From a bacterium (GTDB lineage Bacteria; Chloroflexota; Anaerolineae; Caldilineales; Caldilineaceae), in NCBI GenBank assembly GCA_016124945.1, contig WGMT01000069.1:62001-126000 (forward strand): DNA of 64,000 nt, written 5' to 3'. The notes below the pieces were generated by a model. It ran no database searches. It was given only the letters and a program-made list of their open reading frames with translations, and had not been told where the DNA came from. The position numbers and the translations under genes are program-made. This document shows, piece after piece, positions 1 to 64,000 of the stretch; position 1 is the stretch's first letter, and each line of letters starts with the position of its first letter.

Positions 1-1004
1 CCTGCGTTGACCAAGGCGTTGCGCACTTTGTTGGTGTAATCAAAGCCGTGCCACGAGAGCGAGTAATGATGGCTGGCGGCAGCGTCGAAAAAGCCGTTGT
101 ACTCAGCCGCCATCGGGTCGGCGCGCAGTGCATCCACAAGATCATAGAGCCATTGACCGTTGGCGAAGTGGGCCAATCCACCCCACATCACGGTGGCAGC
201 GGGATCGTGGAGTTTGATCACCAGGTAGGCCACTTTGAGCAGGCGCGCATATTCCTGGGGCGTGCCCGACCAAAAGTGACAGAGATCCGGCTCGTTCCAG
301 ATCTCCCAGTGGCGCACGTTGACGCCGATTACGCCGCCAGGACGGTATCGCTGTACAGCCTGTTCCACGAATCGCGCCCAGTAGTTGTCTGGATTGGCTA
401 CCTTGCCTGGGCCAGGGATGTCGCTGCCGTCGCTGAAAATGGGATTGTAAAGGCCTGACGGCGCGGGTGGTCCTTGGGTGCGGTCGCAGGTGGATTGGCT
501 GTTGACGTTGCCGGCGTAGCGCACAAAGCTGCCGCCGATGGTCGGCATTGAGGCGGTGGGTGCGCTACGGGCGTAATGTCCCGGCGTGCCGAGAAGGATG
601 GCCAGAGTGGGCAACCCGGCTGCTTCGTTGGCTTGAAGGACATTGTCCTGCGCGGCCCAGTTGAAGTTGCCGTAGCTTGTCTCAATCCGATCCCAGTAAA
701 TGGGGAAGCGATCCATCTGCGCGCCACTGTCAATCCCCCGTTGGATGCGTTGTGGTCCGCTGGGGGTTTCGGCCGAATTGATGAAAGCCAACCCAAAGGT
801 GGGTTCATCACTGTTGGGGGCGGGGATGGTTGAACCGGAGGCGCCGTCTATCTCTTGCGCCAGGATGGCTGAAGCACCGTTTTGCTGTGAGTGGGCAAAG
901 TTGAACAACAGCGTGGTCAACAAAGTCAGCATACAGAGACGAGTACAGCCTGCCTGTATGCGCCGCAGATGGGGCGTCCATGTCGTTTTCGCTTGTGCGT
1001 CCAT
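1..1004 (-). CDS. Secreted glycoside hydrolase-like protein, clan GH-A type (3' end outside window)
   Basis: The open frame starts at ATG 1004 (complement) and is still open at the left edge, giving about 334 residues. The N-terminus is basic and then has a hydrophobic stretch at about residues 22-37 (CMLTLLTTLLFNFAHS), which reads as a signal peptide or anchor. A TIM-barrel-like region follows. WEIWNEPDL carries the Asn-Glu pair that holds the acid/base residue in clan GH-A enzymes (GH39/GH5-like). HHYSL near the edge is typical of the later barrel strands. The nucleophile region lies outside the window. It probably acts outside the cytoplasm on a glycan; the substrate cannot be read. It lies on the same strand as the inositol cluster but is separated from it by a plus-strand gene and a terminator. 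Confidence 0.75.
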   Translation of the reverse strand, partial: MDAQAKTTWTPHLRRIQAGCTRLCMLTLLTTLLFNFAHSQQNGASAILAQEIDGASGSTIPAPNSDEPTFGLAFINSAETPSGPQRIQRGIDSGAQMDRFPIYWDRIETSYGNFNWAAQDNVLQANEAAGLPTLAILLGTPGHYARSAPTASMPTIGGSFVRYAGNVNSQSTCDRTQGPPAPSGLYNPIFSDGSDIPGPGKVANPDNYWARFVEQAVQRYRPGGVIGVNVRHWEIWNEPDLCHFWSGTPQEYARLLKVAYLVIKLHDPAATVMWGGLAHFANGQWLYDLVDALRADPMAAEYNGFFDAAASHHYSLSWHGFDYTNKVRNALVNA

Positions 1005-1454
1005 AATCTCAACTGTTAAGTGAACAGGCTGTGCAGCGGTTCAATACGTGCGGCCATCGCCTGTCATAGCCGGACATGGCACCATTCTAACATGCCGCGA
1101 AGGTCGTGCAAGTGTGAAAGTACGTAGCGGTCTGCAACTACTTTGGCATTCTTGGCCGGCTGATCGATATCAATTTGCCAGTGGGCTTCCTTTACTTTTT
1201 GTGTAAGCCGGTAAAGATCAAGATACGTAAAATTACAGAATCGGTAACGCATTCATTACACATAACAATGTGTTCTTTGTTACAATCCGTTTAGCTGTTG
1301 TGCGTTAACGTGTATGGGGTAGACGTTAATGTCTTGAAAAACTCAGATGTTTCTTAATAACTCAATTTTCTGTCCATAGTGAAAGCCGCAAGCGACCACT
1401 ACCCCACAGCTCGATTCATTTGGTTTTTGTGCGGACGGATATCAAGGACGTCCC
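1005..1454. other. Intergenic region, no supported gene
   Basis: This 450-base stretch lies between the glycosidase and the small plus-strand gene. It is more AT-rich than its surroundings around 1190-1400. A 62-codon minus-strand frame (1064-1252) has no Shine-Dalgarno and no recognisable motif. The region probably holds the divergent promoters of the two flanking genes, but I cannot place them with confidence. Confidence 0.5.
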
Positions 1455-1661
1455 ATGGCAACAATTGCCCTCGATCCTTTGCTGGTCGCCAAAATTAATG
1501 CACTATTGGCTTCGATGCAAAGTAGAGCAGAGCAGGAGCAGTTTACAACTGAAGATATTTTGGAATTGTTCGAAACCTTTCTGGTTGAACAGGCCCAACG
1601 CCCTCAAGCATCGAAAGAATTTGTGGTACGCCGAACACAGCCTGTAAAAGAACCGATGTAG
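1455..1661 (+). CDS. Small hypothetical protein (68 aa)
   Basis: The ATG at 1455 is preceded by AAGGACG, a good ribosome-binding site at normal spacing. The product is 68 residues and acidic in the middle, with a helix-forming pattern (DPLLVAKINALLASMQ, then FTTEDILELFETFLVEQAQ) and a basic tail. No Cys, membrane segment or catalytic motif is visible. A longer frame from 1420 in another phase lacks a ribosome-binding site. A perfect 13-bp terminator stem follows at 1744. I do not recognise the family; the EF(T)TEDILELFE pattern could be a protein-interaction helix. That it is a real gene is supported by its binding site, its coding-like composition and the terminator. Confidence 0.6.
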   Translation: MATIALDPLLVAKINALLASMQSRAEQEQFTTEDILELFETFLVEQAQRPQASKEFVVRRTQPVKEPM

Positions 1662-1743
1662 AGCTGCTGGAAAGGTAGACTTCACAGTCGCCGTCTACAC
1701 GTATACATAGATGGCGTCAATTTAATGATGTTCTTTTTTAGGC

Positions 1744-1777
1744 AGAAAGAGCCGCCCCATTTGAGGCGGCTCTTTCT
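1744..1777. terminator. Bidirectional terminator between the small gene and iolG
   Basis: AGAAAGAGCCGCC (1744-1756) pairs perfectly with GGCGGCTCTTTCT (1765-1777) around an 8-nt loop. The A/T-rich outer bases give a U-rich tail in both directions. It sits between convergent genes ending at 1661 and 1812. Confidence 0.85.
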
Positions 1778-1811
1778 ATTTGGGATGCGTCTACGCTCCT
1801 TTCCGGTTTGA

Positions 1812-2831
1812 TTACCAGCGCACTTCGCTTAACTTCACAGGTCGATTCTCTTCCAGCGACATACGCGCCGCGATACCCATGATCACAGGGATCTTGCCGT
1901 CCACGCCGGTGACGGACACCGGCTTGTCTTGAAGGACGGCGTCAACGAACTGCTGGAGTTCGCTGACGTAACTTTCCACATAACGCTGCATGAAGAAATT
2001 GAGCGGCAGATCGCGCCGCACCGATTCAGCAGTACTGACGACGGCGCTGTTCGGATAATTGTTGCCAGTAGACACTGACCCCTTGCTGCCCAGCACCTCC
2101 ACCCGTTGATCGTAGCCATACACGGCCTGGCGGCTGTTGTCGATGACGCCAAACGCGCCGTTCGTAAACTTCAGCGTGATCAGCGCCGTGTCGAAGTCGC
2201 CCGCCTCGCCGATGTCAGGATCAACCAACACGCCCGCCGCCGTGTAGATCTCTTCCACTTCGCAGCCCATGAGGAATCGGGCCATGTCGAAGTCGTGGAT
2301 CGTCATGTCGAGGAAGATGCCACCGGAGTTGCGGACGTACTCCATGGGTGGCGGCGCAGGATCGCGGCTGATGATGTGCATCAGATGCGGTTGGCCGATT
2401 TCGCCGCTGGCAATCGCTTGTCTCACACGGGCATAGTTGGCATCGAAACGGCGGTTAAAGCCGATCTGCAACTTGACCCCGGCTCTTTCCACGGCTTCCA
2501 ATGCTTTGTCAATCACAGGCAAATTGAAATCGATGGGCTTCTCACAAAAGATGTGTTTGCCCGCCGCTGCCGCTTCCTGAATGATCTGCGCATGGGTATG
2601 TGTGGCCGAACAGATCACAACGGCGTCAATAGCAGGGCTTTTGATGATCACCTGGTAATCTGGCACGGCAAACTTGACACGGAAATCATCGGCACACGCC
2701 CGCGCCGCCATTTCGTTCACATCGGCGACGATCAACGCGCGTGCGTTGGGAATGCGAAACGCAATATGCTCGGCGTGCAGGCGACCAATGCGCCCGGCAC
2801 CGATGAGGCCCAGGTTGAGTGGGGTGGACAT
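1812..2831 (-). CDS. iolG: myo-Inositol 2-dehydrogenase (Gfo/Idh/MocA family)
   Basis: IolG catalyses NAD+-dependent oxidation of myo-inositol to scyllo-inosose, the first step of inositol catabolism. The start is ATG 2831, with AAGGATAT before it; the frame is open further upstream but only into repeat-like spacer. The product is 339 residues, normal for the family. The Rossmann motif GLIGAGRIG is at residues 8-16. CEKP at 96-99 supplies the catalytic Lys98. DMTIHD supplies Asp175 and His179, equivalent to the Lys97/Asp172/His176 triad of Bacillus IolG. It is the last gene of the minus-strand inositol run and is followed by a terminator. Two further Gfo/Idh/MocA genes lie in the cluster; this one is the best match to IolG by size and by the HDFDMARFL signature. 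Confidence 0.88.
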   Translation of the reverse strand: MSTPLNLGLIGAGRIGRLHAEHIAFRIPNARALIVADVNEMAARACADDFRVKFAVPDYQVIIKSPAIDAVVICSATHTHAQIIQEAAAAGKHIFCEKPIDFNLPVIDKALEAVERAGVKLQIGFNRRFDANYARVRQAIASGEIGQPHLMHIISRDPAPPPMEYVRNSGGIFLDMTIHDFDMARFLMGCEVEEIYTAAGVLVDPDIGEAGDFDTALITLKFTNGAFGVIDNSRQAVYGYDQRVEVLGSKGSVSTGNNYPNSAVVSTAESVRRDLPLNFFMQRYVESYVSELQQFVDAVLQDKPVSVTGVDGKIPVIMGIAARMSLEENRPVKLSEVRW

Positions 2832-2962
2832 GGGGATATCCTTGTGATGAGTGGACGGACATGCGAATGACGACTGACGCCGGGCGACTGACGACGGACG
2901 ACAGTTGTTGAGCGTGTGAGCGATCTGGATATGCGTCCTGGGTCTATTGTCCTGCGTCTCCC

Positions 2963-3895
2963 TTACAGCGTAAGTGTACGCAAAAACGCCCGATTGCGCC
3001 CGGCGCTCTCCTTCGGCGCACCCATGCCGGGGAGGACGTCCTGTTCGACGGTGATGAAGCCGGTGTAATCGTGTGCGCGCAACCATTGGGTAACGGCGGC
3101 AAAGTCGACGCAGCCCTGGCCCAGCTCGCAGAAGACGCCATGTCGCACGGCATCGAAGTAACCCCATCCTTGTGCTTTGGCCTGATTGCCCACGTTCGGA
3201 TCAAAATCCTTGTAGTGGACGTACCAGATGCGGTCGGCGAAGCGCTCCAACGCCGCCATCACCGTCTCACAGCCGCCTGCACCAAAGGCGTAATGCCCCG
3301 TATCAAAGACCAAGCCCAACACCGTTGGATCGGTCAATTCGAGGATGCGGGCGATCTCCTCCGGTGTTTCCACGTACCCGGCGCAGTGATGGTGAAAGAC
3401 GGTGCGCAGCCCGCTCGTTTCTTTGACGGCGCGGGCGATGCGTTCCGCTGCTTGCGCATAGTGATTCCATTCCGCGTCGCTGAGCATCAAATCGGGAGTG
3501 ACACGACCGGCATTCGCCACCCGCACCGGATCTGTCCCCGCGTCATCGGCGAGGACGAGGAAGGGCTGCACCGACTGTCCTAGCCGCTGCGCCGTTTCGG
3601 CCAGCAGCTTTGCCGTGCGTACGGCGGCCTCTTCCCCAACGGCGTGCGCGGCTGGATCACGCAACTTTACGCCGACGTAGGCGCCGGTCATTGTCAACCC
3701 ACGCTTGCGATACTCGGCGGCCAGCGCGTCGGGCTCTGTCGGCATAAAGCCCCAGTCGCCCAACTCGCTGCCCGTGTATCCCGTTCCCACCAGCTCATCC
3801 AACATTTGCGTAAAGTGGTAAGAACGGCCTTCTTTTCCTTCAAATTCCAGCGTGCCCCAGGAGCAGGGGGCGTTGCCGACAGAGATTGTGGACAT
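2963..3895 (-). CDS. iolE: scyllo-Inosose (2-keto-myo-inositol) dehydratase
   Basis: IolE removes water from scyllo-inosose to give 3D-(3,5/4)-trihydroxycyclohexane-1,2-dione, the substrate of IolD. The 310-residue product is a TIM-barrel of the xylose isomerase/AP-endonuclease-2 superfamily. The N-terminus VGNAPCSWG and the motifs [34 protein letters not shown] and VHYKDFDP carry the His/Glu/Asp metal ligands expected for IolE. Start: ATG 3895 after AAAGGACG. It lies 131 bases upstream of iolG, and the spacer between them holds degenerate GACGAC-type repeats. Functional assignment is firm because of its position between the other iol genes. Confidence 0.92.
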
Positions 3896-3920
3896 TATTA
3901 TCGTCCTTTTGTGGGAAGGA

Positions 3921-4061
3921 CGTAGTGCGTGGTGCGTCGTGCGTCGTGCGTGTACAAGTGAAGGAAGTGATTTCTACATTGGTTCGCGTTTTGCCCTCTA
4001 CGAGCATGGTGTTCCCAATGACCTCTCAGTTCGTCGACAGGCACACGCACCACGCACTACG
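3921..4061. repeat. Inverted low-complexity repeat between the FabV-like gene and iolE
   Basis: CGTAGTGCGTGGTGCGT (3921-3937) is repeated perfectly in inverse orientation at 4045-4061, 107 bases apart, inside longer GTGCGT-rich arms. The right-hand arm continues to the stop codon of the neighbouring gene (TGA at 4071-4073), which is itself part of a TGATGCG word. Confidence 0.8.
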
Positions 4062-4070
4062 CATCACGCA

Positions 4071-5204
4071 TCACGCCCAATTCTTGTAATAAAACTCACT
4101 ACCCTCATCATTCGTCAACCGCGCCATCACCTCGAACATCCACTCGTCGAGGAAGCTGTCGTGGGCGTCGGTGCGGGGGAAGGGGTTGTCGTAGCCCTCG
4201 GTGAGGGCGCGACCGGTGAAGTTGAGGCCCATCAACGCCAGTTCGGGCACGTCGATATGACGGACGCCCTCACGTTCCATGATCTTCTGGTTGAGGTTGG
4301 CGATGGTCATGCCGCCGGGGATCAAGGGCAGGGCGCGGGTGCGCATCATCGGGTAGAAGATGTCGAGGACGACACGGTCACTGCCGTAGGCGCTGCGCGC
4401 TGCTTCCTGCAAATATTCCTTGGGCAGGTAGAGGCTGGTAGAGTATGCGCCCTGTCGCCCGTACTCACGCAGTGAGGGATCGCGGCTGGCCTTGTCCAAA
4501 CTGCCGCGCCAGTCGGCAAAGACAGACGCTTCCACCGCCACGCCGTTGTCTTCCAGCACTTTGGGGAACGCCACCGCCATCTCGCCCATCACGTAGCGGG
4601 TGATGCCGATTTCCTTCTCGGAAAGTGGCTGCAACTCCCACTGGAAGAGACCGTCGGCGTCGACGTCTCGGATGTAGACGGGCGGCATGCCCGGCAGTAA
4701 GCCCGAAAGCGCCGCCGCCACCGTGTTGACGTAGATCACCCGATCTGCGCCCGCTTCTTTGAGCGCGGCCAGCAGCGCTTCCAGCGGTGCACCTTCCATC
4801 GCCATACCATCGTTGAGCCAGTGGAAGCGTGTGCCCATGCCCGCAGCTTCGGCCCGATCCTGCATGGCTTTGCCCGTCTCGTAGTTGATCGACTTGCTCA
4901 GATCGCGCCCCAACACGGTGACGCTGGCCGCTTTCCCCGCGCCCAGCAGCGCCGAAGCAAACGCGCCGCCCAAACCCGGTCCTGTAGCCCCGGCCAGGAG
5001 AAAGTGATGGCCCTCGATCCAATCAAGATTGTAGCTTCCATTGTTCAGCAGCGCTTCCTGTTGGCTCCAATTCTTCGTCAGCAACGCCTGCGCTTCGTCG
5101 GGGAAGGCAGCGCTCTCCTCCTTGGTGGGGCGCGTAATCGCCGGCGTCCCCTTGCGTACAGGCAGATTCGGATCAGGTTTCCCAAATGGGCTGATGATTG
5201 ACAT
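4071..5204 (-). CDS. FabV/SDR-like NAD(P)-dependent oxidoreductase in the inositol cluster
   Basis: The 377-residue protein starts at ATG 5204, with AAGGA about 11 bases upstream. A Rossmann-type nucleotide-binding stretch (LLAGATGPGLGGAFASALL) lies near residues 68-86. It is followed by DLSKSINYETGK and VIYVNTVAA, patterns that recall the trans-2-enoyl reductase FabV, though the overall match is distant. The C-terminal half (YPMMRTRALPLIPGG, PFPRTDAHDSF) is unlike standard SDRs. It sits between iolE and a Gfo/Idh/MocA gene, so it probably acts on an inositol-derived keto or enone intermediate, but the reaction is unknown. Known iol operons do not, to my knowledge, carry this gene. Its stop codon lies in a repeat arm. 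Confidence 0.6.
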   Translation of the reverse strand: MSIISPFGKPDPNLPVRKGTPAITRPTKEESAAFPDEAQALLTKNWSQQEALLNNGSYNLDWIEGHHFLLAGATGPGLGGAFASALLGAGKAASVTVLGRDLSKSINYETGKAMQDRAEAAGMGTRFHWLNDGMAMEGAPLEALLAALKEAGADRVIYVNTVAAALSGLLPGMPPVYIRDVDADGLFQWELQPLSEKEIGITRYVMGEMAVAFPKVLEDNGVAVEASVFADWRGSLDKASRDPSLREYGRQGAYSTSLYLPKEYLQEAARSAYGSDRVVLDIFYPMMRTRALPLIPGGMTIANLNQKIMEREGVRHIDVPELALMGLNFTGRALTEGYDNPFPRTDAHDSFLDEWMFEVMARLTNDEGSEFYYKNWA

Positions 5205-5236
5205 GATTGTGATTGTTCCTTGTGTAGTTGATTTTT

Positions 5237-5349
5237 GGTGATTGGTGACTGGTGATTGGTGATTAGGATCGTGTCAACACCGTGATTCACAATTGGGTTG
5301 TCGCTCTGTTTACACGACCCCAATCACCAATCACTTATCACCAATCACC
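5237..5349. repeat. Inverted GTGATTGG-type repeat between cluster genes
   Basis: Two 31-nt arms (5237-5267 and 5319-5349) built from GGTGATT words are inverted copies with four mismatches. They could fold into a long stem around a 51-nt loop. The right-hand arm encodes the last residues (VIGDK) and the stop of the upstream gene on the minus strand. Confidence 0.85.
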
Positions 5350-6500
5350 TCTTCCCACGCCCCGCTTGCCCATGATTTTTGCATAGCCTGCTGCACTTGG
5401 GCCAATTGGCGGGCGGCTGTGAAACTGGGCTCGCGGGGGACGCCGTCGGCGATGCCTTGCAAAAAGTGATAAGCTTCGATGATTTTGAGATCCTCGTAGC
5501 CCATGCCGATGCCGTCGCCGGGGTTGAAGCGCCCGTGCATCGGGTACTTAGGACCCCCGTAGAGTCGGGTATAGCCGTCGTGGTGGGGCGAGTCGGCGGG
5601 CAGATAGAGGTCGAGTTCGTTCATGCGCTCGAAATTCCAGCGCAGCGCGCCCTGCGTGCCGTTGACCTCGAAGGCCATCTCACACTTCGGCCCGTAGATG
5701 ACGCGACACGCTTCCAATGTCCCCTGTACGCCGTTGGCAAATTCCACGAGCACGCCGGCGTAGTCTTCGTTGGTGACAGCACCTCTGGGATCGCCAGGTT
5801 TGCCCACGGCGAAGTGCGTCCCCTGCGCCGACGGCAGCGGACGCTCTTTGATGAAGGTTTGCCGATTGGCGACAACCCGCTTAATCGGCCCGGCCAGCAT
5901 GTGCGCCATGTCTGTGACGTGGGACATGAGATCGCCCAACACGCCCAATCCCGCCTGTTCTTCCTGGAAGCGCCAGGTGAGCAGACCGTGCGGGTTGCTG
6001 CCATACATCGAGAAGAAGCGCCCACGGTAGTGGGTCAACTCGCCGAGGACGCCGTCTTCGATCAGTTGGCGGGCGTGCTGCACCAGTGGCGCCCAGCGGT
6101 AGTTGAAGCCCACAAACGAGTGGACACCCGCCTCGCGCGCCAGCGCCTCGATCTCTAGCGTCTCCGCGGGCGTGCGGCCTACCGGCTTCTCACAGAAGAC
6201 GTGTTTCCCCGCCGCAGTGACGGCGCGCACCATCTCCAAGTGCAAAAAGTTGGGCGCGGCCACGTTGACCACCTCCACGTCGGGGTGATCCACCACCGCG
6301 CGCCAATCGGTCGTGATTTCGGCGAAGCCCAGCGCTTCCTGCGCCTGCCGCACCCGCGCCGCTACATCGTCGGCGCAGATCACCAGGCGCGGCCGAATCC
6401 CGCTGTCGTAAAACCGATCCGCCACCTGCCGATACGACCGGCTGTGGACCATCCCCATCCATCCCATCCCGATCACGCCGATGCCGGGGGAGAAAGTCAT
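5331..6500 (-). CDS. Gfo/Idh/MocA family oxidoreductase (second copy)
   Basis: The product is a 389-residue NAD(P)-dependent dehydrogenase. Start: ATG 6500 preceded by AGGAG; the frame runs further upstream into spacer. GVIGMGWMG (residues 8-16) is the dinucleotide fold, CEKPVG gives the catalytic Lys, and [12 protein letters not shown] gives the His-containing active-site motif. It is longer than IolG because of inserts around [18 protein letters not shown] and the C-terminal third. A likely role is oxidation of another inositol isomer (scyllo-inositol or D-chiro-inositol) or a related sugar, but the substrate cannot be read from sequence. The last five codons and the TGA stop lie inside a GTGATTGG repeat arm, so its tail may have been reshaped by the repeat. 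Confidence 0.75.
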
Positions 6501-6547
6501 TGTGGCTCCTTGAAGATAAAGATTGACGACGCCGCTGAAGACAGCGG

Positions 6548-6693
6548 GACGACAGACGACGGACGACGGGTTGTCGCCAGGCCCAACCGAACGTGTTATT
6601 GGCAGCAACTCACCAATCAAATTATCACTTGCTCAACGGGATCTGTCGTCTGTCGTCCGTCGTCTGTCGTCCGTCGTCTGTCGTCGTCTCTTA
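6548..6693. repeat. Inverted GACGACAGACGACGG-type repeat downstream of iolA
   Basis: A left arm of GACGAC words (about 6548-6570) faces a longer array of inverse words (about 6642-6690: GTCGTCTGTCGTCC repeated). The longer array abuts the TAA stop of iolA (6691-6693). The same word family reappears at 17103-17168. Confidence 0.75.
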
Positions 6694-8169
6694 GAACTGC
6701 CGACTCCACTCCCGCGGCCACCGCTCCACCACCACCTTCGTCTGCGTGTAGAATTCGACGCCGTGACGGGATTGGGCGTGAAGATCGCCGAAGAAACTAG
6801 CGTTCCAGCCGCTGAAGGGGAAGAAGGCCATGGGCGCAGCCACGCCGATGTTGATGCCGATGTTGCCCGCATCCGCGAAGTGACGGAACTGGCGCGCTGT
6901 GGCCCCGTTGCTGGTGAAGATACAGGCCATGTTGCCGAAGGCGCGGTTGTTCACCAGTTCGATGGCGCTGTCGATGTTGTCGGCGTGCATCAGGCTGAGG
7001 ACAGGACCAAAGATCTCCGTCTGCGCGATGTCGCTGCCCGGGTTGACGTCGTCGAGGATGGTGGGGAAGACCCAATTGCCGTTCTCATAGCCGTCCACCT
7101 GTTTTTGGCGTCCATCGACCAGCACCGTCGCGCCTTCCTGCGCGCCCTTTTCAATCAGACCATTGATGCGCGACTGGCTTTCCTGCGTGATCACCGGCCC
7201 CATCTGCACACCTTCGTTAAGGCCATAGCCCACCTTGCGGCTGGTGGCTACGTCTGCCATCATCTCGGTAAAGTTGTTGCGGGCGCTGCCCACCGTAATC
7301 GCCACCGACGCCGCCAGACAGCGTTGACCGGCGCAGCCGAAGGCCGAATCGGCCATGATGCGCGTGGTGGTCTCCATGTCGGCGTCGGGCATAATGACAA
7401 CAGGGTTCTTGGCCCCACCCTGGCACTGGGCGCGCTTGCCGTTGGCCGTGGCGCGGCTGTAGACGTACTTGGCCACCGGTGTGGACCCCACAAAGCTAAT
7501 CGCCTTGACGCCGGGGTGATCGAGCAGGGCGTCGACGGTCTCCTTGCCGCCATTGACCAACTGCACCACGCCCGCGGGGAAGCCCGCCAGTTCGAGCAGT
7601 TCAAACAACTTCTGGCTGCTCATGGAGACTTTTTCACTGGGCTTGAGGATGAAGCTGTTGCCGGTGGCGAGGGCGTAGGGCAGGAACCAGAGCGGGATCA
7701 TGCCGGGGAAATTGAAGGGCGTAATCGCCGCCACCACCCCCAACGGCTGGCGGAACATGTGCTCGTCGATGCCGCGGGCGATGTCCTCGTTGTTGTAGCC
7801 CTGCATGAGGATGGGGATACCGCACGCCACTTCCACGTTTTCGATGCCGCGGCGCATTTCGCCCACGCTCTCGGCGTAGGTCTTGCCGCACTCATTGGTG
7901 ATGATACGCGCGATCTCGTCGAGGTGTTCTTCCAGCAGCATCTTGAACTTGAACATGTGCTGAATGCGATCCACGGCAGGCGTCTCGCTCCATTCCTTGA
8001 AAGCGATCTGCCCGGCCTGCACCGCGGCGTCCACTTCGGCGCCGGGGGAAAGCGGCACCGTGGTCAGCGCCTCTGCTGTGGCGGGGTTGACAATCGTCAT
8101 CGCCTCGCTCGCCGAAGAGCGCGTCCACTGGCCGTTGATGAAGTTAAGAAGTTGGTTGGGTGTGGTCAT
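6691..8169 (-). CDS. iolA: Methylmalonate-semialdehyde dehydrogenase (CoA-acylating)
   Basis: IolA/MmsA converts malonate semialdehyde (end product of inositol breakdown) or methylmalonate semialdehyde to acetyl-CoA or propionyl-CoA. The 492-residue product is the usual length. Start: ATG 8169 after AGGAGA; an upstream in-frame extension is repeat sequence. The signature [13 protein letters not shown] holds the catalytic Cys284. [12 protein letters not shown] and [12 protein letters not shown] are typical of the MMSDH subgroup rather than ordinary aldehyde dehydrogenases. EIFGPVL is the usual C-terminal ALDH motif. It is downstream of iolD in the minus-strand inositol run, separated from it by a 26-bp perfect inverted repeat. 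Confidence 0.93.
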
Positions 8170-8194
8170 GTTGGTTCTCCTGGAGGGGTGATTG

Positions 8195-8290
8195 GTGATT
8201 AGTGATTGGTGATTGGGATCTCGTCGAGAACGTTTTGCGCCAATTGGCGACCAACGCCTCAACACGATCCCAATCACCAATCACTAATCA

Positions 8291-8291
<1 letters not shown>
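8195..8291. repeat. Perfect 26-bp inverted repeat between iolD and iolA
   Basis: Positions 8195-8220 and 8266-8291 are exact inverse copies (26 bp) made of GTGATTAGTGATTGG words, with a 45-nt loop. On the coding strand the arm begins at the last base of the iolD TAG stop codon. It may act as an intercistronic RNA stem. Confidence 0.92.
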
Positions 8292-10168
<1,877 letters not shown>

Positions 10169-10191
10169 TGGGCGCTCCTTGGTGTGAAGAA

Positions 10192-10279
10192 ATGAGTAAG
10201 GAGTAATGAGTAGGGTTGGCGGCGATCCTGCCCAATTGGGAAGCGACTTCGTTAACCCTACTCATTACTCCTTACTCAT
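10192..10279. repeat. Perfect 26-bp inverted repeat between the third Gfo/Idh/MocA gene and iolD
   Basis: Positions 10192-10217 and 10254-10279 are exact inverse copies (26 bp) built from ATGAGTA words, with a 36-nt loop. The right arm contains the TGA stop of the upstream gene (10276-10278). The word is unrelated to the one in the 8195-8291 element, although arm length and placement are the same. Confidence 0.92.
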
Positions 10280-11289
10280 CCATAAATCTCCGGTCGTGCT
10301 GGAATTTCAATGTCTACCGCCGCCCCACTCTTCGCAGACCGGATACACGCGTCCGCCACGAGCATGGAGACGTAACCATCCCAGGCCGAGGGGCCGCTAG
10401 GCTGCGCGTGGACGATGGAGTTGACCCACTCGCGCACTTCGGCGACGTAGGCGGTGTCGAAGCGTTGCAGCCAGTTGTCTTCGACCCACTGACGGCGGCT
10501 GTTGGATTGGCGAACACCGGCGCTGCACAGTGAATTGGTTTCGGCCATGCCCCGTTCGCCCGTTATCTGCACGTCGACTTCGTAGCCGTAGCCCGAGTCC
10601 ACATTGCAGTCGACCAGACCGAGCGCGCCGTCGGCAAAGTGCAACTGCACAAAGACGAAACGCGCCGTGTCGGGTCGGTCCGCCGCCGCGGGGATGACAC
10701 TGGCGTAGACGCGCACGATCTCCTCGTCCATGAGCCAGCGCGCTGAGTGGATGTCGTGGATCGCCGAGTTGGTGATCACGTCCTCGATGGTGCGGGGTCG
10801 TCCATCGCTCAGCCCGTTGTGCATCCCGCGGAAGACGAGGACGCGTCCCAGTTCGCCGCTGTCGCAGATCCGTTTTACCGCTACGTGCGCCGGATCATAC
10901 TCGCGCATAAAGCCCAGTTGCACAAGCCGCTTGCCGCCCGCCACCTCGGCGTCGATGACCGTACGCGCCTCCGCTGCTGTGGTCGCCAGCGGCTTCTCGC
11001 AGAGGACAGGCTTGCCCGCCGCGATGCAGCGCTTTGCCAGGTCCGCGTGAAAGCGATCCGGCGCGGCGATGAGCACCGCGTCCACGTCGGCGTGAGCGAT
11101 GAGCGCGTTGGCGTCGCTGAAGCGCAGATCCGCTCCGCACTCGTCGCCCACCTTGGCAAGGGTCGTCACGTCCACATCCATCACCGCTGTCACCTTCGCT
11201 GCCGCCACTTCCCGCGCCAAATTGCGGGCGTGGCGTCCGCCCATTCCTCCAACCCCCACCACACCGATCCGAACAGGATTCGTGCTCAC
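10276..11289 (-). CDS. Gfo/Idh/MocA family oxidoreductase (third copy, inositol dehydrogenase-like)
   Basis: The product is a 337-residue NAD(P)-dependent dehydrogenase between iolC and iolD. I choose the GTG at 11289, which has GAGGAA six bases upstream. An ATG at 11316 adds nine residues but lacks a ribosome-binding site and sits directly behind repeat sequence. [13 protein letters not shown] is the dinucleotide-binding motif, CEKPLATT gives the catalytic Lys, and [14 protein letters not shown] gives Asp and His. GERGMAETN and the C-terminal [10 protein letters not shown] stretch are common in inositol 2-dehydrogenases, so this copy could share the IolG role or act on scyllo-inositol. The TGA stop lies in a perfect 26-bp repeat arm. 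Confidence 0.8.
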
Positions 11290-11320
11290 AATAGTTTCCT
11301 CGACCGCCTTGGTCATTTGA

Positions 11321-11502
11321 TGATCCACGAAGTCACACGAAGAACCACGAAGGCAGAGAAGAGAAAAAGAAGAGAGAGGGACACGGATTGCGCGGATTTT
11401 CAGGAGATATTGAGCAAAACAACAGGTCTCTTCTCTCTGCTGTCCTGATAATCCTGAAATCCGTGTCCTTCTCTTCTCTCCTTCGTGTGACTTCGTGGAT
11501 CA
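11321..11502. repeat. Nested inverted repeat between iolC and the Gfo/Idh/MocA gene
   Basis: Outer arms 11321-11342 and 11481-11502 are perfect 22-bp inverse copies (TGATCCACGAAGTCACACG and complement). Inside lie further inverse words (GGACACGGATT / AATCCGTGTCC and AGAGAAGAG / CTCTTCTCT). The words CTTCGTG and ATCCGTG recur at 12602-12836. This looks like one long imperfect hairpin of about 180 nt. Confidence 0.85.
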
Positions 11503-11519
11503 CATTTTCTCTGCTTTTC

Positions 11520-12545
11520 CTAGTCCAGCCCCCCGCGCTCGTTGGCGAAGGACATTACCTCGTCGTAGGTGGGCATGAAGTTGGCGCAGCCGTGTTTGGT
11601 GACGACGATGGCACCGCAGGCGTTGCCCAATCGCGCCGCTCTGCGCAGATCCCAGCCGTGGACGTAGCCATAGATGAATCCGGCGCCGAAGGCATCCCCC
11701 GCACCGAGGATGTTGTAGATCTCCACCGGGAAGCCGGGCGCTTCCTCAACGCGACCATCCTGCCAGTGGACCCGCGCCCCCAGCGCGCCCACCTTTTCGA
11801 TCACGGCTTTGGGGCCGAGTGAGAGGATCGTCTTGATGGCCGTGTTGACGTCACCTTCCACTTTGGTGTCGGAGACCTGCGAATGGGTCAGCGACATCTG
11901 CGCCGTGTCCACGAGCATGGCGGCGTTGATCTCGTCCTTGGTGCCGATGACAATGTCCACCAAATGCATGGCCGAGCGGCAGACCACGCCGAACGCTCGT
12001 GGATCGTGCCACTGGTCAGGCCGAAAATCGATATCGAAGACGACGTCGGTGCCTACCTGTTGCGCGATCTCAGCGCCGAACATGGTGGCGCTGCGGCTGG
12101 GTTCCTTGCTCAGGTTTGTCCCCGCGAATTGGAATACCTTGCTGTCGGCAATCGGCGCGGCCAGCACATCGTCGATATTCAGCTCAATGTCCGCACAGTT
12201 GTCGCGGTAGTAGACCAGTGGGAACTTGTTGGGCGGCTCAATGCCGAGGACGACGGCGCTGGTGCGGTGTCCTGGCTTGCGCACGCTGAACTTCGTCTCC
12301 ACGCCTTCCTTCACCAGGAACGCGTGGATAAAGTCGCCCACCGGGTCCACCCCCAACCCAGTGACAATGGCGCTCTTCAGCCCCAAGCGCCGCGCCCCCA
12401 CGCTGATGTTCGTGGGCGAACCGCCGACATAGGCGGCAAAGCTCGTAATCTGCTCAAACGGCGCGCCGACATCGTTGCTGTACAGATCGATGGATGAACG
12501 TCCCATGTGCAAAGAATCATAAGTTCGGGTGGACAAGTCGGTCAT
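11520..12545 (-). CDS. iolC: 5-Dehydro-2-deoxygluconokinase (PfkB family)
   Basis: IolC phosphorylates 5-dehydro-2-deoxy-D-gluconate made by IolB. The 341-residue product starts at ATG 12545 after GAGGAGATC; a frame extension upstream is unlikely. The PfkB family features are the N-terminal DLYSNDVGAPFEQ and YVGGSPTNISVGARRLG (sugar-binding region) and the C-terminal signature ILGAGDAFGAGFIYG with the catalytic Asp. There is no C-terminal DUF2090/aldolase fusion as seen in some IolC proteins, so the next step (IolJ aldolase) must be encoded elsewhere. It lies between iolB and a Gfo/Idh/MocA gene, with palindromic spacers on both sides. Confidence 0.92.
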   Translation of the reverse strand: MTDLSTRTYDSLHMGRSSIDLYSNDVGAPFEQITSFAAYVGGSPTNISVGARRLGLKSAIVTGLGVDPVGDFIHAFLVKEGVETKFSVRKPGHRTSAVVLGIEPPNKFPLVYYRDNCADIELNIDDVLAAPIADSKVFQFAGTNLSKEPSRSATMFGAEIAQQVGTDVVFDIDFRPDQWHDPRAFGVVCRSAMHLVDIVIGTKDEINAAMLVDTAQMSLTHSQVSDTKVEGDVNTAIKTILSLGPKAVIEKVGALGARVHWQDGRVEEAPGFPVEIYNILGAGDAFGAGFIYGYVHGWDLRRAARLGNACGAIVVTKHGCANFMPTYDEVMSFANERGGLD

Positions 12546-12601
12546 GGTGATCTCCTCTGGTTCAGATGACAAGCGTTATCCGAAGAATAGAGAAGAAGTT
12601 T

Positions 12602-12836
12602 TTCCACAGATTCCACGGATTAAAAGGATTTCCAGAAAGGACTCAAGTCGCAATTCTCGCCAAAATAGCCGAGAGAGCATCCTCTGATGCGGCTTGAATG
12701 TGATCTGGTCGGCTTACGTCGGCATCTGAGGATGCCTACTCAGCGTTCATATTGATGCAAACTCTGGAAATCCTTTTCATCCGTGTAATCTGTGGATAAT
12801 TTCTGTCTTCGTGTTTCTTCGTGTGGCTTCGTGGAT
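12602..12836. repeat. Long imperfect inverted repeat filling the iolB-iolC spacer
   Basis: The 323-base gap contains arms near 12602-12636 (CCACAGATTCCACGGATT, AAAGGATTTCC) and 12764-12798 (GGAAATCC, ATCCGTGTAATCTGTGG). An inner pair sits near 12679 and 12722 (GCATCCTC / GAGGATGC). The right flank adds CTTCGTGTGGCTTCGTGGATC, shared with the 11321-11502 element. No coding frame is supported in this gap. Confidence 0.75.
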
Positions 12837-12868
12837 CAATTTCTGGCAATTGGGATACTGTGGGTAGC

Positions 12869-13756
12869 TTAGTACAAAGGCAATCGTTCATCCACCCGCG
12901 TATACGTCGTCTTCACCCACGTATACTGCGGATCATCCTGGTTGGCCAGGCTCTGCGCGCTCCCTGCCAGGACGTTCAAATAGTACGTCGTGTACCCTGG
13001 CGCGCTGACCACAGGATGGTAGCCCTCCGGCACGAGGACGGCGCTGTTGTGCGTGGCGCGCATGAGGCCGTCGATGGGCCGACCTGCCTGATGCAGCGGC
13101 GAGTGTTCGTCGGTGTAGACGCGCTGATAGGCGTAGCCTTCGGGCTTGTCGATCTGGTAGAAATAGACCTCTTCCAAATCGGCTTCGATCAGCTTTCCGT
13201 CGGCGTCTTCAATGTGGACATCGTGCTTATGCGGTGGATAGCTGCTCCAGTTGCCACTAGGGGTATAGACTTCCACCAGCACCAACCGGTGGACGGGCGA
13301 TCCCGGTGGCAGCAGATCGTTGATCTGCCGACTCACGTTGTCGCCGCCGCGGATGCCGCTGGGCACATCTTCGGGCTTGATCAACCAGGGATCATGATCC
13401 TCGTCGGTGGGCACCCAGGTGACGGCAAACTCACCCGCTTCCTCCGCTGTAACGGTCAACTGTGTGTGGCGGGGCAGGTAGAGCGCGTGGCCGGCGGCCT
13501 CGAAGACGTGTTTTCGCCCGCCGATGCCCGTCCATGCGCCACGGTTGCTCGTCACCGCGTAGCGGCCGGTGAGGTTGACGAAGGCAAACTCATTTTCACC
13601 GGTGTCAAACGACCAACTTTGCCCCTGTCCTAAGCGGCGGGCTTGGAACGAAATGTAGTCCCACCCGGCGCTCTCCGGCGTAATGGACAGGATCAGATTC
13701 GGGTCCTCGGCGTGGTGTTGGGGGAGGACCAACATCGTTTCGGCTGTATAGCGCAT
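12869..13756 (-). CDS. iolB: 5-Deoxy-glucuronate isomerase
   Basis: IolB isomerises 5-deoxy-D-glucuronate to 5-dehydro-2-deoxy-D-gluconate. The 295-residue protein has the two-cupin layout of IolB: an N-terminal half with ESAGWDYISFQARRLGQGQSW and a C-terminal half with SYPPHKHDVH, the metal-binding His cluster, followed by EEVYFYQI with the Glu ligand. Start: ATG 13756, with GGAG six bases upstream; the frame also allows a TTG four codons earlier. It is the first enzyme gene of the pathway in the minus-strand run, behind a DinB-like gene and the LacI-type regulator. Confidence 0.93.
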   Translation of the reverse strand: MRYTAETMLVLPQHHAEDPNLILSITPESAGWDYISFQARRLGQGQSWSFDTGENEFAFVNLTGRYAVTSNRGAWTGIGGRKHVFEAAGHALYLPRHTQLTVTAEEAGEFAVTWVPTDEDHDPWLIKPEDVPSGIRGGDNVSRQINDLLPPGSPVHRLVLVEVYTPSGNWSSYPPHKHDVHIEDADGKLIEADLEEVYFYQIDKPEGYAYQRVYTDEHSPLHQAGRPIDGLMRATHNSAVLVPEGYHPVVSAPGYTTYYLNVLAGSAQSLANQDDPQYTWVKTTYTRVDERLPLY

Positions 13757-13830
13757 TGGTTGCTCCAATCAGTGATGGAGGACGGTGGACGAAAGACTAG
13801 TCTATGATCGTCCTTGACGTTCGTCTATTG

Positions 13831-14325
13831 TCACTCAGTCTGTCTCACAAAGTAGATGTAATCCAGCGGCTCCGTGGGGAAGCCCAACGGGTAGACAATC
13901 GGCGTGATCTGAGATCTGTGTTCGGTGCCGTGGTTGATCAGGTGGTGCAGCAGATCGTTCAGGGAACAATTGTAGGGTGTGCCAAGTGTGTCTCGAAAGT
14001 GAAAGATTTGTGCCAGATCCGATTCGTTCAGCGTTGTCACCCAGGATCGCCATTCGGCACGCAGCGGGTCCCAGCGCTCGCGCAATTCGGCCAGCGATCC
14101 GATCTTGGACGGGTCGACCATGGCGGCGGGCGCACTGCCCAGGATGCGCTGTCGCCAGATCCACTCGGCGCTGTAACAATGGACGGCCACCTTGTGCAGC
14201 GAACCCCAAAAGAACGGCCGTTCCTCGAAATACGCCGCTTCGGGGATCGCTGCCAAACTCGGAAAGACGCGCTGCCACGCCCATTCGTTGTATTCAAAAA
14301 GCCGATAGACCGAGTTTATATGCAT
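13831..14325 (-). CDS. DinB-family putative metal-dependent protein
   Basis: The 164-residue protein has a four-helix-bundle pattern and the DinB/YfiT metal-ligand arrangement: His49 in VHCYSAEWIW and His132/His136 in NHGTEHRSQI. Trp-rich helices at the N-terminus (YNEWAWQRVF) are typical. DinB proteins are a broad family; some are thiol-dependent S-transferases (e.g. bacillithiol or mycothiol), many have no known role. Start: ATG 14325. It sits between lacI and iolB and is co-directional, so it is probably co-transcribed with the inositol genes, but nothing in its sequence links it to inositol. Confidence 0.8.
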   Translation of the reverse strand: MHINSVYRLFEYNEWAWQRVFPSLAAIPEAAYFEERPFFWGSLHKVAVHCYSAEWIWRQRILGSAPAAMVDPSKIGSLAELRERWDPLRAEWRSWVTTLNESDLAQIFHFRDTLGTPYNCSLNDLLHHLINHGTEHRSQITPIVYPLGFPTEPLDYIYFVRQTE

Positions 14326-14408
14326 ATTTCTGCTCTCCGATAGAACCTACCTTTACCCATCCAAACGACCCAATCGAGCGAAAACCTGCGCCACCCACGC
14401 AACACGAA

Positions 14409-15440
14409 TCACGAATCACCTTTCACCGTCGATTCCCGAATCAACAATTCCCCGCGCAATTGCACCTCGTGTGGCGGCGCGGTGACTTTGTCTGTCAGCA
14501 GACCCAGTAGCATCTCTGTTGCGCGCACACCCATTTCATAGCGAGGCTGTGCCAGCGTGGTAAGCGGAGGCGCAACGTGGGGTGTCACCTCCAGGCCGTC
14601 GAAACCGGCTACGGCCACATCATCGGGGACACGTAACCCGCGCCGTCGCAGCCCGCTGAGGACGCCGATGGCCAGCAAATCGTTGTAGCAGAAAACTGCG
14701 TCCGGCAACTGACCCCAACTACGTTCCGCTTTGGCCAGCAGCGCATCCACCGCCTCCATGCCAGTATCGATGGTTGAACCCTGCACATCCACCGTTACCG
14801 GCTGTATGAGGTTGGCCTGTGCCAGTGCATCAAGCCATGCATTACGCCGTTCCCGATCAACGCGGCCGCCAGAGAGATGACCTAGGTAGGCAATACGTTG
14901 ATATCCCTGCGCCAGCAGGTGCGCCATGATCTGCCCAGCGCCGGTATAGTCGTCGTGGGTTACCGAGTAAAGCGTGTCTCCTGTGCTGTGGGTGCTGATC
15001 AGCACAATGGGAATGTCTATCTCGTCGAGGACTTCGGCGTAGCGATCTCCAAACTGTCCGGCTGAGATGATGATACCGTCTACATTGCGTGCTTGGAAGC
15101 TGCGCACCATGCGTACTTCTTGCTCCGGGTTGGCGGTCGTACTGCCAAGGAAGAGGCTATACTCGTGGGCTTGGGCCACATGTTCAACGCCCTTGATGAT
15201 CTCAGCGTGAAAAGGATCGCCGATGTTCGTCACCACCAGGCCGATGCTGCGTGTACGCTGCATCACCAGGCCACGCGCCACGAGATTCGGGGTGTAGCCC
15301 ATCTCTTGTGCAATGGCGACGACACGTGCCCGCGTGTCTTCGCCGATCCGTCCTTCGCCACGCAGCGCCCGGCTTACAGTAGGGTGGCTGACGCCGGCAA
15401 CTGCGGCAATATCCTTAATCGAGACGCGTTTTTTGCTCAA
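14409..15440 (-). CDS. LacI-family transcriptional regulator, probable inositol cluster regulator
   Basis: The 343-residue protein begins with a TTG codon at 15440; GAGAG lies upstream. It opens with the LacI helix-turn-helix and hinge helix (VSIKDIAAVAGVSHPTVSRALRG ... NLVARGLVMQ). A periplasmic-binding-protein-like effector domain follows (SIGLVVTNIGDPFHAEIIKG, GIIISAG, DAVFCYNDLLAIGVLSGLR, VAGFDG). It is first in the minus-strand inositol run, so it is probably the local repressor, with an inositol-derived effector inferred from context. The last residues (GDS) and the TGA stop lie in a GTGATTCGTGATTCGTG word like the spacer repeats. A possible operator is at 15552-15569. Confidence 0.9.
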   Translation of the reverse strand: MSKKRVSIKDIAAVAGVSHPTVSRALRGEGRIGEDTRARVVAIAQEMGYTPNLVARGLVMQRTRSIGLVVTNIGDPFHAEIIKGVEHVAQAHEYSLFLGSTTANPEQEVRMVRSFQARNVDGIIISAGQFGDRYAEVLDEIDIPIVLISTHSTGDTLYSVTHDDYTGAGQIMAHLLAQGYQRIAYLGHLSGGRVDRERRNAWLDALAQANLIQPVTVDVQGSTIDTGMEAVDALLAKAERSWGQLPDAVFCYNDLLAIGVLSGLRRRGLRVPDDVAVAGFDGLEVTPHVAPPLTTLAQPRYEMGVRATEMLLGLLTDKVTAPPHEVQLRGELLIRESTVKGDS

Positions 15441-15740
15441 AGTTCGTCTCTCATTCGGCTAAAAATTGGGTTTTGGGGCTATGGGTGTTGGGTTCTTTTT
15501 GTGTCTACATAATCGGCATGAGGAAGGGGGGGCATCTGCCGGTACTTGGCTCGCGCATACGTTTGCGCAATTAAGGTGAGTATAGCATCCACACCTTTTG
15601 GTGTCAACCGCGTTCTATAGTTTGCATTTCTTATCAATTCGAGGATATGATCAACTCTCGATTTGTTTTTTGTATCATGGGCTGAGAGTGCGACTTGGCT
15701 TGTGTTGCCAAGTTTGGCGTTTCGCCAAGGAGTACTTTCA
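15441..15740. promoter_or_regulatory. Divergent lacI / DEAD-helicase regulatory region with a candidate LacI-type operator
   Basis: The gap lies between the starts of the regulator and the helicase. CGCGCATACGTTTGCGCA (15552-15569) is a near-palindrome with a central CG, the usual layout of LacI-family operators; two of nine half-site positions differ. A second small palindrome, ACACCTTTTGGTGT, is at 15591-15604. G-rich low-complexity words (TTGGGTTTTGGGG) lie at 15466-15495. I could not assign -35/-10 boxes with confidence. Confidence 0.3.
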
Positions 15741-17099
15741 GTGAGTTTTGAACAATTTTCTTTTGACGCGCGCATCGCGTCCGGTATTCGCTCCGCAGGA
15801 TACACCGCACCTACCCCCATCCAACTAGACGCAATCCCCTACGTATTGGCTGGGCGTGATCTACTGGGCCTTGCCCAAACCGGCACCGGCAAGACGGCTG
15901 CCTTCGTCCTTCCCATCCTGCAAAATCTGCTCAATGGATCGTCGCGCCAGCCGCGTGTACTCATCCTTGCCCCGACGCGGGAACTGGCAGAACAGATCAA
16001 CACCACCATTCAAGATCTGGGCAAGCAGACCCGCATCCGCAGCATGACCATCTACGGCGGCGTGGGCAAAAGCCCACAGATCGCCGGCCTGCGCCGCGGA
16101 ACCGATATTGTTGTGGCCTGCCCTGGTCGCTTACTAGATCTCATGGGCGATCGTGCGGTGGATCTGTCACGTATCGAGGTGTTAGTGTTAGACGAAGCGG
16201 ATCGCATGTGCGACATGGGCTTTCTGCCCGATGTGCGCCGCATCCTTTCGCAGTTGCCCACACAGCGCCAGACGCTCTTCTTCTCTGCCACCATGCCCGA
16301 AGACATCCGCAAACTCGCCGGTGAAATCCTCAAGAAGCCGGCTTCAGTACAGATTGGCTTGATCGCACCTGCCAAGACGGTGTCACATGCGCTCTATCCG
16401 GTGGCGTCGGGCCTGAAGAAACGCCTGCTGCTGGCAACGCTGGCACAGACGGCGACGGGACGCGTGCTTGTCTTTACACGGACCAAGCACCGTGCTCGTT
16501 CCCTGGCCGAGGATCTTATCCGCGAGGGCTATCGTGCTGTCGCCCTACAAGGAAACATGGCCCAGAATCGTCGCCAGCAGGCCATCGATGGCTTCCGCTC
16601 CGGCCAATATGACATCCTCGTGGCCACCGACATCGCCTCGCGTGGCATCGATGTCACCGAAGTCTCTCACGTCATCAACTACGATATCCCCGACACGGTG
16701 GACGCTTACACCCATCGTATCGGGCGCACCGGCCGCGCCGAGCAAGAAGGCGACGCTTTCACATTCGTTTCACCGGAAGACGAGCCGATGGTGCGCGACA
16801 TTGAGCGCGTGCTGGGCATGGTGCTGGAGCGCCGCTATTTGGAGAATTTCAACTACGGCGCGCCGATTCCCGCCGCTAGCGAAGAGCGCCGCCCGCCCCG
16901 TCCTGGTCGAGGACAGCCCAGCCGTCGGCCCGCTCAGTCTTCTAACGCCCCTCGCAAGAGCAGTACTGCCAAACCCGTACCCGCACATAACGGCAGCAAA
17001 CAGGCCGAAACCAGCAACGCCACCGTGAGCGACAGCAGCACCGACGACAAAGTGCGTCGTCGCCGTTTCCGCCGCCGCAACCCGCGTAGTCAGGCGTAG
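15741..17099 (+). CDS. DEAD-box ATP-dependent RNA helicase (RhlE/CshA type)
   Basis: The 452-residue RNA helicase starts at GTG 15741, with AAGGAG eight bases upstream; the open frame from 15663 has no binding site. All core motifs are present in order: F-x-GYTAPTPIQ Q-motif, AQTGTGKT (I), PTRELAEQ (Ia), TPGRL-like PGRLLDLM, DEAD (II), SAT (III), VFTRTKHRA (IV), DIASRGIDV (V) and HRIGRTGRA (VI). The C-terminal 70 residues are basic and disordered, ending in an Arg-rich tail (RRRRFRRRNPRSQA) that probably binds RNA. It acts in RNA remodelling, for example ribosome assembly or mRNA decay. It is monocistronic and convergent with arfB. Confidence 0.95.
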   Translation: MSFEQFSFDARIASGIRSAGYTAPTPIQLDAIPYVLAGRDLLGLAQTGTGKTAAFVLPILQNLLNGSSRQPRVLILAPTRELAEQINTTIQDLGKQTRIRSMTIYGGVGKSPQIAGLRRGTDIVVACPGRLLDLMGDRAVDLSRIEVLVLDEADRMCDMGFLPDVRRILSQLPTQRQTLFFSATMPEDIRKLAGEILKKPASVQIGLIAPAKTVSHALYPVASGLKKRLLLATLAQTATGRVLVFTRTKHRARSLAEDLIREGYRAVALQGNMAQNRRQQAIDGFRSGQYDILVATDIASRGIDVTEVSHVINYDIPDTVDAYTHRIGRTGRAEQEGDAFTFVSPEDEPMVRDIERVLGMVLERRYLENFNYGAPIPAASEERRPPRPGRGQPSRRPAQSSNAPRKSSTAKPVPAHNGSKQAETSNATVSDSSTDDKVRRRRFRRRNPRSQA

Positions 17100-17102
17100 G
17101 TA

Positions 17103-17168
17103 GACGACGGACGACAGACGACATGCACGGTCGCATCCTGGGCCGGTCGTCCGCCGTCTGTCGTCCTC
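17103..17168. repeat. Inverted GACGAC-type repeat between convergent genes
   Basis: GACGACGGACGACAGACGAC (17103-17122) faces inverse words (GTCGTCCGCCGTCTGTCGTCC, about 17147-17167) across 24 bases. It directly follows the helicase stop and could serve as a terminator for both convergent genes. It shares its word with the element at 6548-6693. Confidence 0.75.
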
Positions 17169-17172
17169 CTCC

Positions 17173-17619
17173 TCACCAATCCACTCCCTTGCGCCGACCT
17201 TTACGTTCGCTCTGTTCTTTCTTCCTCTGCAAGCGCTTTTCCTGCGCCGACTTTGACGGACGTGTGGCGCGGCGCGGGGGACGGGTGACCAGCGCGCTGC
17301 GTAATAATTGCTGCAACCGGCTCAGCGCCGCCTCGCGATTCTGCTCCTGGCTCCGATACTCCTGCGCTTTGATGATGACTTCACCACTGGCCGTCATTCG
17401 GTGATCTTTGTACTCAAGCAAACGTTCTTTGTAGAAATCAGGCAACGACGACGCCGGAATGTCGAAGCGTAACTGGATCGCGGTAGACGATTTGTTGACG
17501 TTCTGCCCGCCTGCACCTTGCGCGCGTACAGCCGTCAGCTCGATTTCGCTAAGCGGAATTGCCACCCGATCTGTAATTTGAAGTAAGTTTTCCTGATCCA
17601 CAACGAGACTTTCCTTCAT
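17173..17619 (-). CDS. arfB: Alternative ribosome-rescue factor / peptidyl-tRNA hydrolase ArfB (YaeJ)
   Basis: ArfB hydrolyses peptidyl-tRNA on ribosomes stalled on non-stop mRNA. The 148-residue product has the release-factor signature RAQGAGGQNVNK with the catalytic GGQ at 37-39. A long basic C-terminal tail (RPSKSAQEKRLQRKKEQSERKGRRKG) enters the empty mRNA channel in this family. Length and architecture match ArfB rather than RF1/RF2. It starts at 17619, four bases after the stop of the upstream 943-residue gene, so the two are probably co-transcribed, although their functions appear unrelated. Confidence 0.93.
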   Translation of the reverse strand: MKESLVVDQENLLQITDRVAIPLSEIELTAVRAQGAGGQNVNKSSTAIQLRFDIPASSLPDFYKERLLEYKDHRMTASGEVIIKAQEYRSQEQNREAALSRLQQLLRSALVTRPPRRATRPSKSAQEKRLQRKKEQSERKGRRKGVDW

Positions 17620-17623
17620 GACA

Positions 17624-20455
17624 CTACGGCAGCCGACGCCCCGGCACTTCGATGGGTGGCGCAGACGGTGGCATGGCTACTTCGGCGGCGACTTCTCCGC
17701 GGATGCCGGCGGGTATGATGAGCTTTTCCACTTCCATGAAGGGCAAAGGATCGGAATAGCCGCCCCAGCCGTCGCCGCGGAAATGGGGCGTGATGCGGAT
17801 GCTGAAGTGCAGATGCGGCCCCGTACTGGTGCCCGAATTGCCCGACTCGCCCAACACGTCCCCACGGCGGACGGTTTCGCCCTCGCGCACGGTGACACGG
17901 TGCATGTGCGCGTAGACCGACTGTCCCCAGCGGTGATCGACCATCACCCAATTGCCGAATCCACTTGGCGACGCCCCCACTGTGAGGACACGTCCTTCGT
18001 CGCTGCTCACGAGCGGCGTGCCGACGGGCAGGGCAAAGTCGATGCCGTTGTGTCCGCGCAACGGCACGCCGTCGTACAAAAACTGTTTGTAAAAATCGAC
18101 GTTGTCGCCCCAAAGCTGAGACACACGATGTGTGCCCCGGTATGGGATTGCTAGTTGAATCGCATTGCGGAAGATCGCCGGGGCCAGCAGCCGCGTGCCG
18201 GTAGGCGACACTTCGGCCATCCACCCCACCAACGGGCTACTGCTGTCGCCTCCTTGCACCTGCCACCAGAAGAGACCGTCTGCCTGGCGTGGGCCATCCT
18301 TCAAGCGCAGGAGTGCCTTGCTCGGCACCACGGCTACCACATCGTCTATTGGCTTGTTGCGGAAACCGGGCGTGCGGCGGATATTGACATCGCTCAGCGA
18401 TATGTTGCAGACGCCGTCACCGACGCGGTAGGTGTCGAAGACAGGCGGCTCTACCGGCGCGGGTGGCGGCGGCGCTTTTTCCAGCAGTAGTTCCTCGCCG
18501 TTGCTTGTGGCTTCAGCGGTCCAACCGCGCAGGCGCCGGCCTTCGTGTGTGAAATCGACCTGCCACCACGTCAATTCGTCCGCTGTTCGCGGGCCGGAAA
18601 TGATGGTCACCGCGCCGCCGTAGGGGATCTCTGCCAGAATATCGTCGGTGGTCTTGCCCACGTAGCCGGGGGTGCGCCGCAAATTGACGTAGCTGCCGGT
18701 GTAGACAAGCTGATTCGGGCGAAACTTGCCTGTTGGCGTTGGTGTGGGTGGTTCGACGGGCGCAGGCGGGGTGACGGGCGTAGGCGATGCGTCGACTTTC
18801 GTCACCAGTGGTGCGCCGCTGCCTGATGTCTGCGCCAACCAGCCGGTGACTTCTTGCCCGGCGAAGCGGGTTTGCACCTGCCACCAGGTCAACCCGTCTA
18901 CGGCGCTCGGACCGGTCAACACGGTAGCGCGTACATCCAATGGCAGATCGGCGAGCACGTCTTCGGCGGGTTTGCTCTGGAAGCCGGGTGTCTTGCGCAG
19001 GCGTACCGTGGTGAGTGTCGAGATGATGTCCTGTGCTTTGAAATCGCCCACCTGGATCCCCTCGCGGCTGAGCAGCGGCTGATCGTCGGCCAGCGACTGC
19101 GCCGACCATCCCTGCACTGTGCGCCCGTCGTGTTGCGCCGTCAGCAACCACCAGACGAGGTTGTCGCCCAGGCGAGGACCGTCTACAACGCGTACGTTGC
19201 TGTTGAAGGGCAGGCTGGCGACAATGTCCTCCGCTGTTTTGCCGGTGACACCAGGCGTTTGGCGCAGGTTCACTACCGCTACGGTGAAAATTCGTTCGCC
19301 CCGCGTGAAATCGGCGGCCACCAGCGGCTTTGGCGGTATACCCACCACAGGCGGGGGTGGGCTCGCCACCGGCGTTGGCATTGCCTTCCATCGATAATCA
19401 TTGCGCAGCGCTTCGCGGAAGTCGTTGATTACGCCGTTGACCCCCTGGATCACCCACTTGTCCGCCGGCTTCCAACGGTAGAGGATCGCCGCCCGAATCT
19501 GTTGATATCCTGGCTGCTGATTCCACCAGTCGATTTCGGCGTAGGCGAGCTTCACCCAGCCGCGGTTGGCGTCTTCCCAGCGTTCGTCCTGATCCGTTTC
19601 TGTAAGGTAGACGGGCAGGTGACGCATGTTGGCCGGGATGCCGTGCATAAAGTCGCGATAGGTGAAGAAGTTGTAGTAGCGGTGGCCGAACGGGTGATCC
19701 ATGCGGCTTTCGTCGTGGATCAGATTTGGATCGACGCCGTGGGTGTAGGTGTGAATCGTAATGCCGTCACAGCCGTTGGGCCCCAGGTGATTGAGGAGAT
19801 CGGTGAGATACTGCACCCAGTCTCCTGTGGGGTTCTCTGGGTACTTTGTGTCAATGTTCCACGGGGCCACCGAGCCGATCAGCACTTGATCGTCCCCATG
19901 ACCGGTGACGGCGCGGATGGCGTTGCGGCAGAGTGTATAGCAGCGCGCATACATCTCGGGTGTAATTGGCTCGCCACGGTCAACATCGCGCGATTCGGGC
20001 AGTGCGGGGTGTAGCGCGTTGAAGCGTTGATGCAGTTCGCGTAGTTGACCGTAGATCACCTCAGGATCGGCGTCAATGTCACGTGTCCCTGGGATTTCGC
20101 GACGGATGGAATAAGCGCCCGGCCATTCCACCTGGTAGTTCATCTCATTGCCGATGATCCAGATCGCCGCGCCCTGGCTACCGCGCACGAAATTGGCGCA
20201 GCGTCGCGCAAAGTTCTCGTATTCGCGCGGAAAGGGGATCGTCCCCCCTGGGTTGTATCCGTTGTTCAGGCGCACAATCACGCCGAAACCGGCGTCGCTC
20301 CAGCGTCGGTAGTCCACACCGCGTGGATCGTTGGGATCGCTGCCGATGGCCTCTGTAAAGAGGACCCAACCTTTGCGTCCCTCGTCGGCCATGATTTGTT
20401 CGCCGCCGGGATCGTGTAAGCCGAAGATGAAGGGTGACTCATGCAAGTTGGCCAT
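17624..20455 (-). CDS. Glycosidase-like domain + four SH3-like repeats + M23 metallopeptidase
   Basis: The 943-residue protein starts at ATG 20455 after AGGAGGACGG. Residues 1-370 form a GH clan-A-like barrel, with NE in WIIGNEMNYQ (acid/base position) and TE in VYLTETDQDERW (nucleophile position). A Pro-rich linker follows. Then come four SH3b-type repeats, each with an LRxTPG-like start and an L-x-WWQV-like core (about residues 395-760). At about 790-900 lies an M23 lysostaphin-type domain with GHNGIDFALP, VYAHMHRV and GPHLHFSI metal ligands. Together these suggest cell-wall binding and cleavage. No signal peptide is visible at the N-terminus, which is odd for such a protein. Possible roles are autolysis, defence against other cells, or release by lysis. 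Confidence 0.85.
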   Translation of the reverse strand: MANLHESPFIFGLHDPGGEQIMADEGRKGWVLFTEAIGSDPNDPRGVDYRRWSDAGFGVIVRLNNGYNPGGTIPFPREYENFARRCANFVRGSQGAAIWIIGNEMNYQVEWPGAYSIRREIPGTRDIDADPEVIYGQLRELHQRFNALHPALPESRDVDRGEPITPEMYARCYTLCRNAIRAVTGHGDDQVLIGSVAPWNIDTKYPENPTGDWVQYLTDLLNHLGPNGCDGITIHTYTHGVDPNLIHDESRMDHPFGHRYYNFFTYRDFMHGIPANMRHLPVYLTETDQDERWEDANRGWVKLAYAEIDWWNQQPGYQQIRAAILYRWKPADKWVIQGVNGVINDFREALRNDYRWKAMPTPVASPPPPVVGIPPKPLVAADFTRGERIFTVAVVNLRQTPGVTGKTAEDIVASLPFNSNVRVVDGPRLGDNLVWWLLTAQHDGRTVQGWSAQSLADDQPLLSREGIQVGDFKAQDIISTLTTVRLRKTPGFQSKPAEDVLADLPLDVRATVLTGPSAVDGLTWWQVQTRFAGQEVTGWLAQTSGSGAPLVTKVDASPTPVTPPAPVEPPTPTPTGKFRPNQLVYTGSYVNLRRTPGYVGKTTDDILAEIPYGGAVTIISGPRTADELTWWQVDFTHEGRRLRGWTAEATSNGEELLLEKAPPPPAPVEPPVFDTYRVGDGVCNISLSDVNIRRTPGFRNKPIDDVVAVVPSKALLRLKDGPRQADGLFWWQVQGGDSSSPLVGWMAEVSPTGTRLLAPAIFRNAIQLAIPYRGTHRVSQLWGDNVDFYKQFLYDGVPLRGHNGIDFALPVGTPLVSSDEGRVLTVGASPSGFGNWVMVDHRWGQSVYAHMHRVTVREGETVRRGDVLGESGNSGTSTGPHLHFSIRITPHFRGDGWGGYSDPLPFMEVEKLIIPAGIRGEVAAEVAMPPSAPPIEVPGRRLP

Positions 20456-20569
20456 CCGTCCTCCTGTGGGTGGTGACATTTACTGCGTTTACTGCCCAGT
20501 GCATGGCATTATACAGCACAAAAGACTGCGCATCTAACCGATGAAATGTAGGCTGGATCGGGTTTAGAA

Positions 20570-20598
20570 TTGCATGGTCAGACGGCCACATCTATAAT
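20570..20598 (+). promoter_or_regulatory. Promoter of aspS
   Basis: TTGCAT (20570-20575), a 17-base spacer and a consensus TATAAT (20593-20598) lie 65 bases before the aspS start codon. A small hairpin TGTGCCTTCGGCACA follows in the leader. The leader is too short for a T-box. Confidence 0.75.
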
Positions 20599-20662
20599 GA
20601 TCAAATGTGTGCCTTCGGCACAAACCAAAACTTTCCAGTCACCCGTTGTTAAGGATGCCCTC

Positions 20663-22471
20663 ATGCTGAAGACCCATACCTGCGGCGAATTACGTGTAGA
20701 GGATAGCGGCAAAGAAGTGGTTCTGGCCGGCTGGCTCAACCGCCGCCGTGATCACGGTGGCCTGATCTTCCTTGATTTGCGCGACCGATTCGGCCTTACC
20801 CAGGTCACCATCAATTCCGACGAACAACCTGCGGCCCATGCCGCTGCTTCTGATGCCCGCAGTGAGTACGTTCTTCAAGTGAAGGGGATTGTACACCAGC
20901 GCCCTGAAGGGTTCGAAAACCCCGATCTGGCCACCGGTCAGATTGAAGTGCTGGCCACCGAAGTCACCATCCTTACCGAGTCGCGCACACCGCCCTTCTA
21001 CCTCAGCGGCGCCAAGACCGACGACGTAGACGAAGCGTTGCGCCTGAAATACCGCTACCTCGATCTGCGCCGTCCGAGGTTGACGCAGAACATCATCCTG
21101 CGCCACGATGTCGTCCGCTATATTCGTGAATATCTCTATGATCGCCACTTTTTAGAGATCGAAACGCCTATCCTGCTCAAGAGTACACCCGAAGGGGCTC
21201 GCGACTTTGTCGTTCCCAGTCGCTTGCATGCTGGGGAGTTCTACGCCCTGCCTCAAAGCCCGCAGCAGATGAAACAACTGCTTATGGTGGCCGGCATGGA
21301 GCGCTACTTCCAGATCGCCCGCTGCTTCCGCGATGAAGATCTGCGCGCCGACCGCCAGCCCGAATTTACACAGCTTGACCTCGAAATGAGCTTTGTCGAC
21401 GTTGACGACATCCGCAACCTCATTGAAGGGCTCATGATCGACCTCTCGGGCAAAGTCAGCCAGAAGCAGATCGTGCAGATCCCCTTCCCTGTGATCAGCT
21501 ACGATGAGGCCGTGGACAAGTACGGTGTTGACCGCCCTGACATTCGTTTTGGTTGTCGCCTCTTTAACATTACCGATGTGGTAGCCGGTAGCGGGTTCGC
21601 CGTCTTCAGCAATACCGCCGCCTCCGGTGGGCAGGTGAAGGGTGTGATCTATCCCGGCGGCGCGGAAATGTCGCGCCGAGAGATCGACGAACTCACCGAC
21701 TTTGTCAAGCAATATGGCGCCAAAGGGCTGGCCTGGATAGGCGTCACCGGCACACCGGACGCCGATGGGCACCTCCCCGCGGACGGGCTACGCAGCCAGA
21801 TCACCAAGTTCCTTACGCCTGAGGAGATCGATGCCATCGTTGCGCGTAGCGAGGCGAAACAGGGCGATCTCATCCTCCTCGTGGCCGACAAGCCATCGGT
21901 GGTAGCCCAGAGCCTGGCCAATCTACGCCTGGAGATCGGCAAACGTGCCAATCTCATTGATCCCAACATTCTGGCCTTCTGCTGGGTGCTCGACTTCCCG
22001 CTGGTGGAGTACAACGAAGACGAGAAACGCTGGGAAGCCGTACACCATCCTTTTACCAGCGCTAAAGACGAAGATTGGCACAAACTCGAAAGCGATCCCG
22101 GCTCAGTGAAGGCCAAAGCCTACGATATCGTCCTCAACGGTTGGGAAATCGGCGGCGGCAGTATCCGAATCCACCGTAGCGACAATCAGGCCCGCCTCTT
22201 CAAGCGCATCGGCCTGGCCGAAAGTGAGATCGAAGCACGTTTTGGCCATATCATCGAAGCCTTCCAGTATGGTGCGCCGCCGCATGGTGGCATTGCCCTG
22301 GGTATTGAACGCGTTGTGGCGCTCTACGCCGATGCAACGAGCATCCGCGATGTGATGGCCTTCCCCAAGACCGCCGCCGGCACCGATCTTATGCTTGATG
22401 CGCCCAGCCCCATCGACGAACGCCAACTTGTAGAGCTTCACATCCGAGTGCGCGACGAAGACAAGAAATAG
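20663..22471 (+). CDS. aspS: Aspartyl-tRNA synthetase, probably non-discriminating
   Basis: The enzyme charges tRNA-Asp, and probably tRNA-Asn, with aspartate. Start: ATG 20663 after AAGGATG; an in-frame extension upstream lies over the promoter. The 602 residues hold the N-terminal OB anticodon-binding domain, the class II core (motif 2 [18 protein letters not shown], motif 3 [12 protein letters not shown]) and the inserted bacterial GAD domain. His31 (RRRDHGG) and Gly83 (RPEGF) are the pair linked to non-discriminating bacterial AspRS. This suggests that Asn-tRNA is made by the GatCAB amidotransferase route in this organism. Monocistronic, with its own promoter and followed by the 6S RNA gene. 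Confidence 0.96.
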
Positions 22472-22493
22472 AACGATGCTGATTTTCATGTAT

Positions 22494-22522
22494 TTGCGCA
22501 GTGATAGGCCGTGTGATATATT
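22494..22522 (+). promoter_or_regulatory. Promoter of the 6S RNA
   Basis: TTGCGC (22494-22499), a 17-base spacer and TATATT (22517-22522) place transcription start at about 22529, exactly where the predicted closing stem of the RNA begins. Confidence 0.75.
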
Positions 22523-22528
22523 GAAATC

Positions 22529-22715
22529 AAACCCTGCGGTGTTTGTGATAGACCAGAATACGGGGCGAGCCAACAATTCAATTATGGGAGCACGGTGACG
22601 CAACGTGGATGTGGTAGCCCCCTGGCAACAGGACCGGCAAGACTGAAGCGTTCAGCTAGCACCCACCTGCAATAGCAGGTTCGCACCCACTGGCTCACAC
22701 GGCATTGTGGGGTTT
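22529..22715 (+). ncRNA. ssrS: 6S RNA
   Basis: The 187-nt transcript has the 6S architecture. The 5' segment AAACCCTGCGGTGTT pairs with the 3' segment GGCATTGTGGGGTTT (closing stem of about 14 pairs including G-U). The 5' side continues with GTGATAGACCAG as in known 6S RNAs. The 3' side carries the hairpin CACCTGCAATAGCAGGT followed by TCGCACCCACTGGCTCACACGGCAT, which matches the conserved 3' half of enterobacterial 6S. An internal purine/pyrimidine-mixed region would form the open central bubble that mimics an open promoter. 6S RNA sequesters the housekeeping sigma-RNA polymerase in stationary phase. It has its own promoter and a strong terminator. I identified it by eye, without a covariance search. 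Confidence 0.85.
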
Positions 22716-22730
22716 CCCTTCATCAATCAC

Positions 22731-22761
22731 GCCGTCTGGATCATCCAGACGGCGTTTTTTT
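22731..22761 (+). terminator. Rho-independent terminator of the 6S RNA
   Basis: GCCGTCTGGA (22731-22740) and TCCAGACGGC (22744-22753) form a perfect 10-bp stem with a 3-nt loop, followed by a run of seven T. Confidence 0.93.
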
Positions 22762-22792
22762 ACGAAATTTGCCTACGATTTTCTTACGTTCA

Positions 22793-22822
22793 TTGACGCT
22801 TGCCCTCCGTCTGTGCTACACT
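22793..22822 (+). promoter_or_regulatory. Promoter of the MBL-fold gene
   Basis: TTGACG (22793-22798), an 18-base spacer and TACACT (22817-22822) with a TG-C extension just before it. The leader to the start codon is about 120 nt and holds a GCAGAC...GTCTGC stem. Confidence 0.65.
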
Positions 22823-22947
22823 CGGAAGTTGATGATTACACGATTGATCTACGGTACAACGCTGGAGTAGTGCAGACCTAAGCCGTCTTTCGAGTCTGCT
22901 ATTTTATAAACACGTGAATAAAGGGTTAGAAGAAAGGGTATGCCTCC

Positions 22948-23811
22948 GTGGCCATCACACGCACACGAGTTGCCGATGATACTTGGGTTTTTACCAGTGA
23001 ACTCTATGCGGAGGTCAACGCAGGGCTGGTTGTCACTTCTGAAGGGTGCATATTGATCGACACGCTTCCCTTCCCGTCGGAGACGCGCCAGATCATCGAG
23101 TTTGCCGATCGTATTTGCCCCGATGGCATCCGTTATGTGATCAACACGATCAGCCACGCTGATCACGTGTATGGATCGTATCTCTTCCCCGATGCAGAGT
23201 TGGTGGCCCACGAAAAGTGCCGAGAAATGTTGGCCCGTTTCGGCCGCAAAGCCCTCGACGATGCCCGCGAACATACGCCCGAACTGCTTAAGGTGGAGAT
23301 TCGCCTGCCCAAACTCGTCTTTAGCGAAGGTGCCGTGATTCGCTTGGGCGACAAGACCGTGCACATTATGCACGCGCCGGGGCCCAGCCCCGACGTGGCG
23401 GTTGTCCATGTGCGAGAGGAGAAGGTTCTCTTTGCCAGTGATTTGATGATGCCGGTTCCTCTCATCGCCAGCCCGCTGAGCAACCTGGAGCACTACAAAA
23501 GCTCACTGCGCAAACTTCACGATTTCAACCTTGAATCGATTGTGCAGGGCCACGGCGATATCCTTTTGCGTGGCGAGGTGACAAGCAGCATCGAAGAAAG
23601 CATCAGTTATCTCGAAGACATTCAGGCTCTGGTCGATCGGCTCATGGCTGAAGGCGCCACCAAGCACGACCTACTGCAAAACGATGTCGAACAGTTTGGG
23701 CGTAGCCGTATTCCGTTGGGCGGCTTGGTACAGAATTTTCACCAGGCTAATCTTCTCTACCTCTGGGAGCGCGCCCGCGCCAGACAGCGCCGTGAACGGG
23801 CAGCGGCATAA
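22948..23811 (+). CDS. Metallo-beta-lactamase-fold protein with a degenerate zinc site
   Basis: The 287-residue protein starts at GTG 22948 behind GAAAGGG. The MBL fold is clear: [20 protein letters not shown], then the metal motif region [13 protein letters not shown] (His70, Asp72, His73), [22 protein letters not shown] with the bridging Asp, and VQGHGDI with the last His. Two ligands expected in two-zinc enzymes are missing. The first His of the HxHxDH motif is Ile68, and the His after PG in the HxPGH region is Pro. It may bind one metal or none. It is followed 18 bases later by an RNase H-like gene and shares its transcript. Substrate unknown. Confidence 0.85.
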
Positions 23812-23829
23812 AAATAGGGGAGCGTCACA

Positions 23830-24651
23830 TTGTCTAATACCCGTAAATCCGCTGCACGCAGTCGCGACATGCAGCACCTCAACCAGTTGATCGAAGAGAT
23901 CCGCCGGCTCTCTTCTAAAGACAGGCGACGGCTCTTTCGCCATGCTCAATTGGTTGGCCTTTTGGATTTGGAGGATCTGCTTACCGACCGCGATGCCCTG
24001 CGTATTGTGCCTGCGGTGCCCCCAACGCCTCCTAAACCTGTTACCGCTCCTGTGGACGCGCCAAAGCCCGCCCCGTCGCAGCCGTCTGCACCGGGGGGGC
24101 GCATTGAATTGAAAACACCCCAATCCGACGCGCAGACAGGTGACGGCAACTATCGCTCCTCGGTCAGTGGACGGGTGGTCATGGGGACGCCGCAAAAGGG
24201 TGCCGAAGAAGCTCCGTTGGCCATGCGTCCTTTGCCGGGGCAAGCGCCCGAACAGCCTATCAAAATCATCTTCGACGGTGGCAGCAAAGGCAATCCCGGC
24301 CAGGGCTATGGCAGCTATGCCTTGGATTGGCCTGCGTATCCGCGCCAGGTCGTGCGTCTGCAATTTGGCAACCACGTCACCAACAACGAAGCCGAGTACG
24401 ACACCTTGATCGCCGCCCTTGAAGCCGTGGAAAAGCGCCTGGCCGAGAACGGTGCCAATCCCGGCGGTGCCCGCATCGAAATCTGGGGCGACTCACAATT
24501 GGTAATCAACCAGGTGAAGGGCGAATGGCAGACCAACAAGCCCGAACTACGTGTGCGCCGCGACAAAGCCCGCGCCCTTCTAGAGAAGTATGGATCTGCT
24601 CGTCTCCACTATCATGACCGTTCCAACAATGTAGAAGTGTTGGGGCACTGA
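23830..24651 (+). CDS. RNase HI-family protein with an N-terminal extension
   Basis: The 273-residue protein starts at TTG 23830 after AGGGGAG. Residues 1-60 form a charged helical region (IEEIRRLSSKDRRRLFRHAQ). A Pro/Ala-rich linker follows to about residue 140, then an RNase H fold. Its acidic residues are visible in IIFDGGSKGNPG (Asp), VTNNEAEYDTLIAAL (Glu) and IWGDSQLVINQ (Asp). The last catalytic position, normally Asp in the NxxAD motif, is Glu in NNVEVLGH, and the protein ends there. It resembles the plant/archaeal-like RNase HI (RnhA/RnhC-like, reverse-transcriptase-like) group, so it probably cuts RNA in RNA-DNA hybrids. Co-transcribed with the MBL gene. Confidence 0.85.
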   Translation: MSNTRKSAARSRDMQHLNQLIEEIRRLSSKDRRRLFRHAQLVGLLDLEDLLTDRDALRIVPAVPPTPPKPVTAPVDAPKPAPSQPSAPGGRIELKTPQSDAQTGDGNYRSSVSGRVVMGTPQKGAEEAPLAMRPLPGQAPEQPIKIIFDGGSKGNPGQGYGSYALDWPAYPRQVVRLQFGNHVTNNEAEYDTLIAALEAVEKRLAENGANPGGARIEIWGDSQLVINQVKGEWQTNKPELRVRRDKARALLEKYGSARLHYHDRSNNVEVLGH

Positions 24652-24655
24652 AGAT

Positions 24656-24822
24656 GATTTTCGATTGACGATTTTCGATTGACGATTTTCGATTGACGAC
24701 TTTCGATTGACGACAGTCTAGCGTCACATACGCGATCAAAAAAAGAAAAACGACGACTATGTCAGGTCGTCGTTTTTTGATCTAATAAACTCTACGTATC
24801 GTCAATCGAAAATCGTCAATCG
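24656..24822. repeat. Inverted CGATTGACGATTTT-type repeat around a terminator
   Basis: A tandem of GATTGACGATTTTC words (24656-24714) follows the RNase H-like stop. An inverse copy lies at 24798-24822. Positions 24661-24685 and 24798-24822 are perfect over 25 bp. The right arm contains the TGA stop of the lipoprotein gene on the other strand (24816-24818). A separate terminator stem lies inside the loop. Confidence 0.88.
24746..24778. terminator. Bidirectional terminator between the RNase H-like and lipoprotein genes
   Basis: AAAAACGACGAC (24746-24757) pairs with GTCGTCGTTTTT (24766-24777) around an 8-nt loop. A/T runs on both outer sides give U tails for both convergent genes. Confidence 0.88.
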
Positions 24823-26015
24823 TTCCGAATTTGCACCAACGTCTTCCCCTGATTCGTGGTTAGGGCCATCATGCTAAAGCGGAGTTCGTCTTTGGTGGCT
24901 TCGTAGAGGCCGAACGCGCCTTCGATCTTCCAACCCAGCTCCGTGAGTGTCTGTTGATAGAAGTTCATTACTTCGGTCTCGCTCATGTCGGTCATAATCT
25001 CGGTTTGGCCGAACATGTTTGTCTTCATTTCAGCACCAATGGGCAGCGGAAACTCGCCTTCGGCAAAACCGGGTACGCTGGCTGAACTGGGTTCAGGCGC
25101 CTCTTCAGGCACCAGAATCTGGACATCGGCACCGATGTCGTAGATGTCAAACTGCCAGTTGATCTGCTGATCAACCCGCACTTGATTGCGTTCGATGTCA
25201 AAATCGACTGCGTCGTTGATTGTTGCTTTTAGCTCGTAGCCAACGATGTAGTTGCCCTCTTCAGAAACCCACACGTCAACCTGCACATCGGCGATTTCCT
25301 GCCCGTCGTTCAAGTCTAAGTTCGCTGCAGAGAGGAAGAGCGCCGGATCTGTCGATTGATAGTGAATCACGGCGACGCCGTTTCGTTCTCCGTTGCCTAC
25401 CCTGTCCGCCTCGCTCATGCTGGTTGTCAGTTGGTAGAGCGGCGGCGCGAAGGGGTTGTCCGTCATCGAGAGGATGGCATCGTTGCGGTCGGCAGTGCGC
25501 CACGTGCCGTTAAAGAGCGCAGCCACCACTTCGCCTACTTCGTAAATCGCCAAACTCTGTGGATCAGGCTGATCGGCTCGAATGGCTTCAAGCTGAAAGT
25601 ATTGGTTGAAGCCAAAATCATTCTCGGCGCTACTGTAACCCGCATCGAGGACAAGTGTCTCTTCCTCAGTGTTGCCGTCTTCGAAGACCGTGTTCAAGAA
25701 GAGTGCACCGCTGCTGCGAAACGTGCCAATCACGTCGCTAGGAATGTTAAAAACCACTGTCCGGGCATCTGCTGTATCGCTTCTGGGCGTTTCACTCTGG
25801 GCGTCTGTTGGCGTACTTTCCGGCGTTGGCGGATTGGTGGGCGCAGGTGTAGCCGTGGGCGGCAGTGTGGTCGGCAGTGTGGTCGGGGTATTGGTCGCAA
25901 CAACGGGTGTATCAGCAGGGATCGGCTCTTCTGTTTCACGACGTCCACAACCAGCCAGAAGCGCGATCATGGTCATCACCAAAACGACGACGGCGATAGA
26001 TCGCTTGGCTTGCAT
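24816..26015 (-). CDS. Predicted lipoprotein with Thr/Pro linker
   Basis: The 399-residue protein starts at ATG 26015 after AAAGGA. The signal peptide ends in a lipobox, MIALLAGCGRR, so Cys23 should be lipidated. A Thr/Pro-rich tether (residues 30-75) leads to a soluble domain. This has two parts: a beta-rich region (TVVFNIPSDVIGTFRSSGALFLN...) resembling the LolA/LppX-like fold of cell-envelope lipoproteins, and a C-terminal segment (EMNFYQQTLTELGWKIEG) seen in putative substrate-carrier proteins. Role unknown; likely outside the membrane. It is monocistronic. Its stop codon sits in a repeat arm. Confidence 0.78.
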   Translation of the reverse strand: MQAKRSIAVVVLVMTMIALLAGCGRRETEEPIPADTPVVATNTPTTLPTTLPPTATPAPTNPPTPESTPTDAQSETPRSDTADARTVVFNIPSDVIGTFRSSGALFLNTVFEDGNTEEETLVLDAGYSSAENDFGFNQYFQLEAIRADQPDPQSLAIYEVGEVVAALFNGTWRTADRNDAILSMTDNPFAPPLYQLTTSMSEADRVGNGERNGVAVIHYQSTDPALFLSAANLDLNDGQEIADVQVDVWVSEEGNYIVGYELKATINDAVDFDIERNQVRVDQQINWQFDIYDIGADVQILVPEEAPEPSSASVPGFAEGEFPLPIGAEMKTNMFGQTEIMTDMSETEVMNFYQQTLTELGWKIEGAFGLYEATKDELRFSMMALTTNQGKTLVQIRND

Positions 26016-26288
26016 CTGGATGTCCTTTCTGATGGCGGCACAAGTCTGATGGCGGTATATGGGAACGATGGTGTTGCATCTATCCTAGAAAAATTGGCCC
26101 GCCTGCCAAAGCGTGCGGTATCCCAGTTGCTTAGGAATAGACAAGTCCAGAGCGGTATCCTCTCCAGCAAATGCCGCATTGCAGGGGAAATCCACGTCTC
26201 CCATTATACGGTCTGCGTCTAGAATGTCAATCGTAGGCAAAACGTATTTTTGCCATCAGTGCTTAGCCCAAAGGTGGACCGAATTAGG
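26016..26288. other. Intergenic region, nothing clear
   Basis: This is the upstream region of the lipoprotein gene and the 3' side of the membrane-protein gene, both on the minus strand. Apart from the AAAGGA ribosome-binding site for the lipoprotein, I see no promoter box, repeat or small gene I can support. Confidence 0.4.
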
Positions 26289-28436
<2,148 letters not shown>

Positions 28437-28480
28437 AGAGAATGGAGCCCTTCGAGAGAGTAGAGACTGAGTTATAGAGC

Positions 28481-28634
28481 GTTGAAACGTTGAAACGTTG
28501 AAACGTTGAAACGTTGAAACGTTGAAACGTTAGAACGTTGAAACGTTAGAACGTTAGAACGTTAGAACGTTGAATCGTTCCAACGCTCCAACGTTTTAAC
28601 GTTTTAACGCTCCAACGTTTCAACGTTTTAACGC
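28481..28634. repeat. Twelve 8-nt tandem repeats facing an inverse array, downstream of folD
   Basis: GTTGAAAC and the variant GTTAGAAC are repeated twelve times without spacers (28481-28576). An inverse array of AACGTTTTAACG / AACGCTCC words (28577-28634) follows and runs into the folD TAA stop (28628-28630). Every unit carries the palindrome AACGTT. It fills the whole folD-membrane-protein spacer. Confidence 0.92.
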
Positions 28635-29485
28635 TTCACCGCTCCACCATAGGCTTCGAGCAGGTTCTGCATCAACATCACATTCGTCATGGGGCCGGTG
28701 CCACCGGGGACGGGGGTCATCATGCCGGCCACGGCGGCAACGCCTGCTTGATCGCAATCACCCTTGAGTCCGTCGTCGGTGTAGGTTGTGCCGAAATCGA
28801 CAACAATGGCACCAGGTTTGATCCAATCTGCCTTGATCATTTCGGGGCGTCCTACGGCGGCGCAGAGGATGTCGGCGCGACGGGCCACTGCGGGTAGATC
28901 ATGGGTGCGGCTGTGGGCGAGGGTGACGGTGCAATGACGGTGTAGGAGCAACAGCGCCATGGGCTTGCCTACAATGTCGCTGCGCCCGATCACAACTGCC
29001 TCTTTGCCTTTGAACTCAACGCCTGCTTCTTCGAGCATGCGAATGGCGCCGGCAGGCGTGGCAGGGACAAAATAGGGCGGGCGCTGTGCCGAAAGCCGCC
29101 CGGCGTTGACAGGGTGTACACCGTCGACGTCTTTTGCTGGGTTGAGTCTATCGACCAGGATGTTGCTGTCGATGGTATCGGGTAGCGGTTCGAGGATCAT
29201 GATGCCGTGGACGGTGGCATCGTTGTTCAACCCGTCTAGTGCAGCCGCGACGCTGGCCTGGTCGCTGTCGGCAGGCAACACCACCGGTTTGAAGTGGGCA
29301 CCTACGCCGGTACAAGTACGCTCGATGGCGCGGGCGTAACCGGCGGCGGCGGAGTCGTCCCCAACGCGGAGGATAGCCAGCGTCGGCGTGATCCCATGCT
29401 GGGCCGCCAGCTCGGCGAAGCGTTCTTTGAGTTGACTTCGGATCGTCTGCGAGAGCGTTTTGCCGTCGAGCAAGTGGGCGCTCAT
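28628..29485 (-). CDS. folD: FolD-type methylene-THF dehydrogenase lacking cyclohydrolase residues
   Basis: The 285-residue protein starts at ATG 29485, overlapping the fchA stop by four bases (ATGA). FolD signatures are present: [56 protein letters not shown] and the C-terminal [10 protein letters not shown]. The numbering aligns directly with E. coli FolD. Tyr50 and Asp121 are kept. However, Lys54 (essential for cyclohydrolase activity) is Ile54 and Gln98 is Leu98. It is therefore probably an NAD(P)-linked dehydrogenase only, with the cyclohydrolase step supplied by the adjacent fchA. Together they interconvert methylene-, methenyl- and formyl-THF. The stop lies in a repeat. Confidence 0.9.
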
Positions 29486-30159
29486 ACTGTCACCCCCAGC
29501 GTAGCCGAGCAGGCAGCGCGCGCTTCGTTGTAGGCCATCTGCGCCGAAGCCACCAGTGACTGTGCTTTGTCTGACCATTCGGCTGTATAGGCTTCGTCTT
29601 TGATATATTTGAGGTTGATATTGACGTTGACCAGCGCGCTGAGGATGGCGCCAAAGGCCAGATGGGCTGAGGTGGCGGCGTCGCTCACAACATTGGTGTT
29701 GCCCTTCTCCGCAACCGGTTTGGCCATCTGCAAGAGGATGAGACAGTGCTCTGCAATCTGGTAGGGTACTTCAGCTGCGCCGCGCATGGCCTCTTGAAGT
29801 GCCGCAGTACGCGCCTGCTTTTCAGCATCACTTGTGCGGGGCATGCCATAACATGCCGAAACAGCCTCGAAGGCTGCAGCATCTTTGTTGATCAAGTGGT
29901 AGAGTTCCATGCGTAGCGACTCCGCATGTTGCAAGTAGGCGCGCATCTCGTCTTCGACTTCGGCGTACTTGGGGCGACCTACAGTGAAATTGATCACCAT
30001 GCTTAAAAGCGCCGCCGCCTGACTGCCGGTGAGTGCTGCTGCGCCGCCACCTCCCGGCGTCGACTGCTCTGAAGCCAGCGCGTCGAGGAAGTCTATGATC
30101 GTCGATTCTGCAATCGTTGTCACTTTCGTTGTCACTTTCGTTGTCACTTTCGTTGTCAC
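29482..30159 (-). CDS. fchA: Methenyltetrahydrofolate cyclohydrolase (FTCD_C family)
   Basis: FchA is the stand-alone form of the formiminotransferase-cyclodeaminase C-terminal domain. It hydrolyses methenyl-THF to 10-formyl-THF. The 225-residue product has the family hallmarks [28 protein letters not shown] and [24 protein letters not shown]. The frame begins at GTG 30159 inside four copies of a 12-nt repeat encoding Val-Thr-Thr-Lys. The conserved domain starts only at about residue 20, so which GTG is used is uncertain. Upstream, TATAAT with a TGC extension (minus strand, 30220-30225) is a likely -10. It is coupled to folD by an ATGA overlap, which fits with a split bifunctional FolD. Confidence 0.93.
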
Positions 30160-30160
30160 T
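30113..30160 (-). repeat. In-frame 12-nt tandem repeat at the fchA start
   Basis: GTGACAACGAAA is repeated three times and then partly a fourth (GTGACAACGATT), ending at the start codon. Each unit contains a possible GTG start and encodes VTTK, so unit gain or loss would change the N-terminus without shifting the frame. Confidence 0.9.
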
Positions 30161-30536
30161 TTGGGGGGACCTTTCTACTGAGGCAATGAACGAATGCTAA
30201 ACGAGTAACGGTCATGTGCATTATAGCATCAGGCCACCTGAAACCTGTACTCTACCGTCCTGCTAGGGTGCATTTCAGGCTGGGGGCAGACAGTGCCTGG
30301 CACTGTCGCCGCGCTCCCCGAAATTGAAATACACCCGCCCTGGTATGTGCAGGCATCTGGTATATGCAGGCATCTATGCAAAAGTCGGCAAAAACTATGT
30401 CAGATTGCTGTTCTACATCCTTGCGCGGGGCCTTACAATCGGTAGGACGTTCCACTTTTTATATTGTATATATGTGGTACAATGTCTCCGTCCTAAACAT
30501 AAACAAACGCGAATTCAAGGTTAGGATGAACCGTTA
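30160..30536. promoter_or_regulatory. Divergent fchA / lon promoter region
   Basis: This 377-base gap lies between two divergent genes. On the minus strand TGCTATAAT (30228-30220) is an extended -10 for fchA. On the plus strand TGTGGTACAAT (30473-30483) is a possible -10 for lon, followed by AGGTTAGGATG as its ribosome-binding site; I see no good -35. The palindrome GACAGTGCCTGGCACTGTC (30289-30307) and a direct repeat of TATGCAGGCATCT-like words (30343-30375) lie between them. No CIRCE element is visible. Confidence 0.5.
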
Positions 30537-33170
30537 ATGATTGGGGATCAAGATAATTTGGATGACATGCTTTGGTACGACGATGAAAATGAAGAAAGCG
30601 ATGATGGCGAAGTCGTTTTCGAATCAGAGTCGTACAACGAAATCAACGGTGAGAGTGGCCAGGAAGCCGAAAAATCGATGATCTCAGATGATCTGCCCGT
30701 GCTGCCACTGCGCGGTGTGGTCGTCTACCCGATGATGTGGTTGCCGTTGACCATTGGTCAGCAACGCAGCATCAACCTGGTGGAAGATGCACTGCCCGAA
30801 AGTCGTATTATTGCGTTGGTCACCAGCCGCGATGAAAGCGTAGAAGAGCCTCTGCCTGCTGAGATCTATGAGATTGGCACGGCTGCGCAGGTTCACCGCG
30901 TACTCAAAGCACCCGACGGCACCATTCGCCTCGCTGTGCAGGGGTTGGAACGTATTCGCATTCGTGAGTACATCCAAGAGAAACCCTATTTGCGCGCCCG
31001 CGTTGAGGTGTTGCCTGAGACAGTTGAAGAAAGCCTTGAAGTTGAGGCGTTGACCCGTGCCGTTCAGGATCTCTTTCGCCGGTTGGTAGAGCTTGATGGG
31101 CAGATGCCCGACGAACTGGCTGTCATGGCGGCCAATGTAGAGAACGCCCGACAGCTTGCCTACCTTGTTGCCAGCAGCATGCGTCTGGAATTGGCAGATG
31201 CGCAGCAAATGCTCGAAATTGACTCGGTGCAAGAGAAACTGCTGCGGCTGACCCAACTTCTTAACAAGGAAGTGGATGTCCTCGAACTGGGGCACAAAAT
31301 CCAATCGCAGGCCCAAGGAGAAATGGAGCGCATGCAGCGCGATTTCTTCTTGCGTGAGCAGTTGAAAGCGATTCAGCGTGAATTGGGCGAAGAAGACGAA
31401 CAGGCCGCTGATATTCGCGAGTTAGAGGAGCGGATTGAGGCCGCCGGTCTTTCCGAAGAGGCGCAGAAAGAGGCGCAGCGCGAACTCAACCGTATGCGCC
31501 GTATGCCGATCCAGGCCGCCGAATACAGCGTGATCAAGACTTACCTGGATCTCATGGTCAGCCTGCCCTGGCAGAAGACCACCGAAGACAACCTGGACAT
31601 CAACCACGCCCGTAATGTCTTGAACGAAGATCACTACGGCCTGGATGAGATCAAAGATCGCATTCTTGAGTACCTGGCTGTGCGTAAATTGCGCTTTGAC
31701 CGCAAAGACGAGCGCACCGGCGAAGGCGAAGAGGACGTGCGCGACAAGATCCGCCGCGAACGCGAAGGTGTTGTCCTCTGTTTCGTGGGGCCGCCTGGTG
31801 TCGGTAAGACGAGCCTCGGCATCAGCATTGCCCGTGCCACCAATCGCAAATTCGTGCGTTTGGCCCTTGGTGGTGTGCGCGACGAAGCTGAGATTCGTGG
31901 CTTCCGCCGCACCTATATCGGCGCTATGCCCGGTCGTGTGATCCAAAGTTTGCGCCGTATTGAGAGCAAGAATCCCGTCTTCATGCTAGACGAAGTGGAC
32001 AAATTGGGGCGCGATTTCCGTGGGGATCCTACCAGCGCGCTGCTCGAAGTACTCGATCCCGAACAGAATCGAGAGTTCCGCGATCACTATCTCGACGTGC
32101 CATTCGATCTGAGCCAGGTGATGTTCATCACCACCGCCAATGTGCTGGATACGATCCCCAGCCCGTTACGCGACCGTATGGAGATCATCCAGCTCAGCAG
32201 CTACACCGAAGACGAAAAGGTGAAGATCGCCGAAGGCTACCTTGTGCCCCGCCAAATCAAAGAAAATGGGCTGCGCGCGGGTGAGCTGAGCTTCACCGAA
32301 ACGGCGCTGCGCGAGATGGTGCAGGGTTACACCCGCGAGGCCGGCGTACGCAACCTCGAACGCGAGATCGGCAAAGTCTGCCGGAAGTTTGCTGCGCGCA
32401 TCGCCGCAGATGAAGTAAGCGAAGATATGGTCATCGACGCCGTGGATTTGCCCATCTACCTGGGGAAACGCAAGTTCTTCAGTGAAGAGATCGCTGACCG
32501 TCTGCAAATTCCCGGTGTGGCTGTGGGCCTGTCGTGGACGATGACCGGTGGTGACATCCTCTTCTTCGAAGCGACCAAGATGCCTGGGCGCAAGGGCTTT
32601 GTGCTCACCGGGCAACTGGGCGACGTGATGAAAGAGAGCGCACAGGCGGCGTTAAGCTACGTGCGCAGCCGTGCTCGCGATCTGGGCATCGATCCCAGTT
32701 TCTTCCAAGATCTGGACATTCACCTGCACATCCCCGCCGGCTCGCTGCCTAAAGACGGCCCTAGCGCAGGGGTGACGATGGTGACGGCAATTGCCAGCCT
32801 TCTCACAGGGCGACCTGTCAAATCGAACATCGGTATGACAGGCGAAGTGACGCTGCGCGGCAAAGTCTTGCCCATCGGCGGGTTAAAAGAGAAGGTCCTC
32901 GCGGCCGCCCGCGTCGGGTTGGATACTGTCATCCTGCCCAAGCGTAACGAAGCCGATCTAGAGGATATCCCCGAGAACGTGCGCGACGAGATGAACTTTG
33001 TGTTGGTTGACACCGTCGACGAAGTGCTGGCCGCAGCCTTGGATGCGCCAACAAATGACGCCGGTGGAAACGGCGTTGTGCTGTCCCCTGCGGTGCAGGA
33101 TGGCGCACTGAACCAAGACGATGCAGAAGAGGAACCTTCCGGCCAGCAGGTTGACTACGTTTCGTCTTAA
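30537..33170 (+). CDS. lon: ATP-dependent protease Lon (LonA)
   Basis: Lon is a cytoplasmic AAA+ protease that degrades damaged and regulatory proteins. The 877-residue product starts at ATG 30537 behind AGGTTAGGATG. An unusual acidic extension of about 50 residues ([17 protein letters not shown]) precedes the LAN domain ([22 protein letters not shown]). A coiled-coil region follows ([26 protein letters not shown]), then the AAA+ module (Walker [18 protein letters not shown] Walker B, sensor region [10 protein letters not shown]). The peptidase domain has the catalytic Ser743 in PKDGPSAG and Lys784 in GGLKEK. Monocistronic; divergent from fchA. Confidence 0.97.
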
Positions 33171-33845
33171 AGTAGTTTTACTTTGAAAGTTTCGCATATA
33201 CACTTTTCTTGAGTTTCTTTTCAGGTAGTGTATAATATGTTGTGTGTAGCTGACGTTTTTCTTAGTAGCTACAGATTGATTTGTGTTAATTTAGGCGTTT
33301 TCCATTGATATGGCCCCATGTGGGGCCAGGTAAACGTCGGCTGGATGTCAGACGTTTTCGGGGTGAGATCCAAGCCGTTTTGCACCAAATCGAGTGTGCT
33401 TGTTCTGAACTTTCTCGGTTCTGTTGTTGTTTACCATTCGCTCTCCTGGCGTGTCTTCGTTTTACATCGAATTGACCCAACGAGAGACGTGAAATTTCAA
33501 CACAGCCAAGATTTCTATTGAGCAATCACAACGAAGGTGAAGCCAATTTTGAGGTGGCCGCTTGAAGTGTGCCTCTCATAGGTACAGTTGCTTTGGTTCT
33601 GTTTTCTACTGCTGTTTCTACTGTTGAGTGTAGATTCTGCTGTGTAGATTCTGCTGTGTAAATTTGTTGGGTGCTTGGTCTTTCTCTGATTTTTGTTGTG
33701 GTTCGGGGCGGTTGTCTCGTCCAGAACATTGCCGGAGATGGCTGACGCCACAATGACCAAAGCGTGTGTCGTTGTTTCACCGGTGAAGACGGCCGGATTC
33801 CTCTGAAGCGAAACCAGCTATTGATGAAAGGATTGTGATGGTTTC
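33171..33845 (+). promoter_or_regulatory. Long non-coding gap with a sigma-70-type promoter
   Basis: TTGAGT (33209-33214), a 16-base spacer and consensus TATAAT (33231-33236) make a good promoter. The first coding frame on this strand begins 600 bases later at 33846. Between them are the hairpin TGGCCCCA-TG-TGGGGCCA (33311-33328), a possible stem AAACGTC...GACGTTT (about 33330-33357), and direct repeats of GTGTAGATTCTGCT (about 33629-33660). The composition is T-rich and I see no coding frame with a binding site. It could be a small RNA gene or a long leader. Confidence 0.5.
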
Positions 33846-35663
33846 GTGAGCAGGAGAAAAAAATCGAATAGCAGTGGTCGCCAGAATGAGAGCCCTGCAC
33901 AGCCTACAAAGTTGACCTGGTACAAGGTGGATCTGCATCTGCATACGCCTGCGTCCCACGACTATGAACAGCCTGGGGTGACCTTTCTGGAGTGGTTGCG
34001 TAAAGCAGCCGAGAAAGAGTTGGATATTGTGGCCATTACCGATCACAACACTGTGGCCGGTGTGGCAAGGGTTCGGCAGGAAATTGAATGGCTTGGCCGT
34101 TTAGAGTCTGAAGGTCGCCTGCACCAGGACGAAAAAGATCGGCTTGATGAATGGCGAAGGCTCGCCAATCAGGTATTGGTACTGCCGGGGTTTGAATTCA
34201 CCGCAACATTTGGTTTCCATATTTTAGGTATCTTCCCGCCTGAAACGAGTGTGCGTCAATTGGAGCATGTGCTCCTCTCGCTCAATGTTCCCGCCGACAA
34301 ACTTGATGCCGGCTCGACTGAGACCGGTGCAGGTACTGACGTGTTGACCGCCTACGAGGTCATCCGCAAAGCAGGCGGGCTGCCCATTGCCGCCCACGCC
34401 AACAGTACCCACGGCGTGGCCATGCGCAACTTCCCCTTTGGTGGACAAACCAAGATTGCCTATACCCAGAACGAAAATCTGCTTGCGCTCGAGGTCACCG
34501 ATTTCGACAACCGTAGCAGACGAGCAACGTCGCGCTTCTTCAACGGATCGAAGCCCGAGTATCCGCGTCGTATGCACTGTCTTCAAGGTAGCGACGCACA
34601 TCGCCTTGTGGCGGATCCCAAGAACCCGAAGCGATTAGGAATTGGGGATCGCGTCTCTGAACTGCTGTTACCTGAGGCGTCGTTTGAGGCGATTCGCGAC
34701 CTGTTGCAGAGTAAATCGTTCGACCGCATCCGCGCCTACCGGCCCAAGGACAAACCCATCGACTACCTGGCTGTAGCCCGCAACGAAGGCGCCAACATGG
34801 TGCAGAGTTTCCATGAATCGGCCAACAAGGTGGGTGGGCGTCAGGCCGCTATTCTGGCAGATATTTGTGCCTTTGCCAACACGGATGGTGGTGTTGTCTA
34901 CGTAGGCGCCAGTCTGCGTAAAGGGCCGGTAAAGGGGCTACCCCACCCGGCGCAAGTGCAGCAGGAATTGCAGCAGGCGTTGGCCGAACGCCTTGCTCCA
35001 CCCTTAGAGTTGAAGTATGAAGTGGTGCAGAGTGACAACGCCAAGGTGCTACGCATCAGCGTCAGCGAGGGTGAGGACAAACCCTACTGTCTCGACGGGT
35101 CGAAGTTTTACGTGCGCAACGATGCTGAGACGGATCTGGCTGTACGCGATGAAATCGTGGCCCTGGTGCTTGAATCTGTGAACGCAGACGGCAGTGGATC
35201 GAGCCGGGGTAGCAGCAATGGTGGCGGTGGACGCCGTCAGCGCGGCGCACAGGCGCCGTCTGTGGCAAAGGATGCACCTGCCACACCTCCTCCGTCAGGT
35301 GATCCGTTTTACCTTCCGCAGATGGGTGTGGAATTGGTCTCCTCGGAGACGCGCAGCGGCATCAATTACTATGTCGTGCGCGACATGCGCAATGGTCGAA
35401 CCGTGAGCAACGTCACCCGTCGCGGAGCGCGCAAGCTGTGGAACTATGCCATTGCCCAAGCAGAGGACCAGCCGGTCGATCCCAACAAGGTGCAATGGAA
35501 GGACAACGTGGCATTGCTTCGCTCCGACAAGCGCGCTGGTAAGGTGCGCTACGATCTGGTGTTACGCGAAAACGGCAGTATGCGCGTCTTCTACGGTGTC
35601 ACCGAAGATGGTATGGAAGGGCAATGGGCGCAGTTTGTGGAAGAGGAAGAAGAAACAAGCTGA
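33846..35663 (+). CDS. PHP-domain phosphoesterase fused to an AlbA_2-type DNA-binding domain
   Basis: The 605-residue protein starts at GTG 33846; GAAAGGA lies about 12 bases upstream. Residues 20-300 are a PHP domain: [13 protein letters not shown] (metal His pair), [31 protein letters not shown] and LQGSDAHRL supply the expected metal ligands. Residues 310-430 match the AlbA_2/Schlafen-type domain ([51 protein letters not shown]). A Gly/Ser-rich hinge leads to a C-terminal 125-residue domain ([13 protein letters not shown]...[18 protein letters not shown]). A nuclease or phosphatase role linked to DNA or RNA is inferred from the two domains. I cannot name the family. Confidence 0.75.
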
Positions 35664-35776
35664 CGCCACACAAATTGATGAACAAGGGGACGGCGTCAGC
35701 CGTCCTCTTTTTGCTTCAACGAGCAGTTTGTGACTGGTGGTTCGTCATTGGGTCGCTTAAATCGAAAGGAAGTGTC

Positions 35777-37599
<1,823 letters not shown>

Positions 37600-37609
<10 letters not shown>

Positions 37610-38556
37610 ATCACCACAACCAGCGCCACTACCCACAGAATGATGGCGATCAGGAAGGGTTTGTCCTGGAGGATGAGATCCTCGGGCGCGCCGCCAAGCT
37701 TGCGCACGTGGATCAGGTAGAGGTAGCGTAGAATGCCGTAGAAAACAAAGGGGACGGTAAAGAGCATCTTGCCGTCCCTGGCCAGGGACGTCTCGGCTTC
37801 GAAACTGTATAGCGTATACGAAACCAGCGCGCTCGTAGTCACCAGGCCGATGATTTGATCGAGGAAGGGTAGATTGTAGTGCTCCAGGCTGGCGCGGTGG
37901 GTGCCTGCATCCGCTTCAAGTAGGGCGATTTCATGGCGGCGCTTGCCAAAGCCCATGAAGAGCGCCACCAACGTGACACAGACATAGAGCCACGGGCTGA
38001 AGTTTTGCACATCCACCACGAGGACGCCAGCCACCACACGCAACACAAAACCGGCGGCGATGGTCATGACGTCGATGAGCACAATGTTTTTGAGGTAGAA
38101 GCTGTAGGCCAGGTTTTGAATCAAGTAGACGCCGACAACCGCCCCCGCCCAAAGATCAACTATCCCCATCGCCACCACGCTGATCACGGCGAAAGCCAGC
38201 GCCATGATCCCCGCCAACGTCGGGCTGAGCTGTCCACTGGCGAGAGGACGCAGCCGTTTGCGTGGATGCTGGCGATCCTTCTCGATGTCGACGAGGTCGT
38301 TGAGTAAGTAGACGGAACTCGATGCGAGACAGAAGCAGAAAAAGGCAACCAGCACACGCTCAAGCATGACGAACTCGAAGAGCTTGCCATCGAAAACCAG
38401 TGGCGCCAGCACAAAACTGTTCTTTGTCCACTGTTTGATGCGCATCGTTTTGATCAAGCCGCGGATGCTGTTTGCAGGCGATCTTACGGGCCGTGCTGTA
38501 CGTTCTCTCACTGTGCGCTCGCTCGTGGTCGAGGGTGTTCTTGGCTCCTTCTTCAT
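37600..38556 (-). CDS. UbiA-family prenyltransferase, decaprenyl-phosphate phosphoribosyltransferase-like
   Basis: The 318-residue membrane protein has about nine predicted helices after a basic N-terminus. The motif MRIKQWTKNSFVLAPL and the Asp-rich LLNDLVDIEKDRQHPRKRLRPLASGQ are the pattern of the UbiA subfamily that includes mycobacterial DPPR synthase (Rv3806c). That enzyme joins polyprenyl phosphate to phosphoribosyl pyrophosphate. A second Asp-rich region normally lies in a later loop, here near EALLEADAGTH. A role in polyprenyl-linked pentose (arabinose or ribose) donor synthesis for cell-envelope glycans is therefore likely, but other UbiA activities are possible. Its 3' end overlaps pepF by ten bases. 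Confidence 0.8.
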
Positions 38557-38813
38557 GTCCTGTGCTTTCTAAGTGCTTATCCTGAAATGACAGTTTACAG
38601 CAGTAAGAACTGTCTTCATTGGTCCGGCTATTGGGCCGCTGTCAATTTCAAGAAAGAAACTTTCAAGAGAGAAACAAAGCGCCCTTCCGATCATTTGCCC
38701 GAAGCTGGGCGCATGGATCATACTTTAGCCCTTGAATATACGTCAACAATAACCGGCAATAACAAGCGTCAGACTTGTGCAGCATTCATCAAGGCTTTCC
38801 TGAGAACGGCATC

Positions 38814-39620
38814 ATGGCGAAACAAGCAAAGGAACGGCTGGATCGGCTGCTGGTCACCCGAGAATTGGTGGAAAGCCGCGAACAAGGACGTCGCCTGATC
38901 ATGGCGGGCGAGGTGCTTGTAGACGAACAGATGGTGGACAAACCGGGCCAGCCGGTACCGGTAGACGCTGTGATCCGGGTGCGTGCGCAACCCAAATATG
39001 TGAGCCGCGGCGGGCTCAAGCTAGAGGCCGCACTCGACGCCTTCGCCTTGGATGTAACAGGATTGACAGCGGTGGATGTGGGCGCCAGCACAGGCGGCTT
39101 TACCGATTGTCTTCTACAGCGTGGGGCGGCGCAGGTCTACGCAGTTGACGTGGGTTACGGACAACTGGCGTGGAAACTACGCCAGGATCCCCGTGTGGTG
39201 GTGCTGGAACGCACCAACATTCGTCACCTTGAAGCGCTGCCTGAGGGTGTCCTCGCTGATCTGGCTGTGATCGATGCCAGTTTCATCGGGCTGGGATTGG
39301 TGTTGCCGCCGACGTTGCGGTTGCTGAATCCTAACGGTCAGATTGTGGCGTTGATCAAGCCGCAGTTTGAGGCTGGGCGGGCGCAGGTAGGCAAGGGTGG
39401 CGTGGTGCGCGATCGTAGGGTCCACCGCCATGTGATTGAAGAAGTGATGGCACTCGCCCACACCCAAGGACTTGCGGTGGCGGGGATCGTAGTGTCCCCG
39501 GCCCCTGGCCCAGCCGGAAACATCGAGTTTTTGATCTGGTTGAAGCGAGGTGAAGACGAAATCGACCTGGAACAGGCTGTGTTGCGTGCGCTGAGCCAGG
39601 CCGATACGTTGGATGTATAG
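38814..39620 (+). CDS. tlyA: TlyA-family rRNA 2'-O-methyltransferase
   Basis: The 268-residue protein starts at ATG 38814, preceded by a weak GAGAACGG; an in-frame GTG lies 13 codons upstream. An N-terminal S4 RNA-binding domain ([30 protein letters not shown]) precedes a Rossmann methyltransferase domain ([20 protein letters not shown] for SAM binding, [37 protein letters not shown] with the catalytic Lys). In mycobacteria TlyA methylates 16S C1409 and 23S C1920. The older name hemolysin refers to an indirect effect. Monocistronic; convergent with the serine protease. Confidence 0.93.
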
Positions 39621-39636
39621 ACGGGTGTAGTCTGTA

Positions 39637-42570
39637 TTATTCTTTGGCGTCGGGGTTCGAGAGGACGTTCGGCATGTAGAGGTTGCGCGTTGTGATTTCA
39701 ATGTCCGGCGCTGGGAAGGTCTGCGCTACGGTGACCGTTTTTGTGACGGTCGACGCAGCGGATTTGATGATGATCTCCACAATGTCTTCTACACCAAAGG
39801 TGTAGATATCCCCGCTTGGTGTGCGTGCATTTCCAAGATTGACATACCAATAACCGTTGCCATCGAGCAAGCCTGTCAGTGGCAGTGACTTGTCGACTGT
39901 CCCGGCGTCGTCTGCGTTGATGAGGGTCAACTTCACCTGCATCGCCGTCGATGGTGATCGTCCTGCTGTCTGCCAGATGCGTCCATACGCTGAGTGGCTT
40001 TGGGGGATGGTGTTGGGCGTCTTCAGTGTGGTGAACGTACCGCTCCGGCTGTCGAAACCGTCATCCACATAGTTTGAGAATAGGGTGAACTGGTAGGAGG
40101 TTTCGGGGGCGAGGCCTGTCACCTGTACGTAGTGGAGCGTGTCAACCGTCTGCGCGCCGCGCACATCGTCGATCACGGCAACGATCTGTCCATTCCGACT
40201 GATCTCCAGCCAACTATTGGCGGGAGCATCCGTCCACCACGAGAGGACGGCACTGCCGTCTGTGAGATTGGAGACAAGCGCGTTGTTGGGGGGCACCGTC
40301 TGTTGCGCGAGTGTGGAAGGAGAGCGAGTCGGCTGATCGGTCTCTGCGGCAGTGGCGAACGTAGGCGCGTTCTGCGTCTTGACGAAGTAGCCGTCTCCCT
40401 GTACCACGGCAAAGTTGTTAAATCCCTCAGTACAGATGTGACCATCCCAGCCGGCGGCAAACCAGCGGTTTACTTCCACCGACTGTTGTGGGAGTGAAAT
40501 GGATTCGCATAGCGAAGATGCGTTGGCTGCGTTCCAATAAGCGCCGTTGACGCCGTTCCATCCTAGCATTGTGCTTGCTTCCGCGGCGGGCGACAAGGGT
40601 AATCCGCCCAGATCAATGACGCCTGGTCCGTTGTGGCGTATGAAGTAGGCGGTGTCGCTTTGCAGATCGAAGTTATTGGCGTTGACGCCACAGATGTGTC
40701 CCGTCCACTGGTTATTGTGCCAGCGGACTACTTCAACCGGTAGCCCCGTGGTGGCGTCCTGTTTCATCTGGGCACAGAGACGTTCGGCTGAGAAGCGCCC
40801 AACGGGTTGAACAGGCAACGCCACCAGGTTCCAGCCTGTGTTGAGGGCGCGGGCAACCCGCTGCAACGAGACAACCGTGATAGTGGGGGCGGGGGCATCG
40901 TTATTGGTGTCCAGCGCAACGCCGGCGGCCAGATTCGGCGCGCATTGCACTTCGAGGCTCAATCTGTCTCCGCTCAGTGAGTAGAGAAAGTAGCCGTCCA
41001 ATGTTGCGGTACGGGTGTTGCCTAGATCGAGTGTCCAAAATCCGGTTTCGTCGCTGCGGGTGGCGAGTAAGGCCGAAATGCCTGGGCTGCCCACTGGATC
41101 GCGATTAACGATTTCGGCCAGAACCGTGCAACCTGTTGCAGGCAGGCCGTTGCTGTCTTCGATAAAACCGCGCACATTGTCGCTGTTGGGCAGTACCAGG
41201 GTGCGGCCTGTGGTGACGCGGTAGTAGCTGCCGAGATTGTCGTCGATGTGATCGCCGGAGCGTACGTAGAAGTAGTAGGTGGTTTGTGCCGCCAGCCCGG
41301 TGGCTGTGGCAAAGTGGGATTGTCCTGTGGCCGGGCTGTTGAAGACGCGGGGGGTATTGGCCAGCTCAGATGGGCTGCCGGCGACGTAGAGTGCCCCGTT
41401 GAGCGCGTTTTCGGTTGTCCACGATACGCTGAAGACGCTGTCGCGTACGTTGCTCGTGCGCAGTGAACGAATCATTTTGCGCGCATAGTTGGGGGTAGCT
41501 GTCGGCGTCGGGTTTGGCGTCACTGCGCTGGGGGTGGGGGTTGCATTTGGCGCAGGTGTGGGTGTTGGCTCTGGTGTGCCGATTTTTGACTGGATCCATT
41601 CGCCTAACGTACCAATCCGGGTGTAGACGCCATAGAGATTAGGTTCAGCGCAGCCAATGCCCCAACTTGTAATGCCTGCTTGTAGCCAGCCCCCCTGGGG
41701 ATTGGGCACCATGAGCGGGCCGCCGCTGTCACCGTGGCAGGCGTCTTTGCCACCTTCGGCGAAACCGGCGCAGAGCATACGACTTGTCACCTTGCCGTTG
41801 TACGAGGCGGGTGCGTTGCAGATGTCATTCGATACCACCGGCACCTGCACCTGCCGTAACACATCGGAATAACTGCCGGGGCCGTTTTCTAGGGTGTCGC
41901 CCCAGCCGACAATCGTAGAAAGCACGCCGGGCGCGCTTAGTAGAATGTCATCGATGGGCACAAGTTCAATGGGCGACAAGGTGCTGTTCTGGCTGAGCCT
42001 CAGCAGGGCGATGTCATAATCGAAGGTGGCGCCGTTGTAGTTGGGATGAAAGATGACTTCCACCACGTCGATGCGTTCACCGTCGCTGTCGCTCAAGCGA
42101 TGCCGCCCGATGAGCACGTCTATGGCCGAGGGGGGAAGTGGTCGGTAGAAGGCGTCATCGGCGCAATGGGCCGCCGTGAGCACCCAACCCGGGCGAATCA
42201 ACGATCCGCCGCAGATCCAGCCGTCTTGTTCGTTGGTGGCGTTGCTGCGAATAATGGCTGTTACCCAGGGGTAGGCGTCCTCGGGCGCTTCTTCGCCGCC
42301 GACAATCGCCGGCAGCACCTCACTGGTCGCTTTTTCGTTAGAGAAGGGTGTGATGTGGGGCGTTGGCGTTGCGTCACTCGGCAAAATCGTCGAGTCACTA
42401 ACAACAGGGAGGGTAGGCGCTTGTTGTGTGCTTATGCCAACGCCGGCGTAAGTTGTTGTTTTTGGGCCAACCAGGGCAAAGACAACGAAAAAGACAACGA
42501 AAAAGACAAGGATAAAGACTATGAACGAGACGGAGGAGAAGATACGAACGATGGTGGTGCGATGTTTCAT
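39637..42570 (-). CDS. Secreted trypsin-like serine protease with multiple C-terminal modules
   Basis: The 977-residue protein starts at ATG 42570. A membrane segment (about residues 10-34) is partly encoded by a 12-nt repeat, and a Thr/Pro stretch follows. An S1A protease domain begins at IVGG (residue 89) and carries the triad: LTAAHC (His), FDYDIALLRL (Asp) and GDSGGPLM (Ser), with Cys pairs typical of secreted trypsins. The IVGG preceded by a propeptide suggests activation by cleavage. After a Thr/Pro linker (about residue 335-370) come Fn3-like and repeated beta-rich modules with two related blocks of about 80 residues (VARALNTGWNLVALPVQP...), ending near NVLSNPDAKE. It is an exported or surface protease; trypsin-like enzymes of this type are uncommon in bacteria. 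Confidence 0.85.
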   Translation of the reverse strand: MKHRTTIVRIFSSVSFIVFILVFFVVFFVVFALVGPKTTTYAGVGISTQQAPTLPVVSDSTILPSDATPTPHITPFSNEKATSEVLPAIVGGEEAPEDAYPWVTAIIRSNATNEQDGWICGGSLIRPGWVLTAAHCADDAFYRPLPPSAIDVLIGRHRLSDSDGERIDVVEVIFHPNYNGATFDYDIALLRLSQNSTLSPIELVPIDDILLSAPGVLSTIVGWGDTLENGPGSYSDVLRQVQVPVVSNDICNAPASYNGKVTSRMLCAGFAEGGKDACHGDSGGPLMVPNPQGGWLQAGITSWGIGCAEPNLYGVYTRIGTLGEWIQSKIGTPEPTPTPAPNATPTPSAVTPNPTPTATPNYARKMIRSLRTSNVRDSVFSVSWTTENALNGALYVAGSPSELANTPRVFNSPATGQSHFATATGLAAQTTYYFYVRSGDHIDDNLGSYYRVTTGRTLVLPNSDNVRGFIEDSNGLPATGCTVLAEIVNRDPVGSPGISALLATRSDETGFWTLDLGNTRTATLDGYFLYSLSGDRLSLEVQCAPNLAAGVALDTNNDAPAPTITVVSLQRVARALNTGWNLVALPVQPVGRFSAERLCAQMKQDATTGLPVEVVRWHNNQWTGHICGVNANNFDLQSDTAYFIRHNGPGVIDLGGLPLSPAAEASTMLGWNGVNGAYWNAANASSLCESISLPQQSVEVNRWFAAGWDGHICTEGFNNFAVVQGDGYFVKTQNAPTFATAAETDQPTRSPSTLAQQTVPPNNALVSNLTDGSAVLSWWTDAPANSWLEISRNGQIVAVIDDVRGAQTVDTLHYVQVTGLAPETSYQFTLFSNYVDDGFDSRSGTFTTLKTPNTIPQSHSAYGRIWQTAGRSPSTAMQVKLTLINADDAGTVDKSLPLTGLLDGNGYWYVNLGNARTPSGDIYTFGVEDIVEIIIKSAASTVTKTVTVAQTFPAPDIEITTRNLYMPNVLSNPDAKE
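42478..42519 (-). repeat. In-frame 12-nt repeats in the protease membrane segment
   Basis: AAAGACAACGAA occurs twice, then AAAGACAAGGAT, then AAAGAC (plus-strand sense) without spacers. On the coding strand this encodes hydrophobic FVVF units in the predicted membrane segment. The core GACAACGAAA word is the same as in the fchA repeat at 30113-30160. Confidence 0.88.
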
Positions 42571-42590
42571 GAATTGAACTCTCGTTGATG

Positions 42591-44396
42591 CTAGGGTCTT
42601 TCCCAATAACTTGCGCCGAAGACACGGTTGAGCGTCTTCTGGCGTTCCTCGCCGGTTGTCCACCGTGGCTGCCCGTAGTCGTAGATCAATGTGGTCAGGA
42701 TCTGTGTGCTCAGGTGCCGCCCATCGTAAATGGTGTGTTTAATCACCATGCCTTCACGGGTTGTTCCTTGCATTTGGTCAAACAAGAAATTGCCCAAGCC
42801 GTAGAGGATCAGTGAGCCCTCTTCAAATTCAAACGACTGGGGGACATGACTTTGTATGCCGGTGACAATGTCCGCGCCGGTGCGGCTTAATGCCAGGAAG
42901 GTTTGGCGTTGGTCAAAGAGCGGCGTAACATCGTAACTTTCCTGGTACTGTAATTCCGCCAGCACGACTTCTGCTAGATCACGCGCTTTGATGTTGCGAA
43001 TTGTGGCCGACATAATGTTCAGATCAAATACTGTGCTGCCAGGACCATTGTCCGTCGCCCAAGCAAAGGGGGGGCCATAGCTATTGGCGCCTAAAAAGGC
43101 CAGCCGATTGCCGTTGTGTTCGATGTAGAGCGGCTTGAATGCCTCTTCTTTGTTGGGCCCACCGCCGTAGACAGGCAACCCTGCGTCTTCGTAGATCTGT
43201 AATGAGGTGAGCGTTGCATTGCGCCCGTAGTCGTTCTGGTGATTGCCTGTCAGGCCAATGAGATCGGCGCCCATGGCCTCAAATGCTGTCATGTACTCCG
43301 GTGGACTGCAAAAGGTAAGGTTGTCGGGCGCGGTATTGGTGGTACAGCCTGGTACAAAAGGTACCTCGTTGCTGATGACGGTGAGATCGGCGGCGGCCAG
43401 TGTATCGCTGACATATTCTACAGCCCATAGTGGCCCGTAGAGATCCATCTGTTGCGCCGTGAGCCGCACCATCGCCGTGACGCCTGTCATGGCGATGACA
43501 GTGAGATTGTTGCTGCGGCGATTGCTGCCACCACTTGCGGCTATGATTTCAGCCAGTACCGGATCGACGGGTGCCACCGGATCAAGGATTTGCGCATAGA
43601 CATCGAGCACAAAGGGATAGCCGTCGACGTTGAAAAGATTGTCGTTTTCCACAGGTGTCTGTCCATCCACCTTGAGGGCAGTCAGTTCAGGGATCAGTTG
43701 CTCAAACGGCAACAGTGTGAGTGTCCCACGATCTGCCCAAACGGCATTGGTCACGGCGTCGGTGTCGGCGTAACCGGTAACGGCTTCACCAGCTTCACCG
43801 AGCAAGGCAACCAGGCTGGGCAGGGTGTCGCTGATGACGGCTATTTGTGTGTATCTGTTCTCTGGCGGCGGCGTGCTCTGCCAGAGAGCATAGACGGCAT
43901 CCGCTGCAATATCAGTTTCCACCACATCAAAGCGGGTGGCGACGGCAAAAAGTGAGCGGTAGATCGGCTCACCGCTGGATGTATCTGTGGCGATTCTGAG
44001 TGTAGGCGGGCCTGCATCGCTGGTCGTCGTCAATGGGATGGTGCCAGAGAGCGCCAACTGCGCCAGGATCTGTTGAAACTCGGCCGGCACGTTCTCTTCG
44101 ACAGTCAGAACCAATAGGCCTGCGGGCGTTGGCGTGTCCGTTGCTCTATCTGCCTGTGTTGCGTCTGCCATTGAGTTTTGTAGACCAGATGAAGTGTTCG
44201 TTTGTTCAGTGGAGGTCAAATTCCCCGTCTGTGCTTCAAGTGATTCTGCCTGAACATCAGCCGTAGTCGGCTGATTGGAGGCGCCTGTGGGGCGATCCCA
44301 TTGGGTAAATGCCCAGATACCCAGTAGCAAACCGCCGAGAATCATGGCAATGCCGATGGCGGCGGCAATCGTTCTTGGAAGTGACTCGATCTTCAT
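42591..44396 (-). CDS. CapA-like poly-gamma-glutamate synthesis/metallophosphoesterase-fold protein
   Basis: The 601-residue protein starts at ATG 44396, has a membrane anchor (residues 9-31, [21 protein letters not shown]) and a Ser/Thr-rich linker. A region of about 190 residues follows that resembles extracytoplasmic sensor or ligand-binding sequence ([26 protein letters not shown]). The C-terminal half is CapA (PGA_cap): [71 protein letters not shown]. Family members have a calcineurin-like fold and are linked to capsule polyglutamate, but many homologues have no known substrate. It ends 20 bases upstream of the start of the serine protease gene, so the two are probably co-transcribed. 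Confidence 0.85.
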
Positions 44397-44645
44397 GTTG
44401 TTTTGTTGCCTAGCTAGAGTACGGTAAAATAATGAACTGAATAATAGGCACAAAATCGGCAAAATTCCTTAGAAAAATCTTGTTCCGTTTCCTTTTTTTC
44501 TGCCGGTTTGGGTAAGTGATGCCTGAGATAGATATCGGTTGCCGAGGCTACCTGCCATCATAGCGCAGGCAATGCGAGACCGCAATCCGTAAAGTAAGCC
44601 TTTTGTACTTAACATACGCAGAATTGGTAAAGACTGCGCAGTGAA

Positions 44646-46778
44646 ATGAGGATTTTCCGTATTATGTCTCATAACCATCTAAGTGATTCAGTCGCGCCAA
44701 CTGTATCATCATCTACGGCTGACAGCTGGCGCATGGACGATGAAATTGATCTGCGCGAGTATCTGGAAGTTCTGATTCGCTGGTGGCGAGAGATCCTACT
44801 GGTGACAGGCGCGGTGGCTGTCCTTGCAACCGGTGCTATGTTCACGCTGGAGCAACTGACACCGCCAATTTACGAAGCGTCGGCCACTGTTGCCATTGCT
44901 CGTGTCAAGAGCGACATTACCTTTGACGATCGCTACCGTACGCTATCTGAAGAGGAACTTCAGCAACTGCGCGGAGATGCCCGTCGCTCCGCACTGTTGG
45001 GTTTGGTGCGAAATAGTGCAGTGGCCGAAGCTGTGATCAATGAACTAGGCGGTAGCCTTCCCCTGGACGAACGCAACCCTGCCCTTCTGTTGGAACAGAT
45101 TGGCGCGTCTTTGGTAACTTCAGAGAATGGACGCTCAGACAGTGATTTGATCCGTGTAACTGTTCAATCTGAATCCCCCGAACTTTCTGCACTCATCGCC
45201 AATGCTTGGGCCAATCACTACGTTCAGCATGTCAACACACTGTATGGCAGCGTGCCCGCTGAGCTTATGGCGTCGGTACGCAACGATCTCGATCTGGCAA
45301 CCGTCGACTACGAAGCAGCCCAGCGTAACCTGGAAGCATTTATCGCCCAGGACAATGCCGACCAACTGGCGCGCCTGATCGCTGAAAACGAGTCGGTGAT
45401 TTCAGCCATTCAAATGGGCAAACAGGCTGCACTTCAATCGCTGATCGACAAAGAGTTGGCGGCGCGCCAAGAGATCGCCGCCGCCTACATCAATGCGTTG
45501 GCACAAAACCGGCTGCTCGGTTTTGAAAAAGAACAGGAAGCCAAGCGCCAGATTGTGGCCGCTTATATCGACAGTGAACTGGAGAACCGTCTCAATGCCT
45601 TCTATGATGATCAACGAGCTCGCCAGGAAATCTATACCCGGCTGGTGAATGCAGAACTAAACTCGGTGACAACCATCTTCGACAAGCAAGTGGAAGACAA
45701 TTTACTGCAACTTGCGCGGCGCTACGAGGAAAAGCAACGGCTGGAGTCACTCTTGATCAGCGCGCAAACACTGCGCAATCAGGTGGCAACAGGCGGCGAT
45801 GCTGCCGCTGCCAGCAATAGTCTGGCCGTTACCTTGTTGAAGACGCAAATTGTCAGCGCAACCACATCACTGGCCGACACGCTCCAATTGAATGTGGATA
45901 CAACGAGTGGTGTTGCTGTCTCTGCCGATGAGCAGGAAGCGGATCTCGCCGCGTTAATCGAGACAATTGAACAGCGGTTGTCTACATTGTCCACCGAAAT
46001 CAGCCAACAAGCGGCTACGCTGGCTGCGGGCGACGGCTACGAGATGCTCGACTTATTCGCGCCCGAACAACTTGCCGTCTCTACTTCGAGTGAGGGCAGG
46101 GGGGGAGCGTCCGCCCAGGCAGATGCTGTGCTGCGTACGCTTAGAGATGCCATTGCTGCTCGTTACGAAGATCTCTATGAAATCGGTCGCATTGCAGAGA
46201 CTGGGCAGGAACTTGCCGTTGATAGCGAGATTTTCAACGAGATCCGAACGCTTTATCCCAACCTGTTCAAACTTGGTGAACTGTCGGAACTGGTTAGTGC
46301 CGATACCAGTGAGAGTCCACTATCGGTGTTGGGGCAAACGGAAGCGGCTGAACTACTACAGCTGCAAGCGCCGGCGAGCCTGGTTTCCTATGCAGCTGCT
46401 ACTGCAGAATTCGATCAAACGCTCTTAACGCTGGAAGAAGAACTACAGGCGTTGCGATCACAACAAGAAGCACGTATGGGGCGTAAGCAACAGTTAATGC
46501 AACAGCGTGATCTAGCCTGGACAACATTCACAACGCTTAGCAACAAGAACGTGGAGCTAAACCTTTCCAATACCGCAGCCAACAGCGAAGTTCGCTTCGC
46601 TGCTCCTGCCATTCCACCTGCTGAACCGCTCGGCGGAACCAGCCTCTTGATGGTGCTGGCATTGTCGGGTATTGTGGGGTTGATGTTGGCTTTAGTGATT
46701 GCCTTCCTATCGAATTTTATGGGAATGCAACCCTTTCTACAGCGGACAGCCCGGCTGGAGACGAAACCAACCGGCTGA
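44646..46778 (+). CDS. Wzz/BY-kinase-adaptor-like polysaccharide co-polymerase
   Basis: The 710-residue protein has the layout of a Wzz/chain-length determinant: an N-terminal IDLREYLEVLIRWWREILLVTG leading into a membrane helix (about residues 55-75), a large extracytoplasmic part rich in coiled coil (residues 200-600), and a second helix near the C-terminus (about 675-700, GGTSLLMVLALSGIVGLMLALVIAF). PIYEASATVAIAR matches the Wzz motif after helix 1. No kinase domain follows. It controls glycan chain length in exopolysaccharide export systems. The start is uncertain: ATG 44646 lacks a clear binding site; an ATG at 44664 has GAGG about 12 bases upstream. First gene of a three-gene run. Confidence 0.85.
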   Translation: MRIFRIMSHNHLSDSVAPTVSSSTADSWRMDDEIDLREYLEVLIRWWREILLVTGAVAVLATGAMFTLEQLTPPIYEASATVAIARVKSDITFDDRYRTLSEEELQQLRGDARRSALLGLVRNSAVAEAVINELGGSLPLDERNPALLLEQIGASLVTSENGRSDSDLIRVTVQSESPELSALIANAWANHYVQHVNTLYGSVPAELMASVRNDLDLATVDYEAAQRNLEAFIAQDNADQLARLIAENESVISAIQMGKQAALQSLIDKELAARQEIAAAYINALAQNRLLGFEKEQEAKRQIVAAYIDSELENRLNAFYDDQRARQEIYTRLVNAELNSVTTIFDKQVEDNLLQLARRYEEKQRLESLLISAQTLRNQVATGGDAAAASNSLAVTLLKTQIVSATTSLADTLQLNVDTTSGVAVSADEQEADLAALIETIEQRLSTLSTEISQQAATLAAGDGYEMLDLFAPEQLAVSTSSEGRGGASAQADAVLRTLRDAIAARYEDLYEIGRIAETGQELAVDSEIFNEIRTLYPNLFKLGELSELVSADTSESPLSVLGQTEAAELLQLQAPASLVSYAAATAEFDQTLLTLEEELQALRSQQEARMGRKQQLMQQRDLAWTTFTTLSNKNVELNLSNTAANSEVRFAAPAIPPAEPLGGTSLLMVLALSGIVGLMLALVIAFLSNFMGMQPFLQRTARLETKPTG

Positions 46779-46813
46779 ACTTTGACGGACAACCTTTTTG
46801 ATGGATAACAACG

Positions 46814-47524
46814 ATGCCCAGCTTTTTCGAGACAGTTCGACAGGCACTGGGACTTGAACCGGATATTTTTTACCAGATCACCCTTGCAGGCAATGGTCTA
46901 TTGATTGCGCTGTCTGTTGTTGCATTGGCGGGGCTTTCTGAGGCATTGGCGCAGAGCCTTGTGCTGTTCATCAATCGCATTTCGCCACAGCGTTTTGGCT
47001 TGGCGATTATGTTGTCAACAGGTAGCCACATGATCGGCTACCTGTTTTGGACTGCCACGATTTGGCTTGTGGGGTTCTACATCTTTGGCCGTAACGTCTC
47101 GTACGACGTGGTAGGACGTGCTGTTGGGCTTGCCTATGCGCCACAGCTTCTGGGGTTTTTCGTGCTAACACCCTATTTGGGGTCGCTCTTTGCCCTGATT
47201 ATCGGTGTTTGGAGTTTGTTGGCCACAGTGGTGGCTGTGCAAAGCGGTTTAGACTTAACCGTTTGGCAAGCGGTTGCCTGTAGTGGACTCGGCTGGCTGC
47301 TGGTACAGACATGGCGGCGAACACTGGGACGCCCGTTGTTGCGGTTCGAGCAGTGGCTGCATCGGCGTACCACCGGCGTCACCATTCAGTGGACACTGCG
47401 GGATGTGCGGCGTATGCGCCTGCCAGAGAAGTTGCGCAACCGCATCTCCTTGCGCGATAGCTCGTCATCTCGTGGCGAAAAAGCATCGACTGTCCAAAAA
47501 TCAAAGGACCCGCTCGATGGCTGA
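46814..47524 (+). CDS. Polytopic membrane protein, YIP1-like (236 aa)
   Basis: The 236-residue protein has about five hydrophobic helices (e.g. ITLAGNGLLIALSVVALAGLSEAL, IGYLFWTATIWLVGFYIFG, LGFFVLTPYLGSLFALIIGVWSLLA) and a basic cytoplasmic tail (DVRRMRLPEKLRNRISLRD). The pattern resembles YIP1-type integral membrane proteins with no catalytic motif. It lies 35 bases after the Wzz-like gene and its stop overlaps the next start by eight bases, so it belongs to the same transcript. Function unknown. Confidence 0.7.
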   Translation: MPSFFETVRQALGLEPDIFYQITLAGNGLLIALSVVALAGLSEALAQSLVLFINRISPQRFGLAIMLSTGSHMIGYLFWTATIWLVGFYIFGRNVSYDVVGRAVGLAYAPQLLGFFVLTPYLGSLFALIIGVWSLLATVVAVQSGLDLTVWQAVACSGLGWLLVQTWRRTLGRPLLRFEQWLHRRTTGVTIQWTLRDVRRMRLPEKLRNRISLRDSSSSRGEKASTVQKSKDPLDG

Positions 47525-48488
47525 GCCATTCGCCAATATACTCTCGTTATTTGGAATTGCACTGTTGGGTTTGCTGGTGTGGGCCGCACTCGCGCCCTTC
47601 GAGGCGTTGGGCTGGTGGGCAGGCTGGTTCGGCGACAAAATTTACCAGCAAGAAATCGAGGTCCCACCACCTGTGCGTCCACTGCCGGTTGAGGTGGACA
47701 ATTACATTGTCTTCTTGTCGGGCATCAGTCGCGTTTCTGGGGAGCCGATGAGTCGGCGTGAGCAGAATTTCTTGCGCGAGTTAGCCTCCGCTATGCCGAA
47801 TTCAGTGGTGATTGACAACATATTCCCCTATTCGGTAAATAATTTGCCGCTGACTGGGCAGCCGATTTTTGCTCGGATGTGGCGCTGGGTGTTGAAGCGC
47901 AAGCTAAGTAGCCACTGGCTGGAGCGTTTGGCCGGCTACTTGATCAATGTGCGCAATATGTGGCAGGTGGCCATGTCTATCGACAAGCGCTACGGGCCGA
48001 TTTACAACCAGGCGCTGGCACAGGTGTTGATTTACACACTGGTGCGACATGGATACGATCTCGAGAAGCGCCGGCCAATCATTTTGATTGGATACAGTGG
48101 TGCAGGGCAAATCGCCGTCGGGGCAACAACTTACCTGAAAGAAGAACTGAACGCGCCGATTTTTGTGGTGTCTCTCGGTGGGATCTTTGGCAGCGACGTC
48201 GGCCTGCTGGCTGCAGACCATGTCTTTCATCTCTACGGCGCTGAAGATAGACCTCAGCGATTGAGCCAGATCCTTTTCCCGGGGCGCTGGCCCTTCTTCT
48301 TCTACTCCGCCTGGAACCGCGCCGTACGTCTAGGACGCTACACCGAAGTCTGCCTCGGCAAAGTCGCCCATTCCGGCGGAATGGGCTACCTCACCACGAG
48401 CCGTCACTTGGCGGATGGTGAAACCCATCTAGCGCGAACCGTGCGCTCGATTGCCGAATTGCCTTACAAGCAGTACGTGCTGGGGTGA
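47517..48488 (+). CDS. Membrane-anchored alpha/beta-hydrolase-like protein
   Basis: The 323-residue protein starts at ATG 47517, with AAAGGAC nine bases upstream, inside the end of the preceding gene. Residues 5-32 form a membrane anchor (FANILSLFGIALLGLLVWAALAPFEALGWW). The rest resembles an alpha/beta hydrolase: ILIGYSGAGQIAVGAT holds the GxSxG nucleophile elbow (Ser), with an Asp-bearing strand (GSDVGLLAADHVFHLYGAEDR) and a late His (VCLGKVAHSGGMGY). It could be an esterase or acyltransferase acting on the glycan handled by the Wzz-like protein, but no substrate can be read. Confidence 0.7.
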   Translation: MAEPFANILSLFGIALLGLLVWAALAPFEALGWWAGWFGDKIYQQEIEVPPPVRPLPVEVDNYIVFLSGISRVSGEPMSRREQNFLRELASAMPNSVVIDNIFPYSVNNLPLTGQPIFARMWRWVLKRKLSSHWLERLAGYLINVRNMWQVAMSIDKRYGPIYNQALAQVLIYTLVRHGYDLEKRRPIILIGYSGAGQIAVGATTYLKEELNAPIFVVSLGGIFGSDVGLLAADHVFHLYGAEDRPQRLSQILFPGRWPFFFYSAWNRAVRLGRYTEVCLGKVAHSGGMGYLTTSRHLADGETHLARTVRSIAELPYKQYVLG

Positions 48489-48506
48489 TGTTCCCTGCTT
48501 CCTCTG

Positions 48507-49049
48507 TTACGCTTCCTCAGATTTTGTCTGTGAACGCCGCTCTTGACGGCGTGCCCGCGCTGCTGCCACATTGGGAGACATCGGTTCTGGCTTGTTGCGT
48601 TCTTGTTCCTTTTGCATTGCCGATTTTTCCGCCGCTTCTACCAGGGGATCAACTTCCTCTGCCTCGCGCAGATCGGGCACGTAGACCGGTTCAGCGCCAG
48701 ACGGGAAATGACGATGAAAGATATACGCATCCACCGGTTGTCCGCCCAGAAGGTGTTCCCGATAGATGCGGTTGAGCCGCTCTGTGTCCACATGGTGATA
48801 CCAGATCCCGTCTGGATAGACCACGAGGATGGGCCCATTCGTGCAGACGCCAAGGCAGCCACAGGGCACGTGGACAATGCGGGCGGGGTTGCTGAAGCGG
48901 TTCATGCCATGTTTGCGATGAAGCGCCCCCAGTTGCCGCAGTAGATCTGTTACATCTTCCGCGCCGGCGCAATTGCCATTGGTGCAAATGAACAGTTGCC
49001 GACCATACGGCGGTATGCTGGGGATCATCTCGGCTCTGGTCTCACTCAT
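48507..49049 (-). CDS. Thioredoxin-like [2Fe-2S] ferredoxin family protein
   Basis: The 180-residue protein starts at ATG 49049 after GGGAG. CTNGNCAG (residues 22-29) and VPCGCLGVCTNGPILVVYPDG (about 61-81) provide the four-Cys pattern of the thioredoxin-fold [2Fe-2S] ferredoxins (shethna/NuoE-like). It lacks the extra domains of NuoE. The C-terminal 60 residues are charged and disordered (EEVDPLVEAAEKSAMQKEQERNK). Likely an electron carrier with a role in stress or nitrogen metabolism; partner unknown. Convergent with the hydrolase-like gene, 18 bases apart. Confidence 0.8.
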   Translation of the reverse strand: MSETRAEMIPSIPPYGRQLFICTNGNCAGAEDVTDLLRQLGALHRKHGMNRFSNPARIVHVPCGCLGVCTNGPILVVYPDGIWYHHVDTERLNRIYREHLLGGQPVDAYIFHRHFPSGAEPVYVPDLREAEEVDPLVEAAEKSAMQKEQERNKPEPMSPNVAAARARRQERRSQTKSEEA

Positions 49050-49234
49050 GGTCTACTCCCAAATTTTTTCGTATACACAGTGCGCTAGTGCTGCTGACCT
49101 TGATTCTTCCACAGCTTGACGCGATTCAAAAGTTTTGATCGGCCTGCTGATTGACGTCCAATGGCCTCTATGATAGGCTAACCGTTACGGTTGTTTTCGG
49201 GGCACTCTTTTTGCCTGTGAATAGGAGCCATTTG

Positions 49235-50770
49235 ATGACCACTTCGGCCAGTACAATTCAACCAGCACGTGTCCGCTTTGCGCCAAGCCCTACCGGGTAT
49301 CTCCACCTGGGCGGATTGCGCACGGCCCTCTTTGATTGGCTCTATGCCCGTCACACCGGTGGTCAATTTATCCTGCGCATCGAAGACACAGACCAGAAGC
49401 GTTACAATCCTGAAAGCCTGAACGATCTGATGACCAGCCTGCGCTGGCTTGGCCTCGACTGGGACGAAGGCCCCGACGTGGGCGGCCCGTACGGCCCCTA
49501 CACCCAGAGTGAACGCAAGGATCTCTATGCTCAGTACATCGAGCCGCTGATCGAGAGCGGCCATGCCTACCGCTGCTACTGCACTGCTGAGCGCCTGGAT
49601 GGGGTGCGCGAGGAACAGCGTAAGAACGGTCAACCGCCAGGGTACGACCGTCACTGCCGCTATCTCTCGCCTGAGGAACGGGCCAACTTGGCTGCGCAGG
49701 GACTGCCCTCTGTGGTGCGTTTGGCCGTGCCAGAGGATGGTTCCACAACCTTTGTCGATCTGATCCGCGGTAACATCACCACCGACAATCGTCAACTTCA
49801 GGATGCAGTCCTCATCAAGAGCGACGGCATGCCTACCTATCATTTTGCAGTGGTGGTGGACGACCAGTTAATGAAGATTACCCACGTGCTACGTGGGCAA
49901 GAGTGGCTGGCCTCAGCACCGCTGCATCAAATTCTGTACGACGCCTTCGGTTGGACGCCGCCGATCTTTGTGCATCTGCCCATCATCCTTGACCCGAGCG
50001 GCAAGGGGAAGATGAGCAAACGCAAGACGGTGGTGGCGGGCAAGGAATACCTGGCGCTGGTTCACGAGTTTATCGAAGCCGGTTACTTGCCGTCGGCAAT
50101 GTTCAACTTCCTCACGAATGTGGGCTGGAGTTACGATGCGTCACAGGAGGTGTTCGCTGTCGAAGATGCGATTGAACGTTTTGATTTGAGTTCGATCAAC
50201 CCGTCACCGGCAGCGTTGCCCTACGACAAGTTGGATTGGCTGAACGGTCTATACATTCGTGAGCTAACACCGGCGGCCCTGAAGGAAGCCGTCCTCCCCT
50301 TCCTCGTGCGGGATCTGGGGCGGACTGAAGCCGAATTGCGCGCCGACGCTCGGCTCGATATCCTTGTGCCGTTGATTCAGGAGCGCATCAAACGCCTCGA
50401 CGAAGCCGCCGGCTGGATCGATTGGGCCTTTGTCGAGGCCGACGAGATCCAATACGACGAGCCGTCGTTGCTGTTAGGCAAAAAGCTCGACGCTGCGCAG
50501 AGTGCTGCCGTCCTGGCGCGGGGGGGGGAACTGCTGAAAACGCTGGATCCATTCACCGCCGATGCCATGCAAGAAGCGTTCCGCTCGGCTGCCGACGAGA
50601 TGGATGTTAAGGCAGGGAGCTTCTTTGGTCCTTTCCGCGCCGCGATTAGTGGCAAGCAAGTATCGCCGCCATTGTTTGAGAGCATGGAAGCGCTCGGGCG
50701 CGTCGAAGTCCTGCGCCGCATTGAGAACGCCATGCAGGTCCTCAATCGCGAAGCAGTGGCGGGGAGTTGA
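49235..50770 (+). CDS. gltX: Glutamyl-tRNA synthetase
   Basis: GluRS charges tRNA-Glu (and often tRNA-Gln for later amidation) with glutamate. The 511-residue product starts at ATG 49235 after AGGAGCC; the frame is open upstream from 49151 through the leader. Class I signatures are present: RFAPSPTGYLHLGGLRTALF (HIGH variant) and GKGKMSKRKT (KMSKS). The anticodon-binding C-terminal half is complete. Followed by a strong terminator shared with the convergent ATPase operon. Confidence 0.97.
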   Translation: MTTSASTIQPARVRFAPSPTGYLHLGGLRTALFDWLYARHTGGQFILRIEDTDQKRYNPESLNDLMTSLRWLGLDWDEGPDVGGPYGPYTQSERKDLYAQYIEPLIESGHAYRCYCTAERLDGVREEQRKNGQPPGYDRHCRYLSPEERANLAAQGLPSVVRLAVPEDGSTTFVDLIRGNITTDNRQLQDAVLIKSDGMPTYHFAVVVDDQLMKITHVLRGQEWLASAPLHQILYDAFGWTPPIFVHLPIILDPSGKGKMSKRKTVVAGKEYLALVHEFIEAGYLPSAMFNFLTNVGWSYDASQEVFAVEDAIERFDLSSINPSPAALPYDKLDWLNGLYIRELTPAALKEAVLPFLVRDLGRTEAELRADARLDILVPLIQERIKRLDEAAGWIDWAFVEADEIQYDEPSLLLGKKLDAAQSAAVLARGGELLKTLDPFTADAMQEAFRSAADEMDVKAGSFFGPFRAAISGKQVSPPLFESMEALGRVEVLRRIENAMQVLNREAVAGS

Positions 50771-50813
50771 CCTGCCGAGTTTTTTGTAACCCCGCAGGTC
50801 TCTTGTGACCCGC

Positions 50814-50852
50814 AAAGACCCGCCAGGAGAAAAGCAGACCTGGCGGGTCTTT
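50814..50852. terminator. Bidirectional terminator between gltX and atpG
   Basis: AAAGACCCGCCAGG (50814-50827) pairs perfectly with CCTGGCGGGTCTTT (50839-50852) around an 11-nt loop, followed by U-rich sequence on both sides. It ends both gltX and the nine-gene ATPase operon. Confidence 0.92.
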
Positions 50853-50863
50853 CTTATCTCCAA

Positions 50864-51751
50864 TTACCAATCCCCACGAATCGCCTCGAAGCCGGCAGTG
50901 ATGTCGAGTAATTCCTCGGTGATGGCGCGTTGGCGCTGTTGCTGGTAGCGGAAGTTGAAATCGGTTAATTTGTCTTCGATGTTGCGCTCGGCGGCCTGCA
51001 TGGCGGCCAGCCTGGCGGCGTTCTCACTGGCCAGAGACTGGGCGAAGGCGCGGTAAAGCGTAACGAAGAAATGCTCGCGGATGAGCGACGCAAAGAGCGG
51101 TTCCCAATCCATGCGGAAGGTGGGCAGAGTGCGGAAAGGCCATTTTGCCTCTTCCAACGTGTGCAGCCAGTCGAGATCAAGCGGTAGTAGATGGGCGATC
51201 TGGGGGGCATAGGCCGCACCACCTGCCTGCCTGTTGTAAAAGATCACAATCTGATCGATCTGCTGCTGCGACTGCCAATACTCCACATGTTGCAGCAACT
51301 CGTGGACGGCTTCCGTCATGCCGGTAATAGAACTAGGCATATCAAAGGCGCGCTCAATCGGCTGGTGTGCATCGTGCAGGTGACCGGTGACGCGCCGCCC
51401 CAGCGCCAGAACCGAGCGGTGCTGTCGGCGTATCTGCATACCGTTCATGCGATCCACCGCAAATTCAGCAAGCCGTTCGTTGAACTGGCCACACATCCCC
51501 TGATCCGAACCGAAGATGACGGCGCCCAGTCGTTCGTGATGCATTTCCGCGGCAATACTGCTGCCTTCGGGCCGATTGTGTAGTGCAATGTGCAGCCCCA
51601 GTTCCACCACTCGGTTGTATTCCTCGATTGAGTTGGCGGCGCGTTCGTAATGACGAATGCTCACTGCAGCCAGCGATTTCATTGTCTTCACCACCGATTG
51701 CAGATCGCGGGCACTTTCAATACGTTGGCGTAGGCTTTCAAGCGTTTCCAT
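50864..51751 (-). CDS. atpG: N-type ATP synthase gamma subunit
   Basis: The gamma subunit forms the central rotor shaft between F1 and the c-ring. The 295-residue product starts at ATG 51751 ([38 protein letters not shown]), overlapping the end of atpA; a longer frame upstream is unlikely. The N- and C-terminal helices (C-term [40 protein letters not shown]) are the conserved coiled coil that inserts into the alpha3beta3 ring. The middle part is divergent, as usual in N-ATPases. Last gene of the operon; a terminator follows. Confidence 0.9.
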
Positions 51752-53333
51752 GCGCGGCCCTTTGGGGTAGCTCGTCGTCGTGTGCAGCGCTGATGGCGCG
51801 GCGGGCATGACGGATCAAGAGTGTACGATCTTCGTCTGAAAGAGGATCGCCCCGAGTGATACGCCGACAGAGTTCCGGCAATTCGTTGACGATGGCGTTG
51901 CGTACAGCTTGCTCCACGGCAGGGATACGCTGCACAGGCAGGCGATCGAAAAGCCCCTGGCCGGCGGCAAGCAGTACGGCAATCTGTTCCGGCACTGGGA
52001 TGGGGGCGTAGGCAGGCTGCTGCAACACGGCACGCACACGTCGCCCGCGTTCCAGCCGGCGGCGCGTCTCATCGTCGAGGCGAGTATCGAACCGTGAGAA
52101 TGCCTCTAATTCCTCAAACTGGGCATAAGACAAGCGCAGCGCACCTGCCACCGATCGATAGGCGGGCAACTGCGTCTTGCCGCCCACGCGCGAAACCGAG
52201 CGGCCTACGTCCACCGCGGGTAGAATGCCCTTCTGGAATAGATCGGGGGAGAGGTAGATCTGGCCGTCGGTGATGGAGATAAGGTTGGTTGGGATGTAGG
52301 CCGATAGGTTTTGAGCCTGGGTTTCGATGATGGGTAACGCCGTGAGCGAACCGCCGCCCCGGGCTTCGTTAAGTTGTGTGGCCCGTTCGAGCAACCGCGA
52401 GTGGATGTAGAAGATGTCGCCGGGGTAGGCTTCACGTCCTGGCGGACGGCGCAATAAGAGGGATAGTTCACGGTATGCGCGGGCGTGCGCCGTGAGATCA
52501 TCATAGATGACGAGGACGTCGCGACCCTGTTCCATGAAGTATTCGGCCATGCTGGTGGCAGCGTAGGGAGCGATAAACTGAAGTCCCGCGGCCTCTTCGC
52601 CCATCGCCACAACCATAATGGTGTAGCCGAAAGCGTCGCGCTTACGTAGATCGTCGATGATCCTGGCGACGGCGGAATTGGGCTGCCCAATGGCACAGAA
52701 GATGCAGATCACATCCTCGTGGCGCTGATTGATGATGGTGTCGATGGCGATGGTCGTCTTGCCGGTCTGGCGATCACCGACGATCAACTCGCGCTGGCCA
52801 CGGCCCACGGGGATCAAAGCGTCGATGACTTTGATGCCGGTCTGGATGGGCACGGTGACAGGTGCCCGATCCACAATGGGAGCAGCATCACGTTCGATGG
52901 GCCAACGCTCTGTTGAGCGAAGGGCGCCCTTGCCGTCCAATGGGCGACCCAGCGGATCGACAACGCGGCCCAGCAGCCCTTCGCCTACGGGCGTGTCTAC
53001 GACGCGGTTTGTACGCCGCACAGGCTGCCCGGCGCTCAGGTGTTCGTCGCTGCCCAGCAGCACCACGCCGATCTCCTCGCGATCAAGATTGAATGCGATC
53101 CCTTGCACATCGGCTGCTGCCCCCTTTTCGTTTGAGAGGAGCAGTAGCTCGTCGACCTTGATTTCGGGCAAGCCGATGACGCGAACGACACCGTTGCCTA
53201 CGCTGCGAATGGTGCCGATGTTTTCAACAAGTAGCTCTGGACGTTCATTGTGTAGAACCTGATCAGTCGCAGCGAAGAGCGACTCTAGTGCCGGGGTGAG
53301 CACGCCGACTTCAGGCAGGTTCATGCGTTTCAT
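51738..53333 (-). CDS. atpA: N-type ATP synthase alpha subunit
   Basis: This is the non-catalytic nucleotide-binding F1 subunit. The 531-residue product starts at ATG 53333, with GGAGGGTG seven bases before it, and overlaps atpF by 23 bases. Walker A is GDRQTGKTT, and [23 protein letters not shown] holds the characteristic ATPase alpha/beta signature region. The C-terminus is shorter and more basic than in standard F-type alpha subunits. Gene order (atpF before, atpG after, no atpH between) is that of the N-ATPase operons. Confidence 0.95.
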
Positions 53334-54147
53334 CTTTCACCCTCCGCTCCGCGGCGATAGCTTCCGGTATCTCCCTCCGTAGATTATGATCGGTTTCGCC
53401 GGCAATCAGCGCCGTTGCCTCGGCTTCCAACTGATCGAGGTAGTGGGAAAGGTGCCAGGCAACGCGTTGGCTGGGCGATTTGATTTCAATGCCGGCCGTG
53501 AGATCCGGCCGAACCTTGAAGTCGATGTGCGGACCTTCTTTGCTGATTTGCAGGGCTGCGACGATGCCGCCACGCGCTTGATCGGGCAAGGCAAAGGCGC
53601 TGTAGACCGTTACCGGCAGATCTGACTCTTGCGCATAGCGAACGATTTCGCGGCGGGTGTCGTCGCCCATCTCTGTCAACTTGCCAAGGAAGACGGCGAG
53701 CATCTGGCGTTCGAGATCGGCCTCGGCCAGATCGGCCAGGGCGCGGCGTGTCACCGTGTAGACGTGTTCGCTGGTGCGTCGGCGCAATTCGCGTAGGAAA
53801 TCGGCCTGCTCGCGCTGGATGGTTTCGTGCCAGCGGCGGCGGGCGTCCTCTGCATCGACGCGTGCCTGCCGGATCATCTCTTTGCGCTGCACCTCCACTT
53901 CGGCGACGGTCTTGTCGAGCATCTGCCGGCGTTGTTCTTCGAATTCGGTGCGTTCCTTGCGATAGCGGCGGGCTTCCTGCTCAGCCTGCTCCTGTTTACG
54001 GTCGGCTGCGGCCAGTTCCTCGGCGATCCGGCGTTCTCGTTCTTCCATTGCTTTCACAATCGGCCCATAAAGGAACCGGCGTAACAGCAGCACGAGGACG
54101 ACAAAATTGATGATCTGCGCGATCACTGTGAACCAGTCGATGAGCAC
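53311..54147 (-). CDS. atpF: N-type ATP synthase b subunit with C-terminal delta-like region
   Basis: The 278-residue protein has one N-terminal membrane helix ([23 protein letters not shown]) and then a long charged coiled coil ([36 protein letters not shown]) that forms the stator stalk. The C-terminal 120 residues ([32 protein letters not shown] ... [17 protein letters not shown]) resemble the delta subunit. N-ATPase operons lack a separate delta gene, and the fused b-delta arrangement is expected. It overlaps the following atpA start by 23 bases. Confidence 0.92.
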
Positions 54148-54149
54148 TG

Positions 54150-54437
54150 TTAACCTCCTGCTGCATTTAGTTGGCCGACCAGGAAGTTCCAGAACGGGTT
54201 GGCGAAGATCAGGATCATGGAGACGACAAAGCAGTAGATTGCAGTGGACTCGATCATCGCCAGGCCCACGAAGAGCGTGCGCGTGATCGTGTTCGATTCA
54301 TCCGGCTGCTGCGCGATGGACTGTAAGGCGCGGTCTACGGCCCGACTTTCGCCCAATGCCGGCCCGATAGAACCGATTGCAATGGTCAGCCCAGCCGTGG
54401 CGATGGAGATCAAAGCGACGAAACCAAGGTTATCCAT
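54150..54437 (-). CDS. atpE: N-type ATP synthase c subunit (probable Na+ ring)
   Basis: The 95-residue two-helix proteolipid forms the rotor ring. Helix 1 carries Glu30 in PALGESRAVDRAL at the position of Gln32 in the Ilyobacter Na+ ring. Helix 2 carries the ion carboxylate Glu63, with Ser64, Thr65 and Tyr68 in MIESTAIYCF, the full Na+-ligand set of Na+ F-type rings. The second carboxylate in helix 1 is a known trait of N-ATPase c subunits. Na+ as coupling ion is inferred from these residues. Confidence 0.95.
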   Translation of the reverse strand: MDNLGFVALISIATAGLTIAIGSIGPALGESRAVDRALQSIAQQPDESNTITRTLFVGLAMIESTAIYCFVVSMILIFANPFWNFLVGQLNAAGG

Positions 54438-54442
54438 GAAGC

Positions 54443-55120
54443 TTACTCCTTTTGCTTGTGAGAACGTGTTGCCGATGCGATATAGACCATTGCCAGGATA
54501 GCGAAGATGTACGCCTGTACCATCCCTGTGAGGAGGCCCAGCACCTGCATGAGGATGGGGAAGAAGAGCGGCGCCACGCCGAGAATGATGGCGCCGATGA
54601 CGGTGCCGCTCATAACATTGCCGAAGAGGCGGATGGCCAGGGCGACGGTGCGTGAGATTTCGCTGATGATGTTGAAGGGCAGCATTAACGGTGTGGGTTG
54701 CATGTATGCGCCAAGATAGGCGCGTACACCTTGCCGTGCAATGCCGTAAATGGGCACGGCGACGAAGACACAGATGGCCAGCGCTGCGGTGGTGGAAAGG
54801 GAACCGGTGGGCGGTTGGTAGCCCGGCACAATCGCCAGCAAGTTCGACACGGCGATGAAGAGAAAGATTGTGCCGATGAAGTTCAAGTAGGGGCCTGGCT
54901 CTTGGCGGCTCACGCTGCGGATCTGGTCGCGGGTCATCGAGACGATTACTTCGAGCACATTCTGTCCGCGTGAGATTTGCGGACTGGATGTGAGATTACG
55001 TGTCACCAGCCACGAGATCAGGGTTATCAGCGCCATCACGAGCCATGTGAAGACGATGGTGGCGTTGAGCCGCACCGCGCCCCACTGCCAGAAGACAATG
55101 TTGTCGGGGGTGATTTCCAT
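54443..55120 (-). CDS. atpB: N-type ATP synthase a subunit
   Basis: The 225-residue membrane protein starts at ATG 55120 (MEITPDNIVFWQWG); an upstream ATG at 55156 adds 12 residues without a clear binding site. Predicted five to six helices; the essential stator arginine is in AIRLFGNVMSGTVIG, and the C-terminal helices contain VQAYIFAILAMVYI. It provides the ion half-channels next to the c-ring. The gene precedes atpE by five bases. Confidence 0.93.
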   Translation of the reverse strand: MEITPDNIVFWQWGAVRLNATIVFTWLVMALITLISWLVTRNLTSSPQISRGQNVLEVIVSMTRDQIRSVSRQEPGPYLNFIGTIFLFIAVSNLLAIVPGYQPPTGSLSTTAALAICVFVAVPIYGIARQGVRAYLGAYMQPTPLMLPFNIISEISRTVALAIRLFGNVMSGTVIGAIILGVAPLFFPILMQVLGLLTGMVQAYIFAILAMVYIASATRSHKQKE

Positions 55121-55168
55121 GATTTTACGGCTGCTTTCTCTTTGCGTTCTTAGCATGCACTAAAATGA

Positions 55169-55507
55169 CTAAGTGGCGAGATCTCCTTTGTGCCTTTGTA
55201 GTGAATTGTCTTCGCCTGGCCTCAGGAACTGCACCAGCATCACTCTCGCCAGAATGAAACCGATCAGGCAGACGACGAGCCGTTCCCAGCGGTCAGCGGT
55301 GATCAAGTAAAAGCCGAGCAGGGCGACGGCGTTGCGTACAAACAAGCTGATCAGCGCCAGCAGCGACGGATCCGCAGCGGTGACGAGCCGCTGTACCGTC
55401 CACCACAAGCCGCCGAAGTAAAAGAGGCCGAGCGCGATCCCCACCAGAAATGGCGGCACCAGCGCGATCCAGTCGATGGCGGTTGCCCACTCAGGGAGGG
55501 GTGCCAT
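55169..55507 (-). CDS. atpR: N-type ATP synthase AtpR subunit
   Basis: The 112-residue protein starts at ATG 55507 behind AGGAAGACG, overlapping the end of atpQ by 17 bases. It has three hydrophobic segments (VPPFLVGIALGLFYFGGLWW, PSLLALISLFVRNAVALLGFYLIT, WERLVVCLIGFILARVMLVQF). AtpR is specific to N-ATPase operons and is thought to help assemble the c-ring. Position between atpQ and atpB matches that layout. Confidence 0.85.
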   Translation of the reverse strand: MAPLPEWATAIDWIALVPPFLVGIALGLFYFGGLWWTVQRLVTAADPSLLALISLFVRNAVALLGFYLITADRWERLVVCLIGFILARVMLVQFLRPGEDNSLQRHKGDLAT

Positions 55508-55870
55508 TGCGTCTTCCTTCCTCGATCTGTTCACGTTCACGGCTGACCCAATACCATGCGTTAAAGATTCCCAACGTTACCCCGGCGAAGAGCAGCGCCA
55601 CCGTCCACGAAAAGCCGGCTGGATAGCGGCTGTCGAGCCATAGGCCCAACAGAATCCCCAGCAGCGTGGGAATGGCGATAGCCCAGCCGATGATGCCGAA
55701 GGTGCCCAACCCAAACCAGATGCTTTCGGCCTGCGAGCGCCGCGCCCGTAGCTTGCGCCTTTCCTTAACAGAGACCTGTTCCACCAGGGTTTCATGGTGG
55801 TCGGGTTCGGCCAAGTGGGCGAGTTTGTCATCTTCTGGGCGAGGATTGTTGAATGGTGGTGTGGTCACGG

Positions 55871-55874
<4 letters not shown>
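55491..55874 (-). CDS. atpQ: N-type ATP synthase AtpQ subunit (AtpI-like)
   Basis: The 127-residue protein starts at ATG 55874, overlapping the atpC stop (ATGA). A long charged N-terminus leads to two hydrophobic helices (SIWFGLGTFGIIGWAIAIPTLLGILLGLWLD and FSWTVALLFAGVTLGIFNAWYWV). This fits AtpQ, the AtpI-like protein found with AtpR in N-ATPases. Its role is probably in c-ring assembly. Confidence 0.85.
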
Positions 55875-57725
<1,851 letters not shown>

Positions 57726-57840
57726 CGTTTCTAGGGGTTGTGATTGGACAAACGTTGCAGCCGGGGGAACGAATCACGTTTTTTGCATGAGCGCGGTCGG
57801 TCACTTTATCGGAAATGTTGCCTCTGCTCCGCTCTGAAAT

Positions 57841-57869
57841 TTGCGTCTCAGGTGGGCCCGTGGTATCCT
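57841..57869 (+). promoter_or_regulatory. Promoter of tRNA-Gln
   Basis: TTGCGT (57841-57846), a 17-base spacer and TATCCT (57864-57869) lie 21 bases upstream of the first tRNA base. Confidence 0.65.
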
Positions 57870-57889
57870 ATTGAACATTGCGCAAGCAA

Positions 57890-58145
<256 letters not shown>

Positions 58146-58391
58146 CTACGCGCTTTCGGAATGCTCAAACTCTAGCAGGTCGTTGGTTGTAACCGGCCCC
58201 AAGTATTGCCGCAAGAAGATCAATAACTGGTTGACCGTATGGATGTCGACCCGTTTGGGTGGATGTTCGGTAAGCAGATAGACTGTTGACACCGACAAGC
58301 CGGTGGCTTGTGCGATGTGCGCAAAATGTAAACGTTCCCCGCTTTTCTGCCGAGCCTTTTCCAGCAGCATCGGCCAGCGCCAGTGCACCAT
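58146..58391 (-). CDS. Small XRE-family helix-turn-helix regulator
   Basis: The 81-residue protein starts at ATG 58391 after AAGGAAGG; longer upstream frames lack a binding site. HFAHIAQATGLSVSTVYLLTEHPPKRVDIHTVNQLLIFL is a complete Cro/CI-type helix-turn-helix, with recognition helix SVSTVYLLT and the following DIHTVNQLLIFL helix. There is no extra domain. It is the last gene of a three-gene minus-strand run and probably autoregulates that run. Confidence 0.85.
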   Translation of the reverse strand: MVHWRWPMLLEKARQKSGERLHFAHIAQATGLSVSTVYLLTEHPPKRVDIHTVNQLLIFLRQYLGPVTTNDLLEFEHSESA

Positions 58392-58499
58392 GTGTTCCTT
58401 CCTTTTGCGGCTGAACTTCGTTGTTTTTCGAAACCAGAACGTTTGTGCCGCATCGTAGCAAAGAACAGACTTGCCCGCAAGCTGCATAGCGCATTGTTT

Positions 58500-58880
58500 T
58501 CAGGCCGTTGCAGATTCACTTCCCCGGTTTGCATTCTTTAACGCTGAAAACGCCAGGCTGCGGGTCTTGCGGTCGACCACAGCCGTGACGCGCTCGGCAA
58601 TCACCACCACCTCTTCCTGTCCACTGAACAACCAACCAAGCACCATCAATTCCAAAAATCCATCCTTGACTGAAATCAGCAGATAGCCGGTTTCGACGGC
58701 CTGCTTGCCGTAGACCATTACCTTGTGCCGACCGGACACAGTGGTTTTGTCTGTGAGCAGGATGAGATCGAGGACGGGCACCATCTTGCCGTCCAGCTCG
58801 GCCTCGCGCCGGGAATAGGTGAGCACTTCACCCACCAGGAAGACCACATTGTTTCGATAGAGAGAAGATTTGGGGATCAC
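58500..58880 (-). CDS. Hypothetical protein, possible OB fold (SSB-like)
   Basis: The 126-residue protein starts at GTG 58880, overlapping the stop of the upstream gene (GTGA). The pattern NNVVFLVGEVLTYSRREAELDGKMVPVLDLILLTD, then HKVMVYGKQAVETGYLLISVKDGFLELMVLGWLFSGQEEVVVIAERVTAV, is a beta-barrel pattern reminiscent of single-stranded DNA-binding proteins (N-terminal NxVxLxG and later strands). The SSB C-terminal acidic tail is absent. I do not recognise the family. Lies 108 bases upstream of the XRE gene on the same strand. Confidence 0.55.
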   Translation of the reverse strand: MIPKSSLYRNNVVFLVGEVLTYSRREAELDGKMVPVLDLILLTDKTTVSGRHKVMVYGKQAVETGYLLISVKDGFLELMVLGWLFSGQEEVVVIAERVTAVVDRKTRSLAFSALKNANRGSESATA

Positions 58881-59242
58881 TGCCTGCTCCGAGGGGTATG
58901 GATGATCAGCGGCTCGCGTTGTGATGCTTGCTTTGCTTCATCAGCAAGGTGACGCAGTTTCTGGCTGAGGAGCTGGAGGTGAAGATCGGCTGTGGTATGC
59001 GCCGGTGCAAAGGGGCAGTTGTCACAGTTGTCAGCGATGTCGATTTCACTCAAGCGCAGGGCGACGCCGTAGCAGATGGACAACATCTCTTGCAATGCAG
59101 CCTGAACCTGTGGTGAAGAACCGCGGTTGGCATGTAGCATATCAAGCAGAAGATTGATGCGCATCCCGACTCCTTTCAAGTCGGCGATGCTATCCCGAAT
59201 GACGGCATAGTGTTTCTTAGGTAATGGTTGCGCCCCAGGCAT
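58877..59242 (-). CDS. Hypothetical protein with a CxxCP motif
   Basis: The 121-residue protein starts at ATG 59242 after AAGGGAAG eight bases upstream. The product is mostly helical (HYAVIRDSIADLKGVGMRINLLLDMLH ... VQAALQEMLSICYGVALRLSEID), then has DNCDNCPFAP, a possible metal or redox CxxC, and a charged tail. No membrane segment. First gene of the run that continues into the OB-like protein and the XRE regulator. Function unknown. Confidence 0.6.
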   Translation of the reverse strand: MPGAQPLPKKHYAVIRDSIADLKGVGMRINLLLDMLHANRGSSPQVQAALQEMLSICYGVALRLSEIDIADNCDNCPFAPAHTTADLHLQLLSQKLRHLADEAKQASQREPLIIHTPRSRQ

Positions 59243-59598
59243 ATCTGTCTTCCCTTGGTGGTGAAGTGCTTGCCGGTAATCGATCAAATCACATGGTGAT
59301 AACAACAAGACCGGACAACAAAAAACATCGACAATTAATGTCCAATTTAGTTCACTGAAGGTCGTCAGGCAACTAGAAATTCTTATAGTCTGTCTGACTG
59401 GTAATTTTTGCAGTCTTCAATGCGTTTTTGTTAAGTACTTGTAAGAAAAGGCTGGAATTGGTAAGTATTGAAGCTATGAAGCGCCTTCTAGTTGTACATT
59501 CGCTTGAGTCTGTACTTGACGCTGGCGTTGGTGGGCATATACTAAATCACAACCTCCTACCTATTAACCATCGAATCAAACGACTACGCACAATCAGC
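59243..59598 (+). promoter_or_regulatory. Promoter region of the ComA-like / quorum-sensing run
   Basis: TTGACG (59516-59521), a 16-base spacer and TATACT (59538-59543) form a good promoter, placing transcription start at about 59550, before the ATG at 59599. A longer frame from 59428 would have its start upstream of this promoter and is unlikely to be used. The rest of the 356-base gap is AT-rich and also holds the divergent CxxCP gene's upstream region. I see no clear ComA-box (TTGCGG-N4-CCGCAA) in it. Confidence 0.6.
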
Positions 59599-60303
59599 AT
59601 GACACTCCAGCATAAACAGATTACCGTTGTGGCCATTGATGACCACGAGCTCATTCTTCAAGGCATTCGCTATCTTCTCGAAAAGAACGATGACATCAAA
59701 TTGGTGGCGGAAGGTTATGCCGGCAGTGATATCGTACCCCTTGTGGCGCGTCACCAACCGGAAGTACTCCTTCTTGATATCGGGATACCGGAAGAACGAA
59801 GCTATGGGGAACAGGCTGCCAGTCGGCATTCTGTCTTCGCGACCCTACATCTGTTGCAGACAGAATATCCTTATACGAGAACCATTATTGTCTCTCAATA
59901 TGGTACGCCACTGTTGGCAAAGGCGGCGCTATCGGCCGGTGTGAAAGGCTATCTCATCAAGGACGATGCCTTAACGAGTTATCTCGCAAACGCAATTCGC
60001 ACCGTGCATCGCGGGGGAATTTTCTTTTCTCGGTCACTGCAATCGCAGCTCATCCAAGCCCGGATCGGTGAACCCAACCCATTACAACCACGCCAGATTG
60101 AGATTTTGACAGCCTTTGTTCTGAAACCAAATGAGGATCGGGGCGTTATTGCCAAAACTCTGGGAATCTCTGTGAGCACATTGAATTATCATCTTGGGCG
60201 AATCTATGACGTCCTTAAGGTGAATGGTCTTGCCGCAGCCCTAGTGAAGGCAATGGAAATGGATCTGCTACCGGTACCTCCTCCTGACTTACCCTTGATG
60301 TAG
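59599..60303 (+). CDS. NarL/LuxR-family response regulator (ComA-like)
   Basis: The 234-residue protein starts at ATG 59599; the promoter at 59516-59543 rules out the upstream extension. The receiver domain has the acidic pair IDDHE (Asp14-15), the phospho-acceptor Asp60 in VLLLDIGIPEE, and Lys in GVKGYLIKDD. The C-terminal helix-turn-helix is LPQRQIEILTAF-like ... VIAKTLGISVSTLNYHLGRIYDVLKV, as in LuxR/NarL/ComA proteins. It lies 47 bases before the ComP-like kinase gene. In the comQXPA scheme it is ComA, a transcription factor activated by the kinase. Targets unknown. Confidence 0.9.
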   Translation: MTLQHKQITVVAIDDHELILQGIRYLLEKNDDIKLVAEGYAGSDIVPLVARHQPEVLLLDIGIPEERSYGEQAASRHSVFATLHLLQTEYPYTRTIIVSQYGTPLLAKAALSAGVKGYLIKDDALTSYLANAIRTVHRGGIFFSRSLQSQLIQARIGEPNPLQPRQIEILTAFVLKPNEDRGVIAKTLGISVSTLNYHLGRIYDVLKVNGLAAALVKAMEMDLLPVPPPDLPLM

Positions 60304-60350
60304 ACAAACTCATTCAGTGCTCAACCCAAATCAACGCCGGCACGCGAACG

Positions 60351-62765
60351 ATGAAAATGCACCACAATTTTTCAAACAAGAGTATCGCAAGGCATTTCTA
60401 CCTCGTCCGGATACCGGTACTTACCGGAGCTCTGTTTGTTATCCTCTTCTATACGTATGCCATCGTTGTTCTGGTGCCGAACTATCCCTTCGGCGCACGG
60501 TGGACACCTGACGGCCAAATGGAAGTGCTGCGACCGTATCAGGATACCCTGGCGGAAGCACTTCTTCGGCCAGGTGACATCATCTACCAGATTGATGGAA
60601 GGCCTGCCTTGCGCTCGCCCTGGCGTTTTCTATTTGAGTGGGATAACGATACACACATCTACGACATTCAGCGTGGTGATGAGCAACTACAGCTGGCGTT
60701 GCCTAACCAACCGATGGATTGGACGGAATACCGCTCACGAACAACCGCCGGTGCAATTGCTGTAGGCATATGGGGAATTGCAGCCGTCGTCTTGGCTGTT
60801 GCCCCGACGCACAATCGACAGGCATGGCGGCTGGGCCTGGTCAGTCTGGCGACGGCGGTAACACTGGCTGCGTCAGAAGGCGCACTTTACAACATTCCAA
60901 TTGCCTGGTTGATATCAGAACCGTTCTTACCACTTGTCTCTGTTGCTTTCGCGGCTCTTGCCCTGATGCCTTGTCCGCACAACCGACTGCGCTGGGCGAA
61001 AAGGTTGCTCCGAGTTGGTTACGTGGGAACGGGATTCCTGGCGCTGGCCCTCCTTTTTGAGATCCTTATACTGCGCCCACAAGGTCTTCGTTTGCCAGAT
61101 CTCGGCGGCTTGCCAATAGGAGACGTCGGCCTGCTTGTCACCGGTCTCGGATTGTTGCTCAATCCTGTACTGTTGATCTTCTCACTTTTTACGCTGGAAC
61201 CAGGACAAGCGCGCCGCAGCGTACAGACCCTCCTGCTATTCACCCTGTTGGCCATACTACCTCTCGTCCTCTTTACGATCTTGCCACGAGTTCTAACAGG
61301 GACACCCGTGCTAGCCTGGGAGCTTGGGATCAGCATGCTTCTACTGGTGCCGATTGGTTATGGCTTCGTCGTCTACCGTCGCCAATTCCTTGGGTTGGAT
61401 CTCATTGTATCTAGAACACTCGTAGCGCTACTGCTGATTCTACTGTTTACGACGTTATACGGCGCTACTTTCCTCAGTATAGCCCTGCAACAAACAGTGC
61501 AGACACTGCAACCCATGTCCGGCATCGTGGCAACCTGTATCGCAATGGGGGGTGTTGTGACGGCGGGGCAATTTATACAACGGCAAGTGCATTCTCTTGT
61601 CTTCGGACCCTCTGTGGCATACGCAGACAAGATTGCCGACTATACTGCATCTCTGGCGAGTGAACCTGAAGTGACATTCTTGGAGCGCACGTTTCGAGAA
61701 GTGATGGCATTGTTGGAGATTCAACGCGCCTTTCTGTGGATCGTCGGTGAGGATGAACCGATTCCGGTTTCCCGACAGGGGATGCACACCATTCCACAGA
61801 TAGAGATGAGTGACTTTGAAACGGTCATACAGCGTTCTACGCATCCACAGCAATCTGTGTTTGCAGAATATGAGTGGCTCGAGCTGGTGATTCCGCTACG
61901 ACATGAGGATCGCACCATCGGCGTGGTTTTCATTGGCAATCGGGTGGTTAGTGACTATTTCAATCAGCTTGAACTGGGTTTTCTCAAACAAATCAGCGCC
62001 TCAATTGCAGTGACGGTGATGAACATCGCGCTGTTTGAGGCATCACGCATGATGTCACGACTACTTCTCTATGTCAGGGAAGAGGAACGAGTACACTTCG
62101 CAACGCTACTGCACAATGGCCCGTTACAACGCCTTACACTGGTGTCCGGTGCATTGCACAGACTACAAGAGCATGCAGTCGGACCAGAGGTAAAAGCAAG
62201 AATTGAACAGATTCGCAACGATGTTCTGCTGATATCTTCACAACTCCGCACAGCGTGCACCGATTTACATTCCCCTGTAATTGATCTTGGCGTCGAATTG
62301 ACCGTACAGGAAGTTATCGAAAAAGCAGCGCAGCACCTTAAAGTACCTATCTCACTTGAGGTGACCGTGCCGCCGGATCTCTCAATCTCCAGCGCCGGTG
62401 TCACCGCGATTTATCACATCCTGACTGAGGCACTAAACAACATTCACCGGCATGCAGGCGCATCTGCTGTCACAGTTTCACTGGCACAGCCAGACGCAGA
62501 ACATCTACATCTCCTTATCCGGGACAACGGCCGTGGCTTTGTGATTACGCATACATCGTTATCGGAGTTGCTGCGTTCTCGTCGTTTTGGCCTGGTGGGC
62601 ATGCATGAATGGGCGCGTCTGGCCCACGGCGTGCTGGCAATACAATCTCGTCCCGGCGCTGGTACCACAATTGACCTGACTATCCCACTTTTTGCATCCC
62701 CAATTGCAGGATCACCACCATCATTCTCACACATTGCAGAAAGGAAAACCCTATGTCCAACGTAG
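60351..62765 (+). CDS. ComP-like sensor histidine kinase (PDZ, multi-TM, GAF, HisKA_3, HATPase)
   Basis: The 804-residue protein follows the ComP layout closely. Residues 22-42 are a membrane helix. Residues 50-120 form an extracytoplasmic PDZ-like domain, in which LLRPGDIIYQIDGRPA is close to the matching segment of B. subtilis ComP (LRQGDIILKINKEKP, from memory). About nine helices follow (130-430), ending in VLTGTPVLAWELGISMLLLVPIGYGFVVYRRQFLGLDLIVSRT, also ComP-like. Residues 440-570 are GAF-like. HisKA_3 has His588 in ATLLHNGPLQRL, and the HATPase domain has EALNNIHRHAGA, DNGRGF and RFGLVGMHEWA. The residue after His588 is Asn instead of the usual Asp/Glu. The ligand is inferred to be the product of the overlapping peptide gene. 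Confidence 0.9.
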   Translation: MKMHHNFSNKSIARHFYLVRIPVLTGALFVILFYTYAIVVLVPNYPFGARWTPDGQMEVLRPYQDTLAEALLRPGDIIYQIDGRPALRSPWRFLFEWDNDTHIYDIQRGDEQLQLALPNQPMDWTEYRSRTTAGAIAVGIWGIAAVVLAVAPTHNRQAWRLGLVSLATAVTLAASEGALYNIPIAWLISEPFLPLVSVAFAALALMPCPHNRLRWAKRLLRVGYVGTGFLALALLFEILILRPQGLRLPDLGGLPIGDVGLLVTGLGLLLNPVLLIFSLFTLEPGQARRSVQTLLLFTLLAILPLVLFTILPRVLTGTPVLAWELGISMLLLVPIGYGFVVYRRQFLGLDLIVSRTLVALLLILLFTTLYGATFLSIALQQTVQTLQPMSGIVATCIAMGGVVTAGQFIQRQVHSLVFGPSVAYADKIADYTASLASEPEVTFLERTFREVMALLEIQRAFLWIVGEDEPIPVSRQGMHTIPQIEMSDFETVIQRSTHPQQSVFAEYEWLELVIPLRHEDRTIGVVFIGNRVVSDYFNQLELGFLKQISASIAVTVMNIALFEASRMMSRLLLYVREEERVHFATLLHNGPLQRLTLVSGALHRLQEHAVGPEVKARIEQIRNDVLLISSQLRTACTDLHSPVIDLGVELTVQEVIEKAAQHLKVPISLEVTVPPDLSISSAGVTAIYHILTEALNNIHRHAGASAVTVSLAQPDAEHLHLLIRDNGRGFVITHTSLSELLRSRRFGLVGMHEWARLAHGVLAIQSRPGAGTTIDLTIPLFASPIAGSPPSFSHIAERKTLCPT

Positions 62766-62974
62766 CCACTCAGTTGATCAATGCACCGGCAGAAGCACTC
62801 ACCATCGCCAGTCAATTAAGTCTGAATCTTGATGAGCGTGCCACCTACCTGAGCCCCATTGATATCACGGTGGAAGGCTGGGTGGCTGTCACCACTGATT
62901 GTCTCGACCACTTGCGTGCCGCATTTCCTGGGTTTATGTGCTCCGATTCCGGTGGATGTGAACGACTCCGCTGA
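62753..62974 (+). CDS. 73-residue peptide, candidate ComX-like pheromone precursor
   Basis: The ATG at 62753 overlaps the kinase stop by 13 bases, and AAAGGA lies in the kinase end as binding site, so the two are translationally coupled. The product is small, with a leader-like N-terminus (SNVATQLINAPAEALTIASQL) that has an LIN..AEAL pattern weakly like the ComX leader (LINYFLNYPEALKKL, from memory). The C-terminal part is DHLRAAFPGFMCSDSGGCERLR. The only Trp is at residue 43, not near the C-terminus, but Cys50, Cys63 and Cys69 are. Size, position next to a ComP-like kinase and a ComQ-like enzyme, and coupling support a pheromone precursor. Identity is inferred from context; the sequence alone is not diagnostic. 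Confidence 0.7.
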   Translation: MSNVATQLINAPAEALTIASQLSLNLDERATYLSPIDITVEGWVAVTTDCLDHLRAAFPGFMCSDSGGCERLR

Positions 62975-62989
62975 TGGATGCCCCACTTA

Positions 62990-63021
62990 GGAGCAGGTCA
63001 TCGGTCTAGATGATCTGCTCC
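62990..63021 (+). other. Intercistronic stem-loop between peptide and ComQ-like gene
   Basis: GGAGCAGGTCATC (62990-63002) pairs with GATGATCTGCTCC (63009-63021) with one G-U pair around a 6-nt loop. No T run follows, so it is not a classical terminator. It could be an RNA stability or partial attenuation element that makes the peptide more abundant than the enzyme. Confidence 0.75.
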
Positions 63022-63060
63022 AAAATCGTTGACAGGCCGGCACAACATGGAGCAGTGAAC

Positions 63061-64000
63061 ATGATCTCTGATGGAATACAACCAAGCATAGACAGTCTCT
63101 TCGTTCGGGTTTTTGAGTGGGTAGAAAATGAGTTGACGAAACTCACCGGCTGGTCCTGGCTCGGAGAACTTGTGGTATGGCGCCGTCACCGGCTTCATGA
63201 TACGTATGGCGTATACGGCATTACCCTGCCTATTTTGGCAACAACGCTGGTGGGTGGTTCAGACCGCAAGGCCATACCCTTAGCCGCAGCCTGGGTACTC
63301 TATGACCTGGCATCCGACATCTTCGATGATCTACAAGACAAAGATGAGAAACCACACCCCTGGTGCAACTGGCCACCGGATCGCGCCATGTTGGCCGGCC
63401 TCGGCTTGCTCTTTGCCGGCCAGCACTGCCTTGCTCAATTGGATGCACCAGCGGAAGTACTCAAAGAAATCCAACAGAGGTGGTCACAGACAGGGCTATT
63501 GGCCGCTCTGAATCAACACTCCACTGAACAAACAACCGCGGAACGCTATTTTGAAGAGATTACGGCAAAGTCCGGCATTATTTTTTCGTCCGTCATGTGG
63601 AGTGGAGGCCGTCTGGCCTCGTCTGAGACAGACAAGCTCTCCGCCTTAGAAGAATATGGATTGGCATTGGGTATCCTCATCCAGCTTTGCGACGATGGAC
63701 GGGATTGGGCGGTACCCAGTGAAAACAAGAAGTCGAATATCCAGTCAACGCTGTATCAACTGATAGCAATGGGGCACCCAAAGATGCCACGTATCCAGGA
63801 CATTCAGATTCGCGGCGCGCTGTATCCTGGCGCCGAAAAGGAGATGTTGAACGTCGTTTTCCCGTGGGTGGCGTACACTTTTGTGATTGAGATGATGAAA
63901 GTCTATGAAGAAAAGGCGATTTCTGCGCTGTCCCCCTTTACAAACGGACCGGTTGACCATCTAATCGACTATGCCAGGTATTTCCGCAGTACCGTGTCGG
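63061..64000 (+). CDS. ComQ-like class I isoprenyl transferase (3' end outside window)
   Basis: The ATG at 63061 has GGAG eight bases upstream. At least 313 residues are visible, close to full ComQ length (about 300), and the frame is still open at the right edge. The first Asp-rich motif is LASDIFDDLQDKDE (DDLQD at 89-93), close to B. subtilis ComQ DIMDDLEDED (from memory). The second is QLCDDGRDWAV (DDGRD at 211-215), which is better conserved here than in ComQ. AKSGIIFSSVMWSGGRLAS corresponds to the KxG region of ComQ. It is a member of the trans-isoprenyl diphosphate synthase fold. In this context it probably attaches an isoprenyl group to the peptide product, but a role in isoprenoid chain synthesis is not excluded. 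Confidence 0.85.
   Translation, partial: MISDGIQPSIDSLFVRVFEWVENELTKLTGWSWLGELVVWRRHRLHDTYGVYGITLPILATTLVGGSDRKAIPLAAAWVLYDLASDIFDDLQDKDEKPHPWCNWPPDRAMLAGLGLLFAGQHCLAQLDAPAEVLKEIQQRWSQTGLLAALNQHSTEQTTAERYFEEITAKSGIIFSSVMWSGGRLASSETDKLSALEEYGLALGILIQLCDDGRDWAVPSENKKSNIQSTLYQLIAMGHPKMPRIQDIQIRGALYPGAEKEMLNVVFPWVAYTFVIEMMKVYEEKAISALSPFTNGPVDHLIDYARYFRSTVS

Follow-up and report, generated by a model that had tools for sequence, protein, structure and literature searches.

A ComQXPA-like locus in Chloroflexota whose candidate signal precursor lacks the C-terminal tryptophan kept by most relatives

We analyzed a 64,000-nucleotide stretch of a Caldilineaceae genome (contig WGMT01000069.1, hereafter the window), the end of which carries consecutive genes for a response regulator, a sensor histidine kinase, a small peptide and a ComQ-like enzyme, followed by a DrrA-type ABC ATPase and two ABC-2 permeases (Table 1). 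The ABC ATPase and permease genes and then a cytochrome P450 gene lie past the window end; no P450 gene was seen in the examined stretch beside the corresponding locus of a same-genus genome, G001. The sensor kinase and LuxR-type regulator are adjacent on the same strand, as in ComQXPA of the Bacillus type. The kinase consists of a PDZ-like N-terminal stretch, hydrophobic segments with a transmembrane topology judged from sequence, a GAF domain, the H-box LLHNGPLQRL and HATPase_c, and both its H-box and its PDZ-like stretch can be aligned with those of 21 related kinases. The residue after the phospho-accepting histidine is an asparagine in place of the acidic residue (HN), versus HD in most relatives.

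Table 1. Features of the locus, in window numbering.
Feature	Position	Strand	Evidence or remark
Response regulator (ComA-like: receiver and LuxR-type HTH)	59599..60303	+	Pfam PF00072 E=4e-11; GerE PF00196 E=4e-4, below its cut-off
ComP-like membrane sensor histidine kinase	60351..62765	+	Pfam HATPase_c E=3e-11, GAF E=5e-6, PDZ_6 weak
Shine-Dalgarno sequence AAAGGA of the peptide gene	62740..62745	+	Sequence
ComX-like precursor peptide without C-terminal Trp	62753..62974	+	Shine-Dalgarno sequence; coding score; same site 5′ of comQ as the small genes of relatives; homologous to the peptides of G001 and L113
Trp43 codon	62879..62881	+	Opposite a mid-precursor His/Asn in relatives rather than their C-terminal Trp
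Cys63...Cys69 pair (CSDSGGC)	62939..62959	+	Matches C..DG.C of Trp-bearing L113; absent from L026, L062 and L063
Arg71 codon	62963..62965	+	Probably at or beside the L111/L113 Trp position (CAWAE versus CERLR); alignment refined by eye
ComQ-like trans-prenyltransferase	63061..64000, continuing to 64044	+	PF00348 E=4.5e-11; motifs; AlphaFold model; Ord1 match
Cytochrome P450	about 66998..68395 (L005 7998-9395)		Downstream of the ABC permeases

The peptide gene encodes 73 amino acids (MSNVATQLINAPAEALTIASQLSLNLDERATYLSPIDITVEGWVAVTTDCLDHLRAAFPGFMCSDSGGCERLR), with Trp43 as the sole tryptophan and cysteines at positions 50, 63 and 69, exactly as the initial annotation had described. Its start overlaps the 3′ end of the kinase gene by 13 nt, and the Shine-Dalgarno sequence lies 7 nt ahead of the ATG. 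The frame scores +0.028 log-odds per codon against −0.29 and −0.37 for the other forward frames, where the off-frame maximum among controls is −0.074 and in-frame genes score 0.141 ± 0.05. In the interval between the kinase and comQ this is the only plus-strand reading frame with a Shine-Dalgarno sequence, and no credible peptide with a C-terminal Trp was found in alternative frames at the locus. Frame 2, which ends in ...VLRFRWM*, was rejected since it has no Shine-Dalgarno sequence and no matching frame in relatives, as was stop read-through or frameshifting (a TGA followed by TGG in the window), for which relatives show nothing comparable. A search of the remainder of the genome, a 107-contig assembly with a contamination estimate of 9%, returned no second related precursor. 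The peptide matched no Pfam family at E≤10, and so not ComX (PF05952), and no NCBIfam model at E≤1, with no NHLP leader. Against a profile of its relatives it scored only E about 0.6, yet ranked first among about 315 control reading frames of the window.

Searching genomes with the enzyme recovered about 20 Chloroflexota loci that combine the enzyme with a PDZ-bearing kinase and a response regulator, and 11 Paenibacillus loci with comQ, a small gene and a kinase in succession; the viral contigs searched held no relatives. Nearly all of these loci have a small reading frame with a good Shine-Dalgarno sequence directly beside comQ, and the gene set, with such a small gene just 5′ of comQ, recurs in many Chloroflexota. 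With few exceptions, the encoded peptides finish with a Trp-containing core or carry it in several copies, examples being FPWG, GLWDRK, CAWAE and GPWGWQF repeats. Among Chloroflexota loci (L numbers) the ends are CDDGRSAWAD (L111), CDGKCAWAE (L113), LWTPPGPV (L084), CWFGSCSNV (L085), CWYGGGCSL (L112), GQWK (L114), GGWWW (L115), GRFWLS (L028), KYGWF (L029), FPWG (L086, with a match to the Os17 NHLP family at E=3e-11), GKWG (L089) and AEWG (L092), and the Paenibacillus peptides end in AVWG, AMWG, FKWH, GWM, YWL and similar sequences. Inspection of L091 and L067 revealed no clear peptide with a C-terminal Trp.

Several relatives depart from the one-enzyme, one-precursor layout. L082 and L110 each carry two different ComX-like genes in tandem ahead of a single comQ (minus strand; 5435 and 5157 in L082, 5417-5599 and 5178-5384 in L110), with ends GLWDRK and LLCWPRCDGA or LLCWPNCGGGTGS. 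One family's set carries multiple Trp cores in tandem, three to six or more per precursor; multi-core ComX-like precursors lie at L087 3590 (+), L093 1894 (−), L090 5184 (−) and L088 6369 (−), each upstream of a comQ-like gene and each built of a leader followed by 3–6 or more tandem GPNGPWGWQF-, GPNGPWDWQF- or EGPFPGWQGMELA-type units, and the L090 leader is weakly NHLP/Os17-like. At L083 3885-4826 (= L066) a ComQ-like gene of the same clade has no adjacent kinase or regulator, and its neighbors have no Pfam match. At L028 3270-4400 (contig C706 of genome G057) the comQ-adjacent ComP-like kinase gene is shortened to 120 aa and is followed by opposite-strand reading frames that read like a putative transposase.

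The window peptide departs from this pattern together with its closest relatives. The nearest loci with a readable peptide gene are L026, which is the G001 locus, L062 and L063; with the window they form a set in which no peptide (0/4) has a Trp within its last 12 residues, against 13/13 sister-locus peptides, and the L026, L062 and L063 peptides contain no Trp at all. The absence of a C-terminal Trp, first remarked for the window peptide, thus extends to its three nearest relatives. A fifth locus, in genome G030, groups with this branch by enzyme sequence, on a contig that stops before the peptide gene, and these five are the only comQ genes of the branch found in our family, order, class and phylum samples. 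In the enzyme tree, the window pairs with L026 (98/90) and L062 with L063 (97/90). Both pairs belong to a clade of 15 rows (96/96) with an internal branching order too unsettled to tell one loss of Trp from two. The short N-terminus of the G001 comQ gene (L026 4753-4900) is split over two frames, by sequencing error or real damage. The locus is a member of a small branch that has lost the C-terminal Trp kept by the rest of the family.

Despite strong divergence among the four known Trp-less peptides, shuffle tests connect them to Trp-bearing precursors. None of 500 shuffles aligned as well as the window peptide with that of L026 (z 3.7), L026 with L111 (z 4.9) or L062 with L063, and only 4/500 and 6/500 did so for the window with L113 (z 3.0) and L111, respectively; the window against L062 or L063 singly was not significant (38/500 and 35/500). 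Because the alignments are better than those of shuffled sequences, Trp-less and Trp-bearing precursors are homologous, and with the gene order and Shine-Dalgarno sequence this homology upholds the original reading of a ComX-type precursor beside a ComQ-type enzyme.

The initial annotation had proposed that either Trp43, within a pheromone cut from a middle segment, or a cysteine carries the modification, unless the peptide is not the substrate, and that alignment of orthologs would reveal which is invariant. We made this comparison, and none of them is. Only the window peptide has Trp43 and Cys50, with His or Asn as the counterpart of Trp43 in L026, L111 and L113. Cys63 stands opposite the Cys of LLC in L111 and L113 and Cys69 opposite the second Cys of L113, matches confined to Trp-bearing homologs; the last 20 residues of the L026, L062 and L063 peptides contain no Cys, and L062 and L063, beside intact enzymes, have neither Trp nor any Cys in the C-terminal half. 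On these alignments neither Trp43 nor any cysteine is a conserved acceptor. Of the polar or nucleophilic side chains tested over the last 20 residues, only Arg and Asp occur in all four Trp-less peptides. An Arg falls within the last 3 residues in 4/4 Trp-less against 2/13 Trp-bearing peptides, the latter two from near-identical genes; this pattern was spotted after the fact and is weak, a lead rather than a result.

An AlphaFold model of the enzyme (pLDDT 85) adopts the isoprenoid-synthase fold with TM about 0.7–0.8 to isoprenyl synthases and to Ord1, which is also its top sequence match in the PDB (9v4g-9v4j, E=2.6e-9). Its FARM (DDLQD) and SARM (DDGRD) are both canonical DDxxD motifs of the prenyl-diphosphate-synthase type, and Gln208 lies three residues before the first SARM aspartate, Asp211. 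This Gln also occurs widely among canonical prenyl synthases and hence is not diagnostic, and the L082, L110 and L084 enzymes do without it beside Trp peptides. Studies of PalQ and Ord1 implicate the equivalent Gln, together with the first SARM Asp, in recognizing indole or Trp (PMC10853753, PMC13290415). FARM, SARM and Gln208 are retained throughout the Trp-less branch, whose five enzymes share 53 invariant columns; W141, S85, S171 and K97 are among the positions fixed in these enzymes and rare in Trp-bearing ones. With its motifs kept, the window enzyme looks catalytically intact. Bacillus ComQ requires a SARM of the form NDxxx or GDxxx (PMC5331326); the window has DDGRD and its branch DDCxD, and the Paenibacillus enzymes have ND. 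We discarded this rule as a predictor of Trp use, as most Trp-bearing Chloroflexota loci have DDxxD too.

The explanation that best fits these observations, which we regard as about an even call, is that the 73-aa reading frame encodes the signal precursor of a quorum-sensing operon resembling ComQXPA, whose enzyme most likely prenylates a C-terminal residue other than Trp. By analogy with ComQXPA (PMC4008528), an N-terminal amphipathic stretch would act as the leader recognized by the enzyme, the C-terminal part would be modified by it, cleaved and exported, with the operon's own ABC exporter genes serving the circuit, and the exported peptide would be sensed by the adjacent kinase. Since the enzyme looks catalytically intact, it probably still prenylates the C-terminal segment on another residue, and the acceptor would have moved there, with Arg as the likeliest shared candidate. 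Across the Trp-less branch, the precursor and enzyme sequences are best read as an acceptor either relocated or lost. Prenylation at another residue has to contend with the fact that all characterized trans-IDS-like prenyltransferases act on Trp (PMC13290415) and that PalQ rejected other electron-rich residues (PMC10853753), as well as with the small number and strong divergence of the Trp-less peptides. A true switch of this ComQ-type branch from Trp to another residue, for which a near-C-terminal Arg is the sole common nucleophile besides Asp, is a rather improbable proposition. If true, it would provide the first trans-IDS-like peptide prenyltransferase with a non-Trp acceptor.

Loss of modification altogether is unlikely. 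Here the peptide would be exported unmodified, or the modification step would be in the course of being lost, the enzyme would be a leftover or a maker of free isoprenoid, and the kinase would sense the unprenylated peptide. Residues common to the four peptides include no obvious prenylation target, the two DDxxD motifs match those of canonical prenyl-diphosphate synthases, and the HN H-box of the window together with the frameshifted start of the G001 comQ hint at relaxation, making partial decay conceivable. However, HN kinases also occur at the Trp-bearing sister loci L085 and L112, so that HN alone is no sign of decay, and the intact, divergent and motif-conserved enzymes of the window, G030, L062 and L063 argue for maintained catalysis. 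The same missing common acceptor, along with the weak profile score against relatives, could mean that the reading frame is not the substrate and that the enzyme acts on another precursor or a free small molecule, an idea to which we assign low probability given the position, Shine-Dalgarno sequence, coding bias and pairwise homology of the gene and the failure to find another candidate reading frame at the locus or a related peptide elsewhere in the genome.

It is quite unlikely that Trp43 accepts the prenyl group, with a mature signal cut from the middle of the precursor or comprising a long C-terminal segment. Trp43 is the only Trp available in the window peptide, and the retained Gln208 and Asp211 match the Trp-recognition pair of Ord1 and PalQ (PMC13290415, PMC10853753). 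Against this, relatives carry their Trp near the C-terminus instead, L026, L111 and L113 have His or Asn at the homologous position, and the L026, L062 and L063 peptides offer no Trp. The retained Gln is not diagnostic. S-prenylation of Cys63 and/or Cys69 is very improbable: Trp-bearing L113 (CDGKCAWAE) has counterparts of both cysteines, and L085, L112, L082 and L110 also contain C..C pairs, but these relatives have a Trp beside the pair, which makes a disulfide loop the easier reading; the three nearest Trp-less peptides are Cys-free over their last 20 residues, and, according to PMC5331326, Cys isoprenylation had gone undetected in prokaryotes.

Compared with ComQXPA of Bacillus subtilis, the window locus likewise has its prenyltransferase, small precursor, sensor kinase and regulator genes side by side on one strand, shows gene overlap, and encodes a precursor whose length falls within the 52–73 aa range (PMC4008528); as far as anatomy shows it would constitute a working system of this type. 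It differs in the order A-P-X-Q, in its attached ABC exporter genes, in its phylum, in a SARM of DDGRD rather than NDxxx or GDxxx, and in a precursor with no Pfam ComX hit and no Trp within 5–10 residues of the C-terminus (Trp43 of 73). By strict criteria the window peptide is thus not a ComX, lacking a C-terminal Trp, a Pfam hit and a pseudo-SARM enzyme partner. A 2014 census placed ComQXPA-like loci in Firmicutes alone, with none outside (PMC4008528), and our literature search for ComQ in Chloroflexota returned nothing beyond a remark that Chloroflexi have the kinase-regulator pair (PMC8895600); the Chloroflexota loci described here extend beyond that census.

PalQ and PalX of Paenibacillus alvei (PMC10853753) offer a second parallel, with a trans-IDS-like enzyme, SARM aspartates, a Gln three residues earlier and a small leader-core precursor. 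PalX combines an NHLP leader with a C-terminal Trp; the window precursor has neither, and more distant Chloroflexota peptides such as that of L086 have both. Ord1, a free-tryptophan farnesyltransferase, has the same Gln/Asp spacing as the window enzyme, although its substrate is free Trp (PMC13290415) and the window enzyme is linked to a precursor. The closest systems are those of Chloroflexota themselves: L111/L113, L082/L110, L084, L085/L112 and L028/L029 encode homologs of the enzyme, kinase and regulator; L082/L110/L111/L113 share ABC exporter genes with the window locus, and precursor homology is best shown for L111/L113. Unlike the window, all of these loci keep a Trp ≤12 residues from the precursor C-terminus. 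Chloroflexota offer natural enzyme-precursor pairs with and without Trp, so the choice of acceptor by enzymes of this family can be put to a direct test.
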